From Acidobacteriota bacterium (GTDB lineage: Bacteria > Acidobacteriota > Vicinamibacteria > Vicinamibacterales > UBA2999), in NCBI GenBank assembly GCA_020851835.1, contig JADZBZ010000167.1, positions 77,128 through 120,898 of the forward strand: a stretch of DNA of 43,771 bases. Reading direction: 5' to 3'. The notes below the pieces were generated by a model. The model saw only the letters and a list, made by a program, of their open reading frames with translations. It had not been told where the DNA came from and searched no databases. Positions 1 through 43,771 of this stretch are shown here, piece after piece; within the stretch, counting starts at the first letter, position 1, and every line of letters begins with the position of its first letter. Both the position numbers and the translations under genes were made by a program.

Positions 1-2
1 TC

Positions 3-920
3 GGCGGCCAGAACATCGCCGAGAATGTTGAGGGGCGCGAGCGCTATCCGATTAACGTGCGTTACAGCCGGGACTTCCGAGACGACGTTGAGGCGTTGCG
101 CCGGGTGGTGATCGGCACGCCCACGGGTGCGCAGATTCCCATCGGCGAGGTCGCGGACGTGTCGTTCTCGAAGGGCCCCGCGATGATCCGCGACGAGGAC
201 GCCCTGCTCACCGGCTATGTCTACGTGGACCTGAGCACGAAGGATTACGGCGGGTTTGTCCGCCAGGCCGACCAGCGGCTGCGTGACAAGCTCCAGCTGC
301 CGGCTGGATACACCTACAAGTGGTCGGGCGAGTACGAGTTCGAGCAACGCGCCAAGGCGCGGCTGCGGCTGATCCTGCCTGTGGTGTTCCTCGTCATCTT
401 CGTGCTCCTCTACATGACCTTCCACTCGGTGGGCGAAGTCCTCGCCCTGGTGCTTCCGACGGCATTTGCGATGACCGGGGGCCTACTGCTGCAGATTCTG
501 CTCGGCTACAACTTCAGTGTGGCCGTGTGGGTCGGCTACATCGCCTTGTTCGGCATCGCGGTCGAGACCGGGGTCGTCATGATCGTCTACCTCCACGAGG
601 CGCTCGCCGAACGGCTGGCCACCGGAATTCCGCTCACGCGTGATGACGTGCGCGTCGCCACAATCGACGGGGCGGTGCTGCGGCTGCGGCCGAAGCTCAT
701 GACCGTGTTCGCGGTGCTGGCCAGCCTCGTGCCGATTCTCTATGAATCAGGCATCGGCTCGGACGTGATGAAGCCCATTGCGGCGCCCATCGTCGGCGGC
801 ATGGTGACCTCGACGATCGCCGTCTTGATCCTGGTGCCTGTGTTCTTCGCCATGCTGAAGGAGCGGGCGCTGCGGAAGGGGACGCTGGTCCGGGCGCAGG
901 AGTCGGAAGGGCACCGATGA
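3..920 (+). CDS. cusA: CusA/CzcA-family heavy-metal efflux RND transporter, C-terminal part (5' end outside window)
   Basis: Frame open from base 3; motifs GGQNIAENVEGRERYPINVRY, TGAQIPIGEVADV and the C-terminal RND membrane helices (GYIALFGIAVETGVVMIVYL, LRPKLMTVFAVLASLVPI). Confidence 0.93.
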   Translation, partial: GGQNIAENVEGRERYPINVRYSRDFRDDVEALRRVVIGTPTGAQIPIGEVADVSFSKGPAMIRDEDALLTGYVYVDLSTKDYGGFVRQADQRLRDKLQLPAGYTYKWSGEYEFEQRAKARLRLILPVVFLVIFVLLYMTFHSVGEVLALVLPTAFAMTGGLLLQILLGYNFSVAVWVGYIALFGIAVETGVVMIVYLHEALAERLATGIPLTRDDVRVATIDGAVLRLRPKLMTVFAVLASLVPILYESGIGSDVMKPIAAPIVGGMVTSTIAVLILVPVFFAMLKERALRKGTLVRAQESEGHR

Positions 921-926
921 CTGGAA

Positions 927-1781
927 TCAAGGGCTGGATCTGGCCGGCGCCGGCCTTGCGTTCACGTGCGCAACGATCCGCCAGCGCGCCAACACGTACG
1001 ATCCGAGCACGAGCACCGCAGCGAGCACTTGCCCGGTGAGCGTTTCCACAGTGGGAAACAGAGAGAACCAGAGGCCGGCCCAGTCCGGGATACGGCCGGC
1101 CAGCGCCGGAATCAACGTGGTCGGCAGCCAGTGCGCGAGTTGCATCTCTTGCACCTGCTCGCCGACCATCACGAGCAGCACGACGCCGAGCAGGACGCCG
1201 GTGACGACGAGCATGCGGCGGTACGGCAGCTTGCGCTCGGCCAGGAACGCGACGGCGCTGATGGCGACCGTCAGCGCCAGGCCCAGCGCGAGCCCCGGGC
1301 GGATGGCCTCGGCGCCCAGCCGCAGACGATAGCTCTGGAGAAACAGCACGACCTCGACCCCCTCGCGATAGAGCGACGTGAACCCGAGCAGCGCGAATCC
1401 CAGGAAGAGACGCGTCTGGCTCGTCTCGGCGGCTGTGCCGAGCAGGCGGCGCTTTCGGCCGGTGTGCATGGAGATCCACCCCGTCCAATAGACCTTGTGG
1501 AAGAACCAGTTCATGACGACGAGCAGCACGGCGACGGCGAGGAGCCCGGTCGCCGCCTGCACGTCCAGCGCCGGCAGGCTCCCGGAGAGATCGCTCAGGA
1601 TCCGCACGGCCGCGAGCCAGGTCAGCGCCGTGACGGCGAGACCCGCGGTTCCGCCGGCCACGATCGCCCGGCGGAACCGCGCCCGTGCGCCCGTCAGACC
1701 GGCGGTGATCGCCGCGAGGACGAGAATGCACTCGAGCCCCTCGCGGAAAACCAGGACGCCGATGTTGAGGGTCGTCGTCAC
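927..1781 (-). CDS. FTR1-family iron permease
   Basis: Two REGxE motifs (REGLECILVLAAI, YREGVEVVLFLQ) and a 7-TM-like hydrophobic pattern; GTG start at 1781 overlaps the stop of the upstream gene (GTGA). Confidence 0.9.
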   Translation of the reverse strand: MTTTLNIGVLVFREGLECILVLAAITAGLTGARARFRRAIVAGGTAGLAVTALTWLAAVRILSDLSGSLPALDVQAATGLLAVAVLLVVMNWFFHKVYWTGWISMHTGRKRRLLGTAAETSQTRLFLGFALLGFTSLYREGVEVVLFLQSYRLRLGAEAIRPGLALGLALTVAISAVAFLAERKLPYRRMLVVTGVLLGVVLLVMVGEQVQEMQLAHWLPTTLIPALAGRIPDWAGLWFSLFPTVETLTGQVLAAVLVLGSYVLARWRIVAHVNARPAPARSSP

Positions 1782-4700
1782 CGGTTCCAGCTCCAGCGGA
1801 CGCCGGTCTCGAACGTGCGGCCGATCTCGGGACGGTAGATCGGCGACGGCGCGCCCGTGGCAGAGAGCTTGCCGGTGTTCGGATCCTGGTTGTCCGTCAG
1901 GTTGTCGATGCCGGCGAAGAGCTCGAGCGGCCGCCGGATCGTCTTCGACACGTTCAGGTCCCAAAGCGCAAATCGCGGCGCGACCATCGATGAGGTGCCC
2001 GCGACGCCGCGCGTGGTACCGGCGATCCAGGAACTGTAGAACGCGCCGCGCAGGTTGGCCCGTACGCCGAGGCGGGCCGGCGTCCAATCCAGACGCATCG
2101 TGCCGTGGTGGCGGTTGCGATTCGTCAGCGCCGCGCCGCTCTCGACATCGACGGCGTCGAGGAACGTGTAGCTGCCCGACAGCCGCCACGCGGGGCTGAG
2201 CCGTACGTCACCGGCGAGATCCACGCCGCGCGTCCGTGCGTGTGCGACGTTCTCGTACAAGAAGAGCAACCGGTTGAGCTGCACGTTGAAGTCCGGCGCG
2301 ATGTCGTAGCTGCCGGCAAGCGCGTCGAGGTCAGCAGCCGAGGCGACGAATCCGAGGTTGACCGCCTGAATCAGATGGCGCACGTCATTATTGAAGATGT
2401 TCACGCTGGCGTGGGCTCGCGCGCCCCAGGCGGTCTCGATCCCGCCCTGCCAGGAGGTCGAGCGCTCCGGTTCCAGGTGCGGGTTGCCGATGACCTGATA
2501 GAGGTTGGTGGGGTTGAGGAACCGATAGTAGAGCTGCCCGAGGTCGGGCGCGCGGAAGCCGCGGCCGAACGAGACTCGACCCGTGAGCCAGTCCGTCACG
2601 CGATCGACGACGGCGACCTTCGGCGAGACCGCCGAGCCGAACGTCGAATGCGCGTCGGCGCGGACACCCGTGGTCACGGTGACCCGGGACAGCGGACTGG
2701 CCGAGTATTCCGCCCAGCCGCTCGCCATCGTGACGGCATTGCCGTCCGCATCGCGCAGGCGGTTGTGGCCGCGGTACGCGTCCCGCATCCACTCCACGCC
2801 GCCGCGCAGTTGTTGCCGGCTGTCGAGCGTGCGAAACACCGAGGCATCCAGTTTCGACAGGCCCTCAAACAGGTCTCCAGGCTCGACTGGCGTTTCCGCC
2901 GGATCGAGCAAGTAGCCGGTGGAGCGCTCGGCATAGCGGCTGCGGTACGCGCGGAACTCCACCGCCATGTCGGGCTCCGCCTGCCACAGCGCCCGGGCGC
3001 CGTAGGTCTGCGCGTTCGCATCGGTCAGGTTCGCCTGTGTCCCGAGTTCCCCGTTCGATTGGCCCGTCTGATGGTTCCAGTCGCTGGTGGCGGTTCCCGT
3101 GATCGACCATTGCGGTGAGAGCGCCACGGTTGCTCGGGTGTTGAAATCGGTACGCCCGAACTTCGTCCCCGTGGTATCAGGCGTGGAGGGCGTCAGATCG
3201 AAGCCGTCTCTTGCGTGGCGACCCCCGCCAATCGACCAAGTGCCCCAGCGCGCGAGTCCGCCAAGGTCGGCGCTGGCGTCGGCCGTGCCGAAGCTCCCGC
3301 CCGCGAGCGCCCCGGAGGCTTCCAGCGGATGGCGCGGATCGCGTGGGATGAGATTGATCACGCCGCCAATCGCATCCGACCCGTAGAGCGCCGAGGCGGC
3401 GCCGCGTACGACCTCGATCCGATCGAGCGCATGGACCGGCTGCTCGTCGAGGTTGATCATCCCGCTCTTGATGCCGCGCGCGCCGGCGATCGGCTGCCCA
3501 TCCATCAGGACGAGAACCTCCCGCGGGTCGAGTCCCTGCACCTGCTCGCCCGCGACATCGGTCCCCTCCGATCCCCGTCTTGTGACGATGCCGGCGATGT
3601 CGCCGAGCGCCGCGCCCACGGTCGCGTGACCAGCATCGCGCATGGCCTGACCCTCGATTACGGTAACCGGAAGGGTGGTGCTGTCCCGCAACTGCGTGAG
3701 GCGCGCGTCAGATGTGACGGTGACCGCCTCCTGATATCGCAGAGGCTGGAGCACGAACGACAGGGCTTCGGCGATCGAGGCATCAATCGGTTCCTGCACG
3801 GGTGCGAACCCCGCGAGACTGACGACGATGTCGTACGGGCCGTCAGCGACATCGTGGAAGGCAAACTGACCGGCACGGCCCGTCGTGGTCACGCGCTGGA
3901 CGCCCGACGAGGATCGGCGGAGCACGACCGCCGCGCCGACGACGGGCAGGCCGGAGGCGTCGGTGACGGTGCCCTCGATTTGGCGGGGTGCGTCGATCGG
4001 CGATCGAGCGTCGCGCACGGCACTGGCGCCGGCGACGCTCGCACGCTTGAGAATCCACTGCGCGATTCGACCGTCGGGCAGCAAGGTCCGGCCGTCCCAC
4101 GCGAACGCCAGGCCCTTCAACGTCTGCGGAATCTCATCGGCCACCCGACCCGGCGAGAGGAGCAGCGGGATCACGACGACGGTGCCTGACGTGGCGTCCG
4201 CGGCGACGGCCTCACGCAGTTGCGACAGCGCGAGGTCCTTGACCGGCTTCGGCGCGTCGTCGCGCAGCAGCCGGGTATCGATCGCCGCGAACGGCGCGGT
4301 CGCCTGCACGCGCGCGGCCAATCGCCGCATGGCGGCGAGCCACACCCGAGCTTCACCGTCGTCGTTCGGGCCGTGGGCGACGATCGTCAGCCGCTCCCGC
4401 GCGGGATTAGCGCTCAGGGCCCGCGCGCGATCGGCCAGGATGTCGCCGATGAGCGCATCGTCATCCATCGCGGGCGTCACGCCGACGATGGGTACCGGAC
4501 CCGCGATCGGAGCCAGCGCCATGTGCTCGGCGTGCGGATAGTCCGGCCGCAGGCCGGCGAGAAACCGAATCTGTTCGTAGTGGGCGCTGTGCGACGAGAT
4601 GAGCAGGGGCACCACGACGATTCGCGAGGCGCCTCGGCGGACGAGCGCATCGTACGCTGCCTGGGGCGTCGGGCCGTCGCCCATGAGGAAGCCGACGGCG

Positions 4701-4885
4701 GCGGGCATTTCGCGCCGGACGGCCTCGACCGACGCGAGAACCGGAGCATTCCAGGCGGCGTCCGCGCCGTGGGCGATGACGAGCACGCCCAGGTGGTCGT
4801 GCTCCTGAGCGAGGGTCGGGGAAGTGAACATCATGACGAGCACCAGCGCCGCACCAGCGTGCGACCGCCATCCACGGAAAAACAT
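1778..4885 (-). CDS. Fusion protein: signal peptide + CbiX-like (class II chelatase) region + carboxypeptidase-regulatory-like domain + TonB-dependent outer-membrane receptor
   Basis: 1035 aa. N-terminus LGVLVIAHGADAAWN...VVVPLLISSHSAHYEQIRF and second half LTIVAHGPNDDGEARVWL; then IEGTVTDASGLPVVGAAVVLRR; plug EVLVLMDGQPIAG...IEVVRGAASALYGSDAIGGVINLIPRDP; C-terminal barrel. Confidence 0.88.
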   Translation of the reverse strand: MFFRGWRSHAGAALVLVMMFTSPTLAQEHDHLGVLVIAHGADAAWNAPVLASVEAVRREMPAAVGFLMGDGPTPQAAYDALVRRGASRIVVVPLLISSHSAHYEQIRFLAGLRPDYPHAEHMALAPIAGPVPIVGVTPAMDDDALIGDILADRARALSANPARERLTIVAHGPNDDGEARVWLAAMRRLAARVQATAPFAAIDTRLLRDDAPKPVKDLALSQLREAVAADATSGTVVVIPLLLSPGRVADEIPQTLKGLAFAWDGRTLLPDGRIAQWILKRASVAGASAVRDARSPIDAPRQIEGTVTDASGLPVVGAAVVLRRSSSGVQRVTTTGRAGQFAFHDVADGPYDIVVSLAGFAPVQEPIDASIAEALSFVLQPLRYQEAVTVTSDARLTQLRDSTTLPVTVIEGQAMRDAGHATVGAALGDIAGIVTRRGSEGTDVAGEQVQGLDPREVLVLMDGQPIAGARGIKSGMINLDEQPVHALDRIEVVRGAASALYGSDAIGGVINLIPRDPRHPLEASGALAGGSFGTADASADLGGLARWGTWSIGGGRHARDGFDLTPSTPDTTGTKFGRTDFNTRATVALSPQWSITGTATSDWNHQTGQSNGELGTQANLTDANAQTYGARALWQAEPDMAVEFRAYRSRYAERSTGYLLDPAETPVEPGDLFEGLSKLDASVFRTLDSRQQLRGGVEWMRDAYRGHNRLRDADGNAVTMASGWAEYSASPLSRVTVTTGVRADAHSTFGSAVSPKVAVVDRVTDWLTGRVSFGRGFRAPDLGQLYYRFLNPTNLYQVIGNPHLEPERSTSWQGGIETAWGARAHASVNIFNNDVRHLIQAVNLGFVASAADLDALAGSYDIAPDFNVQLNRLLFLYENVAHARTRGVDLAGDVRLSPAWRLSGSYTFLDAVDVESGAALTNRNRHHGTMRLDWTPARLGVRANLRGAFYSSWIAGTTRGVAGTSSMVAPRFALWDLNVSKTIRRPLELFAGIDNLTDNQDPNTGKLSATGAPSPIYRPEIGRTFETGVRWSWNR

Positions 4886-4890
4886 CGGCA

Positions 4891-4938
4891 GCCTCCAGGC
4901 GCGTTGCGCCGGCGCGCGGCGCCCCGTAGACTGGAGGC
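4891..4938 (-). promoter_or_regulatory. Leader hairpin sequestering the Shine-Dalgarno of the CbiX-TonB gene
   Basis: Minus strand: GCCTCCAG-(32 nt)-CTGGAGGC-TGCCG-ATG. The 8-bp perfect stem contains GGAGG, 6 nt before ATG(4885). Confidence 0.55.
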
Positions 4939-4998
4939 GTTGAGCGCGTCAGGCGCACGAGCGCGTGATCAGGGTCGGTCCAGACCTGCGTTCGACCG

Positions 4999-5029
4999 GG
5001 CCCGCCGGTGTTCACGCACCGGGCGGGCC
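4999..5029 (-). promoter_or_regulatory. Strong GC-rich hairpin in the same 5' leader
   Basis: ggcccgccggtg-ttcacg-caccgggcgggcc, 12/13-nt arms with one bulge. Confidence 0.5.
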
Positions 5030-5084
5030 GTTTAGTTCGGTGCTCCTTCGCCACGATCGAGCACGTCGGCCACGTTAGCGCAGG

Positions 5085-5106
5085 AGTGATTGACATGTCA
5101 ATCACT
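5085..5106. promoter_or_regulatory. Perfect 22-bp palindrome, likely operator for the adjacent DtxR-like regulator
   Basis: AGTGATTGACATGTCAATCACT equals its own reverse complement; lies between divergent iron genes. Confidence 0.75.
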
Positions 5107-5126
5107 TGTCCTGTATATAAATCACC

Positions 5127-5654
5127 ATGGACACTTGGAAGGCCTTTGAAGCCAACGAGCTGACACACAGCGCCACGCATCATCTCTTCGCCATCCACGA
5201 GGTCGGCGCGGAGTACGGGGGGTGGGCGCGGGTTTCGGATATCGCGCGCCACCTGCACATTACGCGCGGAAGCGTCTCGATCAACCTGCGTGCGCTGAAG
5301 AAACGCGGCTGGGTCGACACGGACGATCGCCATCTGGTCAAGCTGTCGCCGGACGGGCTCAAGGTCGTGCAAACCGTGTTGGCGAAGCGATCCGTCCTGA
5401 AGACGTTCTTCGTACGGGTGCTGGCGGTGCCGGAACCGCAGGCCGAGATCGACGCCTGCAAGATGGAACATCTGGTTAGCCACACCACGGGACGGCAGTT
5501 GGCGCAGTTCCTCCGCTTCCTGGCGGCTCGCGGGCGGGACGGCGAGGCCTTGCTGTCGAGGTTTCGGCGGTTTCACGCCCAGTGTCCGGCGCGCCGGACG
5601 TGCGACCTGTGTCAGGGACAGTGTCTCGTCGACGAGCTGGCGGAGGCCATGTGA
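5127..5654 (+). CDS. DtxR/MntR-like metal-dependent transcriptional regulator with C-terminal Cys cluster
   Basis: 175 aa; HTH VSDIARHLHITRGSVSINLRALKKRGWVDTDDR.LVKLSPDG; C-terminus CPARRTCDLCQGQC. Confidence 0.82.
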   Translation: MDTWKAFEANELTHSATHHLFAIHEVGAEYGGWARVSDIARHLHITRGSVSINLRALKKRGWVDTDDRHLVKLSPDGLKVVQTVLAKRSVLKTFFVRVLAVPEPQAEIDACKMEHLVSHTTGRQLAQFLRFLAARGRDGEALLSRFRRFHAQCPARRTCDLCQGQCLVDELAEAM

Positions 5655-6133
5655 CGGGAGCCTCACGCGTGGCGGGCGATCGCGGCGAGATCATCGAGGA
5701 ACTCAACCGCCTCATGGCGGAGGAGGCCGAAGCGTGCCTCCGCTATTTCCAGATGCGCTTTCGGCTGCGCGGCCGACACCGTCGGCGGGCAGAACGCTTC
5801 TTCGAGGAGGCCATCAAGGAGACGCTCGAGCACGCGGATGCGATTGCGCGGCGGATTCACGCGCTCGGCTGCGTGCCGACGCTCAAGATTGAGCTGTCAC
5901 TGGCCGGCGAGCCGATGCGCGCCTCTGAAGCGCTGGCCGAAGCGCTCGACGTGGAACAGCAGGCACTCGATGCCTACAAGGAGTTTCTGCCGCGCGGGGC
6001 GGGCGATCGCCAACTCGAGCCGTTCATTCGGCAGCAGATCGCCGTCGAAACGGAGCACGTCGAGGACCTTCGCACCGCGATCGACGACATGCCCAGGCTC
6101 AGGCTGGTCGCTAAGGCCAAGGGGACATGCTGA
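5651..6133 (+). CDS. Ferritin-like/bacterioferritin-type protein
   Basis: GTG start overlaps regulator stop (ATGTGA); IIEELNRLMAEEAEACLRYFQMRFRLRG...FFEEAIKETLEHADAIARRIHALG.......IAVETEHVEDLRTAI. Confidence 0.82.
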   Translation: MTGASRVAGDRGEIIEELNRLMAEEAEACLRYFQMRFRLRGRHRRRAERFFEEAIKETLEHADAIARRIHALGCVPTLKIELSLAGEPMRASEALAEALDVEQQALDAYKEFLPRGAGDRQLEPFIRQQIAVETEHVEDLRTAIDDMPRLRLVAKAKGTC

Positions 6134-6173
6134 TTCTTCCGGCGGTCTCACTCTCCGCGCCAGAAGCGCGTCC

Positions 6174-6512
6174 ATGTCGCACCGGTCGTTGATCCGTGGG
6201 TCCGCTCGGAGGGCCGGCGAAACGATTCGCCGCAAGTCGGCAGCGCGCGCTGGTCAAGTGGCTCGGAACCTGGACGCCTATCGACAGATGCTGGCGCATC
6301 CCCGCACGCCGTGCCTCGCGCGTTGGCTCCTGCTCGCGGCTTTCGCCTACTTGGCCAGCCCGATCGATCTCATCCCTGACTTCATTCCGGTCATTGGACA
6401 CCTTGATGACGCGATCGTCGTGCCGGCGCTCCTGTTCGCCGCGCGCCGCCTCGTCCCGCCTGACGTGTGGGAGGAATGCTTCGGTCGCGAAGCGGCGACG
6501 GCGGCAGACTGA
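6174..6512 (+). CDS. DUF1232 (YkvA-like) small membrane protein
   Basis: Signature ARWLLLAAFAYLASPIDLIPDFIPVIGHLDDAIVVPALL. Confidence 0.85.
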   Translation: MSHRSLIRGSARRAGETIRRKSAARAGQVARNLDAYRQMLAHPRTPCLARWLLLAAFAYLASPIDLIPDFIPVIGHLDDAIVVPALLFAARRLVPPDVWEECFGREAATAAD

Positions 6513-6654
6513 ATCCCGCGCGGCTGTGCAGGCGAGTCCCTTGTTCTGCGCTCAACTGGCGGTCAACTCACGGACGTGGCGCGCCCTGGGGCTGTGTGGA
6601 CGCGTGCGGGGTACTTCGCGAAGAGTCCGACGTCGCGCCGTCCAGCGACGCCGA

Positions 6655-7092
6655 TTATGTGGATTCCGCAGGTTCGCTCTGCGCGACCATCAGCACATAC
6701 CCGTCGGGGTCGGTGAGCCGCATCTCCTGACGCGGCCCGGGCGTGCCGTCGCGGATCTCGCTGGCATCGATGCCTTCAGCGAGCAGGTGCTGACGCAACG
6801 CGGCCAACGTGGTCGAGTACAAGTAGAAGAGGACGCCTTGCTTGGACGAGTCGATCGCGTCGCCATCTGTAGAGACCATCAGCTCGGCTCCCTCGCTGCG
6901 TAGCGCCGCCCAGACCGGCCGTCCCTTGTACTTGTAGACGCTCGCGACCGTGAACCCGAGATGGTGGTAAAAGGCGATCGACCGCTCGACGTTCTCGACA
7001 TGAACGAACGGGACCAGGCGGTTGACCCGCTGCGCTGGCGGAGCCGCCACGGATTCCGGCGGCCGCGGGCCATCCGTCAGCTGCTGGTTCAT
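6655..7092 (-). CDS. VOC/glyoxalase-family protein
   Basis: RLVPFVHVENVERSIAFYHHLGFTVASVYKYKGRPVWAALRSEGAELMV...EMRLTDPDGYVLMVAQ. Confidence 0.88.
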   Translation of the reverse strand: MNQQLTDGPRPPESVAAPPAQRVNRLVPFVHVENVERSIAFYHHLGFTVASVYKYKGRPVWAALRSEGAELMVSTDGDAIDSSKQGVLFYLYSTTLAALRQHLLAEGIDASEIRDGTPGPRQEMRLTDPDGYVLMVAQSEPAEST

Positions 7093-7578
7093 TCCTCGAT
7101 GCTAGCGCACCTCGCCTCGCAGCGCTGCGCGAACCCGCGTTCACTCATCCGCCGGTCACGCGATCACAACGGCGCCGTCACCGCGGCCGCCGACAGAATA
7201 CGCCCTCCGATCCTCCGCACCGCGAGGCCGGCCGTCCACTAAAGTCCTGCAAACTCACCGTCCCGCACAGCTCGCCCAGCCCGTTGGTCTTGTCGTCCGT
7301 TCCTTGACTCGTTCATCGCTCCAGGTCTTCGCTGAGCGCGCCGGTCCCGACGGCCGCCACGGAGCGGACAGCGCACCACCATCGCCGAGTGCCTGCGGCT
7401 CGCGCCAGCCATAGAGCGGGCTGTCACGCCGGCGAGTAGGGCGTGCGCTTCGGCCGTCGGTCCTCGGCGCGTGGCCTCCGAGCGGCCCGCGAGTGGGATT
7501 CCTCACCCGGCGTGAAGGAACCGCACATCGCGGGACCACAGGAGGCCAGCAATGGCGAAGACACAAGGAGCGACGAAC

Positions 7579-7878
7579 ATGACGATCAAATTCACGCCGA
7601 ACGACAAGGGCAACCCTCCGGGCAAGCTGGCGGACGCCGAACTGCACTTCGCGGGCGGCCCGCTGGACGGGCTGAAGCTCATCGGCTTCGCGATCTGGGA
7701 GCGGCGCAACGGCGGCCGGACGGTGACGTTCCCGGCGCGGCAGTACTCGGTGAACGGCGAGCGGCGAAGCTTCGCGCTACTGCGGCCCGTCGCCGACACC
7801 GCCTCGCAGGACCGGCTGCGCGACCTTGTCTTGGCGGCCTACAGCGAGCACGAAACGGCCATGGCCGAGAGCGCCTGA
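7579..7878 (+). CDS. Small conserved hypothetical, paralog A (possibly SpoVG-like)
   Basis: MTIKFTPNDKGNPPGKLADAELHFAGGPLDGLKLIGFAIWERRNGGRTVTFPARQYSVNGERRSFALLRP...; close paralog at 9388; RBS aaggag before ATG. Confidence 0.75.
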   Translation: MTIKFTPNDKGNPPGKLADAELHFAGGPLDGLKLIGFAIWERRNGGRTVTFPARQYSVNGERRSFALLRPVADTASQDRLRDLVLAAYSEHETAMAESA

Positions 7879-7938
7879 TCACTCGCCGGGGCGCCTCGCG
7901 CGAGCGGGGCGTCCCGGATCCTTCAACGCGTACCACCC

Positions 7939-8500
7939 GTGCCTGACGACACGCGGGCTGGCGGCAGCGTCGATTCGCAACGCCGATGCAGGCCGTGTGA
8001 CAATCCCGCTCTGACGATCGTTGAACCATGCAACTTGCGCGAGTGGACGACGGCGGTCGGCCGGCTGTTCACGTGTGGGCGGCCTGGACGATGTGCGTTC
8101 AAGAACCCAAACAAGGCTCCGATCCCTGAAGGTGTCATTCGAGCGTGGCTCGACAAGCTCCCGGAGGCGGACGCTCTTCACATCATCTCGCTTCTCGGGA
8201 CGAAGACTACCGGGGCCTCAGAGTTCCGGTACTAGCCGTTTCGGTCCGCTTATGAATCCGGTCAGAAACCGACGTTCCAGGAATGGTTGACAGCGCGATT
8301 CTCGGAACGGTTCATCGTGCACGAGTTCCCAACGGTGGACGCCGCGTCCGGCGGGATTCCGTCCGGTCTACTGACAGAGATCGTTGCAGCCGTCGAGACG
8401 CTGCTTCGCGCTGGGTCGACTGTTGGTTATGGACTCGTTCGGTCTGGTACGGTCAGGTCGAGTCTGCGAGGAGATGGGCCGGAGGCGCGTCAGATCGTGA
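7939..8500 (+). pseudogene. Decayed ORF: in-frame TAG at 8233-8235 and a frameshift near 8418
   Basis: Coding-like translation continues through the TAG (…LLGTKTTGASEFRY*PFRSAYESGQKPTFQEWLTARFSERFIVHEFPTVDAASGG…) and then in the +2 frame (LLVMDSFGLVRSGRVCEEMGRRRVRS*); 5' limit uncertain. Confidence 0.6.
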
Positions 8501-8802
8501 GTCGGGCACGATGCGCCCCGGTTCTCTCGCCGGCCCAGAGATGCCTCCTTCCTCGGTCGTCGTAGTCCCGCTTTCCGCGACCTCAACTCCCACTTCGGTC
8601 ATCGTCAGCCGTCCGCCAACTGAAGGCTGACAGTCACGCGCAGCGGTCAGGCGGCTTCGTCGGCCGCGCCAGGCTTCGCCTGTCACGCCCGCTGCAGTAT
8701 CGCTTGAATGCAGTTTGGCGGCCGGCTCGTGTCCTCGCGCGTGTCCGCCGGGTTTCTTGGGTCGCGAAGAAACCACGGCGCACAGGCGCGGGAGGACAGG
8801 AC

Positions 8803-9258
8803 ATGACGATGACGCTACGAGAGTTGACCATCCGATATTCGCCGGCAGCCGACGCCGCCGGGCATCCCATTCCGCTCAGCCGCTCGGTTGAGCGCGCCGC
8901 CGACATCGCATCCGCCCTCGTGAGTCTGCTCCGGGAGGAGGCCGTCGAGGTCTTCGTGATGCTGTGTCTGTCCACGAAGCATCGCGTGCTCGGCTACTAC
9001 GAAGTGAGCCGAGGGACGCTGGACGCGACCCTCGTGCATCCGCGCGACGTCTTCAAGGTCGCCCTGCTCGCCAACGCGGCGGCGATCGTCGTCGCGCACA
9101 ATCATCCCAGCGGCGATCCGTCGCCGACCGCGGACGACCTCAGCGTTACGCGCCGGCTGGTCGGCGCCGGCGAGCTCCTCGGCATCCAGTTTCTCGACCA
9201 CATCGTCGTTGGCGACGGCCGATGGGTGAGTCTGAACGACCTCGGGTTGATTCGCTGA
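8803..9258 (+). CDS. RadC-like JAB-domain protein
   Basis: HPRDVFKVALLANAAAIVVAHNHPSGDPSPTADDLSVTRRLVGAGELLGIQFLDHIVVGDGRWVSL (HNHPSGD JAMM motif); RBS ggagg before ATG 8803. Confidence 0.93.
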   Translation: MTMTLRELTIRYSPAADAAGHPIPLSRSVERAADIASALVSLLREEAVEVFVMLCLSTKHRVLGYYEVSRGTLDATLVHPRDVFKVALLANAAAIVVAHNHPSGDPSPTADDLSVTRRLVGAGELLGIQFLDHIVVGDGRWVSLNDLGLIR

Positions 9259-9282
9259 TTCCCCGGGCCCAGCGTCGGGCCT

Positions 9283-9310
9283 GTAAGGTTCGCCGCCAAA
9301 ACCGCGTTCA
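9283..9310 (+). promoter_or_regulatory. Recurrent 28-nt intergenic motif, copy 1
   Basis: GTAAGGTT-CGCCGC-CAAA-ACC-GCGTTCA; matching copies at 10601 and 24203. Confidence 0.5.
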
Positions 9311-9387
9311 CCTTGGACAGAGGACCTCTGGCCCACCTTGGAATTACCGCCCATCCGGGCTGACGCAGCAGCGCGAGGAGGAACGCC

Positions 9388-9687
9388 ATGATGATCAAAT
9401 TCAGCCCGAACGACAGGGGGAACCCTCCGGGTAAGCTGGCCGACGCCGAACTCCATTTCGTAGACGGTCCCCTTGAGGGCCTGAAGCTGGTCGGATTCGC
9501 CGTCTGGGAACGACGCGGGGGCGGTCGGTCCGTGACGTTTCCGACGAGGAAGTACTCATTGAATGGCGAGCGCCGAAGCTTCGCCCTCTTACGCTCGACT
9601 GGAGACGCCGCGTCACAGGATCAACTGCGTGAGGCGATCCTCAACGCCTATAGCGAGCACGAGGCGGAACTCGCCGCGAGCGCCTGA
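9388..9687 (+). CDS. Small conserved hypothetical, paralog B of 7579..7878
   Basis: MMIKFSPNDRGNPPGKLADAELHFVDGPLEGLKLVGFAVWERRGGGRSVTFPTRKYSLNGERRSFALLR, colinear with paralog A. Confidence 0.78.
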   Translation: MMIKFSPNDRGNPPGKLADAELHFVDGPLEGLKLVGFAVWERRGGGRSVTFPTRKYSLNGERRSFALLRSTGDAASQDQLREAILNAYSEHEAELAASA

Positions 9688-9727
9688 AACGCAAGGCGCG
9701 GTGTCCTGGCATCGCCGCGACGAGCCG

Positions 9728-10537
9728 ATGGCGTCGGCCGCGCACGCCCGACCTCCGCGAACCTTCCTGAATCCCCCGCTGAAGTGGGCAGGAGGCAAAC
9801 GGTGGCAGGTCCCGCACATCCGGGCGGTGTGGGCGCCGCACCGCGACCGGCGCTACGTCGAGCCGTTCTGCGGCGGCCTCGGGATGGCGCTCGGAGTCAG
9901 ACCCGAGCGCGCACTTCTGAATGACTCGAATCCGCACCTCATCAATTTCTATCGCTGGCTGCAGCGAGGCCTCGCCGTCGGGATACGGCTTGAGAACAAC
10001 GAAGACCTCTACTATCGACACCGCGACCGCTTCAACGCGCTCGCGGCGGAAGGTGAGGCCTCCAGCCATGAGGCCGCAACGCTCTTCTACTACCTGAATC
10101 GAACCGGCTACAACGGTCTGTGCCGGTTCAATCGCGACGGCCGCTTCAACGTGCCGTTCGGCCGGTACGCCGCGATCCGGTACGAGCGGGACTTCGCCCG
10201 GTACCTGCTCGTCTTCGCGACGTGGACCTTCAGCAGCGGAGACTTCGAGACCATCGCCGTCCAACCTGACGATTTCGTCTACGCGGATCCGCCGTACGAC
10301 GTCGAGTTCACGCAGTACGCCCCAGACCGATTCCGCTGGGCCGATCAGGAACGTGCTGCGGCATGGTTGGCGGCCCACCCTGGACCCAGCGTTCTCGTCA
10401 ATCAGGCGACCGCCCGCATCGAGCGCCTCTATCGGCAACTGGGTTTCTCCGTCGCCTTCCTCGACGCGCCACGGCGGATCAGTTGCACGGGCGATCGATC
10501 ACCTGCGCGCGAAATCCTCGCCACGCGCAATCTCTGA
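9728..10537 (+). CDS. D12-class N6-adenine DNA methyltransferase (Dam-like)
   Basis: LKWAGGKRWQVPHI, YVEPFCGGLGMALGV, YYLNRTGYNGLCRFN, FVYADPPYDVEFTQY (DPPY motif). Confidence 0.93.
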   Translation: MASAAHARPPRTFLNPPLKWAGGKRWQVPHIRAVWAPHRDRRYVEPFCGGLGMALGVRPERALLNDSNPHLINFYRWLQRGLAVGIRLENNEDLYYRHRDRFNALAAEGEASSHEAATLFYYLNRTGYNGLCRFNRDGRFNVPFGRYAAIRYERDFARYLLVFATWTFSSGDFETIAVQPDDFVYADPPYDVEFTQYAPDRFRWADQERAAAWLAAHPGPSVLVNQATARIERLYRQLGFSVAFLDAPRRISCTGDRSPAREILATRNL

Positions 10538-10600
10538 ACCTCGCGCACGCGTGCTACGTGATGGCGGCGTGACGCGCGCGCACAAGTGCGGAGACCGCCG

Positions 10601-10628
10601 GTAAGGTTTCTGCTCAAACTGGCGTTCA
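10601..10628 (+). promoter_or_regulatory. Recurrent 28-nt intergenic motif, copy 2
   Basis: GTAAGGTT-TCTGCT-CAAA-CTG-GCGTTCA, upstream of the T4SS operon. Confidence 0.5.
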
Positions 10629-10721
10629 GTCCCTATGCGGGTACGTGATCGAAACCGGTGTCAAACCGGCGAGCTTCTGCCCGAGTGCTTGACGAGATTC
10701 CTACACCTGCTGGAGGTTCTC

Positions 10722-11036
10722 ATGTCGCTCCGCTGTCGGGTCGTTCCTTCGTCGCGGTGTGTCCGTCGTCATGTCGTCAGGCTGTGGACGACGCTGGTGA
10801 TTCTGCTCGCGTTCCCGGCGATCGGCCTGGCGCAGTCGCCGTGGGAACGCGCCGCGTCGAACCTGGAAGCGACGTTCACTGGTCCGTTGGCCCGATCGCT
10901 GGCGCTCGTGGCGATCGTGATTGGCGGCCTGATGTTCATGTTCGGTGAAGGCGGTGCGAAGCGACAGATCAGCGGGATCGTCTTCGGCGGCGGCCTTGCG
11001 CTCTTTGCCGTGCAGTTCCTGACCTGGCTGTTCTGA
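10722..11036 (+). CDS. trbC: TrbC/VirB2-like conjugal pilin
   Basis: Signal peptide then two TM segments with ARSLALVAIVIGGLMFMFGEGGAKRQISGIVFGGGLALFAVQFL; first gene of the T4SS operon. Confidence 0.88.
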   Translation: MSLRCRVVPSSRCVRRHVVRLWTTLVILLAFPAIGLAQSPWERAASNLEATFTGPLARSLALVAIVIGGLMFMFGEGGAKRQISGIVFGGGLALFAVQFLTWLF

Positions 11037-11053
11037 TCGATCCACATCGAGCC

Positions 11054-11350
11054 ATGCACGACCAGAACCTCCCCGAACATCGCCCGGTCTACCGATCGCT
11101 GCACCGTCCTCTCACGGTGTGCGGCGTCGACCGCCGGCTGTTCTTCATGGCGCTGCTCGTCGGGGCAGCCACCTTCAACTTGTTCTACAGCTTCCTGGCG
11201 GGATGCCTGCTGTTCGCCGTGCTCTACGGATTCGCGGCGTGGAGCACGAAGTACGACCCGCAGATGCTGCAGATCCTCTTTCGCTCGGGCGCGAGTCGCC
11301 CGCGGTACGACGCGGGGAGACGGCATGGAGCAGGAGACCGGACATGGTGA
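11054..11350 (+). CDS. trbD: TrbD/VirB3-like protein
   Basis: PVYRSLHRPLTVCGVDRRLFFMALLVGAATFNLFYSFLAGCLLFAVLYGFAAW; located between TrbC and TrbE homologues. Confidence 0.85.
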   Translation: MHDQNLPEHRPVYRSLHRPLTVCGVDRRLFFMALLVGAATFNLFYSFLAGCLLFAVLYGFAAWSTKYDPQMLQILFRSGASRPRYDAGRRHGAGDRTW

Positions 11351-13782
11351 GGACCGCGCGCATCCTCAAGGACTATCGCGAGGCCGGCACCGTCAGCGGC
11401 CTGCTCGCGCTGTGGGGCTTCGTCGACGAGCACGCATTCTTGACGAAGGCCGGCGCGCTCGGCGTGGTCTACCACCTTGAGGGCGCCGACTACGAGTGTC
11501 TCGACCATCTTGAACGCCGGACGATCGCGCACCGCTTCGAGCGTGCCCTGCGGCAGCTCGACGAGTCGTTCCGCGTCTATCAGTACCTGGTCAAGCGGTC
11601 CGCAGCGCCGATCCCGGCCGAGCACCACTCCCACCCGGTCGTCGACAGAGCACTCGCGGACCGCGTCGCGCACTTCGACGCGAGACGCGACACCCTGTTC
11701 GAACTCGAATTGTTCATGGTCGTGCTGCACGAGGGCTGGACGGCCCGGCCGGCTCCCCGCCGTTCGGTTGTCGGCACGCTGAGGACGCCGCTGCTCACCG
11801 CCCGCCGGAGCCTCTCGGCCGGGCAGGCGGCGGCGACCCTCGACGCCGAACTCGCACGCGCGCTCGCCTTCCTCCACCAGAAGGCGGACGCCTTCGTGAC
11901 GCAGTTTGCCGACGAAGTGCGGCCGACGCTCCTCTCCAAGAGAGAGGCATTCCGAATGCTGCGCCAGCTCGTGAACTACGCGCCGCACAAGGTCTCGTCA
12001 GCCACGTTGAAGCACGACACGCATCTCGACGTGTACCTGGCCGACTCGGGCATCGACTGCCATCGCGACCATCTCGAGATCGACGACTACGCCGTCAAGG
12101 TCCTGACGATGAAGGAGCCGCCGGCACGGACGTTCGCGCACATGCTCGAGGAGCTGTATCGCGTCCCAAGCACGCTTGTCGCGTGCCTCGAGTGGCAGCG
12201 CATCTCAAACGCGGCCATGCGCCGCGACGTTCGGACCCGGCAGCGCCACTTCTTCAACAAGCGAGTCTCGCTGATCAACTACGTCAGTCCGCAAACGCGG
12301 CCCGAGGAGATGCTGGTCGATGACTCGGCGAGCGCGACGGTCACCGAGCTCGGGCAGAGCCTGACGGAAATGGAAGTACACGGGCGCTTCTTCGGCCGCT
12401 GCTCGCTGTCGGTCGTCGTCTACGACCGCGACCGCCGCCGGCTCGATCGGAGCGTCGCCGACTGCATCAAAGTCTTTGCCGGGCACGACGGAGCACTCTA
12501 CGAGGAGAGTTACAACCTCTTGAACGCATGGCTCGCGGTCGTGCCCGGCAATGCCGCGCACAATCTTCGTCGGCTCCCTCTGCTCAACACGAACTGTGCC
12601 GATCTGAGCTTTCTGTTCTCGCTCCACACAGGCCAACGCTCCAGTCCCCACCTGGGGAACCGGCCCTGTCTGGCTGTGTTCGAAACCGAACATCAGACGC
12701 CGTACTTCTGGAACCTCCATCACGGCGACGTGGGCCACGCGCTCGTCCTTGGCGCCACTGGCAGCGGCAAATCCTTCCTGCTCAACTTCATCGTCACGCA
12801 CGCGCAGAAGTACGACCCCGTGACGGTCATCTTCGATCTCGGCGGCAGCTACGAGCGCCTGACGCGTCTGCTCGGCGGCAGCGTCTGGCGGATGGGGCTC
12901 GCGCATCGAGCGTTCACGATCAACCCGTTCTGCCTGGAGCCGACCGCGGAGCATCGCCACTTCCTGGTGTCGTTCGTCCGCGTCCTTCTGCAATCGGGCG
13001 CGCAGTACCGGGTCACCGCGCAGGATGACCGCGATCTGCACGAGGCGGTCGAGAACATCTACGCACTCGACCCTTTGCAGCGTCGGCTGTTCACCCTGGC
13101 GAATCTGTTGCCCCGAACCCTGTCGACCCACCTTCACCGGTGGGTGCAGGGCGGACCGTATGAAGCGCTCTTCGACAACGTCGAGGACACCCTGACGTTT
13201 CAACGGCTCCAGTGCTTCGACTTCGAGGGGCTCGAGAAGTACCCGCTGCTGCTCGAACCGCTCCTGTTCTACGTTTTGCACCGTGCCAATGCGTCGATCA
13301 GCGATGGCGACGTGGCGCGCCTCAAACTGTTCGTGCTGGACGAGGCGTGGCGCTTCGCACAGGACGGCACGATCAAGGCGTACATCACCGAGGCGCTGAA
13401 AACCTGGCGCAAGCGGAATGCGGCCATGTTGCTGGCGACGCAGAGCAGCGAAGACTTCGCGGCATCCGATCTGCTGCGCACCGTCATCGAGAGCTGTCCG
13501 AGCCAGTTCTTTCTTGCCAACCCGGGCATGGATCTGGAGCGCGCGCGCCAGTTGTTCCACTTGAACCAGACCGAGAGCGCGCTGATTGCGGCGTTGATCC
13601 CACGCCAGCAGGCCCTGCTCAAGCGTCCGGACGTGACGAAGGTCATCAACCTCCATGTCGACCCGGAGTCGGCATGGATCTACACACCTGGTCCGACAGA
13701 CGGCGGCGCCGCCGCCGTGGCTGGAGCGGGGGCTGCCAACCGGCCATCAGCGGCACTCGCCGCGAAGGAGAACCTGCGATGA
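11344..13782 (+). CDS. trbE: TrbE/VirB4-like T4SS ATPase
   Basis: 812 aa; Walker A GATGSGKS; Walker B LKLFVLDEAWRF; LLATQSSEDF. Confidence 0.95.
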   Translation: MVRTARILKDYREAGTVSGLLALWGFVDEHAFLTKAGALGVVYHLEGADYECLDHLERRTIAHRFERALRQLDESFRVYQYLVKRSAAPIPAEHHSHPVVDRALADRVAHFDARRDTLFELELFMVVLHEGWTARPAPRRSVVGTLRTPLLTARRSLSAGQAAATLDAELARALAFLHQKADAFVTQFADEVRPTLLSKREAFRMLRQLVNYAPHKVSSATLKHDTHLDVYLADSGIDCHRDHLEIDDYAVKVLTMKEPPARTFAHMLEELYRVPSTLVACLEWQRISNAAMRRDVRTRQRHFFNKRVSLINYVSPQTRPEEMLVDDSASATVTELGQSLTEMEVHGRFFGRCSLSVVVYDRDRRRLDRSVADCIKVFAGHDGALYEESYNLLNAWLAVVPGNAAHNLRRLPLLNTNCADLSFLFSLHTGQRSSPHLGNRPCLAVFETEHQTPYFWNLHHGDVGHALVLGATGSGKSFLLNFIVTHAQKYDPVTVIFDLGGSYERLTRLLGGSVWRMGLAHRAFTINPFCLEPTAEHRHFLVSFVRVLLQSGAQYRVTAQDDRDLHEAVENIYALDPLQRRLFTLANLLPRTLSTHLHRWVQGGPYEALFDNVEDTLTFQRLQCFDFEGLEKYPLLLEPLLFYVLHRANASISDGDVARLKLFVLDEAWRFAQDGTIKAYITEALKTWRKRNAAMLLATQSSEDFAASDLLRTVIESCPSQFFLANPGMDLERARQLFHLNQTESALIAALIPRQQALLKRPDVTKVINLHVDPESAWIYTPGPTDGGAAAVAGAGAANRPSAALAAKENLR

Positions 13783-14591
13783 GACGTTCGCTGACCGTGC
13801 TTGCCGTCCTGCTGTCCCTCGCCTTGTCGTCGCCGCCAGTCCGCGCCCAAGGCGCACGCCAAGTGACCTACTCGCCGGAGTCCGTCGTGCCGCTGCGCGC
13901 GAAGCTTCGGTTTACGACGATGATCATCCTGCCCGAACAAGAGCAGATCCTCGACTTCGTCTGTGGGGACAAGGAGTTCTGGGCCGTCTCAGGCGCTCAG
14001 AATCTGGCGTATGTGAAGCCGGCCAAGGCCGGCGCCGTCACGAATCTCAACCTGGTGACGGCGAGCGGTCGGGTCTACTCGTTCGTGCTGACCGAAGGGA
14101 CGGCGGAGCCCGATCTGAAGGTGTTCGTGCAGTTGGACGCCGCGACCGCCGCCGCGTCGGGCGCGCAGAAGTTCTACACCGCGCGCCAGGTCGAGGACTT
14201 GCAGCGCGAGATCGACGACGCCAGGCATGACGCGGAGGACGCGAGGAAGCAGCTCGAGGGCGCCCGATCGGAGGCGGCGAAGATAATCGAACAGCAGGTC
14301 GACGAATTTCGCGCGTCGTTTCCCACGAAGCTCCAGTTTCCGTATCGGTTCAAGGCGCATCAGCGTCCGTTCAACGTCTCCGCCATCTTCACAGACGGTC
14401 GCTTCACCTATATCCGCGCTGAGGCATCGGAACTGCCGGCGCTGTACGAGGTCGTGAGCGACGGGCGAGGGACGTCTCCGAACCTCGTGAATTTCCAGGT
14501 CGAGCAGGGCCTCTATATCGTGCCGAAAGTGCTGGACCGGGGATACATGGCGATCGGCAAAGACAAGCTCACGTTCGAGATCGGCCAGTGA
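13779..14591 (+). CDS. TrbG/VirB9/CagX-like T4SS protein
   Basis: Signal peptide; LRAKLRFTTMIILPEQEQILDFVCGDKEFWAV; FNVSAIFTDGRFTYIRAEASELPALYEV; central coiled coil. Confidence 0.85.
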   Translation: MRRSLTVLAVLLSLALSSPPVRAQGARQVTYSPESVVPLRAKLRFTTMIILPEQEQILDFVCGDKEFWAVSGAQNLAYVKPAKAGAVTNLNLVTASGRVYSFVLTEGTAEPDLKVFVQLDAATAAASGAQKFYTARQVEDLQREIDDARHDAEDARKQLEGARSEAAKIIEQQVDEFRASFPTKLQFPYRFKAHQRPFNVSAIFTDGRFTYIRAEASELPALYEVVSDGRGTSPNLVNFQVEQGLYIVPKVLDRGYMAIGKDKLTFEIGQ

Positions 14592-15928
14592 CGGGGGACG
14601 ACATGCGCCGCGACTCAGAGGAGCGAGCGAATCAGCCGGACGCCTCCGAACCGACCAGCGCCATCCGGGACCGACGTGTGCCGCCGCGTGGCGTCCTGCC
14701 GCGACACGTGCAGATGTGGGTCATGGTCGCGATTGCAGTCGTGATCCTCGCCATCATCTTCCTCACCGGCCAGTCGCAGCCAACGCCGCGGTCGATTTCG
14801 AGCGCGCGGCCTGCGGAACCGAACCTGGTTTCACCCGAACGCGTACGCAGTTACGAGCAGGCACTGGCCGCCGAGGCCGAGCGACAGCAGCAGCAGGTCG
14901 CGCGCAATCAGGCGCAGACCACGCCCAAGGCGCGTGCCGGCGCGACAACCGGTGCGCCGGCGGCCGACCCACTGACCGACGAGCAGCGGCGCCGCGAGTA
15001 TCAGAGCCTCTTCGCCGACAATCTCGTCCTCAGCCGACGCCCCGATGCCCGGCAGTCGTTTGCCGGTCCCGCGGTGGTCCCAGGGCCGGCAAGTGCGCAG
15101 CCGTCGGGCGCACCGGCCGACCTGGCGCTGCTTCAACAGGTGCTGCAGATGGCGGCGCGCCCGCAGCAGCCAGCCGGAGGCGCGGCGCCCGCCCCGCAAC
15201 GTCTGCCGGCTCCAATCGCGCCTCCGGCGACCGAGCCGACAGCGTCGGCCGCGGCAGCTTCACCAGTCCACGCGATCAACACGACGGGCGAAGCGAGCGT
15301 AGCATCGTCGCCACGCGAGACCGGCCCGATCCCAGCCGGCGCGCATGACACGCGCCTGCTGGAGGGCACCATCATCGAGACCGTGCTCCTGAACCGGCTG
15401 GACGGCACGTTTGCCGGCCCGGTGACCTGCCTTGTCACGACGCCGGTCTATTCCCACGATAGGCAGTCGGTCGTCATTCCGGCCGGCGCCCGCGTCCTCG
15501 GCGCATCGTCGCCCGTGCAAACGTGGGGCGACTCGCGTTTGGCCGTGAGCTTCCATCGGCTCGTGATGCCCGATGGGCGGACGTACAGCCTCGATCGTTT
15601 CAAAGGGTTGAACCAGATCGGCGACACCGGACTGAAGGACAGCGTGAACCGACACTACTGGCAGGTCTTCGGCGCCTCGCTCGCCATTGGTGCGATTTCG
15701 GGCCTCGCGCAGTATGGAGCGCGGTCCGGATTCGACTCCTACACGTTCGGTGACTCCTATCGGCAGGCCGCCGGCTCGAGCCTGGCGAGTTCGACCGGGC
15801 GTGTTCTGGACCGGTACCTCAACGTGCTGCCGACCATCACGATTCACGAGGGCTACCGGATCAAGGTCTATCTGACGAATGACCTCGACTTGCCGATCTA
15901 CGAGCCGGTTTCCGGAGGTGTCCGATGA
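14588..15928 (+). CDS. TrbI/VirB10-like T4SS protein
   Basis: N-terminal TM, Pro/Ala/Gln-rich linker, C-terminal LLEGTIIETVLLNRLDGTFAGPVTCLVTTPVYSHDRQSVVIPAGARVLG...RTYSLDRFKGLNQIGDTGLKDSVNRHY. Confidence 0.93.
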   Translation: MTGDDMRRDSEERANQPDASEPTSAIRDRRVPPRGVLPRHVQMWVMVAIAVVILAIIFLTGQSQPTPRSISSARPAEPNLVSPERVRSYEQALAAEAERQQQQVARNQAQTTPKARAGATTGAPAADPLTDEQRRREYQSLFADNLVLSRRPDARQSFAGPAVVPGPASAQPSGAPADLALLQQVLQMAARPQQPAGGAAPAPQRLPAPIAPPATEPTASAAAASPVHAINTTGEASVASSPRETGPIPAGAHDTRLLEGTIIETVLLNRLDGTFAGPVTCLVTTPVYSHDRQSVVIPAGARVLGASSPVQTWGDSRLAVSFHRLVMPDGRTYSLDRFKGLNQIGDTGLKDSVNRHYWQVFGASLAIGAISGLAQYGARSGFDSYTFGDSYRQAAGSSLASSTGRVLDRYLNVLPTITIHEGYRIKVYLTNDLDLPIYEPVSGGVR

Positions 15929-16719
15929 TGCGTCGCATTCTTCGTCCCGTCGCCGCCGTCGTCGCGGCCCTTCTGCTCGTCGTCTCGGTTCCCCGCCCGG
16001 CGCGGGCTCAGGCGTACGACTTCCTCGTGTACGACGACGCGAACTGGTACGAGGCACTGCTGCAGCTCATCCAGTTCGTCGAGCAGTTCCGGTTTCTGCT
16101 GCAGCAGGCCAAGCGCCTGCCGGTGGACATGGCCACGCGCTATCACGGGCATTCCGTCGACTGGACGTTCCACGACCTCGAGTCAGGCCTGCTGTACGCA
16201 CAGCGAATCCTCGGCGCCCTGAACACGGGCGATCCGACCGGCTCAGCCTATCGCCAGGTCGTGGAGCCCCTCGACGTGCCAACCGACATCGTTGGCCGCA
16301 TGCCGGCGACCCTGCAACGCCGGCTGACGGATGCCTATGCGGCCATCGAGATGGCCGACAGCGTCTCGGAGTTGGCCGTCGATCAGATGGGCGCCATGCG
16401 GACAGAAGGTCCCGTAGATGAGCAGGTGGCGAAGGACATGGAGAAGGACGCCGTCTCGACGAACGACGACTACCACACGCAGACAGCGCTCCTGAACAAG
16501 ATCAACGCTGCGACCGTGCTCGGTTTGCGCATGCAGGATCACGTGAGCAAGGCCCTCATGAGCACGCTCGAGCAGATGATCGTGGCCAACCAGCGGCAAC
16601 GGGACGCCGAGGCGCAACTCATGAACGCCACGATCTACCAGTGGCGGTACGGCCAGGCGTACGGTGCGGACCTCTTCCGGAACACCGCAGCCAACATCGA
16701 CGGCTGGCGGATCCAGTAG
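15925..16719 (+). CDS. VirB5/TrbJ-like T4SS protein
   Basis: Signal peptide, helical Gln-rich protein (LLQLIQFVEQFRFLLQQAK…LEQMIVANQRQRDAEAQLMNATIYQW) in T4SS position. Confidence 0.75.
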   Translation: MMRRILRPVAAVVAALLLVVSVPRPARAQAYDFLVYDDANWYEALLQLIQFVEQFRFLLQQAKRLPVDMATRYHGHSVDWTFHDLESGLLYAQRILGALNTGDPTGSAYRQVVEPLDVPTDIVGRMPATLQRRLTDAYAAIEMADSVSELAVDQMGAMRTEGPVDEQVAKDMEKDAVSTNDDYHTQTALLNKINAATVLGLRMQDHVSKALMSTLEQMIVANQRQRDAEAQLMNATIYQWRYGQAYGADLFRNTAANIDGWRIQ

Positions 16720-16742
16720 GGCCACGAAGGAGAGCAGCAGAC

Positions 16743-17573
16743 ATGCCTCCGGTCACCGGCTATGACCCGATTGGCACGGTGCAGCAAGCCATTGCGTCCC
16801 TGCTTACGACGCAGGAACCGGCGTTCCTGGGCATCGGCAACCGCATGTTCCTGGCATTCGCCGCGATCCTGCTGTCCTGGCAGGGCATCCGCATGATGCT
16901 GGCGTGGCGCGAGTCCGGCGAGCACATGTACTCGTTCGCGAAGCTCCTGTTGTTCATCTCATTCGGCTACGCGATGATTGCCTATTACGCGTCCCCGATT
17001 CCGGGCATCGGCAGCTCATTTTCGTCGCTGATCACGGACCAGTCGATGTACCTGGCTCGGCTGATTAGCGCGCAATCGATCCAGAACGCGCAGGAGAGTC
17101 TGAACAGCCTCTGGAATGCCCTCGAGCAGCCGGACGCCTGGTCAATCCTGGCGAATCTTCTCTACTGGACGCTCTTGATCGTGATCGCACTGGCTCAGTT
17201 CGCGCTCCTGTTCGTGGTGTCTTTCGCGATGATCGCGACCGCCGTCTGCGCGCTCGTTGGGCCCCTCTTCGTGCCCTTCTTCATCGTGCCGACGCTCGAA
17301 TGGCTGTTCTGGGGATGGCTGAAGTCGTTCATCCAGTATTCCTTCACGCTGGTGATCGCCAACGCCTTCATCTTCGTCTTCGAGCGGTTCCTCAGCCGCT
17401 ACCTGCAGACCCTGCCGCCCGGTCTGCGCCTCGAGGAACAGCTCTTGTACGGCGTCCACGCCGTGATGATACTGATGACATTCACCGTCGGCGTGCTGCT
17501 CGTTCCGTCCCTGACCAGTTCGATTTTCTCGGGCCGGGCGGGCGAAGCCGTTACGCCGGCGCGCCTTTGGTAG
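16743..17573 (+). CDS. TrbL/VirB6-like polytopic membrane protein
   Basis: Multiple TM helices, AVCALVGPLFVPFFIVPTLEWLFWGWLKSFIQYSFTLVIANAFIFVFERFL. Confidence 0.85.
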   Translation: MPPVTGYDPIGTVQQAIASLLTTQEPAFLGIGNRMFLAFAAILLSWQGIRMMLAWRESGEHMYSFAKLLLFISFGYAMIAYYASPIPGIGSSFSSLITDQSMYLARLISAQSIQNAQESLNSLWNALEQPDAWSILANLLYWTLLIVIALAQFALLFVVSFAMIATAVCALVGPLFVPFFIVPTLEWLFWGWLKSFIQYSFTLVIANAFIFVFERFLSRYLQTLPPGLRLEEQLLYGVHAVMILMTFTVGVLLVPSLTSSIFSGRAGEAVTPARLW

Positions 17574-17584
17574 GAGTTCGAACC

Positions 17585-17722
17585 ATGCCGCTTCTTCGGT
17601 CAAGGACCCGTGTTCACCGCATGAGGCTTCGCTTCGGCATTGCGTTCTACGCGGTCATTGCCGTCTGGACCCTGGTGTTCGCCGGCATCGTGGCCGGGCA
17701 CTACTGGCTCGGATGGTGGTGA
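17585..17722 (+). CDS. Small single-TM protein (45 aa) in the T4SS operon
   Basis: MPLLRSRTRVHRMRLRFGIAFYAVIAVWTLVFAGIVAGHYWLGWW; fits gene spacing. Confidence 0.55.
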   Translation: MPLLRSRTRVHRMRLRFGIAFYAVIAVWTLVFAGIVAGHYWLGWW

Positions 17723-17736
17723 GGAGGGGGAGAGCG

Positions 17737-18441
17737 ATGGATGCCCACGTGCCTCCGCACGAGCCACCCTACGAGCCGGCGCCGATCGAAAACGCACGCC
17801 GGCAGTACGTCGAGCTGTTCGGGTCGGCGCTCGTGATGAACACATACCTGAAGATCGCCCTGCTGTGCGTGTCGCTGGTCGCCGTCGGCCTGCTCGTGCT
17901 GAACTTCCGGACCGTCAGCAAGTACGAGCACCTCAAGCCGCTGGTCATCCGGATTGACGACGTCGGCCGGGCGCAGGCGGTCCAGTACGACACACTGACG
18001 TACCGCCCGCAGGGTCAAGCACCCGAGCTGAAGTACTTCCTGACGCAGTTCGTTGCCATGCACTTCGCCCGCATGCGGGCGACCGTCCAGGAGCGGTACG
18101 GCGAGTCCCTGTACTTCCTGGACAGCGCCCTGGCCGACGCCACGATTGCCCAGAACCAGCGCTCGCAGCCCATTGAAGGCTTCCTGGCCGGGAATGGCGA
18201 TGAGGTCGATGTCCAGGTCAAGAACGTCACGCTGGACGAGCTCAAGGCCGCCCCGTATCGGGCGACCGTGGACTTCGAGAATGTCTATTACGCGCCGGGC
18301 GGCCGGCAGGAGAAGAAGCGCGAGACCTTCGTCGCGCAGCTGACGTTCGTCCTGCGCGACCAGATTCCCAACGCCCTGATTCCGGTGAATCCCCTCGGCC
18401 TCACCATCACGTACTTCCGTGTCGATCAGGCCTTTCAATGA
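17737..18441 (+). CDS. VirB8/TrbF-like T4SS protein
   Basis: NTYLKIALLCVSLVAVGLLVLNFRTV + C-terminal VDFENVYYAPGGRQEKKRETFVAQLTFVLRDQIPNALIPVNPLGLTITYFRVDQAF. Confidence 0.88.
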   Translation: MDAHVPPHEPPYEPAPIENARRQYVELFGSALVMNTYLKIALLCVSLVAVGLLVLNFRTVSKYEHLKPLVIRIDDVGRAQAVQYDTLTYRPQGQAPELKYFLTQFVAMHFARMRATVQERYGESLYFLDSALADATIAQNQRSQPIEGFLAGNGDEVDVQVKNVTLDELKAAPYRATVDFENVYYAPGGRQEKKRETFVAQLTFVLRDQIPNALIPVNPLGLTITYFRVDQAFQ

Positions 18442-18734
18442 TCGCCAACAGCGCGTTCCTCGCCGCGATGGTCCTCATGCTGGTGCTCTTCGTCGTCATG
18501 GGCCAGCTCGAGTTCCTGGCGACGTACAGGCGGCTGATCTTTGGCCAGTACCTCTGGACCATCGTCGGCGCCGTCGTCCTGGTCTACCTGAATCTCTTCG
18601 CCTGCTTCTATCTGGCCGCTCGGGCTCTCTTTCTGAAAGACACTGGCCGCAAGCTGGCCCATGTCGAGAAGCTTCTGCAGACGCAGGACACCATCGCGCG
18701 CGACCTCTCCGAGCGCATCGCCAAGGATGAATAG
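18438..18734 (+). CDS. Small two-TM membrane protein, conjugation-associated hypothetical
   Basis: 98 aa; ATGA overlap with preceding gene; two hydrophobic segments. Confidence 0.65.
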   Translation: MIANSAFLAAMVLMLVLFVVMGQLEFLATYRRLIFGQYLWTIVGAVVLVYLNLFACFYLAARALFLKDTGRKLAHVEKLLQTQDTIARDLSERIAKDE

Positions 18735-18736
18735 CC

Positions 18737-19624
18737 GTGTCCCGCGACGGCCGCTCCGACGCCCGCAGCGATGGCCGTGACGCTGCGCCAGACCGAACGG
18801 CCGGTCGCGCCGGTGAGCGGTCGCTTGGCGTCCGCATGGACCGCCTGTCGCTGCCGCGCGGCCAGGACCGACAGCCCGTCCGCGTGAAGGATCGCGAGTA
18901 CCGCCTCAGAGAGTCTGAGGCGCGAGCGCTCGCCACCGTCGGCACATTTCGCGTGGTTCGTGCAGACGACCTTCAGCCCGTCCGGTCGTCGCGTGACGCC
19001 TGGAGCGGCGACCTGCGGTCGCTCGCTGAGCAGGGCCTCGTGGACCTCCGCACCGTCGAAGTCAATCGCGAGCCGATTGCGGTCGTGGTGCTCACCCACG
19101 AAGGCAAGCGGGTGCTCGAAGCCCACCGGACACCGTCCGACCGACCGGCGCAGGCGTTCCACGCAGGCCTGGTCAAGCCACGGGAAATCGCGCACGACGC
19201 GCAGCTATATCGACTGTATCGGGCCGCGTCGGACGAGATCGAGGCCGACGGCGGACAGGTGACGCGGGTGGTGCTCGACTACGAACTGAAGCGCGACTAC
19301 CAGACGTTCCTCAATCGCCCAGACCGACCCGAGGGTCGCGACCATCACGAGGACGTCGAGGCCTTCGCCGACGCGGCCAAACTGCGCGTCATTGACGGCC
19401 ACCTGGAACTGCCGGACCTGCGGATCGAGTACGAGACGCCCGATGGCCGCATCGAACATCGCGACGTCGAGCTGGTGACGGAGCACTATTCCCGGAGCCA
19501 GCTCGCCGGGAAGGTTGCGGCCGGCTTCGCGCTCTACCGCGCGGCTGGTGCCGGCCGGGGCCATGGCCAGGGGACCCGGCGCGGCGGCACGCCGTTCGAT
19601 CCTCATCACCTGGAGCGCCTCTGA
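18737..19624 (+). CDS. Putative replication-relaxation (Replic_Relax-like) or mobilization protein
   Basis: Winged-helix-like N-terminus (LRSLAEQGLVDLRTV..VLTHEGKRVLE) then LPDLRIEYETPDGRIEHRDVELVTEHYSRSQLAGKVAAGFALYR. Confidence 0.55.
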   Translation: MSRDGRSDARSDGRDAAPDRTAGRAGERSLGVRMDRLSLPRGQDRQPVRVKDREYRLRESEARALATVGTFRVVRADDLQPVRSSRDAWSGDLRSLAEQGLVDLRTVEVNREPIAVVVLTHEGKRVLEAHRTPSDRPAQAFHAGLVKPREIAHDAQLYRLYRAASDEIEADGGQVTRVVLDYELKRDYQTFLNRPDRPEGRDHHEDVEAFADAAKLRVIDGHLELPDLRIEYETPDGRIEHRDVELVTEHYSRSQLAGKVAAGFALYRAAGAGRGHGQGTRRGGTPFDPHHLERL

Positions 19625-20634
19625 TGATGACGCTCGACGACCGCGCAGGGGCGCTCGAGCCCTTCGGTTTCAGCCCTCGCCAGGCGCGGTTTCTGGCGAT
19701 GGCGGCCCTGCATAGCGGGTACTGCCTCCGGCGCCAGTACGCCGCCTACGCCGGCGTTCGCTACGGCAAGAACGTGCGCGACTTTCTGGACTCACTGGTG
19801 GATCGGCGACTCGCGGAGCGCTTCACCGTGCGCGCGGACCGAGGCCACGTGTATCACGTGTGTTCGCGGACGGTGTATCGCGCGCTCGGGCAGGAGGACA
19901 ACCGGAACCGGCGTGAGGCGAGCGCCGCGGCGATTGCCCGGAAGGTCATGCTTCTCGACTTCGTCCTGGCACACAGCGACGTGGAATGGCTCGCGACCGA
20001 GGCCGACAAGCTGGATCTCTTTGCCGACCGGTTCGACGTGCCGCGGCCCGACCTGCCTCAGCGGGCGTACGCCAGCTCACGGCCCGAAGGCGGACCGACC
20101 GTCCGCTTCTTCCCTCACAAGCTGCCCGTCGCGGTCGTCGGCGACCCCCCGATCGCGCAGTTCGTCTACTCGGCGGCCGAGCACGTCGGCGGTGGTTTTG
20201 ACGCATTCCTGCAGGACCATGCCGGTCTGTTCGGTCACCTGGCCGCGTGGACGGTCCTGGTCATCGGCCCGCCAGGCCTGCCGGCGCTCACCACGTGTGA
20301 GGCCGCGTTCGAGCGGTTTCTCGCGAAGCCCACCGTCGGCCTCGTCCTCCGATCGGATGACCTCCGGTGGTACGTCACCACGCGCAAGGCGGTCGATGCC
20401 GGCGAACTCGCCCGGCTGTCCGTCACCGACATCAACCGCTTCCGTGCGCTTCGGGAGAAGTTCCGCGGCCCCGCGTTCGACGCGGTCTACCGTGACTGGC
20501 TGCAGCGGGGTGACACGGTCCTCGCGGGTCCGGACCGCGCGTCGCACGCGCCGCGTCGCAGCGTCGGTCGTCTGGTAGTCGAGACACTGCGATTCGACTA
20601 CAGCCAATTCGGATCGCTCCCGGGGGTCGCATGA
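19624..20634 (+). CDS. Conserved hypothetical in conjugation locus, HTH-like N-terminus
   Basis: 336 aa, ATGATG overlap with preceding stop; RQARFLAMAALHSGYCLRRQYAAYAGVRYGKNVRDFLDSLVDRRLAERF. Confidence 0.65.
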   Translation: MMTLDDRAGALEPFGFSPRQARFLAMAALHSGYCLRRQYAAYAGVRYGKNVRDFLDSLVDRRLAERFTVRADRGHVYHVCSRTVYRALGQEDNRNRREASAAAIARKVMLLDFVLAHSDVEWLATEADKLDLFADRFDVPRPDLPQRAYASSRPEGGPTVRFFPHKLPVAVVGDPPIAQFVYSAAEHVGGGFDAFLQDHAGLFGHLAAWTVLVIGPPGLPALTTCEAAFERFLAKPTVGLVLRSDDLRWYVTTRKAVDAGELARLSVTDINRFRALREKFRGPAFDAVYRDWLQRGDTVLAGPDRASHAPRRSVGRLVVETLRFDYSQFGSLPGVA

Positions 20635-20777
20635 GGGGCCAGCGCGTCCACGTCACGGTGGCCCCGGCGGTGGCCCTCGCGTCGGCCCCGGCGCTGGCCC
20701 TGCTTCCTGTTCCAGAGGCCGACCAGTCCAGGTCGGCCCCAGCGGCGGCGGGCGCGGCGGGGGCTGGTTCACAGGCG

Positions 20778-20874
20778 GCGGGCGAAGGGGGAGCGACCCC
20801 GCTCTCCGACTGGCTGTCGCGCCCGGGCTGCGCCCAGCGCGCTCGCCTTGCGGGGTCGCTCCCCCTTCGCCCGC
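20778..20874. repeat. 25-bp perfect inverted repeat with 47-nt spacer (candidate oriT or large hairpin)
   Basis: gcgggcgaagggggagcgaccccgc (20778-20802) and gcggggtcgctcccccttcgcccgc (20850-20874), exact reverse complements. Confidence 0.9.
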
Positions 20875-20982
20875 GGGCGTCCCGGGCGCCTCACTCGAGC
20901 CGCGCACCGATCACGGTCCGCGCCTGGTCGGTGGCCACGGGCGTGCACGCAGGCGCCCATGCCGCGCCAGAGGAGGTGACCC

Positions 20983-21252
20983 ATGCCACTGATTAAGGCG
21001 CGAGCCAATCGCGTCCGCACGCTGCGCCACATCTGCCGCCTGCAGGAACCGAATCGCGACACGCTCGTGCTGTATGCGCGCTTCATCGGGGACACGCCGG
21101 ACTACGTCCTGAATCAACTGATCGAGACGACGATCAAGAAAGACCGTGACTTCCTCGAGTGGCAAGCCCAGCACTCGCGCGACGTCGCCGTTGGCGCGGC
21201 GCCGCGCTCGCATCACGATCTGAGGGGCGCCGCAAAAGAGGCGAAGGACTGA
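20983..21252 (+). CDS. Small hypothetical protein upstream of coupling protein
   Basis: 89 aa, strong RBS gaggaggtgaccc-ATG; MPLIKARANRVRTLRHICRLQEPNRDTLVLYARFIGDTPDYVLNQLIETTIKKDRDFLEW. Confidence 0.65.
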   Translation: MPLIKARANRVRTLRHICRLQEPNRDTLVLYARFIGDTPDYVLNQLIETTIKKDRDFLEWQAQHSRDVAVGAAPRSHHDLRGAAKEAKD

Positions 21253-21262
21253 GGCGACGACC

Positions 21263-23254
21263 GTGCGAATGCTCGTCGAACTTCGCGTGATGCTGAGCCT
21301 GGCTCTGAGCGCCATCGCTGGCGGCCTCGGGCTCCACGTTTATCCGTTCCCGAGCGACAACCCGATCCTTGGCCTGGTCCAGCTCGAGCGACCTCTCGTC
21401 TACGCCGGATTTCTCTACACGTACGCAACGCTGTGGTTCACGACGCCCTTCTTCCTGGCCAGCATCGCACTGTCGCTCGTCTACATCTTTGCCGCGCGTC
21501 GAGACGGCAATCCGACGTACCTTCCGCTCCCGTCGTATCCGGCGCTCGCCACCCGCCGTGCGCCCTTCCTGGTGCTCGGTGAGCAGCATCACCGCACCGC
21601 GCCTGGGCGTGCGAGCGGGCCCTCCTGGCTGATCATCCCGGAACGCGGTCTCTACACCGGGATGCTCATCGTAGGCGCCATTGGCTCGGGCAAGACGTCG
21701 GCGTGCATGTATCCGTACGTCGAGCAACTCCTTGCGTGCAAGGCGAGCGATCCGGTGCGCAAAGCGGCCGGCCTCGTCCTGGAAGTGAAGGGCGATTTCT
21801 GTCGGCAGGTCCGCGACATCCTGGCGCGTCACGGCCGGGCCGACGACTACGTCGAGGTCAGCCTCGACTCGCCGTACCGGTACAACCCGCTGCACAACGA
21901 GCTGGACGCGTACGCACTGGCCTACGGCATCGCCACGCTCATGACGAATCTCTTCGGTCGAGGGAAGGAGCCGTTCTGGCAGCAGGCGAGCACCAACCTC
22001 GTCAAGTTCGTGATTCTGCTGCACCAGACGCTTGATGAGTACGTGACGCTGCTCCAGGTCTACGAGCACGTCATCAACGCGGACAAGCTGAGGGCCCGCA
22101 TTGCGGACGGCGAGCGTCGCTTCAACGCGAACAACCGGCGCATCGTCGTGGACAAGCGTGAGCACCTGTTCACAGGCGCCATGAGCGGGTGGACGTGGCA
22201 CGACAGCGACGATGGGGCGACCACCTCGACGGACTGGTCGGGCGACGTCGAGGACGCCTTGCGGTCGGCGGGCATTCCGTGGCAGGTCGAACGCGTCGCG
22301 GCAACTCCGCGATGGGCCGAGCGCGAAGCACAATTCGAGGCGGTGAAACGCTGGTTCGAGGACGACTGGATGCGCATCGAGCCGAAGCTGCGCACGTCCA
22401 TCGTTGAAGGCATCAGCGTGTTCTTGTCGCTGTTCGACGACAACCCAAGAGTGAAGCACACGTTCTGCCCGCCGAAGGAGACGTACGATCCCGCCCGCAA
22501 CCCAAACGGCATCCACGGCACGCCCCTCCCGCCGCTTGCTGACCTGATCGAGCAGGGCAAGGTCGTCGCGCTCAATTTCCCGATCGCGATGAATCCCGGT
22601 CTGGCACGCGCGCTCGGCACGATGTTGAAGCAGGACTTTCAACGCGCCGTGCTCAGCCGTGTGCACCGGATGGAGGCGGACGAAGCGCGAAGTCGGCGTC
22701 CCGTGTTGTTCGTGTGCGATGAGTACCAGGCGTTCGCGACGACGGGCGAGAACGAGCCATCCGGCGACGAGAAGTTCTTCTCGCTCGCGCGCCAAGCGCG
22801 ATGCATCCCCATGGTCGCGACGCAGAGCATCAGCTCACTCCGATCAACGCTCTCGGGCGAGTCGTGGCGGACGCTCCTCCAGGGCCTGCGGACGAAGATC
22901 TTCCTGACGCTGTCCGACGACTTCAGCGCGCAGATGGCCGCGGAGCTGTGCGGCAAGGTCGAGCGCCTCAAGCCGGGCTACACGATCACCGAGGCCGGGC
23001 AGGACGCGCGCGTCAGCATGTTGACCGGGCGCCCGGCGGCACACAAGACCACCGTCAGCGCCTCGAAGACGTACAGCCTGCGATACGAGTACGTGTTCCA
23101 GCCCAAAGTCTTCGCCGAGCTGCAGAACGCCCAGGCCATCGTCCTGCCGTACGACGGCCTCAATCCGCTGCCACCGACGTACTGCTACCTCAAGCCGCAC
23201 TACCTCGATGTTCAGACCAGCTACTTCGACCACGCCGCGCGAGGGGTGCTCTGA
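21263..23254 (+). CDS. VirD4/TraG-like type IV coupling protein
   Basis: 663 aa; Walker A GAIGSGKT; VLEVKGDFCRQVRDIL; PVLFVCDEYQAFATTGENEPSGDEKFFSLARQARCIPMVATQSISSL. Confidence 0.92.
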   Translation: MRMLVELRVMLSLALSAIAGGLGLHVYPFPSDNPILGLVQLERPLVYAGFLYTYATLWFTTPFFLASIALSLVYIFAARRDGNPTYLPLPSYPALATRRAPFLVLGEQHHRTAPGRASGPSWLIIPERGLYTGMLIVGAIGSGKTSACMYPYVEQLLACKASDPVRKAAGLVLEVKGDFCRQVRDILARHGRADDYVEVSLDSPYRYNPLHNELDAYALAYGIATLMTNLFGRGKEPFWQQASTNLVKFVILLHQTLDEYVTLLQVYEHVINADKLRARIADGERRFNANNRRIVVDKREHLFTGAMSGWTWHDSDDGATTSTDWSGDVEDALRSAGIPWQVERVAATPRWAEREAQFEAVKRWFEDDWMRIEPKLRTSIVEGISVFLSLFDDNPRVKHTFCPPKETYDPARNPNGIHGTPLPPLADLIEQGKVVALNFPIAMNPGLARALGTMLKQDFQRAVLSRVHRMEADEARSRRPVLFVCDEYQAFATTGENEPSGDEKFFSLARQARCIPMVATQSISSLRSTLSGESWRTLLQGLRTKIFLTLSDDFSAQMAAELCGKVERLKPGYTITEAGQDARVSMLTGRPAAHKTTVSASKTYSLRYEYVFQPKVFAELQNAQAIVLPYDGLNPLPPTYCYLKPHYLDVQTSYFDHAARGVL

Positions 23255-24219
23255 TGAGCTTCGACATCATCCTCCCGTTCCTCCGACCGATTGCGCATCT
23301 CATCGAGGACCCGGGCGTCAGCGAGATCATGGTCAACGGCTCGAGGCGCGTCTTCGTCGAGCGCGAGGGCGTCGTCCGTGAGGCGGACGACATCCGGCTC
23401 GACGAGCGCAACCTGCGCGTCGCCGTCAAGAACATCGCTCGGGCGCTGGGCGACGAGGTGTCGGAGGAGAAGCCGATCCTCGACTCGCGCCTGCCCGATG
23501 GTTCGCGCGTGGCGGCGGTTCTGCCGCCGTGCAGTCTCGGCGGGACCACGCTCACCATTCGCAAGTTCCAGACGAGGTTCTTCACAGCCGACGAACTCGT
23601 GAGGATTGGCACGATGACGCCCGAAGTGCTCGCGTCGATCCGCCAGGCGATCGAGCGGAACGAGAACATTCTGATCAGCGGCGGGACGAGCACCGGGAAG
23701 ACGACGCTTCTGAATGCACTCGCGGCGTTCCTCCCGGTGGACGACCGGGTCGTGCTCATCGAGGACACAGCGGAGCTGCAGATCGATCGCCCGAACCTGG
23801 TGCGGTTCGAGGCGCGTCGCGAGCAGGTTGGCCTGCCGGCGGTCACCATCCGCGAGCTGCTCCGCGCGACACTGCGACATCGCCCTGATCGAATCATCGT
23901 CGGCGAGGTCCGGGGCGGCGAGGCGTTTGACTTGTTGCAGGCGCTGAACACCGGCCACGCCGGGTCACTGTCCACGATCCATGCGAACTCGGCGGAGCAG
24001 GCGTTGGCGCGCCTGGCGTCGTGCGTCGTCCAGAGCGGCGTCGAGCTGCCGTATCAGGCCGTGCGGTACCAGATTGCCGACGCAATCGATCTCGTGCTGC
24101 ACCTCGTACGCCGTCCAGGGGCTCGCGTCGTCGAGTCGCTGATCAGGGTGGGTCAGTACGACCCGGAGCGCGATCGGTACGAGACGAGCGGGCTGCACGG
24201 CAGTAAGGATCGCGTGTAA
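23254..24219 (+). CDS. VirB11/TrbB-like T4SS ATPase
   Basis: GGTSTGKTTLLNALAAFLP; DRVVLIEDTAELQI; LRATLRHRPDRIIVGEVRGGEAFDLLQALNTGHAGSLSTIHANS. Confidence 0.95.
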   Translation: MSFDIILPFLRPIAHLIEDPGVSEIMVNGSRRVFVEREGVVREADDIRLDERNLRVAVKNIARALGDEVSEEKPILDSRLPDGSRVAAVLPPCSLGGTTLTIRKFQTRFFTADELVRIGTMTPEVLASIRQAIERNENILISGGTSTGKTTLLNALAAFLPVDDRVVLIEDTAELQIDRPNLVRFEARREQVGLPAVTIRELLRATLRHRPDRIIVGEVRGGEAFDLLQALNTGHAGSLSTIHANSAEQALARLASCVVQSGVELPYQAVRYQIADAIDLVLHLVRRPGARVVESLIRVGQYDPERDRYETSGLHGSKDRV

Positions 24220-24230
24220 ATCGGCGTTCG
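24203..24230 (+). promoter_or_regulatory. Recurrent 28-nt motif, copy 3 (overlaps end of virB11-like gene)
   Basis: GTAAGGAT-CGCGTG-TAAA-TCG-GCGTTCG. Confidence 0.45.
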
Positions 24231-24426
24231 TACTGGAGGAGGTCGCTGCACCGGGCCATCGCGCTTCATTCTGCGGCCCGTCTCGGCGCCGTCAAGACGC
24301 CTCGCGCCGGTCGGCCCCGGCGTCGCCGGGCTTCGGTCTTGACAGCGCCTGCGCCGCGCTCTCGGAGGCAACTATCGACGGCCCGGCCGGAGAGTGGCCC
24401 GACTCGACGAGCAAGCTGGAGGAATC

Positions 24427-24804
24427 ATGTCCGACGATCGAAGTCACGCCAGCATCGTCGTCACCATCGGCGGACAAAGCCGCCGGTACGAAGCGTTCGT
24501 GACGTCGGCGCCGGCTCGCCTCGACGCGCCCTCGACGATGACGCTATACGTATCGACGCTGGCGGACGTGGCGATGTTCGCCGCCAGTGACGTTGCGATC
24601 GGTTCGGCGTCGGCCGCGTCCGGCGCTCGGCTCATTCTGGTGGACGTCAGCGAACTCGCCTGGCAGCGTGCCCGGTGCCGCGAGGCTTGCCATCTGCTGG
24701 TACCGGCGGATCCTTGGCTGGCAGGTCCGAACACGCTACAGCCATGGCTTTGGCGAAGGCTGCGCGGCTGCTCTGCCGGCTGCGAGATCGGAACTGGAGC
24801 GTGA
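24427..24804 (+). CDS. Hypothetical protein
   Basis: 125 aa, RBS ctggagg before ATG; MSDDRSHASIVVTIGGQSRRYEAFVTSAPARLDAPSTMTLYVSTLADVAMF. Confidence 0.5.
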   Translation: MSDDRSHASIVVTIGGQSRRYEAFVTSAPARLDAPSTMTLYVSTLADVAMFAASDVAIGSASAASGARLILVDVSELAWQRARCREACHLLVPADPWLAGPNTLQPWLWRRLRGCSAGCEIGTGA

Positions 24805-24807
24805 TCC

Positions 24808-25137
24808 ATGGCGCGTGAACTGGATCGATTCGCGTCCTCGTTGCGCATCCAGGCAACGGCCCTTCCAGTCGAAGGCGAATCTGATTCTGCAGGACCACTG
24901 GTGGTCGCCGGTCAGGAACTTCGCGGTCGGCCTGCTCCGGCGAGGCTCCTTCGCTTCGCTGCTGTCCGAGCGCGCACTGGCCTGTCGCGCTCGACCATCT
25001 GGCGCCTTGAGCGACAAGGGTTGTTTCCACGCCGCCGGCGGATCTCGCACGGCGCCGTCGCATGGGCGGCCGAAGAAGTTGAAGCTTGGTCGCAGTTGGC
25101 GACTGCAGCCGTGGACGCGTCATGGGATCAGCAATGA
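24808..25137 (+). CDS. AlpA-family DNA-binding regulator
   Basis: RLLRFAAVRARTGLSRSTIWRLERQGLFPRRRRISHGAVAWAAEEVEAW. Confidence 0.8.
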   Translation: MARELDRFASSLRIQATALPVEGESDSAGPLVVAGQELRGRPAPARLLRFAAVRARTGLSRSTIWRLERQGLFPRRRRISHGAVAWAAEEVEAWSQLATAAVDASWDQQ

Positions 25138-25370
25138 GAACAGGTCCGCCGATGGACGAGCCGCTCGGATCGGGCGAGGAGTGCCTGACCGTCTCCGAGG
25201 TTGCCGACCGGCTGAAGATCAATGAGGACACGGTCCGCCGGATTTTCGTCAACGAGCCCGGCGTGATCGTCATCTACCGTCCCCGCAAGGGCAGGCGCCA
25301 GTACCGGACGCTTCGGATTCCGGACCACGTGTTCCGGCGCGTTCTGACGAGGTTCACGAGGGCGACATGA
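25134..25370 (+). CDS. Excisionase-like HTH protein
   Basis: LTVSEVADRLKINEDTVRRIFVNEPGVIVIYRPRKGRRQYRTLRIPDHVFRRVLTR; ATGA overlap with upstream gene. Confidence 0.75.
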   Translation: MRTGPPMDEPLGSGEECLTVSEVADRLKINEDTVRRIFVNEPGVIVIYRPRKGRRQYRTLRIPDHVFRRVLTRFTRAT

Positions 25371-25422
25371 CGAGAGCACGCCGCCTGTGGCCATAAGCCT
25401 ATTCAATACAGCTCTTTAGATG

Positions 25423-25452
25423 ATGTCAGAAATTATGATATACTTCTGACAT
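25423..25452. promoter_or_regulatory. Promoter/operator of the AbiE module: 9-bp inverted repeat around a -10-like element
   Basis: ATGTCAGAA-attaTGATATac-region-TTCTGACAT (arms 25423-25431 and 25444-25452) in a locally AT-rich patch overlapping the ATG at 25451. Confidence 0.65.
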
Positions 25453-26050
25453 GAATTCGCTGGGTAATCGCCTCATGGCGGAGGCCGCTCTGCTTCCGGC
25501 AGGCACGCCGCTCTCGGCCAAACGGTTCCTCCACTTGGGGGAGCGCGCGGCCGTTGACCAGGCGCTCTCCCGCCTCGCCAGGAGTGGGCATTTGCAGCGC
25601 GCAGCCAGGGGCCTCTACCTGCGGCCCGTGGAGACGCGATTTGGTTTGGGCGCGCCTGGTCTCGAAGCAACGTTGAAGGCGCTGGAACACGAATCGGGAG
25701 AGGTCATCGTGCCGGCCGGAGCAGCGGCGGCCAACCGGCTCGGCCTGACAACCCAGGTGCCGGTGCGCTCGGTCTACCTCACTTCCGGACGAAGCCGGCA
25801 GCTCGCCCTTGGCGCCCAGGTCATCGAGTTGCGGCACGCACCGCGCTGGCAACTGGTGCTGCCCGGCCGGCCGGCGGGCGAGGCTGTTCGGGCACTGGCT
25901 TGGCTCGGCCGCCAACAGGGCGCGAAAATCGCGCCGCGACTGGCGCGGACGCTAGGACCGGAGGGTGTGCAGGAATTGTCTGCCGCGCGTGGACGTCTGC
26001 CAACCTGGCTTGCCAAGGAGGTGAGCCACATGGTGGCAGCGCGTGCCTGA
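25451..26050 (+). CDS. AbiEi-type antitoxin (transcriptional regulator of type IV TA)
   Basis: 199 aa; wHTH RFLHLGERAAVDQALSRLARSGHLQRAARGLYLRP; immediately followed by AbiEii nucleotidyltransferase. Confidence 0.82.
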   Translation: MNSLGNRLMAEAALLPAGTPLSAKRFLHLGERAAVDQALSRLARSGHLQRAARGLYLRPVETRFGLGAPGLEATLKALEHESGEVIVPAGAAAANRLGLTTQVPVRSVYLTSGRSRQLALGAQVIELRHAPRWQLVLPGRPAGEAVRALAWLGRQQGAKIAPRLARTLGPEGVQELSAARGRLPTWLAKEVSHMVAARA

Positions 26051-27065
26051 GTCCTTCCTTTCGCTCGCGCCATCGGATCGCGCCGCGGCGCTGGACGTCG
26101 CCGCGTCGAGGTCTGGCCGACCCGCACATCTGCTCGAGAAGGACGTCTGGGTCGTCTGGACGCTCCACATGCTCTACGCCGCGCCGTTCGCCGACGCGCT
26201 GGTATTCAAGGGCGGTACGTCGCTGTCGAAGGCGTATCGAGCCATCCGTCGGTTCTCCGAAGATGTCGACCTGACGTACGACGTCCGGGCCATCGCTCCA
26301 GATCTGACGTCCGCGGGCGACGATAGCCTGCCGCCGAACCGCAGCCAGGAGCAGCGGTGGACCAAGCTGATTCGTGAGCGTCTGGCGGCGTGGACGCAGG
26401 ACGTCGTGGCACCGTTGCTGCGGGATCAGCTCCAGCAGGAAACCTTGGACGCGACTGTCGCTGTTGACGGCGACACGATTCGAATCGCATACCTCCCCAC
26501 GGCGACCGGCTACGGTTACATTCACTCGACCGTGGCGCTCGAGTTCGGCGCCCGATCGACCGGCGAGCCGCATGAGAAGCGGGACGTCGCGTGCGATGCC
26601 GCGCCACACCTGCCTGACCTGGCCTTTCCGAGCGCGACGCTCTCGGTGATGCGCCCGGAGCGCACGTTCTGGGAGAAGGCGACCGCGATTCACGTGTTCT
26701 GCCGGGGCGGCCGTTTCCGGGGCGCCGAGCACTTCTCGCGGCACTGGTACGACATCGACGCTCTCGACGCGGCGCCATTCGTCGAGGCGGCGCTCCGCGA
26801 CCACGACCTGGCGCAGCGAGTCGCCCGCCACAAGAGCATGTTCTTCCGTGAGAAGGACGCCCAGGGGCGGCCGATCGACTACGACGCAGCCGTTCGCGGT
26901 GGACTCCAGTTGGTTCCGGACGGCGCCGCAGCGCGGTTGCTCGCGGACGATTACGCCGCCATGATCGCCGATGGTCTCTTCTTCGGGGAGGTCCCCACGT
27001 TCGCGGATCTCTTGAGGCGGTGCGAGGCCATTCAACGGCGCGCGAACCCCGGAGGCCCTTGGTGA
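26043..27065 (+). CDS. AbiEii/AbiGii-type nucleotidyltransferase toxin
   Basis: VFKGGTSLSKAYRAIRRFSEDVDLTYD; MRPERTFWEKATAIHVFC; SRHWYDIDAL; GTG start overlapping abiEi. Confidence 0.92.
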   Translation: MPESFLSLAPSDRAAALDVAASRSGRPAHLLEKDVWVVWTLHMLYAAPFADALVFKGGTSLSKAYRAIRRFSEDVDLTYDVRAIAPDLTSAGDDSLPPNRSQEQRWTKLIRERLAAWTQDVVAPLLRDQLQQETLDATVAVDGDTIRIAYLPTATGYGYIHSTVALEFGARSTGEPHEKRDVACDAAPHLPDLAFPSATLSVMRPERTFWEKATAIHVFCRGGRFRGAEHFSRHWYDIDALDAAPFVEAALRDHDLAQRVARHKSMFFREKDAQGRPIDYDAAVRGGLQLVPDGAAARLLADDYAAMIADGLFFGEVPTFADLLRRCEAIQRRANPGGPW

Positions 27066-28045
27066 CGATCACCATCTCATCGTGTGCCTACGTCCATTCT
27101 GAAGACGTGGATCCCGAGCGCCACCTGAACGCTCCCGCGCTGGAGGCCGGGATGGACACGGCCGTGAAGGCCGCGATTGCGGCACTGGGCGACGATGCAG
27201 CCGGTTATACGGAGTTCCAGCGACGAACCATTCAGACCGTGTACACGTCGATGCTCTCCACGCACGGGTTGATCCGGAAGGTCCTCGGTGCTGGCTGGCA
27301 GAATCCTGCAGCGATCGACGCGCTCGCGCTCGCCCGCGTCCCGCTGGAGAGTCTCTACACCCTGTGCCTGATGTTCGAAGACGCGTCGTGGGTGGACGGC
27401 TACCTGAAGGACGGGTGGAAGAAGCAGTACGTCAGGTTTCTCCTCCAGTGCGAGGAAACGAAGAACCTGCCAAGGTTCAAAGAGTTCTGCACGATGTTGG
27501 CGCCGCGGAATCTGGATGCGCTCCGTCAGTTCCACGGCATCACAGATGCCCAGGTTGCCACCATCCATCATGAAGAGTTGGGTGTGCCCGTGCCAGACGG
27601 GATGGCGAAGGAGCACATCTCGCGATTTCCCTCGCCATCGAAGGTCATCAACCAGATGAAGCAGGGCACCGACAAGCGCACGATGCTCGCGCGTCTGTAC
27701 CCGGAGTACGTGTTCCTCTGCTCATTCGCACATGGCCTTCCCGATGCGCTCCTGTTCAAGATGATGTTCAGCAAAAACCCGCCAGCGTCGGACTACTTCA
27801 GCGAAGCGCAGATGAAGGACACCTTCCATCGGCAGGTAGAGCAGCCCGCCTATACGACGAGCCTCCTCAGCCTCATCCAGAGCTCAACGGAGCTGATCCC
27901 TCTTTATCCAGGGAACGTCGCGCTCCGCGCCGCGATCGTCAAGGCATGGGAGTCCGTCACCGAAGGGATGCTGCTCGGGAAGGCGATCTGGCACATTCGA
28001 ACCAAGAGGCTGCTCGGCATTGTGGATGCGGAGCCGTCGCAGTAG
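27062..28045 (+). CDS. Conserved hypothetical, all-alpha-looking, translationally coupled to AbiEii
   Basis: 327 aa; GTG start overlaps TGA of AbiEii; no confident family. Confidence 0.7.
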   Translation: MTITISSCAYVHSEDVDPERHLNAPALEAGMDTAVKAAIAALGDDAAGYTEFQRRTIQTVYTSMLSTHGLIRKVLGAGWQNPAAIDALALARVPLESLYTLCLMFEDASWVDGYLKDGWKKQYVRFLLQCEETKNLPRFKEFCTMLAPRNLDALRQFHGITDAQVATIHHEELGVPVPDGMAKEHISRFPSPSKVINQMKQGTDKRTMLARLYPEYVFLCSFAHGLPDALLFKMMFSKNPPASDYFSEAQMKDTFHRQVEQPAYTTSLLSLIQSSTELIPLYPGNVALRAAIVKAWESVTEGMLLGKAIWHIRTKRLLGIVDAEPSQ

Positions 28046-28195
28046 CCGACGCAGATCACCGAAGATGGGCCCGAGACTGACCGAAAAGTGCCCTCGGAGG
28101 CCCAGGGGTGTGTGTCGCCGAGTACGCGGACGGGCGACGGCGTCACGGTGTACGACGAACCCGACGGTACGGTATTCTCGGCGGCGAATCGAGCG

Positions 28196-28771
28196 ATGAA
28201 CCAGCCGATAGTATTCGTCGGTGGCGTCCATGGCGTCGGCAAGACGACGATCAGCCGCCTTCTCGCGGAGCGTCTTTCCGCGTCCCATGTCACTGCTGGC
28301 CGCCTGATCCGGGAAGCAGCGAGCGGAACGGATCGCGTAACGGTTGGCCCTGGCAGGAAGGCTGTTCCCAACGTGGACGGGAATCAGGCACTCCTGCTGC
28401 GGGGCCTGGGCTCATACAAGGCCAGCTGTGGCCCGGGGCCGATTGTGCTGGATGGGCATTTCTCGCTTCTGGACTCAAGCGAAATCCCCGTCCGGATTCC
28501 GCTTCCCGTCTACGACGCCATCGCCCCTGTCGCCGTCGTGCTGGTGGAAACTGAGGATCGCGTGGTCCATGCTCGTCTGATGAGCCGAGACGGCGGCGCT
28601 CCCCCTGTTGCGATCGTTGCACAGCACGCGGCGTGCGAACGCCAGGCAGCCGAGGCGGTGTGCGCGAGGCTGAAGATCCCGTTGATCAGCGTGGCTGGCG
28701 ACGGGTCACCAGCGGAGGCGACTCGAGCGGCGACGTCCCGGCTGTCGCCAGTTCTGGCGGGTGTCGCGTGA
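28196..28771 (+). CDS. P-loop NTPase, nucleotide-kinase-like
   Basis: IVFVGGVHGVGKTTISRLLAERL (Walker A GVHGVGKT); PIVLDGHFSLLD (Walker B-like). Confidence 0.85.
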   Translation: MNQPIVFVGGVHGVGKTTISRLLAERLSASHVTAGRLIREAASGTDRVTVGPGRKAVPNVDGNQALLLRGLGSYKASCGPGPIVLDGHFSLLDSSEIPVRIPLPVYDAIAPVAVVLVETEDRVVHARLMSRDGGAPPVAIVAQHAACERQAAEAVCARLKIPLISVAGDGSPAEATRAATSRLSPVLAGVA

Positions 28772-30285
28772 CGATGCGGGCGCTGCTCGACACGAACATC
28801 CTGATTCATCGTGAGGGCCGGAGGGTCGTGCGCGATGACATCGGCACGCTGTTTCGGTGGCTGGAAGAACTGAAGTACGAGCGTCTGGTGCACCCCGACT
28901 CAGTAGAAGAGGTCAGGAAGCACGCTGACCGCGAAGTGGTACAGACGCTCGAGCGCAAGCTTGAGAGCTACAAGACGCTCAAGACCAGGGCGCCGGACAC
29001 GTCCGAGATCGCGAAGCTTCGCGAAGGCGATGCGGACGCCAACGACGTGGTCGACACGTCGATGTTGGCGGAGGTGGCGGCGGACCGCGTCGATGTGCTC
29101 ATCACGGAGGATCGGGGCATCCACCGGAAGGCGGCGTTGCTGGGGCTCGCCGGTCGTGTCTTCACGATTGACGCGTTCCTCGAGAAGGTCACGGCCGAGA
29201 ATCCTGCGCTGGCCGACTACAAGGTCCTCTCGGTCAAGAAGGAACTGTTCGGAAACGTGGACGTGTCAGTCGGCTTCTTCGATTCGTTCCGCGCCGATTA
29301 TCACGGCTTCGACGGGTGGTTCAACCGCAAGGCGGATGAAACGGCGTACGTGTGCCGATCGGATGACGGAGAGATCGTCGCTTTCTTGTACCTGAAGCGA
29401 GAAGGATTGGACGAAGACTACAGAGATATCGAGCCGCCTTTTGGGCGTGCGCGACGGCTCAAGATCGGAACGCTCAAGGTCGTCTCAAACGGCTTCAAGC
29501 TCGGAGAGCGGTTCATGAAGATCGTGTTCGATAACGCGCTGCGCTACGGGGTGAGTGCGATCTACGTCACGATCTTCAGGCGCACCGTCGATCAATACCG
29601 GCTGATACGGCTGCTCGAGGACTGGGGGTTCGCATACCACGGCACGAAGAACGGCGATGAGCTGGTCTACGTGCGCGATTTCGCGCCGCGCGTCGAAGTG
29701 GCCGATCCTCGGTTGACGTTCCCATACATCTCCGCCGGTGCGCGCAAGTGGGTGGTGCCCATCTACCCGGCCTACCACACAGAGTTGCTGCCCGACTCCA
29801 TTCTCACGACCGAAGACCCCGACGACTTCGAGGACAACAAGCCGAACCGAAACGCGCTGAGTAAGGTCTACATTTCGCGGTCGTACGAGCGTGCGTTGAG
29901 CCCAGGCGAAATTATCGTTTTCTACCGGACGAAGTCTGACGACGGCCCGGCATGGTACACATCAGTCGCGACTTCCATTGGTGTCGTGCAGGAGGTTGTT
30001 GATGGCATCCCGGATCTGAAGACATTTCTCGCGGCCTGTCGGAAACGCAGCGTCTTCACCGATGCGGAACTGCAGAAACACTGGGACTGGTCGCGGACCC
30101 GACCGTTCGTTGTGAACTTCCTCTTCGTGTACTCGCTACCGAAGCGGCCGAACCTGAAAGCGCTGGATGAGATCGGCTTCGTCAAGGGTAGCGCGGTGCC
30201 GCGTGGGTTCGCGCGCGTCAGCGATGAGTCGTTCGAGAAGCTGCTGAGAATATCCAATGCCGACACGCGTTTTATTGTCCGTTAA
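28768..30285 (+). CDS. PIN - GNAT acetyltransferase - PUA-like (EVE/ASCH-like) three-domain fusion
   Basis: PIN: MRALLDTNILIHRE...NDVVDTSMLAEVAADRVDVLITEDRGIHRKA; GNAT: RLKIGTLKVVSNGFKLGERFMKIVFDNALRYGVSAIYVTIF...LIRLLEDWGFAYHG; C-terminus ISRSYERALSPGEIIVFYRTK…ATSIGVVQEVVDGI; GTGA overlap with NTPase. Confidence 0.85.
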   Translation: MTMRALLDTNILIHREGRRVVRDDIGTLFRWLEELKYERLVHPDSVEEVRKHADREVVQTLERKLESYKTLKTRAPDTSEIAKLREGDADANDVVDTSMLAEVAADRVDVLITEDRGIHRKAALLGLAGRVFTIDAFLEKVTAENPALADYKVLSVKKELFGNVDVSVGFFDSFRADYHGFDGWFNRKADETAYVCRSDDGEIVAFLYLKREGLDEDYRDIEPPFGRARRLKIGTLKVVSNGFKLGERFMKIVFDNALRYGVSAIYVTIFRRTVDQYRLIRLLEDWGFAYHGTKNGDELVYVRDFAPRVEVADPRLTFPYISAGARKWVVPIYPAYHTELLPDSILTTEDPDDFEDNKPNRNALSKVYISRSYERALSPGEIIVFYRTKSDDGPAWYTSVATSIGVVQEVVDGIPDLKTFLAACRKRSVFTDAELQKHWDWSRTRPFVVNFLFVYSLPKRPNLKALDEIGFVKGSAVPRGFARVSDESFEKLLRISNADTRFIVR

Positions 30286-30637
30286 GCCGCGCTTCGCGGA
30301 AGCCATTCTTGCAGGAACGAAGACGTACGAGTTTCGCCGCGCGCTCTTCCGGCGATTGGACGTCGACACCGTTGTGATTTACGCGTCGAGCCCGACACGG
30401 AAAGTTGTCGGCGAGTTCACAATCGAGGAGGTGCTGTCCTTGGCTATCGACGCCCTGTGGAAAGCAACGCGGTCGGGCGGTGCGGTAGACCGCCGGTACT
30501 TCGAGGAGTACTTCCAAGGACGGGATACTGGGCATGCTCTCAAGGTCAGGCGCGCGCGGCGGTATCGAGTTCCGCTGTGCCTGCGTGCGGACTTCGGCAT
30601 CGATCATCCGCCGCAGTCCTTCTGTTACCTGGAGTGA
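30257..30637 (+). CDS. ASCH-domain protein
   Basis: VLLSVKPRFAEAILAGTKTYEFRRALFRRLDVDTVVIYASSPTRKVVGEFTIEEVL; overlaps end of PIN-GNAT gene by 29 nt. Confidence 0.92.
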   Translation: MPTRVLLSVKPRFAEAILAGTKTYEFRRALFRRLDVDTVVIYASSPTRKVVGEFTIEEVLSLAIDALWKATRSGGAVDRRYFEEYFQGRDTGHALKVRRARRYRVPLCLRADFGIDHPPQSFCYLE

Positions 30638-31186
30638 GGGCCCGTCGCGAGCGGATGTCGGGCGCCGACGTGGCCGCTTCGCCGTCACGGTCGTTCGGCT
30701 TGACGTCGGTAGCGCGAGGCCACACGGGGGTTCACCGTCTGAATTCCCCGGCAAAGGGCTCGGATCCCGTGGGGGCGATTTGGGGGCCCAGGCCGCATTT
30801 CATGTTGTTTCATGCGGTTCTGGAGGGTTGAGCGAATCCCCTCAACTGCCCGCAAGTGTTGGTGTTAACGGACTTGCGGCGTTCGCGTCCATGCTCCGAA
30901 TCCCACCCTCTCCGCCAATCCAAGTCTCTGAAAATAAACGACTTGCGCGATCCAGTTTTCTGACTGTACCCAAGTCCTCGTTTTCGCCCCATCTTTCGCT
31001 CGCCGGAACCCTCGGAAACAGGCGGTTTTCAGGCACGCAGGTTCCTGATCAACCCGCTCCGCCCCTCGTTCGCTGCCAAGTGATCCTCGTTGATCGGCGG
31101 CAGTTCCGAAGCAGCGGCAATCCCACCACTACAGGTGCGAGAACCCGCGCCTCGTGAAAGATTCAGACCGTAGCGCGGCCTACACT

Positions 31187-31765
31187 CCCAACATGAGGCG
31201 ATCCGACGCTGAGCCAGGCTCAAATGACGAGCGCGCCCGAGTTGCCGATGTGCTCGTCGAAAACCATCGTGCGTTCCTGCGCTTCCTCGAGCGGCGTGTC
31301 GGTGACCGGGCGGCGGCTGAAGACCTCATCCAGGACGCGTTCAAGCGGAACATGGACCGGCTGTCGAACCTGCCGGATGAGGCGCTCGTGCCCTGGTTCT
31401 ACCGCGTGCTGCGGAACGCGGCGATCGACCGCCAGCGCCGGAAGGGCGCCGAGGACCGGGCACTGGCCACCTTCACACAGGAACTCGCCGGCGCGACTTA
31501 CCCTGACGGCGACCTTCACCGAGAAATTTGTGCCTGCGTCGGCCGGCTGGCGCGCTCGCTGAAACCGGAATACGCCGAGATCCTCCAGGCGGTCGACGTC
31601 GAGGAGACCCCCGTCAAGGCGTTCGCCGAAGCCGCCGGACTGACGGCATCGAATGCCGGCGTCCGCCTGTTCCGGGCTCGAGAAGCGCTCCGAAAGCAGG
31701 TGACGGCGTCCTGTGGCACGTGCGCCGAGCACGGCTGTCTCGACTGTTCGTGCGGAAGACCCTAG
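31187..31765 (+). CDS. ECF sigma factor with Cys-rich C-terminal tail (start uncertain; 31154 or 31193 also possible)
   Basis: VENHRAFLRFLERRVGDRAAAEDLIQDAFKRNMDRL...WFYRVLRNAAIDRQRR; tail SCGTCAEHGCLDCSCGRP. Confidence 0.87.
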   Translation, partial: PNMRRSDAEPGSNDERARVADVLVENHRAFLRFLERRVGDRAAAEDLIQDAFKRNMDRLSNLPDEALVPWFYRVLRNAAIDRQRRKGAEDRALATFTQELAGATYPDGDLHREICACVGRLARSLKPEYAEILQAVDVEETPVKAFAEAAGLTASNAGVRLFRAREALRKQVTASCGTCAEHGCLDCSCGRP

Positions 31766-31827
31766 GAAAGTGCTCACTGTAATGAAACGGCGGCGTTTGC
31801 GTGAAAGAGGGTAGAAGGAGGTTGACC

Positions 31828-31968
31828 ATGAAGGATCCGGTGTGCGGAATGCAGGTGGACCCGGCCAAGGCCGCGGGGACGAGCGAACACCAGGGGCAGA
31901 CGTACTACTTCTGCTCGAAGGGGTGCAAGGCGAAGTTCGACGCGAACCCCGGGCAGTACGTCAAGTAG
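31828..31968 (+). CDS. YHS-domain small metal-binding protein
   Basis: [49 protein letters not shown] gaaggaggttgacc-ATG (not in supplied ORF track because short). Confidence 0.9.
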
Positions 31969-31993
31969 CACGCATTTCAGGGGCCGGTCCTCC

Positions 31994-34447
31994 GTGGCCG
32001 GCCCCGAGGATCTGTTCATGGCTTCCGTCACACCCGCTACCGAGTCTGAGGTCGTCGATCCTGTCTGCGGCATGAGCATTCTGCCGTCGGGCGCCGTCGG
32101 CCACGCAACGCATCGAGGGCAGACGTATCACTTCTGCAGCCAGAGTTGCCTCGACAAGTTCCAGGCCTCGCCTGAGACGTACCTGAGTCCCAGGTCCACG
32201 GCACTGCAGCCGCCTGCCCATGGAGACGCGCGCGAGTATACGTGCCCGATGGACCCGGAGGTCCGTCAGATAGGTCCCGGTGCCTGTCCCAAGTGCGGGA
32301 TGGCACTCGAGCCGGTATCGGCGGAGCCGCTCACCAAGACCGAATGGACCTGCCCGATGCACCCGGAGATCGTGCGGGACGAGCCCGGTTCCTGCTCGAT
32401 CTGCGGGATGGCTCTCGAGCCTCGCACCGTCACGCTCGACGAGCAGAACCCCGAACTCGACGACATGACGCGCCGCTTCCGGTGGTCGCTGGTACTGGCG
32501 CTCCCGATCCTGGCCTTCATGGTGTCGGAATTCATGCCGGGCCAGCCCCTGCAGCACGCGCTGCCGCCCGCGGCGATGACCTGGTCCCAGTTCCTGCTCG
32601 CGACGCCGGTCGTGCTCTGGGGTGGGTGGCCCTTCTTCGTGCGCGGCTGGGCGTCCGTCGTGAACCGCCACCTGAACATGTTCACGCTGATTGCGCTGGG
32701 TGTGGGGGCCGCCTACGGCTTCAGCGTGGTCGCAACCCTGGCACCCGGTTTGTTCCCCGCGTCGTTCCGCACCCACGGCGATCAGATCGCCGTCTACTTC
32801 GAGCCGGCCGCCGTTATCGTCGTCCTCGTGCTGCTGGGCCAGGTGCTGGAACTGCGCGCGCGCAGCCAGACCAGTTCGGCCATCAAGAAGCTCCTGGGGC
32901 TGACGCCGAACACGGCGAGACGCCTCGACGCCTCGGGCGGCGAGCAGGACGTGCCCCTCGACCAGGTGCAGGTGGGCGACCGGCTCCGCGTCCGGCCCGG
33001 CGAACGCGTTCCCGTGGACGGCGTCGTCGTCGAAGGCACGACGACCGTCGACGAGTCGATGGTGACCGGTGAACCCATTCCCGTCGAGAAGGCCGAGACG
33101 AGCACGGTGACCGGCGGCACCGTCAACGGGACGGGCTCGTTCGTGATGGAAGCGCAGCGGGTGGGGAGTGACACGCTGCTCGCCCAGATCGTGCGGCTGG
33201 TGGGCGAGGCGCAGCGATCGCGCGCCCCGATTCAACGTCTGGCCGATACCGTGTCCGGATGGTTCGTGCCGATTGTGGTGCTGGTTGCAGTGGCGACGTT
33301 CGGCATCTGGGCGGTGCGGGGACCAGAGCCTCGCTTGACGCACGCGCTCGTCAACGCCGTGGCGGTGCTGATCATTGCGTGCCCGTGTGCCCTCGGTCTG
33401 GCCACGCCGATGTCGATCATGGTCGGGACCGGCCGCGGCGCAGAGCTCGGCGTCCTGCTGCGCAACGCAGAGGCACTGGAAGTGATGGAACTGGTCGACA
33501 CGGTGGTTGTCGACAAGACCGGCACACTCACCGAAGGTAAGCCAGCGCTGACGACGGTCTCCCCTGAAGGACCGGTCCACGAGGGGACGTTGCTGCGGCT
33601 CGTTGCGAGCCTCGAGAAGGTCAGCGAACATCCGTTGGCCGAGGCCATCGTCCGCGGCGCCGAGGAGCGGGGCGTTCAAACTATGGCGGTGTCCGACTTT
33701 CGGTCCATCACCGGCAAGGGCGTTGTCGGCACGGTGGACGGCCGCGCCGTTGCGATTGGCAACACCGCGATGATGACTGAGGTGGGGGCGACGGCGACCG
33801 CCACGGACCGCGCGGATGCGCTGCGTCGCAATGGTGAGACGGTGATGTTGGTCGCCGTCGATGGGGCGTACGCGGGTCTGGTCGGCGTGGCCGATCGCAT
33901 CAAGGCGACGACGGTCGAAGCCATCAAGGCCCTGCAGGAGGAGGGGCTGCGCATCGTGATGCTGACGGGCGACAGTCGAGTGACCGCGGAGGCCGTGGCG
34001 CGGTCCGTCGGGATCGATACCGTCGAAGCTGAGGTTCTGCCCGAGCAAAAGGCGGCAGTCGTCAAGCGACTCCAGGGCGAGGGCCGGCGCGTGGCCATGG
34101 CCGGGGACGGCATCAACGACGCACCGGCGCTGGCCCAGGCCGAGGTCGGGATTGCCATGGGCACGGGCACCGACGTGGCCATGGAAAGCGCCGGGGTGAC
34201 GCTCGTGCAGGGCGACTTGCGCGGCATCGTGCGAGCCCGCCGGTTGAGTCGCGCCACGATGAAGAACATCCGCCAGAACCTGTTCTTCGCGTTCGTGTAC
34301 AACGCGCTCGGGGTACCGGTGGCCGCCGGTGTGCTCTATCCGGTGTTCGGGTTGCTGCTGAGCCCCATCCTCGCCAGTGCGGCGATGACGTTCAGCTCGG
34401 TCTCGGTCATCGGTAACGCCCTGCGGCTCAGGCGACAGGCCCTGTAA
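31994..34447 (+). CDS. Copper-type P1B ATPase with N-terminal YHS and two heavy-metal-binding domains
   Basis: [93 protein letters not shown]. Confidence 0.96.
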
Positions 34448-34458
34448 GGCCGCGAGTC

Positions 34459-34953
34459 GTGACCATGGGGTATAGTCGGAGCGTGGTGCTCGGGGCTAGG
34501 CAAGTCGTGATCGTCGCGATGGTGCTCGCACTGTCCGGCTCCCAGGCGGTACTGTCCGCCTGCTTGGCTCTGTGTGTCGGGAGCACCCCAGCCGCAGCCG
34601 CCCATCACCACGCATCGGCAGAGGCTCAGTCCGTCATCGTCGCGGCGACCGCTGAGCACCACGGGCATCACGCCTCGGCCCCTGCGCCAGAATCCACCGA
34701 AGCCGCCGCCCATCTCGCGGACCACGGCTCGGTGCCCACACTGAAGGAACTGTGCGATCGCTGCTGCCCAGACACTGACGTCGCGCTCGTGGCTGGACCG
34801 CGCGCCGAACGTGCCGACGCGAGCGCGCTGGCCATCGTCCCGACCACGCTGCCGTGGCAACTGCCCGCGAGTATCGATCGCACGGCCGAGTCGTTGGGTC
34901 CGCCGGTGTCGCCCCCGCCTCCAGTCGGTGCACTGACCCCGCTTCGTATCTGA
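34459..34953 (+). CDS. Secreted or membrane-anchored His-rich hypothetical in copper cluster
   Basis: Hydrophobic N-terminus, AHHHASAE...AEHHGHHASAP..., ELCDRCCPD. Confidence 0.65.
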   Translation: MTMGYSRSVVLGARQVVIVAMVLALSGSQAVLSACLALCVGSTPAAAAHHHASAEAQSVIVAATAEHHGHHASAPAPESTEAAAHLADHGSVPTLKELCDRCCPDTDVALVAGPRAERADASALAIVPTTLPWQLPASIDRTAESLGPPVSPPPPVGALTPLRI

Positions 34954-35061
34954 TCGTCCTGCCTCGGCGCACGCCTGCGCCTGTTTCCATCCCAGTTCAG
35001 TAGCACGTGTCTGAGCCGTCGCGCGTGTTCGCGTGGCACTCGATTCGAGAGGTTCGCTGTC

Positions 35062-35682
35062 ATGAAGGCCACGATTCGTGCCTTCCTGTTGCTGGTGGCC
35101 TGTGCCGTCGTCCTCGGAGTACTGGCGGCCTATGCCATCGCCAGCCGGGGGCTGAGCACGCCAGTACCACCGAGTGCCGTCGAAGCGTCGATTGCGCGCG
35201 CGATGCGCCGTTTGGCTACGCCAAACGCCATGCGCGAGGCGAGCAATCCGATCGACGCCACACCCGAGGTGATGGACGAGGCGCTGGCGCACTTCGCCGA
35301 TCACTGCGCCACGTGTCATGCCAACGACGGCACCGGGGCGACGGCCATCGGCCGAAGCTTCTACCCGCCGGCGCCGGACATGCGTCAGGCACGTACGCAA
35401 GAACTGACCGACGGAGAGCTGTTCTCGATCATCGAGAACGGCATCCGCCTGACCGGTATGCCGGCCTGGGGGACGGGCACGCCCGATGGTGAACGCGGCA
35501 GCTGGGCATTGGTGCACTTCATTCGCACGCTTCCCACGTTGACCGCGGACGACCTGGCGAGGATGGAGGCGCTCAACCCGAGAAGTCCGCAGCAGTTCCG
35601 CGAAGAAGAAGAAGCGCGCCGGTTTCCTGCGGGAGAGGACGTCTCGCCTGGGCAACCGATGCCGAGCCACAAGCATCAGTGA
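35062..35682 (+). CDS. Monoheme cytochrome c
   Basis: N-terminal TM, HFADHCATCHANDGTGATAIGRSFYPPAPDMR (CxxCH), distal Met region GIRLTGMPAWG. Confidence 0.9.
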   Translation: MKATIRAFLLLVACAVVLGVLAAYAIASRGLSTPVPPSAVEASIARAMRRLATPNAMREASNPIDATPEVMDEALAHFADHCATCHANDGTGATAIGRSFYPPAPDMRQARTQELTDGELFSIIENGIRLTGMPAWGTGTPDGERGSWALVHFIRTLPTLTADDLARMEALNPRSPQQFREEEEARRFPAGEDVSPGQPMPSHKHQ

Positions 35683-35712
35683 CGGAATCATCCCGTGTCA
35701 GGAGTCAGGTTC

Positions 35713-37605
35713 ATGTTTGCTCGTGATCGAAGCGTGCAGTCCGCGTCGACGCCATCCCGGCGGACGTTTGTGAAGGGGCTTGCCATCGGCGGCGTCGCCG
35801 CGAGCGTGGGCGTGGTGCGTCCGACGCTCTGGGCGCAATCGCGCCAGCGGCAGGAATCGTCCGTCCTTACTGGCACCGAGTTCGACCTGGGCATCGGCGA
35901 AACGGAAGTCAACATCACCGGCGCGCCGCGAACGGCGCTCACTATCAATGATTCGCTGCCCGGTCCCCTGCTGCGATGGCGAGAGGGCGACACGATCACG
36001 CTGAACGTGTCGAACCGCCTCGAGGAAGACACGTCGATCCACTGGCACGGCATCCTGCTTCCCGCCAACATGGATGGTGTCCCGGGGCTCAGCTTCTCGG
36101 GGATTCATCCTGGCCGGGCCTACCGTTACGAGTTCACCGTGAAGCAGCACGGCACCTACTGGTACCACAGCCATTCCGGTTTCCAGGAGCAGGCGGGGGT
36201 CTACGGGCCGCTCGTCATCGAGCCGCGCGATCCGGACCCGATCGCCTTCGATCGCGAGCACGTCGTGATGCTCACGGATTGGACCGACGAGCGTCCTGAG
36301 CGCGTATTCACGAAGCTCAAGAAGCAGTCGGACTACTACAACTTCCGGCAGCGCACGCTGACCACGTTCATTCGCGACGTGAAAGACCGCGGCCTCGGGG
36401 CCACGCTGGCCGAGCGGCGGAGGTGGGGCCAGATGCGGATGAGCGCCGCCGATCTCGCCGATGTGACGGGCTACACCTACACGTACCTGATGAACGGCCG
36501 AGCGCCCGCGGGCAACTGGACGGGACTCTTCACGCCGGGCGAGAAGGTGCGCCTCCGGTTCATCAATGGCTCGGCCATGTCGTACTTCGACGTGCGGATC
36601 CCGGGGCTGAAGATGACGGTCGTGGCCGCGGATGGCTTGCCCGTCCGGCCGGTGTCCGTGGACGAGTTCCGCATCGCCGTGGCCGAGACCTTCGACGTGA
36701 TCGTCGAGCCCTCTGGTCAGGACGCGTTCACGATCTTCGCGCAGGCCATGGATCGCACGGGGTTTGCCGCCGGGACGCTGGCCACCCGGGCCGGTCTTGC
36801 CGCACCGGTGCCCGATCTCGATCCCCGGCCGGTCTTGACGATGGCCGACATGGGACATGGCGGCATGGGGCACGACATGGGCGCCATGGACAAGAGCCCT
36901 GGTGCTGGAGCGGCCGCCGCCCCCCACGCCGGGCACGCCATGCCAGCGTCGGCGCCCACCCCGCCTCCCGCGCAACCCGACCCGCACGCCGGACACACGA
37001 TGCCCCAGACTCCAGCCAAGCCGGCGGATCCGCACGCGGGGCATGACATGCCTGCCATGGGCAGCGGCATGCAAACGCACCCGCCGTCTGAGCAGGGCAA
37101 TCCGCTCGTGGACATGCAGACGATGACGCCGTCGGCGAAGCTCGATGACCCTGGCATCGGCCTACGCGGCAACGGCCGGCGCGTGCTGACCTATGCGGAT
37201 CTCACAAGCACCTTCGAGGACCCCGACGGTCGCGAGCCCTCCCGCACGATCGAACTGCATCTCACCGGCCACATGGAACGATTCGCCTGGTCGTTCGACG
37301 GCATCAAGTTCTCCAGCGCCGAACCCGTTCGGCTGACCTACGGCGAGCGCGTGCGCATCGTTCTCGTGAACGACACGATGATGACCCACCCCATCCACCT
37401 GCATGGGATGTGGAGCGACCTCGAAGACGATGAGGGCCGGTTCAAGGTACGAAAGCACACGATCGACATGCCCCCCGGGTCGCGCCGGAGCTACCGCGTG
37501 ACCCCGGATGCGCTCGGCCGATGGGCGTACCACTGCCACCTGCTGTACCACATGGAGGCGGGGATGTTTCGCGAGGTGCGCGTCGACGAAGGGCTGACAT
37601 CATGA
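35713..37605 (+). CDS. copA: CopA-family multicopper oxidase, Tat-exported, with Met/His-rich linker
   Basis: SRRTFVKGLAIGG; DTSIHWHGILLP; GTYWYHSHSG; HPIHLHGMWSD; WAYHCHLLYHMEAGMFREV; HAGHxMP repeats. Confidence 0.93.
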   Translation: MFARDRSVQSASTPSRRTFVKGLAIGGVAASVGVVRPTLWAQSRQRQESSVLTGTEFDLGIGETEVNITGAPRTALTINDSLPGPLLRWREGDTITLNVSNRLEEDTSIHWHGILLPANMDGVPGLSFSGIHPGRAYRYEFTVKQHGTYWYHSHSGFQEQAGVYGPLVIEPRDPDPIAFDREHVVMLTDWTDERPERVFTKLKKQSDYYNFRQRTLTTFIRDVKDRGLGATLAERRRWGQMRMSAADLADVTGYTYTYLMNGRAPAGNWTGLFTPGEKVRLRFINGSAMSYFDVRIPGLKMTVVAADGLPVRPVSVDEFRIAVAETFDVIVEPSGQDAFTIFAQAMDRTGFAAGTLATRAGLAAPVPDLDPRPVLTMADMGHGGMGHDMGAMDKSPGAGAAAAPHAGHAMPASAPTPPPAQPDPHAGHTMPQTPAKPADPHAGHDMPAMGSGMQTHPPSEQGNPLVDMQTMTPSAKLDDPGIGLRGNGRRVLTYADLTSTFEDPDGREPSRTIELHLTGHMERFAWSFDGIKFSSAEPVRLTYGERVRIVLVNDTMMTHPIHLHGMWSDLEDDEGRFKVRKHTIDMPPGSRRSYRVTPDALGRWAYHCHLLYHMEAGMFREVRVDEGLTS

Positions 37606-38471
37606 CCCGAAGGCTCCTCGCGGTCGCGATGCTGCTCCTTGGCACTGCCTTGCCAACGAGCGCGCAGCAATCGCCGGCGACGCATCATCACCAGACGCAG
37701 CCGCCGGCCACCACCACGCCGCCGAATGAGCATGCCGGGCACCAGGCTCCGACGGTGGAACGTCCGTCCTTTATCCCGCCCATCACGGAGGCGGATCGGA
37801 AGGCCGCATTTCCGGACGTGGAAGGGCATGCCGTGCACGACAGGGCGATCAACTACTTCGTGTTGTTCGACCAGCTCGAATGGCAATCGGGCGGTGGGAC
37901 GGATGCGTTCAGCTGGGACACGAAAGGATGGGTGGGCCAGGACCGCAATCGCGTCTGGTTCCGGAGCGAAGGCGAGCGGGCCGATGGCCGCACCGAACAG
38001 GCGCAGGTGAACCTGCTCTACGGCCGCGCCATCGCGCGATGGTGGGACGTCACTGCCGGTGTCAGGGTCGATGCGCTGCCAGACACGCCGCGGACCGCGC
38101 TGGCGCTGGGCATCCAGGGTTTGGCGCCGTACTGGTTCGAGGTCGAAGCCTCTGCGTACGTCGAACCGTCAGGGCGGTCACACCTCCGTTTCGAGACCGA
38201 GTACGACCTGCTGATTACCAACCGTGTCGTGCTGCAGCCGTTGGCGGAGTTCGAGATCTATGGCCGCGCGGATCCGGAACGCCTGATTGGCGCAGGCCTG
38301 TCCACGGGGGAGTTCGGACTGCGGCTGCGATGCGAGTTCCGTCGCGAGTTCGCTCCGTACGTCGGCGTGGTCTGGAGCCGCAGGTTCTTCGACACCGCCG
38401 ACCAGGCGCGGGCTGCCGGAGAGGAGGTGGCCGGCATGCGACTGGCGGTGGGCCTTCGCACGTGGTTCTAA
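37602..38471 (+). CDS. copB: CopB-family copper resistance outer-membrane protein
   Basis: NYFVLFDQLEWQ...RVWFRSEGERADGRTEQAQVNLLYGRAIARWWDVTAGVR...APYWFEVEASAYVEPSGRSHLRFETEYDLLITNRVVLQPLAE. Confidence 0.95.
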   Translation: MTRRLLAVAMLLLGTALPTSAQQSPATHHHQTQPPATTTPPNEHAGHQAPTVERPSFIPPITEADRKAAFPDVEGHAVHDRAINYFVLFDQLEWQSGGGTDAFSWDTKGWVGQDRNRVWFRSEGERADGRTEQAQVNLLYGRAIARWWDVTAGVRVDALPDTPRTALALGIQGLAPYWFEVEASAYVEPSGRSHLRFETEYDLLITNRVVLQPLAEFEIYGRADPERLIGAGLSTGEFGLRLRCEFRREFAPYVGVVWSRRFFDTADQARAAGEEVAGMRLAVGLRTWF

Positions 38472-38555
38472 TGGTTAGTTCGACAGACGCCTGCGCTTCG
38501 GGAGCGGCGCGGGACGGCTTTGGTGCGCTTCCGCGACTGGAGAGGAGCACAACTC

Positions 38556-38894
38556 ATGACTCGACGACTGATGCTGACCGTAGTGGCCATGGTAGCGGTC
38601 TTCACGTTGCAGGGGCTCGCTCATGAGGGCCACGACCACAAGGTGCTGGGCACGGTGACCATGGCGGCCCCTGATCACGTCATGCTCAAGGACAAGGACG
38701 ACAAGGACGACAAGGACGTCACGGTCTATATCACCCGAGACACGAAGGTCCTGCGCGACAAGAAACCCGCGAAGATCGACGACATCAGAAACGGGATTCG
38801 CGTCGTGATCACCGCGAGGACGGTCAAGGAGAACGGTGTCGACAAGATGGTGGCGAGGCAGATCGAGCTGGGTGCAGCCCAGTCGGCTCGGTGA
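38556..38894 (+). CDS. Secreted DUF5666-like small protein in copper cluster
   Basis: Signal peptide; HKVLGTVTMAAPDHVMLKDKDDKDDKDVTVYITRDTKVLRDKKPAKIDDIRNGIRVVITA. Confidence 0.7.
   Translation: MTRRLMLTVVAMVAVFTLQGLAHEGHDHKVLGTVTMAAPDHVMLKDKDDKDDKDVTVYITRDTKVLRDKKPAKIDDIRNGIRVVITARTVKENGVDKMVARQIELGAAQSAR
38691..38717 (+). repeat. Three perfect tandem copies of the 9-mer GACAAGGAC inside the CDS
   Basis: gacaaggac gacaaggac gacaaggac. Confidence 0.9.
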
Positions 38895-39085
38895 CGGTCG
38901 TGATGCAGCTGCGAAGGTCGCCTGGTTCGGGGAACTACGATCCCGGCTACCTGCTGGTGAAGCAGGCAGAGGAGCAGGCGCCGGCGCTTGCCGAGGTGTC
39001 CGGCTCTCTCGCCACTGAGGACGCCCAGGAACTCCGGGAGATCATCGATCGTGAGTTCGAGCGCGTCGACCCCAGGGAGTGGTGA
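38891..39085 (+). CDS. VapB-like antitoxin or remnant
   Basis: Short ORF ending …LATEDAQELREIIDREFERVDPREW, directly before a VapC-like fragment. Confidence 0.4.
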   Translation: MTVVMQLRRSPGSGNYDPGYLLVKQAEEQAPALAEVSGSLATEDAQELREIIDREFERVDPREW

Positions 39086-39360
39086 TCGGGTCGCGCTCGA
39101 CACGAGCGTTGCGATCGATGTTCTGGCCGCGGAGGTTGACGCCCGGCTGCTCTCGAGCGTTAGCGAGCACCTTCTACCGGCACCCGTTGTCGGCGAATTG
39201 CGCTACGGCGCCCTCAATTCGCGGAAGGCGCATCGACGCCCTGAAGCGGTGGCGACTCGAATCGGCCCGCTCCGAAACCGATGCGTCGTAGTCGACGGGT
39301 GGTCTCGACCCGGCCGAGTCGTCCGCCCGCGCCACCGACGGCACACTCAGCCAGCATTCG
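39079..39360 (+). pseudogene. VapC-type PIN toxin fragment, C-terminally decayed
   Basis: In-frame RVALDTSVAIDVLAAEVDARLLSSVSEHLLPAPVVGELRYGALNSRK; afterwards the PIN signature fades across frames. Confidence 0.65.
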
Positions 39361-39363
39361 CCT

Positions 39364-40110
39364 GTGGCGGCAAAGATTGCCCTCTTCAGATCGCTGTTCC
39401 GCGGCCGCGAGGATGTGTACCCGCCGCGGCGGTTCGAGAGCCGCAAGACCGGCAAGTCCGGCTACGCCCCAGCTTGTGCTAACGAATGGGTAAGGGGCAT
39501 CTGCGAGAAGCCGCGGGTCAAGTGTGCGGTGTGTCCGCATCGCCGCTTCCTGCCCGTCACTGAAGACGTGATTTGCTGGCACCTGTCGGGACACGACGAC
39601 AGTGGTCAGTCGTTTGTCGCCGGCGTGTATCCGCTCCTTCTGGATGAGACCTGCCACTTGCTGGCCGTCGACTTCGACAAGACCGGCTGGCAGACCGACG
39701 TCATTGCGTTCGTGCAGGGCTGTCGGCGCCGTGGGCTGAGCGCCGCTCTCGAGCGCTCACGCTTCGGGCGGGGAGGACATGCGTGGCTTTTCTTTGAGAG
39801 CGCCATTCCCGCGGCGCTGGCCCGCCGGCTCGGTTCGCACCTGCTCACCGAGGCTATGGAGACGCGACCTGACATCGGGCTGGACTCCTACGAACGGCTC
39901 TTCCCGAATCAAGACACGATGCCACAGGGCGGCTTCGGAAACCTGATCGCGCTGCCCCTGCAGCGAGCGCCGCGTGACCAGGGCAACAGCGTGTTCGTTG
40001 ACGACGACCTCGTGCCGTGGGCGGATCAATGGGCGTTCCTGGCGGGCGTGCGGCGAATCGGTCGCACCGAGGTCGAATCGATCGTTCAGGACGCAGAACG
40101 ACGTGGCCAC
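39364..40110 (+). pseudogene. Truncated TOTE-type archaeo-eukaryotic primase (AEP) domain; helicase part missing
   Basis: FRGREDVYPPRRFESRKTGKSGYAPACANEW...HLLAVDFDKTGWQ...FGRGGHAWLFFE...LDSYERLFPNQDTMPQGGFGNLIALPLQRAPRDQGNSVFVDDDLVPWADQWAFL; homology-like sequence ends at about VESIVQDAERRG. Confidence 0.78.
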
Positions 40111-43100
40111 CGTGACCCTCCAGACGGCGGCCCTCCAAGGCGTCGCCACCGGTGAGAAGCGGATCGCCCAGTTCGATACGGCCGCTGGGGTCCCGAATAC
40201 TCCTGGCAGGATTCCCTCCGGCTCCACCGTCAGTGCGATCGTGTGGATGAGAAAGACGGCCACTCTCGGCACGATGTACCCGCGTGTCAAGGTCCGGCTC
40301 AATTCGAGTAGCGGGACCTCCCTGTGCAACGGCAACCGGGACGGCTGCCCTGACGACCACGATGGCCGCGTATACCATCACGTGCACCACGCGACCGCGA
40401 ACGTCACGATGTCGGCCTCCGACCGGCTGTATGTCTGGGCTGGCGTGAACCTGACGGCGGGCTCCAGCGCGGGGGCGTTCCGCGGCGAACTCGGCGTCGA
40501 AGGGACGCTCGACGGCGCCACCAACTCACGGGTGATCGTGCCAACCGCGCTCCCCGCTCCCTCGATTGCCACGCTGACGCCGACTGCCGGCCCTGTCGGA
40601 CAGGTCGTGAGGATCGCGGGCAACAATTTCCGTGATCAGCAGCTGAGCAGCACGGTGAAGTTCTATAACAACCGGACGGCGAGCATTACGAACTGGAGCA
40701 ACACGAGCATTACCGCCACCGTACCGGCCAGCGCGGTGACGGGCTCGGTGACGGTGACGGTCGCCGGGACCGCCAGTGCCGGGGTGACGTTCCAGGTGGG
40801 CGTCGTCCCCGTCGTGAATGCGCTCACGCCGGCGGCCGAGCTACCGGGAGCCAGCGTCGTCATCACCGGGTCGAATTTCGGGGCGACGAAGGGCGCCAGT
40901 ACTGTGAGATTCAACGGCCTGGTGGCGACGACGAGCGCGTGGAGCGCGACGAGCATCACCGCCACGGTGCCGACCGGTGCGACGACTGGCAACGTCGTGG
41001 TGACCGTGGGTGGCATCGCCAGCACCGGTGTCCTGTTCACCGTGCCCACGCTGAGCTCGATCTCGGTGACGCCGGTCGCGCTGACCGTGCCCCGCAGCGG
41101 ACAGCAGCAGTATCGGGCGTGGGGCCACTATTCCGATAGCGTGACCCGCGACGTCACCGCGGCCGTCACGTGGGCCTCCACGGACAGCGACGTGGCCACG
41201 ATCGCCGCCGGTGGGCTCGCGACCGTCACCGGGACGACTGGCCTCACCACCCTGAGTGCCACGCTCGGTTCCGCCAGTGGTGCCACCGATCTGACAGCGG
41301 CTCCCTCTCCGTTCAAGGTCGTCGGCTCGTTGAAGACCAGGCGTGTGTATCACACCGCGACGCTGCTCCCGAACGGGACAGTCTTGATCGCCGGTGGGCA
41401 GGATGGCGCCGGGGTCGTGACGGCGACTGCCGAGATCTACGACCCTGCCACCGGGCGATTTCTAGCGACCGGCTCGATGCTGAAGCGCCGAGAGCTCCAC
41501 ACGGCGACATTGCTACTGGACGGCACGGTACTGATCACGGGGGGCCTTGCCTTCAGCCCCGACGAGTTTCACAGCACGGCAGAGATCTACAACCCGGCGA
41601 CCGGAACCTTCAGTACGACGGGCAACATGGGTGGGGCTCGGTACTTCCACTCCGCCACGCGTCTTCCCGATGGGCGTGTGCTCATCGACAGCGGCCAATG
41701 GACGTTTCCGCCACCGCCCTCGCTCATCTATGACCCCGTGGCCCGCACGTTCGCGGCCACGGGCGCCCCCACCGTCTTCCGGTCCACGCACCCCGCGGAG
41801 GCGCTCCTCGACGGCCGGGTGCTGTTTGCCGGCGCCTATGGAGACGCGGGCGCCATTGCCGAGGCGGACGTGTTCGACCCGACGACGGGCGGCTATTCGC
41901 CCACCACCGGGTTGAGCGTGCCTCGCAGCTTTCACACCAGCACACGGCTGTCGGACGGCCGCGTGCTGGTGGTTGGCGGTGGGGATGCCTGCGCCTCGCA
42001 GTGCACGGCCGAGGTCTACGATTCCGCGGCTACGGGTGTCACGCCTGTCGGCCCGCTCTCTGTCGGCCGAACGGCGCACACCGCGACGGTGCTGGGCGAC
42101 GGACGCGTGTTGGTGGTCGGCGGCCAGACGCCCGCAGCCTACACCGGCACCGCGGAGCTGTTTGATGCGGCGACCAGTACGTTCACATCGGCGGGCGGCC
42201 TGACGGTCGGCCGGTCCGGTCACACGGCGACGCGGCTCCAGGATGACTCGGTCCTCTTCGTCGGTGGCGTCGGCCCCTTGGCCGGACAAAGCGCCGAGCT
42301 GTACGTGCCCCTACTCTCGATACCCCTCGACCTGGTGGTGACGCCGTCGACGGCGGTCCTGGAGGTCGGCGCGTCGCGAATCTTCACGGCAGTCGACCAT
42401 CTCGGCCACCCACGTCTCGACGCGGTCTGGTCGTCCACGAGCGGTAGCATTGCGACCGTCGACCCCGCAACCGGGGTCGTCACAGCCGTCGCGGGCGGTA
42501 CGGCTACGATTACCGCGACCATTGGGGCCGTGTCCGGAACCGCACAGGTCACGGTGGCTGTCGGGCCAGTGCCAGTCGGGACGCCGGTATGGACGGTCGG
42601 GGCTCCGCCGGGGACGACCTCGCGTCAACTGGTCAGCACGTCTGGAGGCGGACGCGGCGGGCCGTCGTTCATCGCTATCAGCGCCGCCGGGAGCGACACC
42701 GAACTGCAGGCACTGAGCGCCGACGGCCAGCAGCAGTGGCGCACGTGGATCACGGCGCCCGTGCGCCAGGTCGTCCCGAACAGTTCGGGGGGCGTCCTGC
42801 TCACGCTGGGCGACGGGTGTGGGACGGGGCCCCTGCAGCTTCTGAGCATCGACGGACCCACCGGGATCTGGGCGTGGAACGCCGTGGCGACGAACGTGTG
42901 CACGCCCGATGCGCCGCAGATCGCCGTCCGCCACGACGGCGCCGTGGCGGTGGTGACCCCGGGCAATGTCGCGGGCTTCCCGAACACCATGATGCTGCAT
43001 GGCGAGACGGGAACGCCGTTGGCCATGCCCGCGATCCCCCAGTCCACGTTCACCGACTTCACGGGTCAGCAGGTGCCCGGGTATTCGCGTGTCGGTCCGC

Positions 43101-43668
43101 CAATGGTCGATGCGAACGGGACCACCCATCTCCTGTATGAGAAGCGAGTCCTCGCTTATCCACCGCAAGTGGTCAATACGGGGATCTGGCTGATGAGTGT
43201 CCAGGCGAATCAAACCTGGACGACGACTCAACTGACGAGCACGTCGGCGAATACCAATCTCTTCCCCGGGCGCATCATCCCGGATGGGGCAGGCGGCCTC
43301 ATCGTGTCGTGGATTGACAGCCCGATCGTTCCCGCTGGGCAACCGCCCGCGCAAAGCCGTTCCGGGCGGCGCGGGTCACTGCCGGCGGCGGCGTGACCGA
43401 GTTCGATCTCCCGCTCACACCGCCGCTCGAATTGCTGCACCCGCCGAACACGACGCTGCCGACGAATCCGGAGCTGGTCCTTGGGCAGAATGACCGCGCC
43501 TTCGTGTCGTATAGCAACAGCGTCGGCGGGTTCCAGGTCAGCACCGGCGGGGCAGGGTGGAGCTACTCGGCCCCGAGCGTCATCACGATGGTGGCCACAG
43601 CGGACGATGGGAGATTGGTTGCCAAAACGCCGGCGACTGACGGAACCGGGCCGTGTCAACGCCTTTGA
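40100..43668 (+). pseudogene. IPT/TIG - Big_2-like - Kelch/galactose-oxidase-like repeat surface protein, lacking its 5' end and frameshifted near 43350
   Basis: IPT repeats PSIATLTPTAGPVGQVVRIAGNNF / PVVNALTPAAELPGASVVITGSNFG; Kelch-like repeats LKTRRVYHTATLLPNGTVLIAGGQ, GRTAHTATVLGDGRVLVVGGQ; continuation in another frame ARVTAGGGVTEFDLPLTPPLELLHPPN…. Confidence 0.72.
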
Positions 43669-43771
43669 GACAACCTGATTCAGCGTTTACTGTAGCGACT
43701 CCATCGAATTGATCCTTGAGATCGATGGTGTGTCAGCGACGAGGTGTGGCCCAGCGGTCTCCCGAGGCTGC

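Follow-up and report, generated by a model that had tools for sequence, protein, structure and literature searches.

The three-gene locus analysed here belongs, as judged from sequence comparisons and predicted structures, to the (PIN)-GNAT-EVE / ASCH / AAA_17 family, which has already been catalogued and for which a function has been predicted. In our assessment (probability about 0.55), it would encode a toxin-antitoxin-like module for anti-phage defence or element maintenance, in which the fusion protein is an RNA-directed effector and the ASCH protein its antitoxin. The original prediction had proposed an undescribed system, which proved wrong, since both the PDC-M11A/B models of PADLOC and Bell et al. 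2020 (PMC7641849) cover the family. New in our analysis are the constraint on both enzyme domains of the fusion protein, the missing tyrosine of its GNAT domain, the ZmASCH-like character of gene C, the asymmetric occurrence of ASCH genes without the fusion gene, and the dedicated partners. Members of the family are found in bacteria, archaea and phages. The conserved residues, the asymmetry of ASCH and the partners make polarity, target and chemistry of the system testable.

Gene layout, setting and family membership

The window, i.e. the whole stretch of 43,771 nucleotides that was analysed, sits inside one contig of a draft genome of 3.88 Mb in 577 contigs, and the three ORFs were confirmed in the places originally given for them (Table 1). 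Since the homologues of gene B start with MRxLLDTN in the alignment, the ATG at 28774, which lies 2 nt past the stop of gene A and yields a protein of 503 amino acids, is most likely the start of gene B; the GTG at 28768 (505 amino acids), from which all residue numbers of gene B are counted here, is possible too. With the start at 28774, the overlap of genes A and B that had been claimed at 28768/28771 is probably mere close packing, whereas the one of genes B and C at 30257/30285 holds and measures 29 nt. Fusion and ASCH genes are each present in a single copy in the source genome. PADLOC detected AbiEi/AbiEii at 25451-27065, and T4SS genes coding for TrbI, VirB6/TrbL, VirB8, TraG/VirB4 and a VirB11-like protein were found in the window, which confirms that the locus adjoins AbiE and that its carrier is a conjugative element. 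The ORF of 341 amino acids between AbiEii and gene A (27020-28045) had no match in Pfam, NCBIfam or PADLOC, and a D12-class adenine-specific DNA methyltransferase is encoded within the conjugative element at 9563-10537.

Table 1 Genes and domains of the locus in the window, and examples of the partner gene in other loci.
Feature	Position	Strand	Description
Gene A	28196-28771	+	AAA_17 P-loop nucleotide-kinase-like protein, 191 aa; optional system partner
Gene B	28774..30285	+	PIN-GNAT-EVE fusion; predicted toxin/effector; PDC-M11A; GevT-like with N-terminal PIN
Gene C	30257-30637	+	ASCH protein, 126 aa; predicted antitoxin; PDC-M11B; GevA-like
PIN domain of gene B	28774..29203	+	about residues 3-145
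GNAT domain of gene B	29233..29685	+	about residues 156-306
EVE/PUA-like domain of gene B	29707..30282	+	about residues 314-505
Partner gene, example 1	L041:7499-8431		alignment A5
Partner gene, example 2	L019:7524-8648		alignment A5
Partner gene, example 3	L069:7059-8219		alignment A5
Partner gene, example 4	L110:7014-8354		alignment A5

In PADLOC, gene B matched PDC-M11A (E 8.6e-200) and gene C matched PDC-M11B (E 4.4e-45), both over their full length, while none of the PDC-M11 models matched gene A; relative to this phage-defence candidate, which comprises PDC-M11A and PDC-M11B, the AAA_17 gene of the window is thus an extra gene beside the pair. Gene B also matches PHROG 10674 and 6345. 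Operons composed of (PIN)-GNAT-EVE, ASCH and AAA_17 genes were described by Bell et al. 2020, who, in the account given in that article, build on Iyer et al. 2013, and who predicted a toxin-antitoxin or defence role for such modules, none of which had been tested at that time (PMC7641849). The locus shares with these operons the order of domains in the fusion, the ASCH and AAA_17 neighbours and a defence-rich mobile context, but it adjoins AbiE on a conjugative element, and a search beside it did not reveal a type I R-M system.

Relatives of both proteins are named GevT toxin and GevA antitoxin in the record of the lambdoid Escherichia phage PhiR47_2 (GenBank PV340567.1), where these are product names only. 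The GNAT-EVE part of GevT is 37.6% identical and GevA 43% identical to the respective part of the window, and the two genes overlap likewise; GevT, however, is devoid of PIN and of an AAA_17 neighbour, and lies in a lambdoid prophage beside cI. Literature searches did not reveal a paper behind these names, nor anything relevant among newer toxin-antitoxin work or on ParB/Mom cassettes with ASCH. Based on the PDC-M11 models, the operons of Bell et al. and the GevT/GevA naming, the locus is a further member of the predicted kind, and the original idea of an RNA-targeting defence or toxin-antitoxin system agrees with all three.

Domains and conserved residues of the three proteins

For gene B, Pfam gave a weak match of the PIN domain (PIN_3, E 0.006) and none for the GNAT or the C-terminal domain, and searches of PDB sequences with gene B or its profile yielded nothing useful. 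The AlphaFold2 model, calculated from an alignment of 50 relatives, had a mean pLDDT of 90.2; in Foldseek, its middle part matched the GNAT enzymes AtaT, AtaTR, TacT2 and NatD, and its C-terminal part the PUA-like folds of ZmASCH and of the EVE domain of THYN1. Taken together, the weak Pfam match to PIN, the model and the Foldseek matches support the predicted architecture of PIN, GNAT and PUA-like domain. In the PIN domain, D8, E48, N92-D93, D96 and E114-D115 are invariant in all 33 PIN-bearing homologues of the alignment. The absence of catalytic residues from both PIN and GNAT, which the original prediction had named as its refutation, does not apply, as the acidic residues of PIN are intact. 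In three loci (L034, L058 and L059), PIN and GNAT-EVE show up as two separate ORFs, i.e. as split genes, frameshifts or assembly errors.

In the GNAT domain, K232, G234, K237, G242, R248, K251, Y266 and T268 are invariant in 50 of 50 relatives and only one of these deviates at G246, so that, on the evidence of these alignments, both PIN and GNAT are under strong constraint. The acetyl-CoA loop reads N241-G-F-K-L-G246, and the alignment mostly shows K or R, rarely L, in place of the middle glycine of RxxGxG. Two features served as a test for an AtaT/TacT-type toxin, a tyrosine four residues ahead of the GF of helix 4 and a neighbouring ribbon-helix-helix antitoxin, and both are absent. The site of the catalytic tyrosine, which we assigned to position 283 by the sequence pattern before GF and by the helix 274-285 of the model, is occupied by leucine in the window and by L, F, M, V or I, but never by tyrosine, in the sequences of alignments A1 and A3; gene B is flanked by ASCH and AAA_17. 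Gene B therefore has the GNAT fold in common with AtaT/TacT, with AtaT and TacT2 among the top Foldseek matches, but differs from them in the missing catalytic tyrosine, the altered acetyl-CoA loop and the presence of ASCH instead of a ribbon-helix-helix antitoxin. A canonical AtaT/TacT-type active site was rejected for the lack of the tyrosine at position 283, and the altered site argues against a simple transfer of the AtaT/TacT mechanism. Since the tyrosine is lacking and RxxGxG is altered, donor or substrate of this GNAT may differ. In the EVE domain, H337, P342-D343-S344, N362, Y368 and Y386 are invariant in the alignment, and the pockets of both GNAT and EVE are conserved.

Gene C, predicted to be a free-standing ASCH protein following the fusion, was recognized as such by Pfam (ASCH, E 1.6e-4) as well as by PDC-M11B. 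Its family profile matches ZmASCH of Zymomonas mobilis (PDB 5GUQ, E 3e-23), the nearest solved relative, and its AlphaFold2 model (pLDDT 96.7) superimposes on ZmASCH with a TM score of about 0.9 and an rmsd of 1.5-1.8. K22, E25, R27, Y42, Y85 and Q120 are invariant in the family and S121 is nearly so; Y42, Y85, Q120 and S121 correspond to Y47, Y90, Q127 and S128 of ZmASCH, which line its RNA cleft (PMC5615036). ZmASCH binds RNA and cleaves ssRNA but does not cut DNA (PMC5615036); gene C, about 27% identical to ZmASCH and with the Tyr/Gln/Ser/Tyr of the cleft conserved, is at most a putative RNase. We also considered an amidohydrolase of the YqfB type, the N4-acetylcytidine amidohydrolase triad of which is Lys21-Thr24-Glu74 (PMC6972931), and rejected it: the lysine is kept as K22, but the nucleophile Thr24 is replaced by the invariant Glu25, and the TM score to YqfB is only about 0.59.

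The predicted nucleotide-kinase-like P-loop NTPase in front of the fusion was borne out by a Pfam match of gene A to AAA_17 (E 1.1e-14). Its Walker A motif G-G-V-H-G-V-G-K, D86-G-H88 and R131 are conserved in 45 relatives. An assignment of gene A as VakA was rejected, as residues 1-42 (P-loop) alone match the 163-position PADLOC profile.

Linkage, spread and proposed function

In total, 80 genome loci and 30 viral contigs were fetched, the counts from which are descriptive as near-duplicates are included. Relatives in IMG/VR were retrieved with the tighter alignment A2, as alignment A1 was too broad and divergent for scanning; P0002 by itself retrieved no relative there. In 100 of the 101 loci having at least 1.5 kb of downstream sequence, ASCH is located no more than 3 kb from the fusion. 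The overlap of genes B and C is conserved in bacteria and archaea, with 23 nt in 37 loci and 26-38 nt in most others, the lengths differing mostly by multiples of 3. Where both flanks are present, 7 of the 32 loci with PIN and 19 of the 60 without it have AAA_17 on the same strand at a distance of up to 1.2 kb. Among 72,556 plasmids, 33 records carry the fusion gene; relatives of gene A were found by tblastn in 11 records, all of which also contain the fusion at a distance of no more than about 1.1 kb, and a second AAA_17 query found 5 records, again all beside the fusion. In the plasmid collection, the subfamily of gene A thus occurs only with the fusion system. A lack of conserved linkage of the three genes, the second refutation named beforehand, does not apply either, the three being linked in other loci. 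In three Rhizobiaceae loci (L065, L066 and L071), the neighbours of a GNAT-EVE gene are a PIN-GNAT-EVE gene of opposite orientation and one for an ASCH-containing protein of 263 amino acids, so that two versions of the system adjoin each other; in L065 and L071, AAA_17 is present there as well.

A quick, unrooted tree of 118 GNAT-EVE parts with some long branches requires 2 changes for PIN and 17 for AAA_17; PIN accordingly defines old lineages, and AAA_17 is gained and lost. By tree, the window has its nearest relative in an archaeon of the Thermoplasmata (L018, with 61% identity in tblastn), and others at 55-62% come from Hymenobacter, a cyanobacterium and a viral contig, so that the system crosses the borders between domains. 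Of 297 genomes of the window's phylum, only 3 match PDC-M11A, one of them weakly. The carriers of the family are mobile DNA: the T4SS element of the window, plasmids and prophages.

Each of the 16 phage records that have the fusion has ASCH as well, but of the 28 phage records with ASCH, 12 are devoid of the fusion, and profile searches in the neighbourhoods of 9 of these 12 found no fusion gene near the orphan ASCH. Archaeal prophage psiM100 carries the whole gene in its PIN form, while psiM2 is without the 2.8 kb fragment IFa, to which most of this gene belongs; what psiM2 has kept, next to 125-bp repeats, is the final ~130 bp of the fusion gene together with ASCH. That the fusion almost never occurs without ASCH while ASCH occurs alone is the trace expected of a toxin needing its antitoxin. 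In addition, some ASCH proteins carry a fused HTH domain, a feature of many antitoxins (PMC7641849). From this asymmetry, the HTH fusions, the GevT/GevA annotation and the conserved register of the overlap, we infer the polarity of the pair; an RNA target, an acylation chemistry and a regulatory role of gene A are proposed as well. The constraint on PIN and GNAT, the cleft residues shared with the RNA-cutting ZmASCH and the mobile carriers also speak for this explanation. The fusion protein would be a toxic effector: EVE would bind a modified base or tRNA, GNAT would acylate an amine on this RNA or aminoacyl-RNA, and PIN would cut it. ASCH, translated from the overlapping gene, would silence the effector, probably through direct binding to the protein or through occupation of its nucleic-acid ligand, and the AAA_17 protein would be a dedicated yet dispensable kinase-like regulator. 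Upon phage attack or loss of the element, this balance would be upset and the freed effector would lead to a stop of translation or to cell death.

A different reading, which we consider unlikely, is that a base in DNA is what GNAT-EVE acylates, with ASCH as reader or regulator of the DNA so modified (Iyer et al. 2013, as presented in PMC7641849), the PIN-bearing form being a modification-linked nuclease alongside restriction enzymes. We kept it because of the neighbourhoods of the orphan ASCH genes: in five Streptococcus phages (L136, L137 and L140-L142), ASCH follows genes for a ParB-like protein, an ABC-type ATPase and a small acetyltransferase upstream of terminase, the same three types of gene adjoin it in the one inspected Oenococcus phage (L135), and in the cyanophage CL131 of Aphanizomenon it lies beside a cytosine C5-methyltransferase. 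The Streptococcus/Oenococcus cassette is possibly a DNA-modification cassette, and these neighbourhoods fit DNA modification at least as well as a toxin. The reading also accommodates the GNAT active site unlike that of AtaT/TacT, the recognition of 5mC/5hmC DNA by EVE and other PUA-like domains (PMC7641849), and the position of the fusion between HsdS-like and HsdM-like genes in L018. Yet PIN domains mostly target RNA, ZmASCH cuts RNA and not DNA, and the phage pair is called toxin and antitoxin in GenBank.

Bell et al. 2020 (PMC7641849) proposed that the PIN-GNAT-EVE protein of the host destroys tRNAs acetylated by GNAT-EVE of phages, with PIN standing for host defence and GNAT-EVE for phage offence. 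The almost perfect separation of PIN from PIN-less proteins by the tree and the prevalence of the PIN-less clade in viral contigs (29 of 30) suit this proposal, which we nevertheless find improbable, since psiM100 has the PIN form, GNAT is equally conserved in both clades and hence not a dead remnant, and viral contig L098 of IMG/VR, with neighbours of phage-structural type, carries AAA_17, PIN-GNAT-EVE and ASCH in the order of the window. It seems just as improbable that ASCH is a second RNase effector in a multi-enzyme RNA degradation system, as the likeness to ZmASCH in fold and RNA cleft would allow, because ASCH stands alone in phages, including the natural partial deletion in psiM2, is almost never lost where the fusion stays, and has HTH fusions that suit a regulator.

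Putative membrane-anchored partner in other loci

In 25 loci, the fusion gene is flanked by a gene for a partner protein of 310-400 amino acids with a hydrophobic C-terminal segment (alignment A5; examples in Table 1). It had no match in Pfam or PADLOC, and the main text of Bell et al. (PMC7641849) does not mention a transmembrane partner, so we regard it as an unreported protein with a predicted membrane anchor. In plasmids, its relatives were found only in records also holding the fusion, and a search for a full-length match in 248 genomes of the order to which one of the carriers belongs returned only this carrier itself; searches of the window and its source genome found no copy. Returning to the toxin-antitoxin reading, a more detailed version of it, an RNA-targeting system with two working enzymes in one protein, the PIN nuclease and an unorthodox GNAT acyltransferase lacking the usual tyrosine, an EVE reader, an ASCH antitoxin, a dedicated kinase-like subunit and, elsewhere, a membrane partner, is put forward tentatively and with considerable doubt. 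Eight loci (L110:6407-7021, L073, L080, L084, L094, L097, L118 and L121) contain an additional, separate GNAT gene for about 180-200 amino acids, with the partner gene on one side of it and ASCH or AAA_17 on the other.
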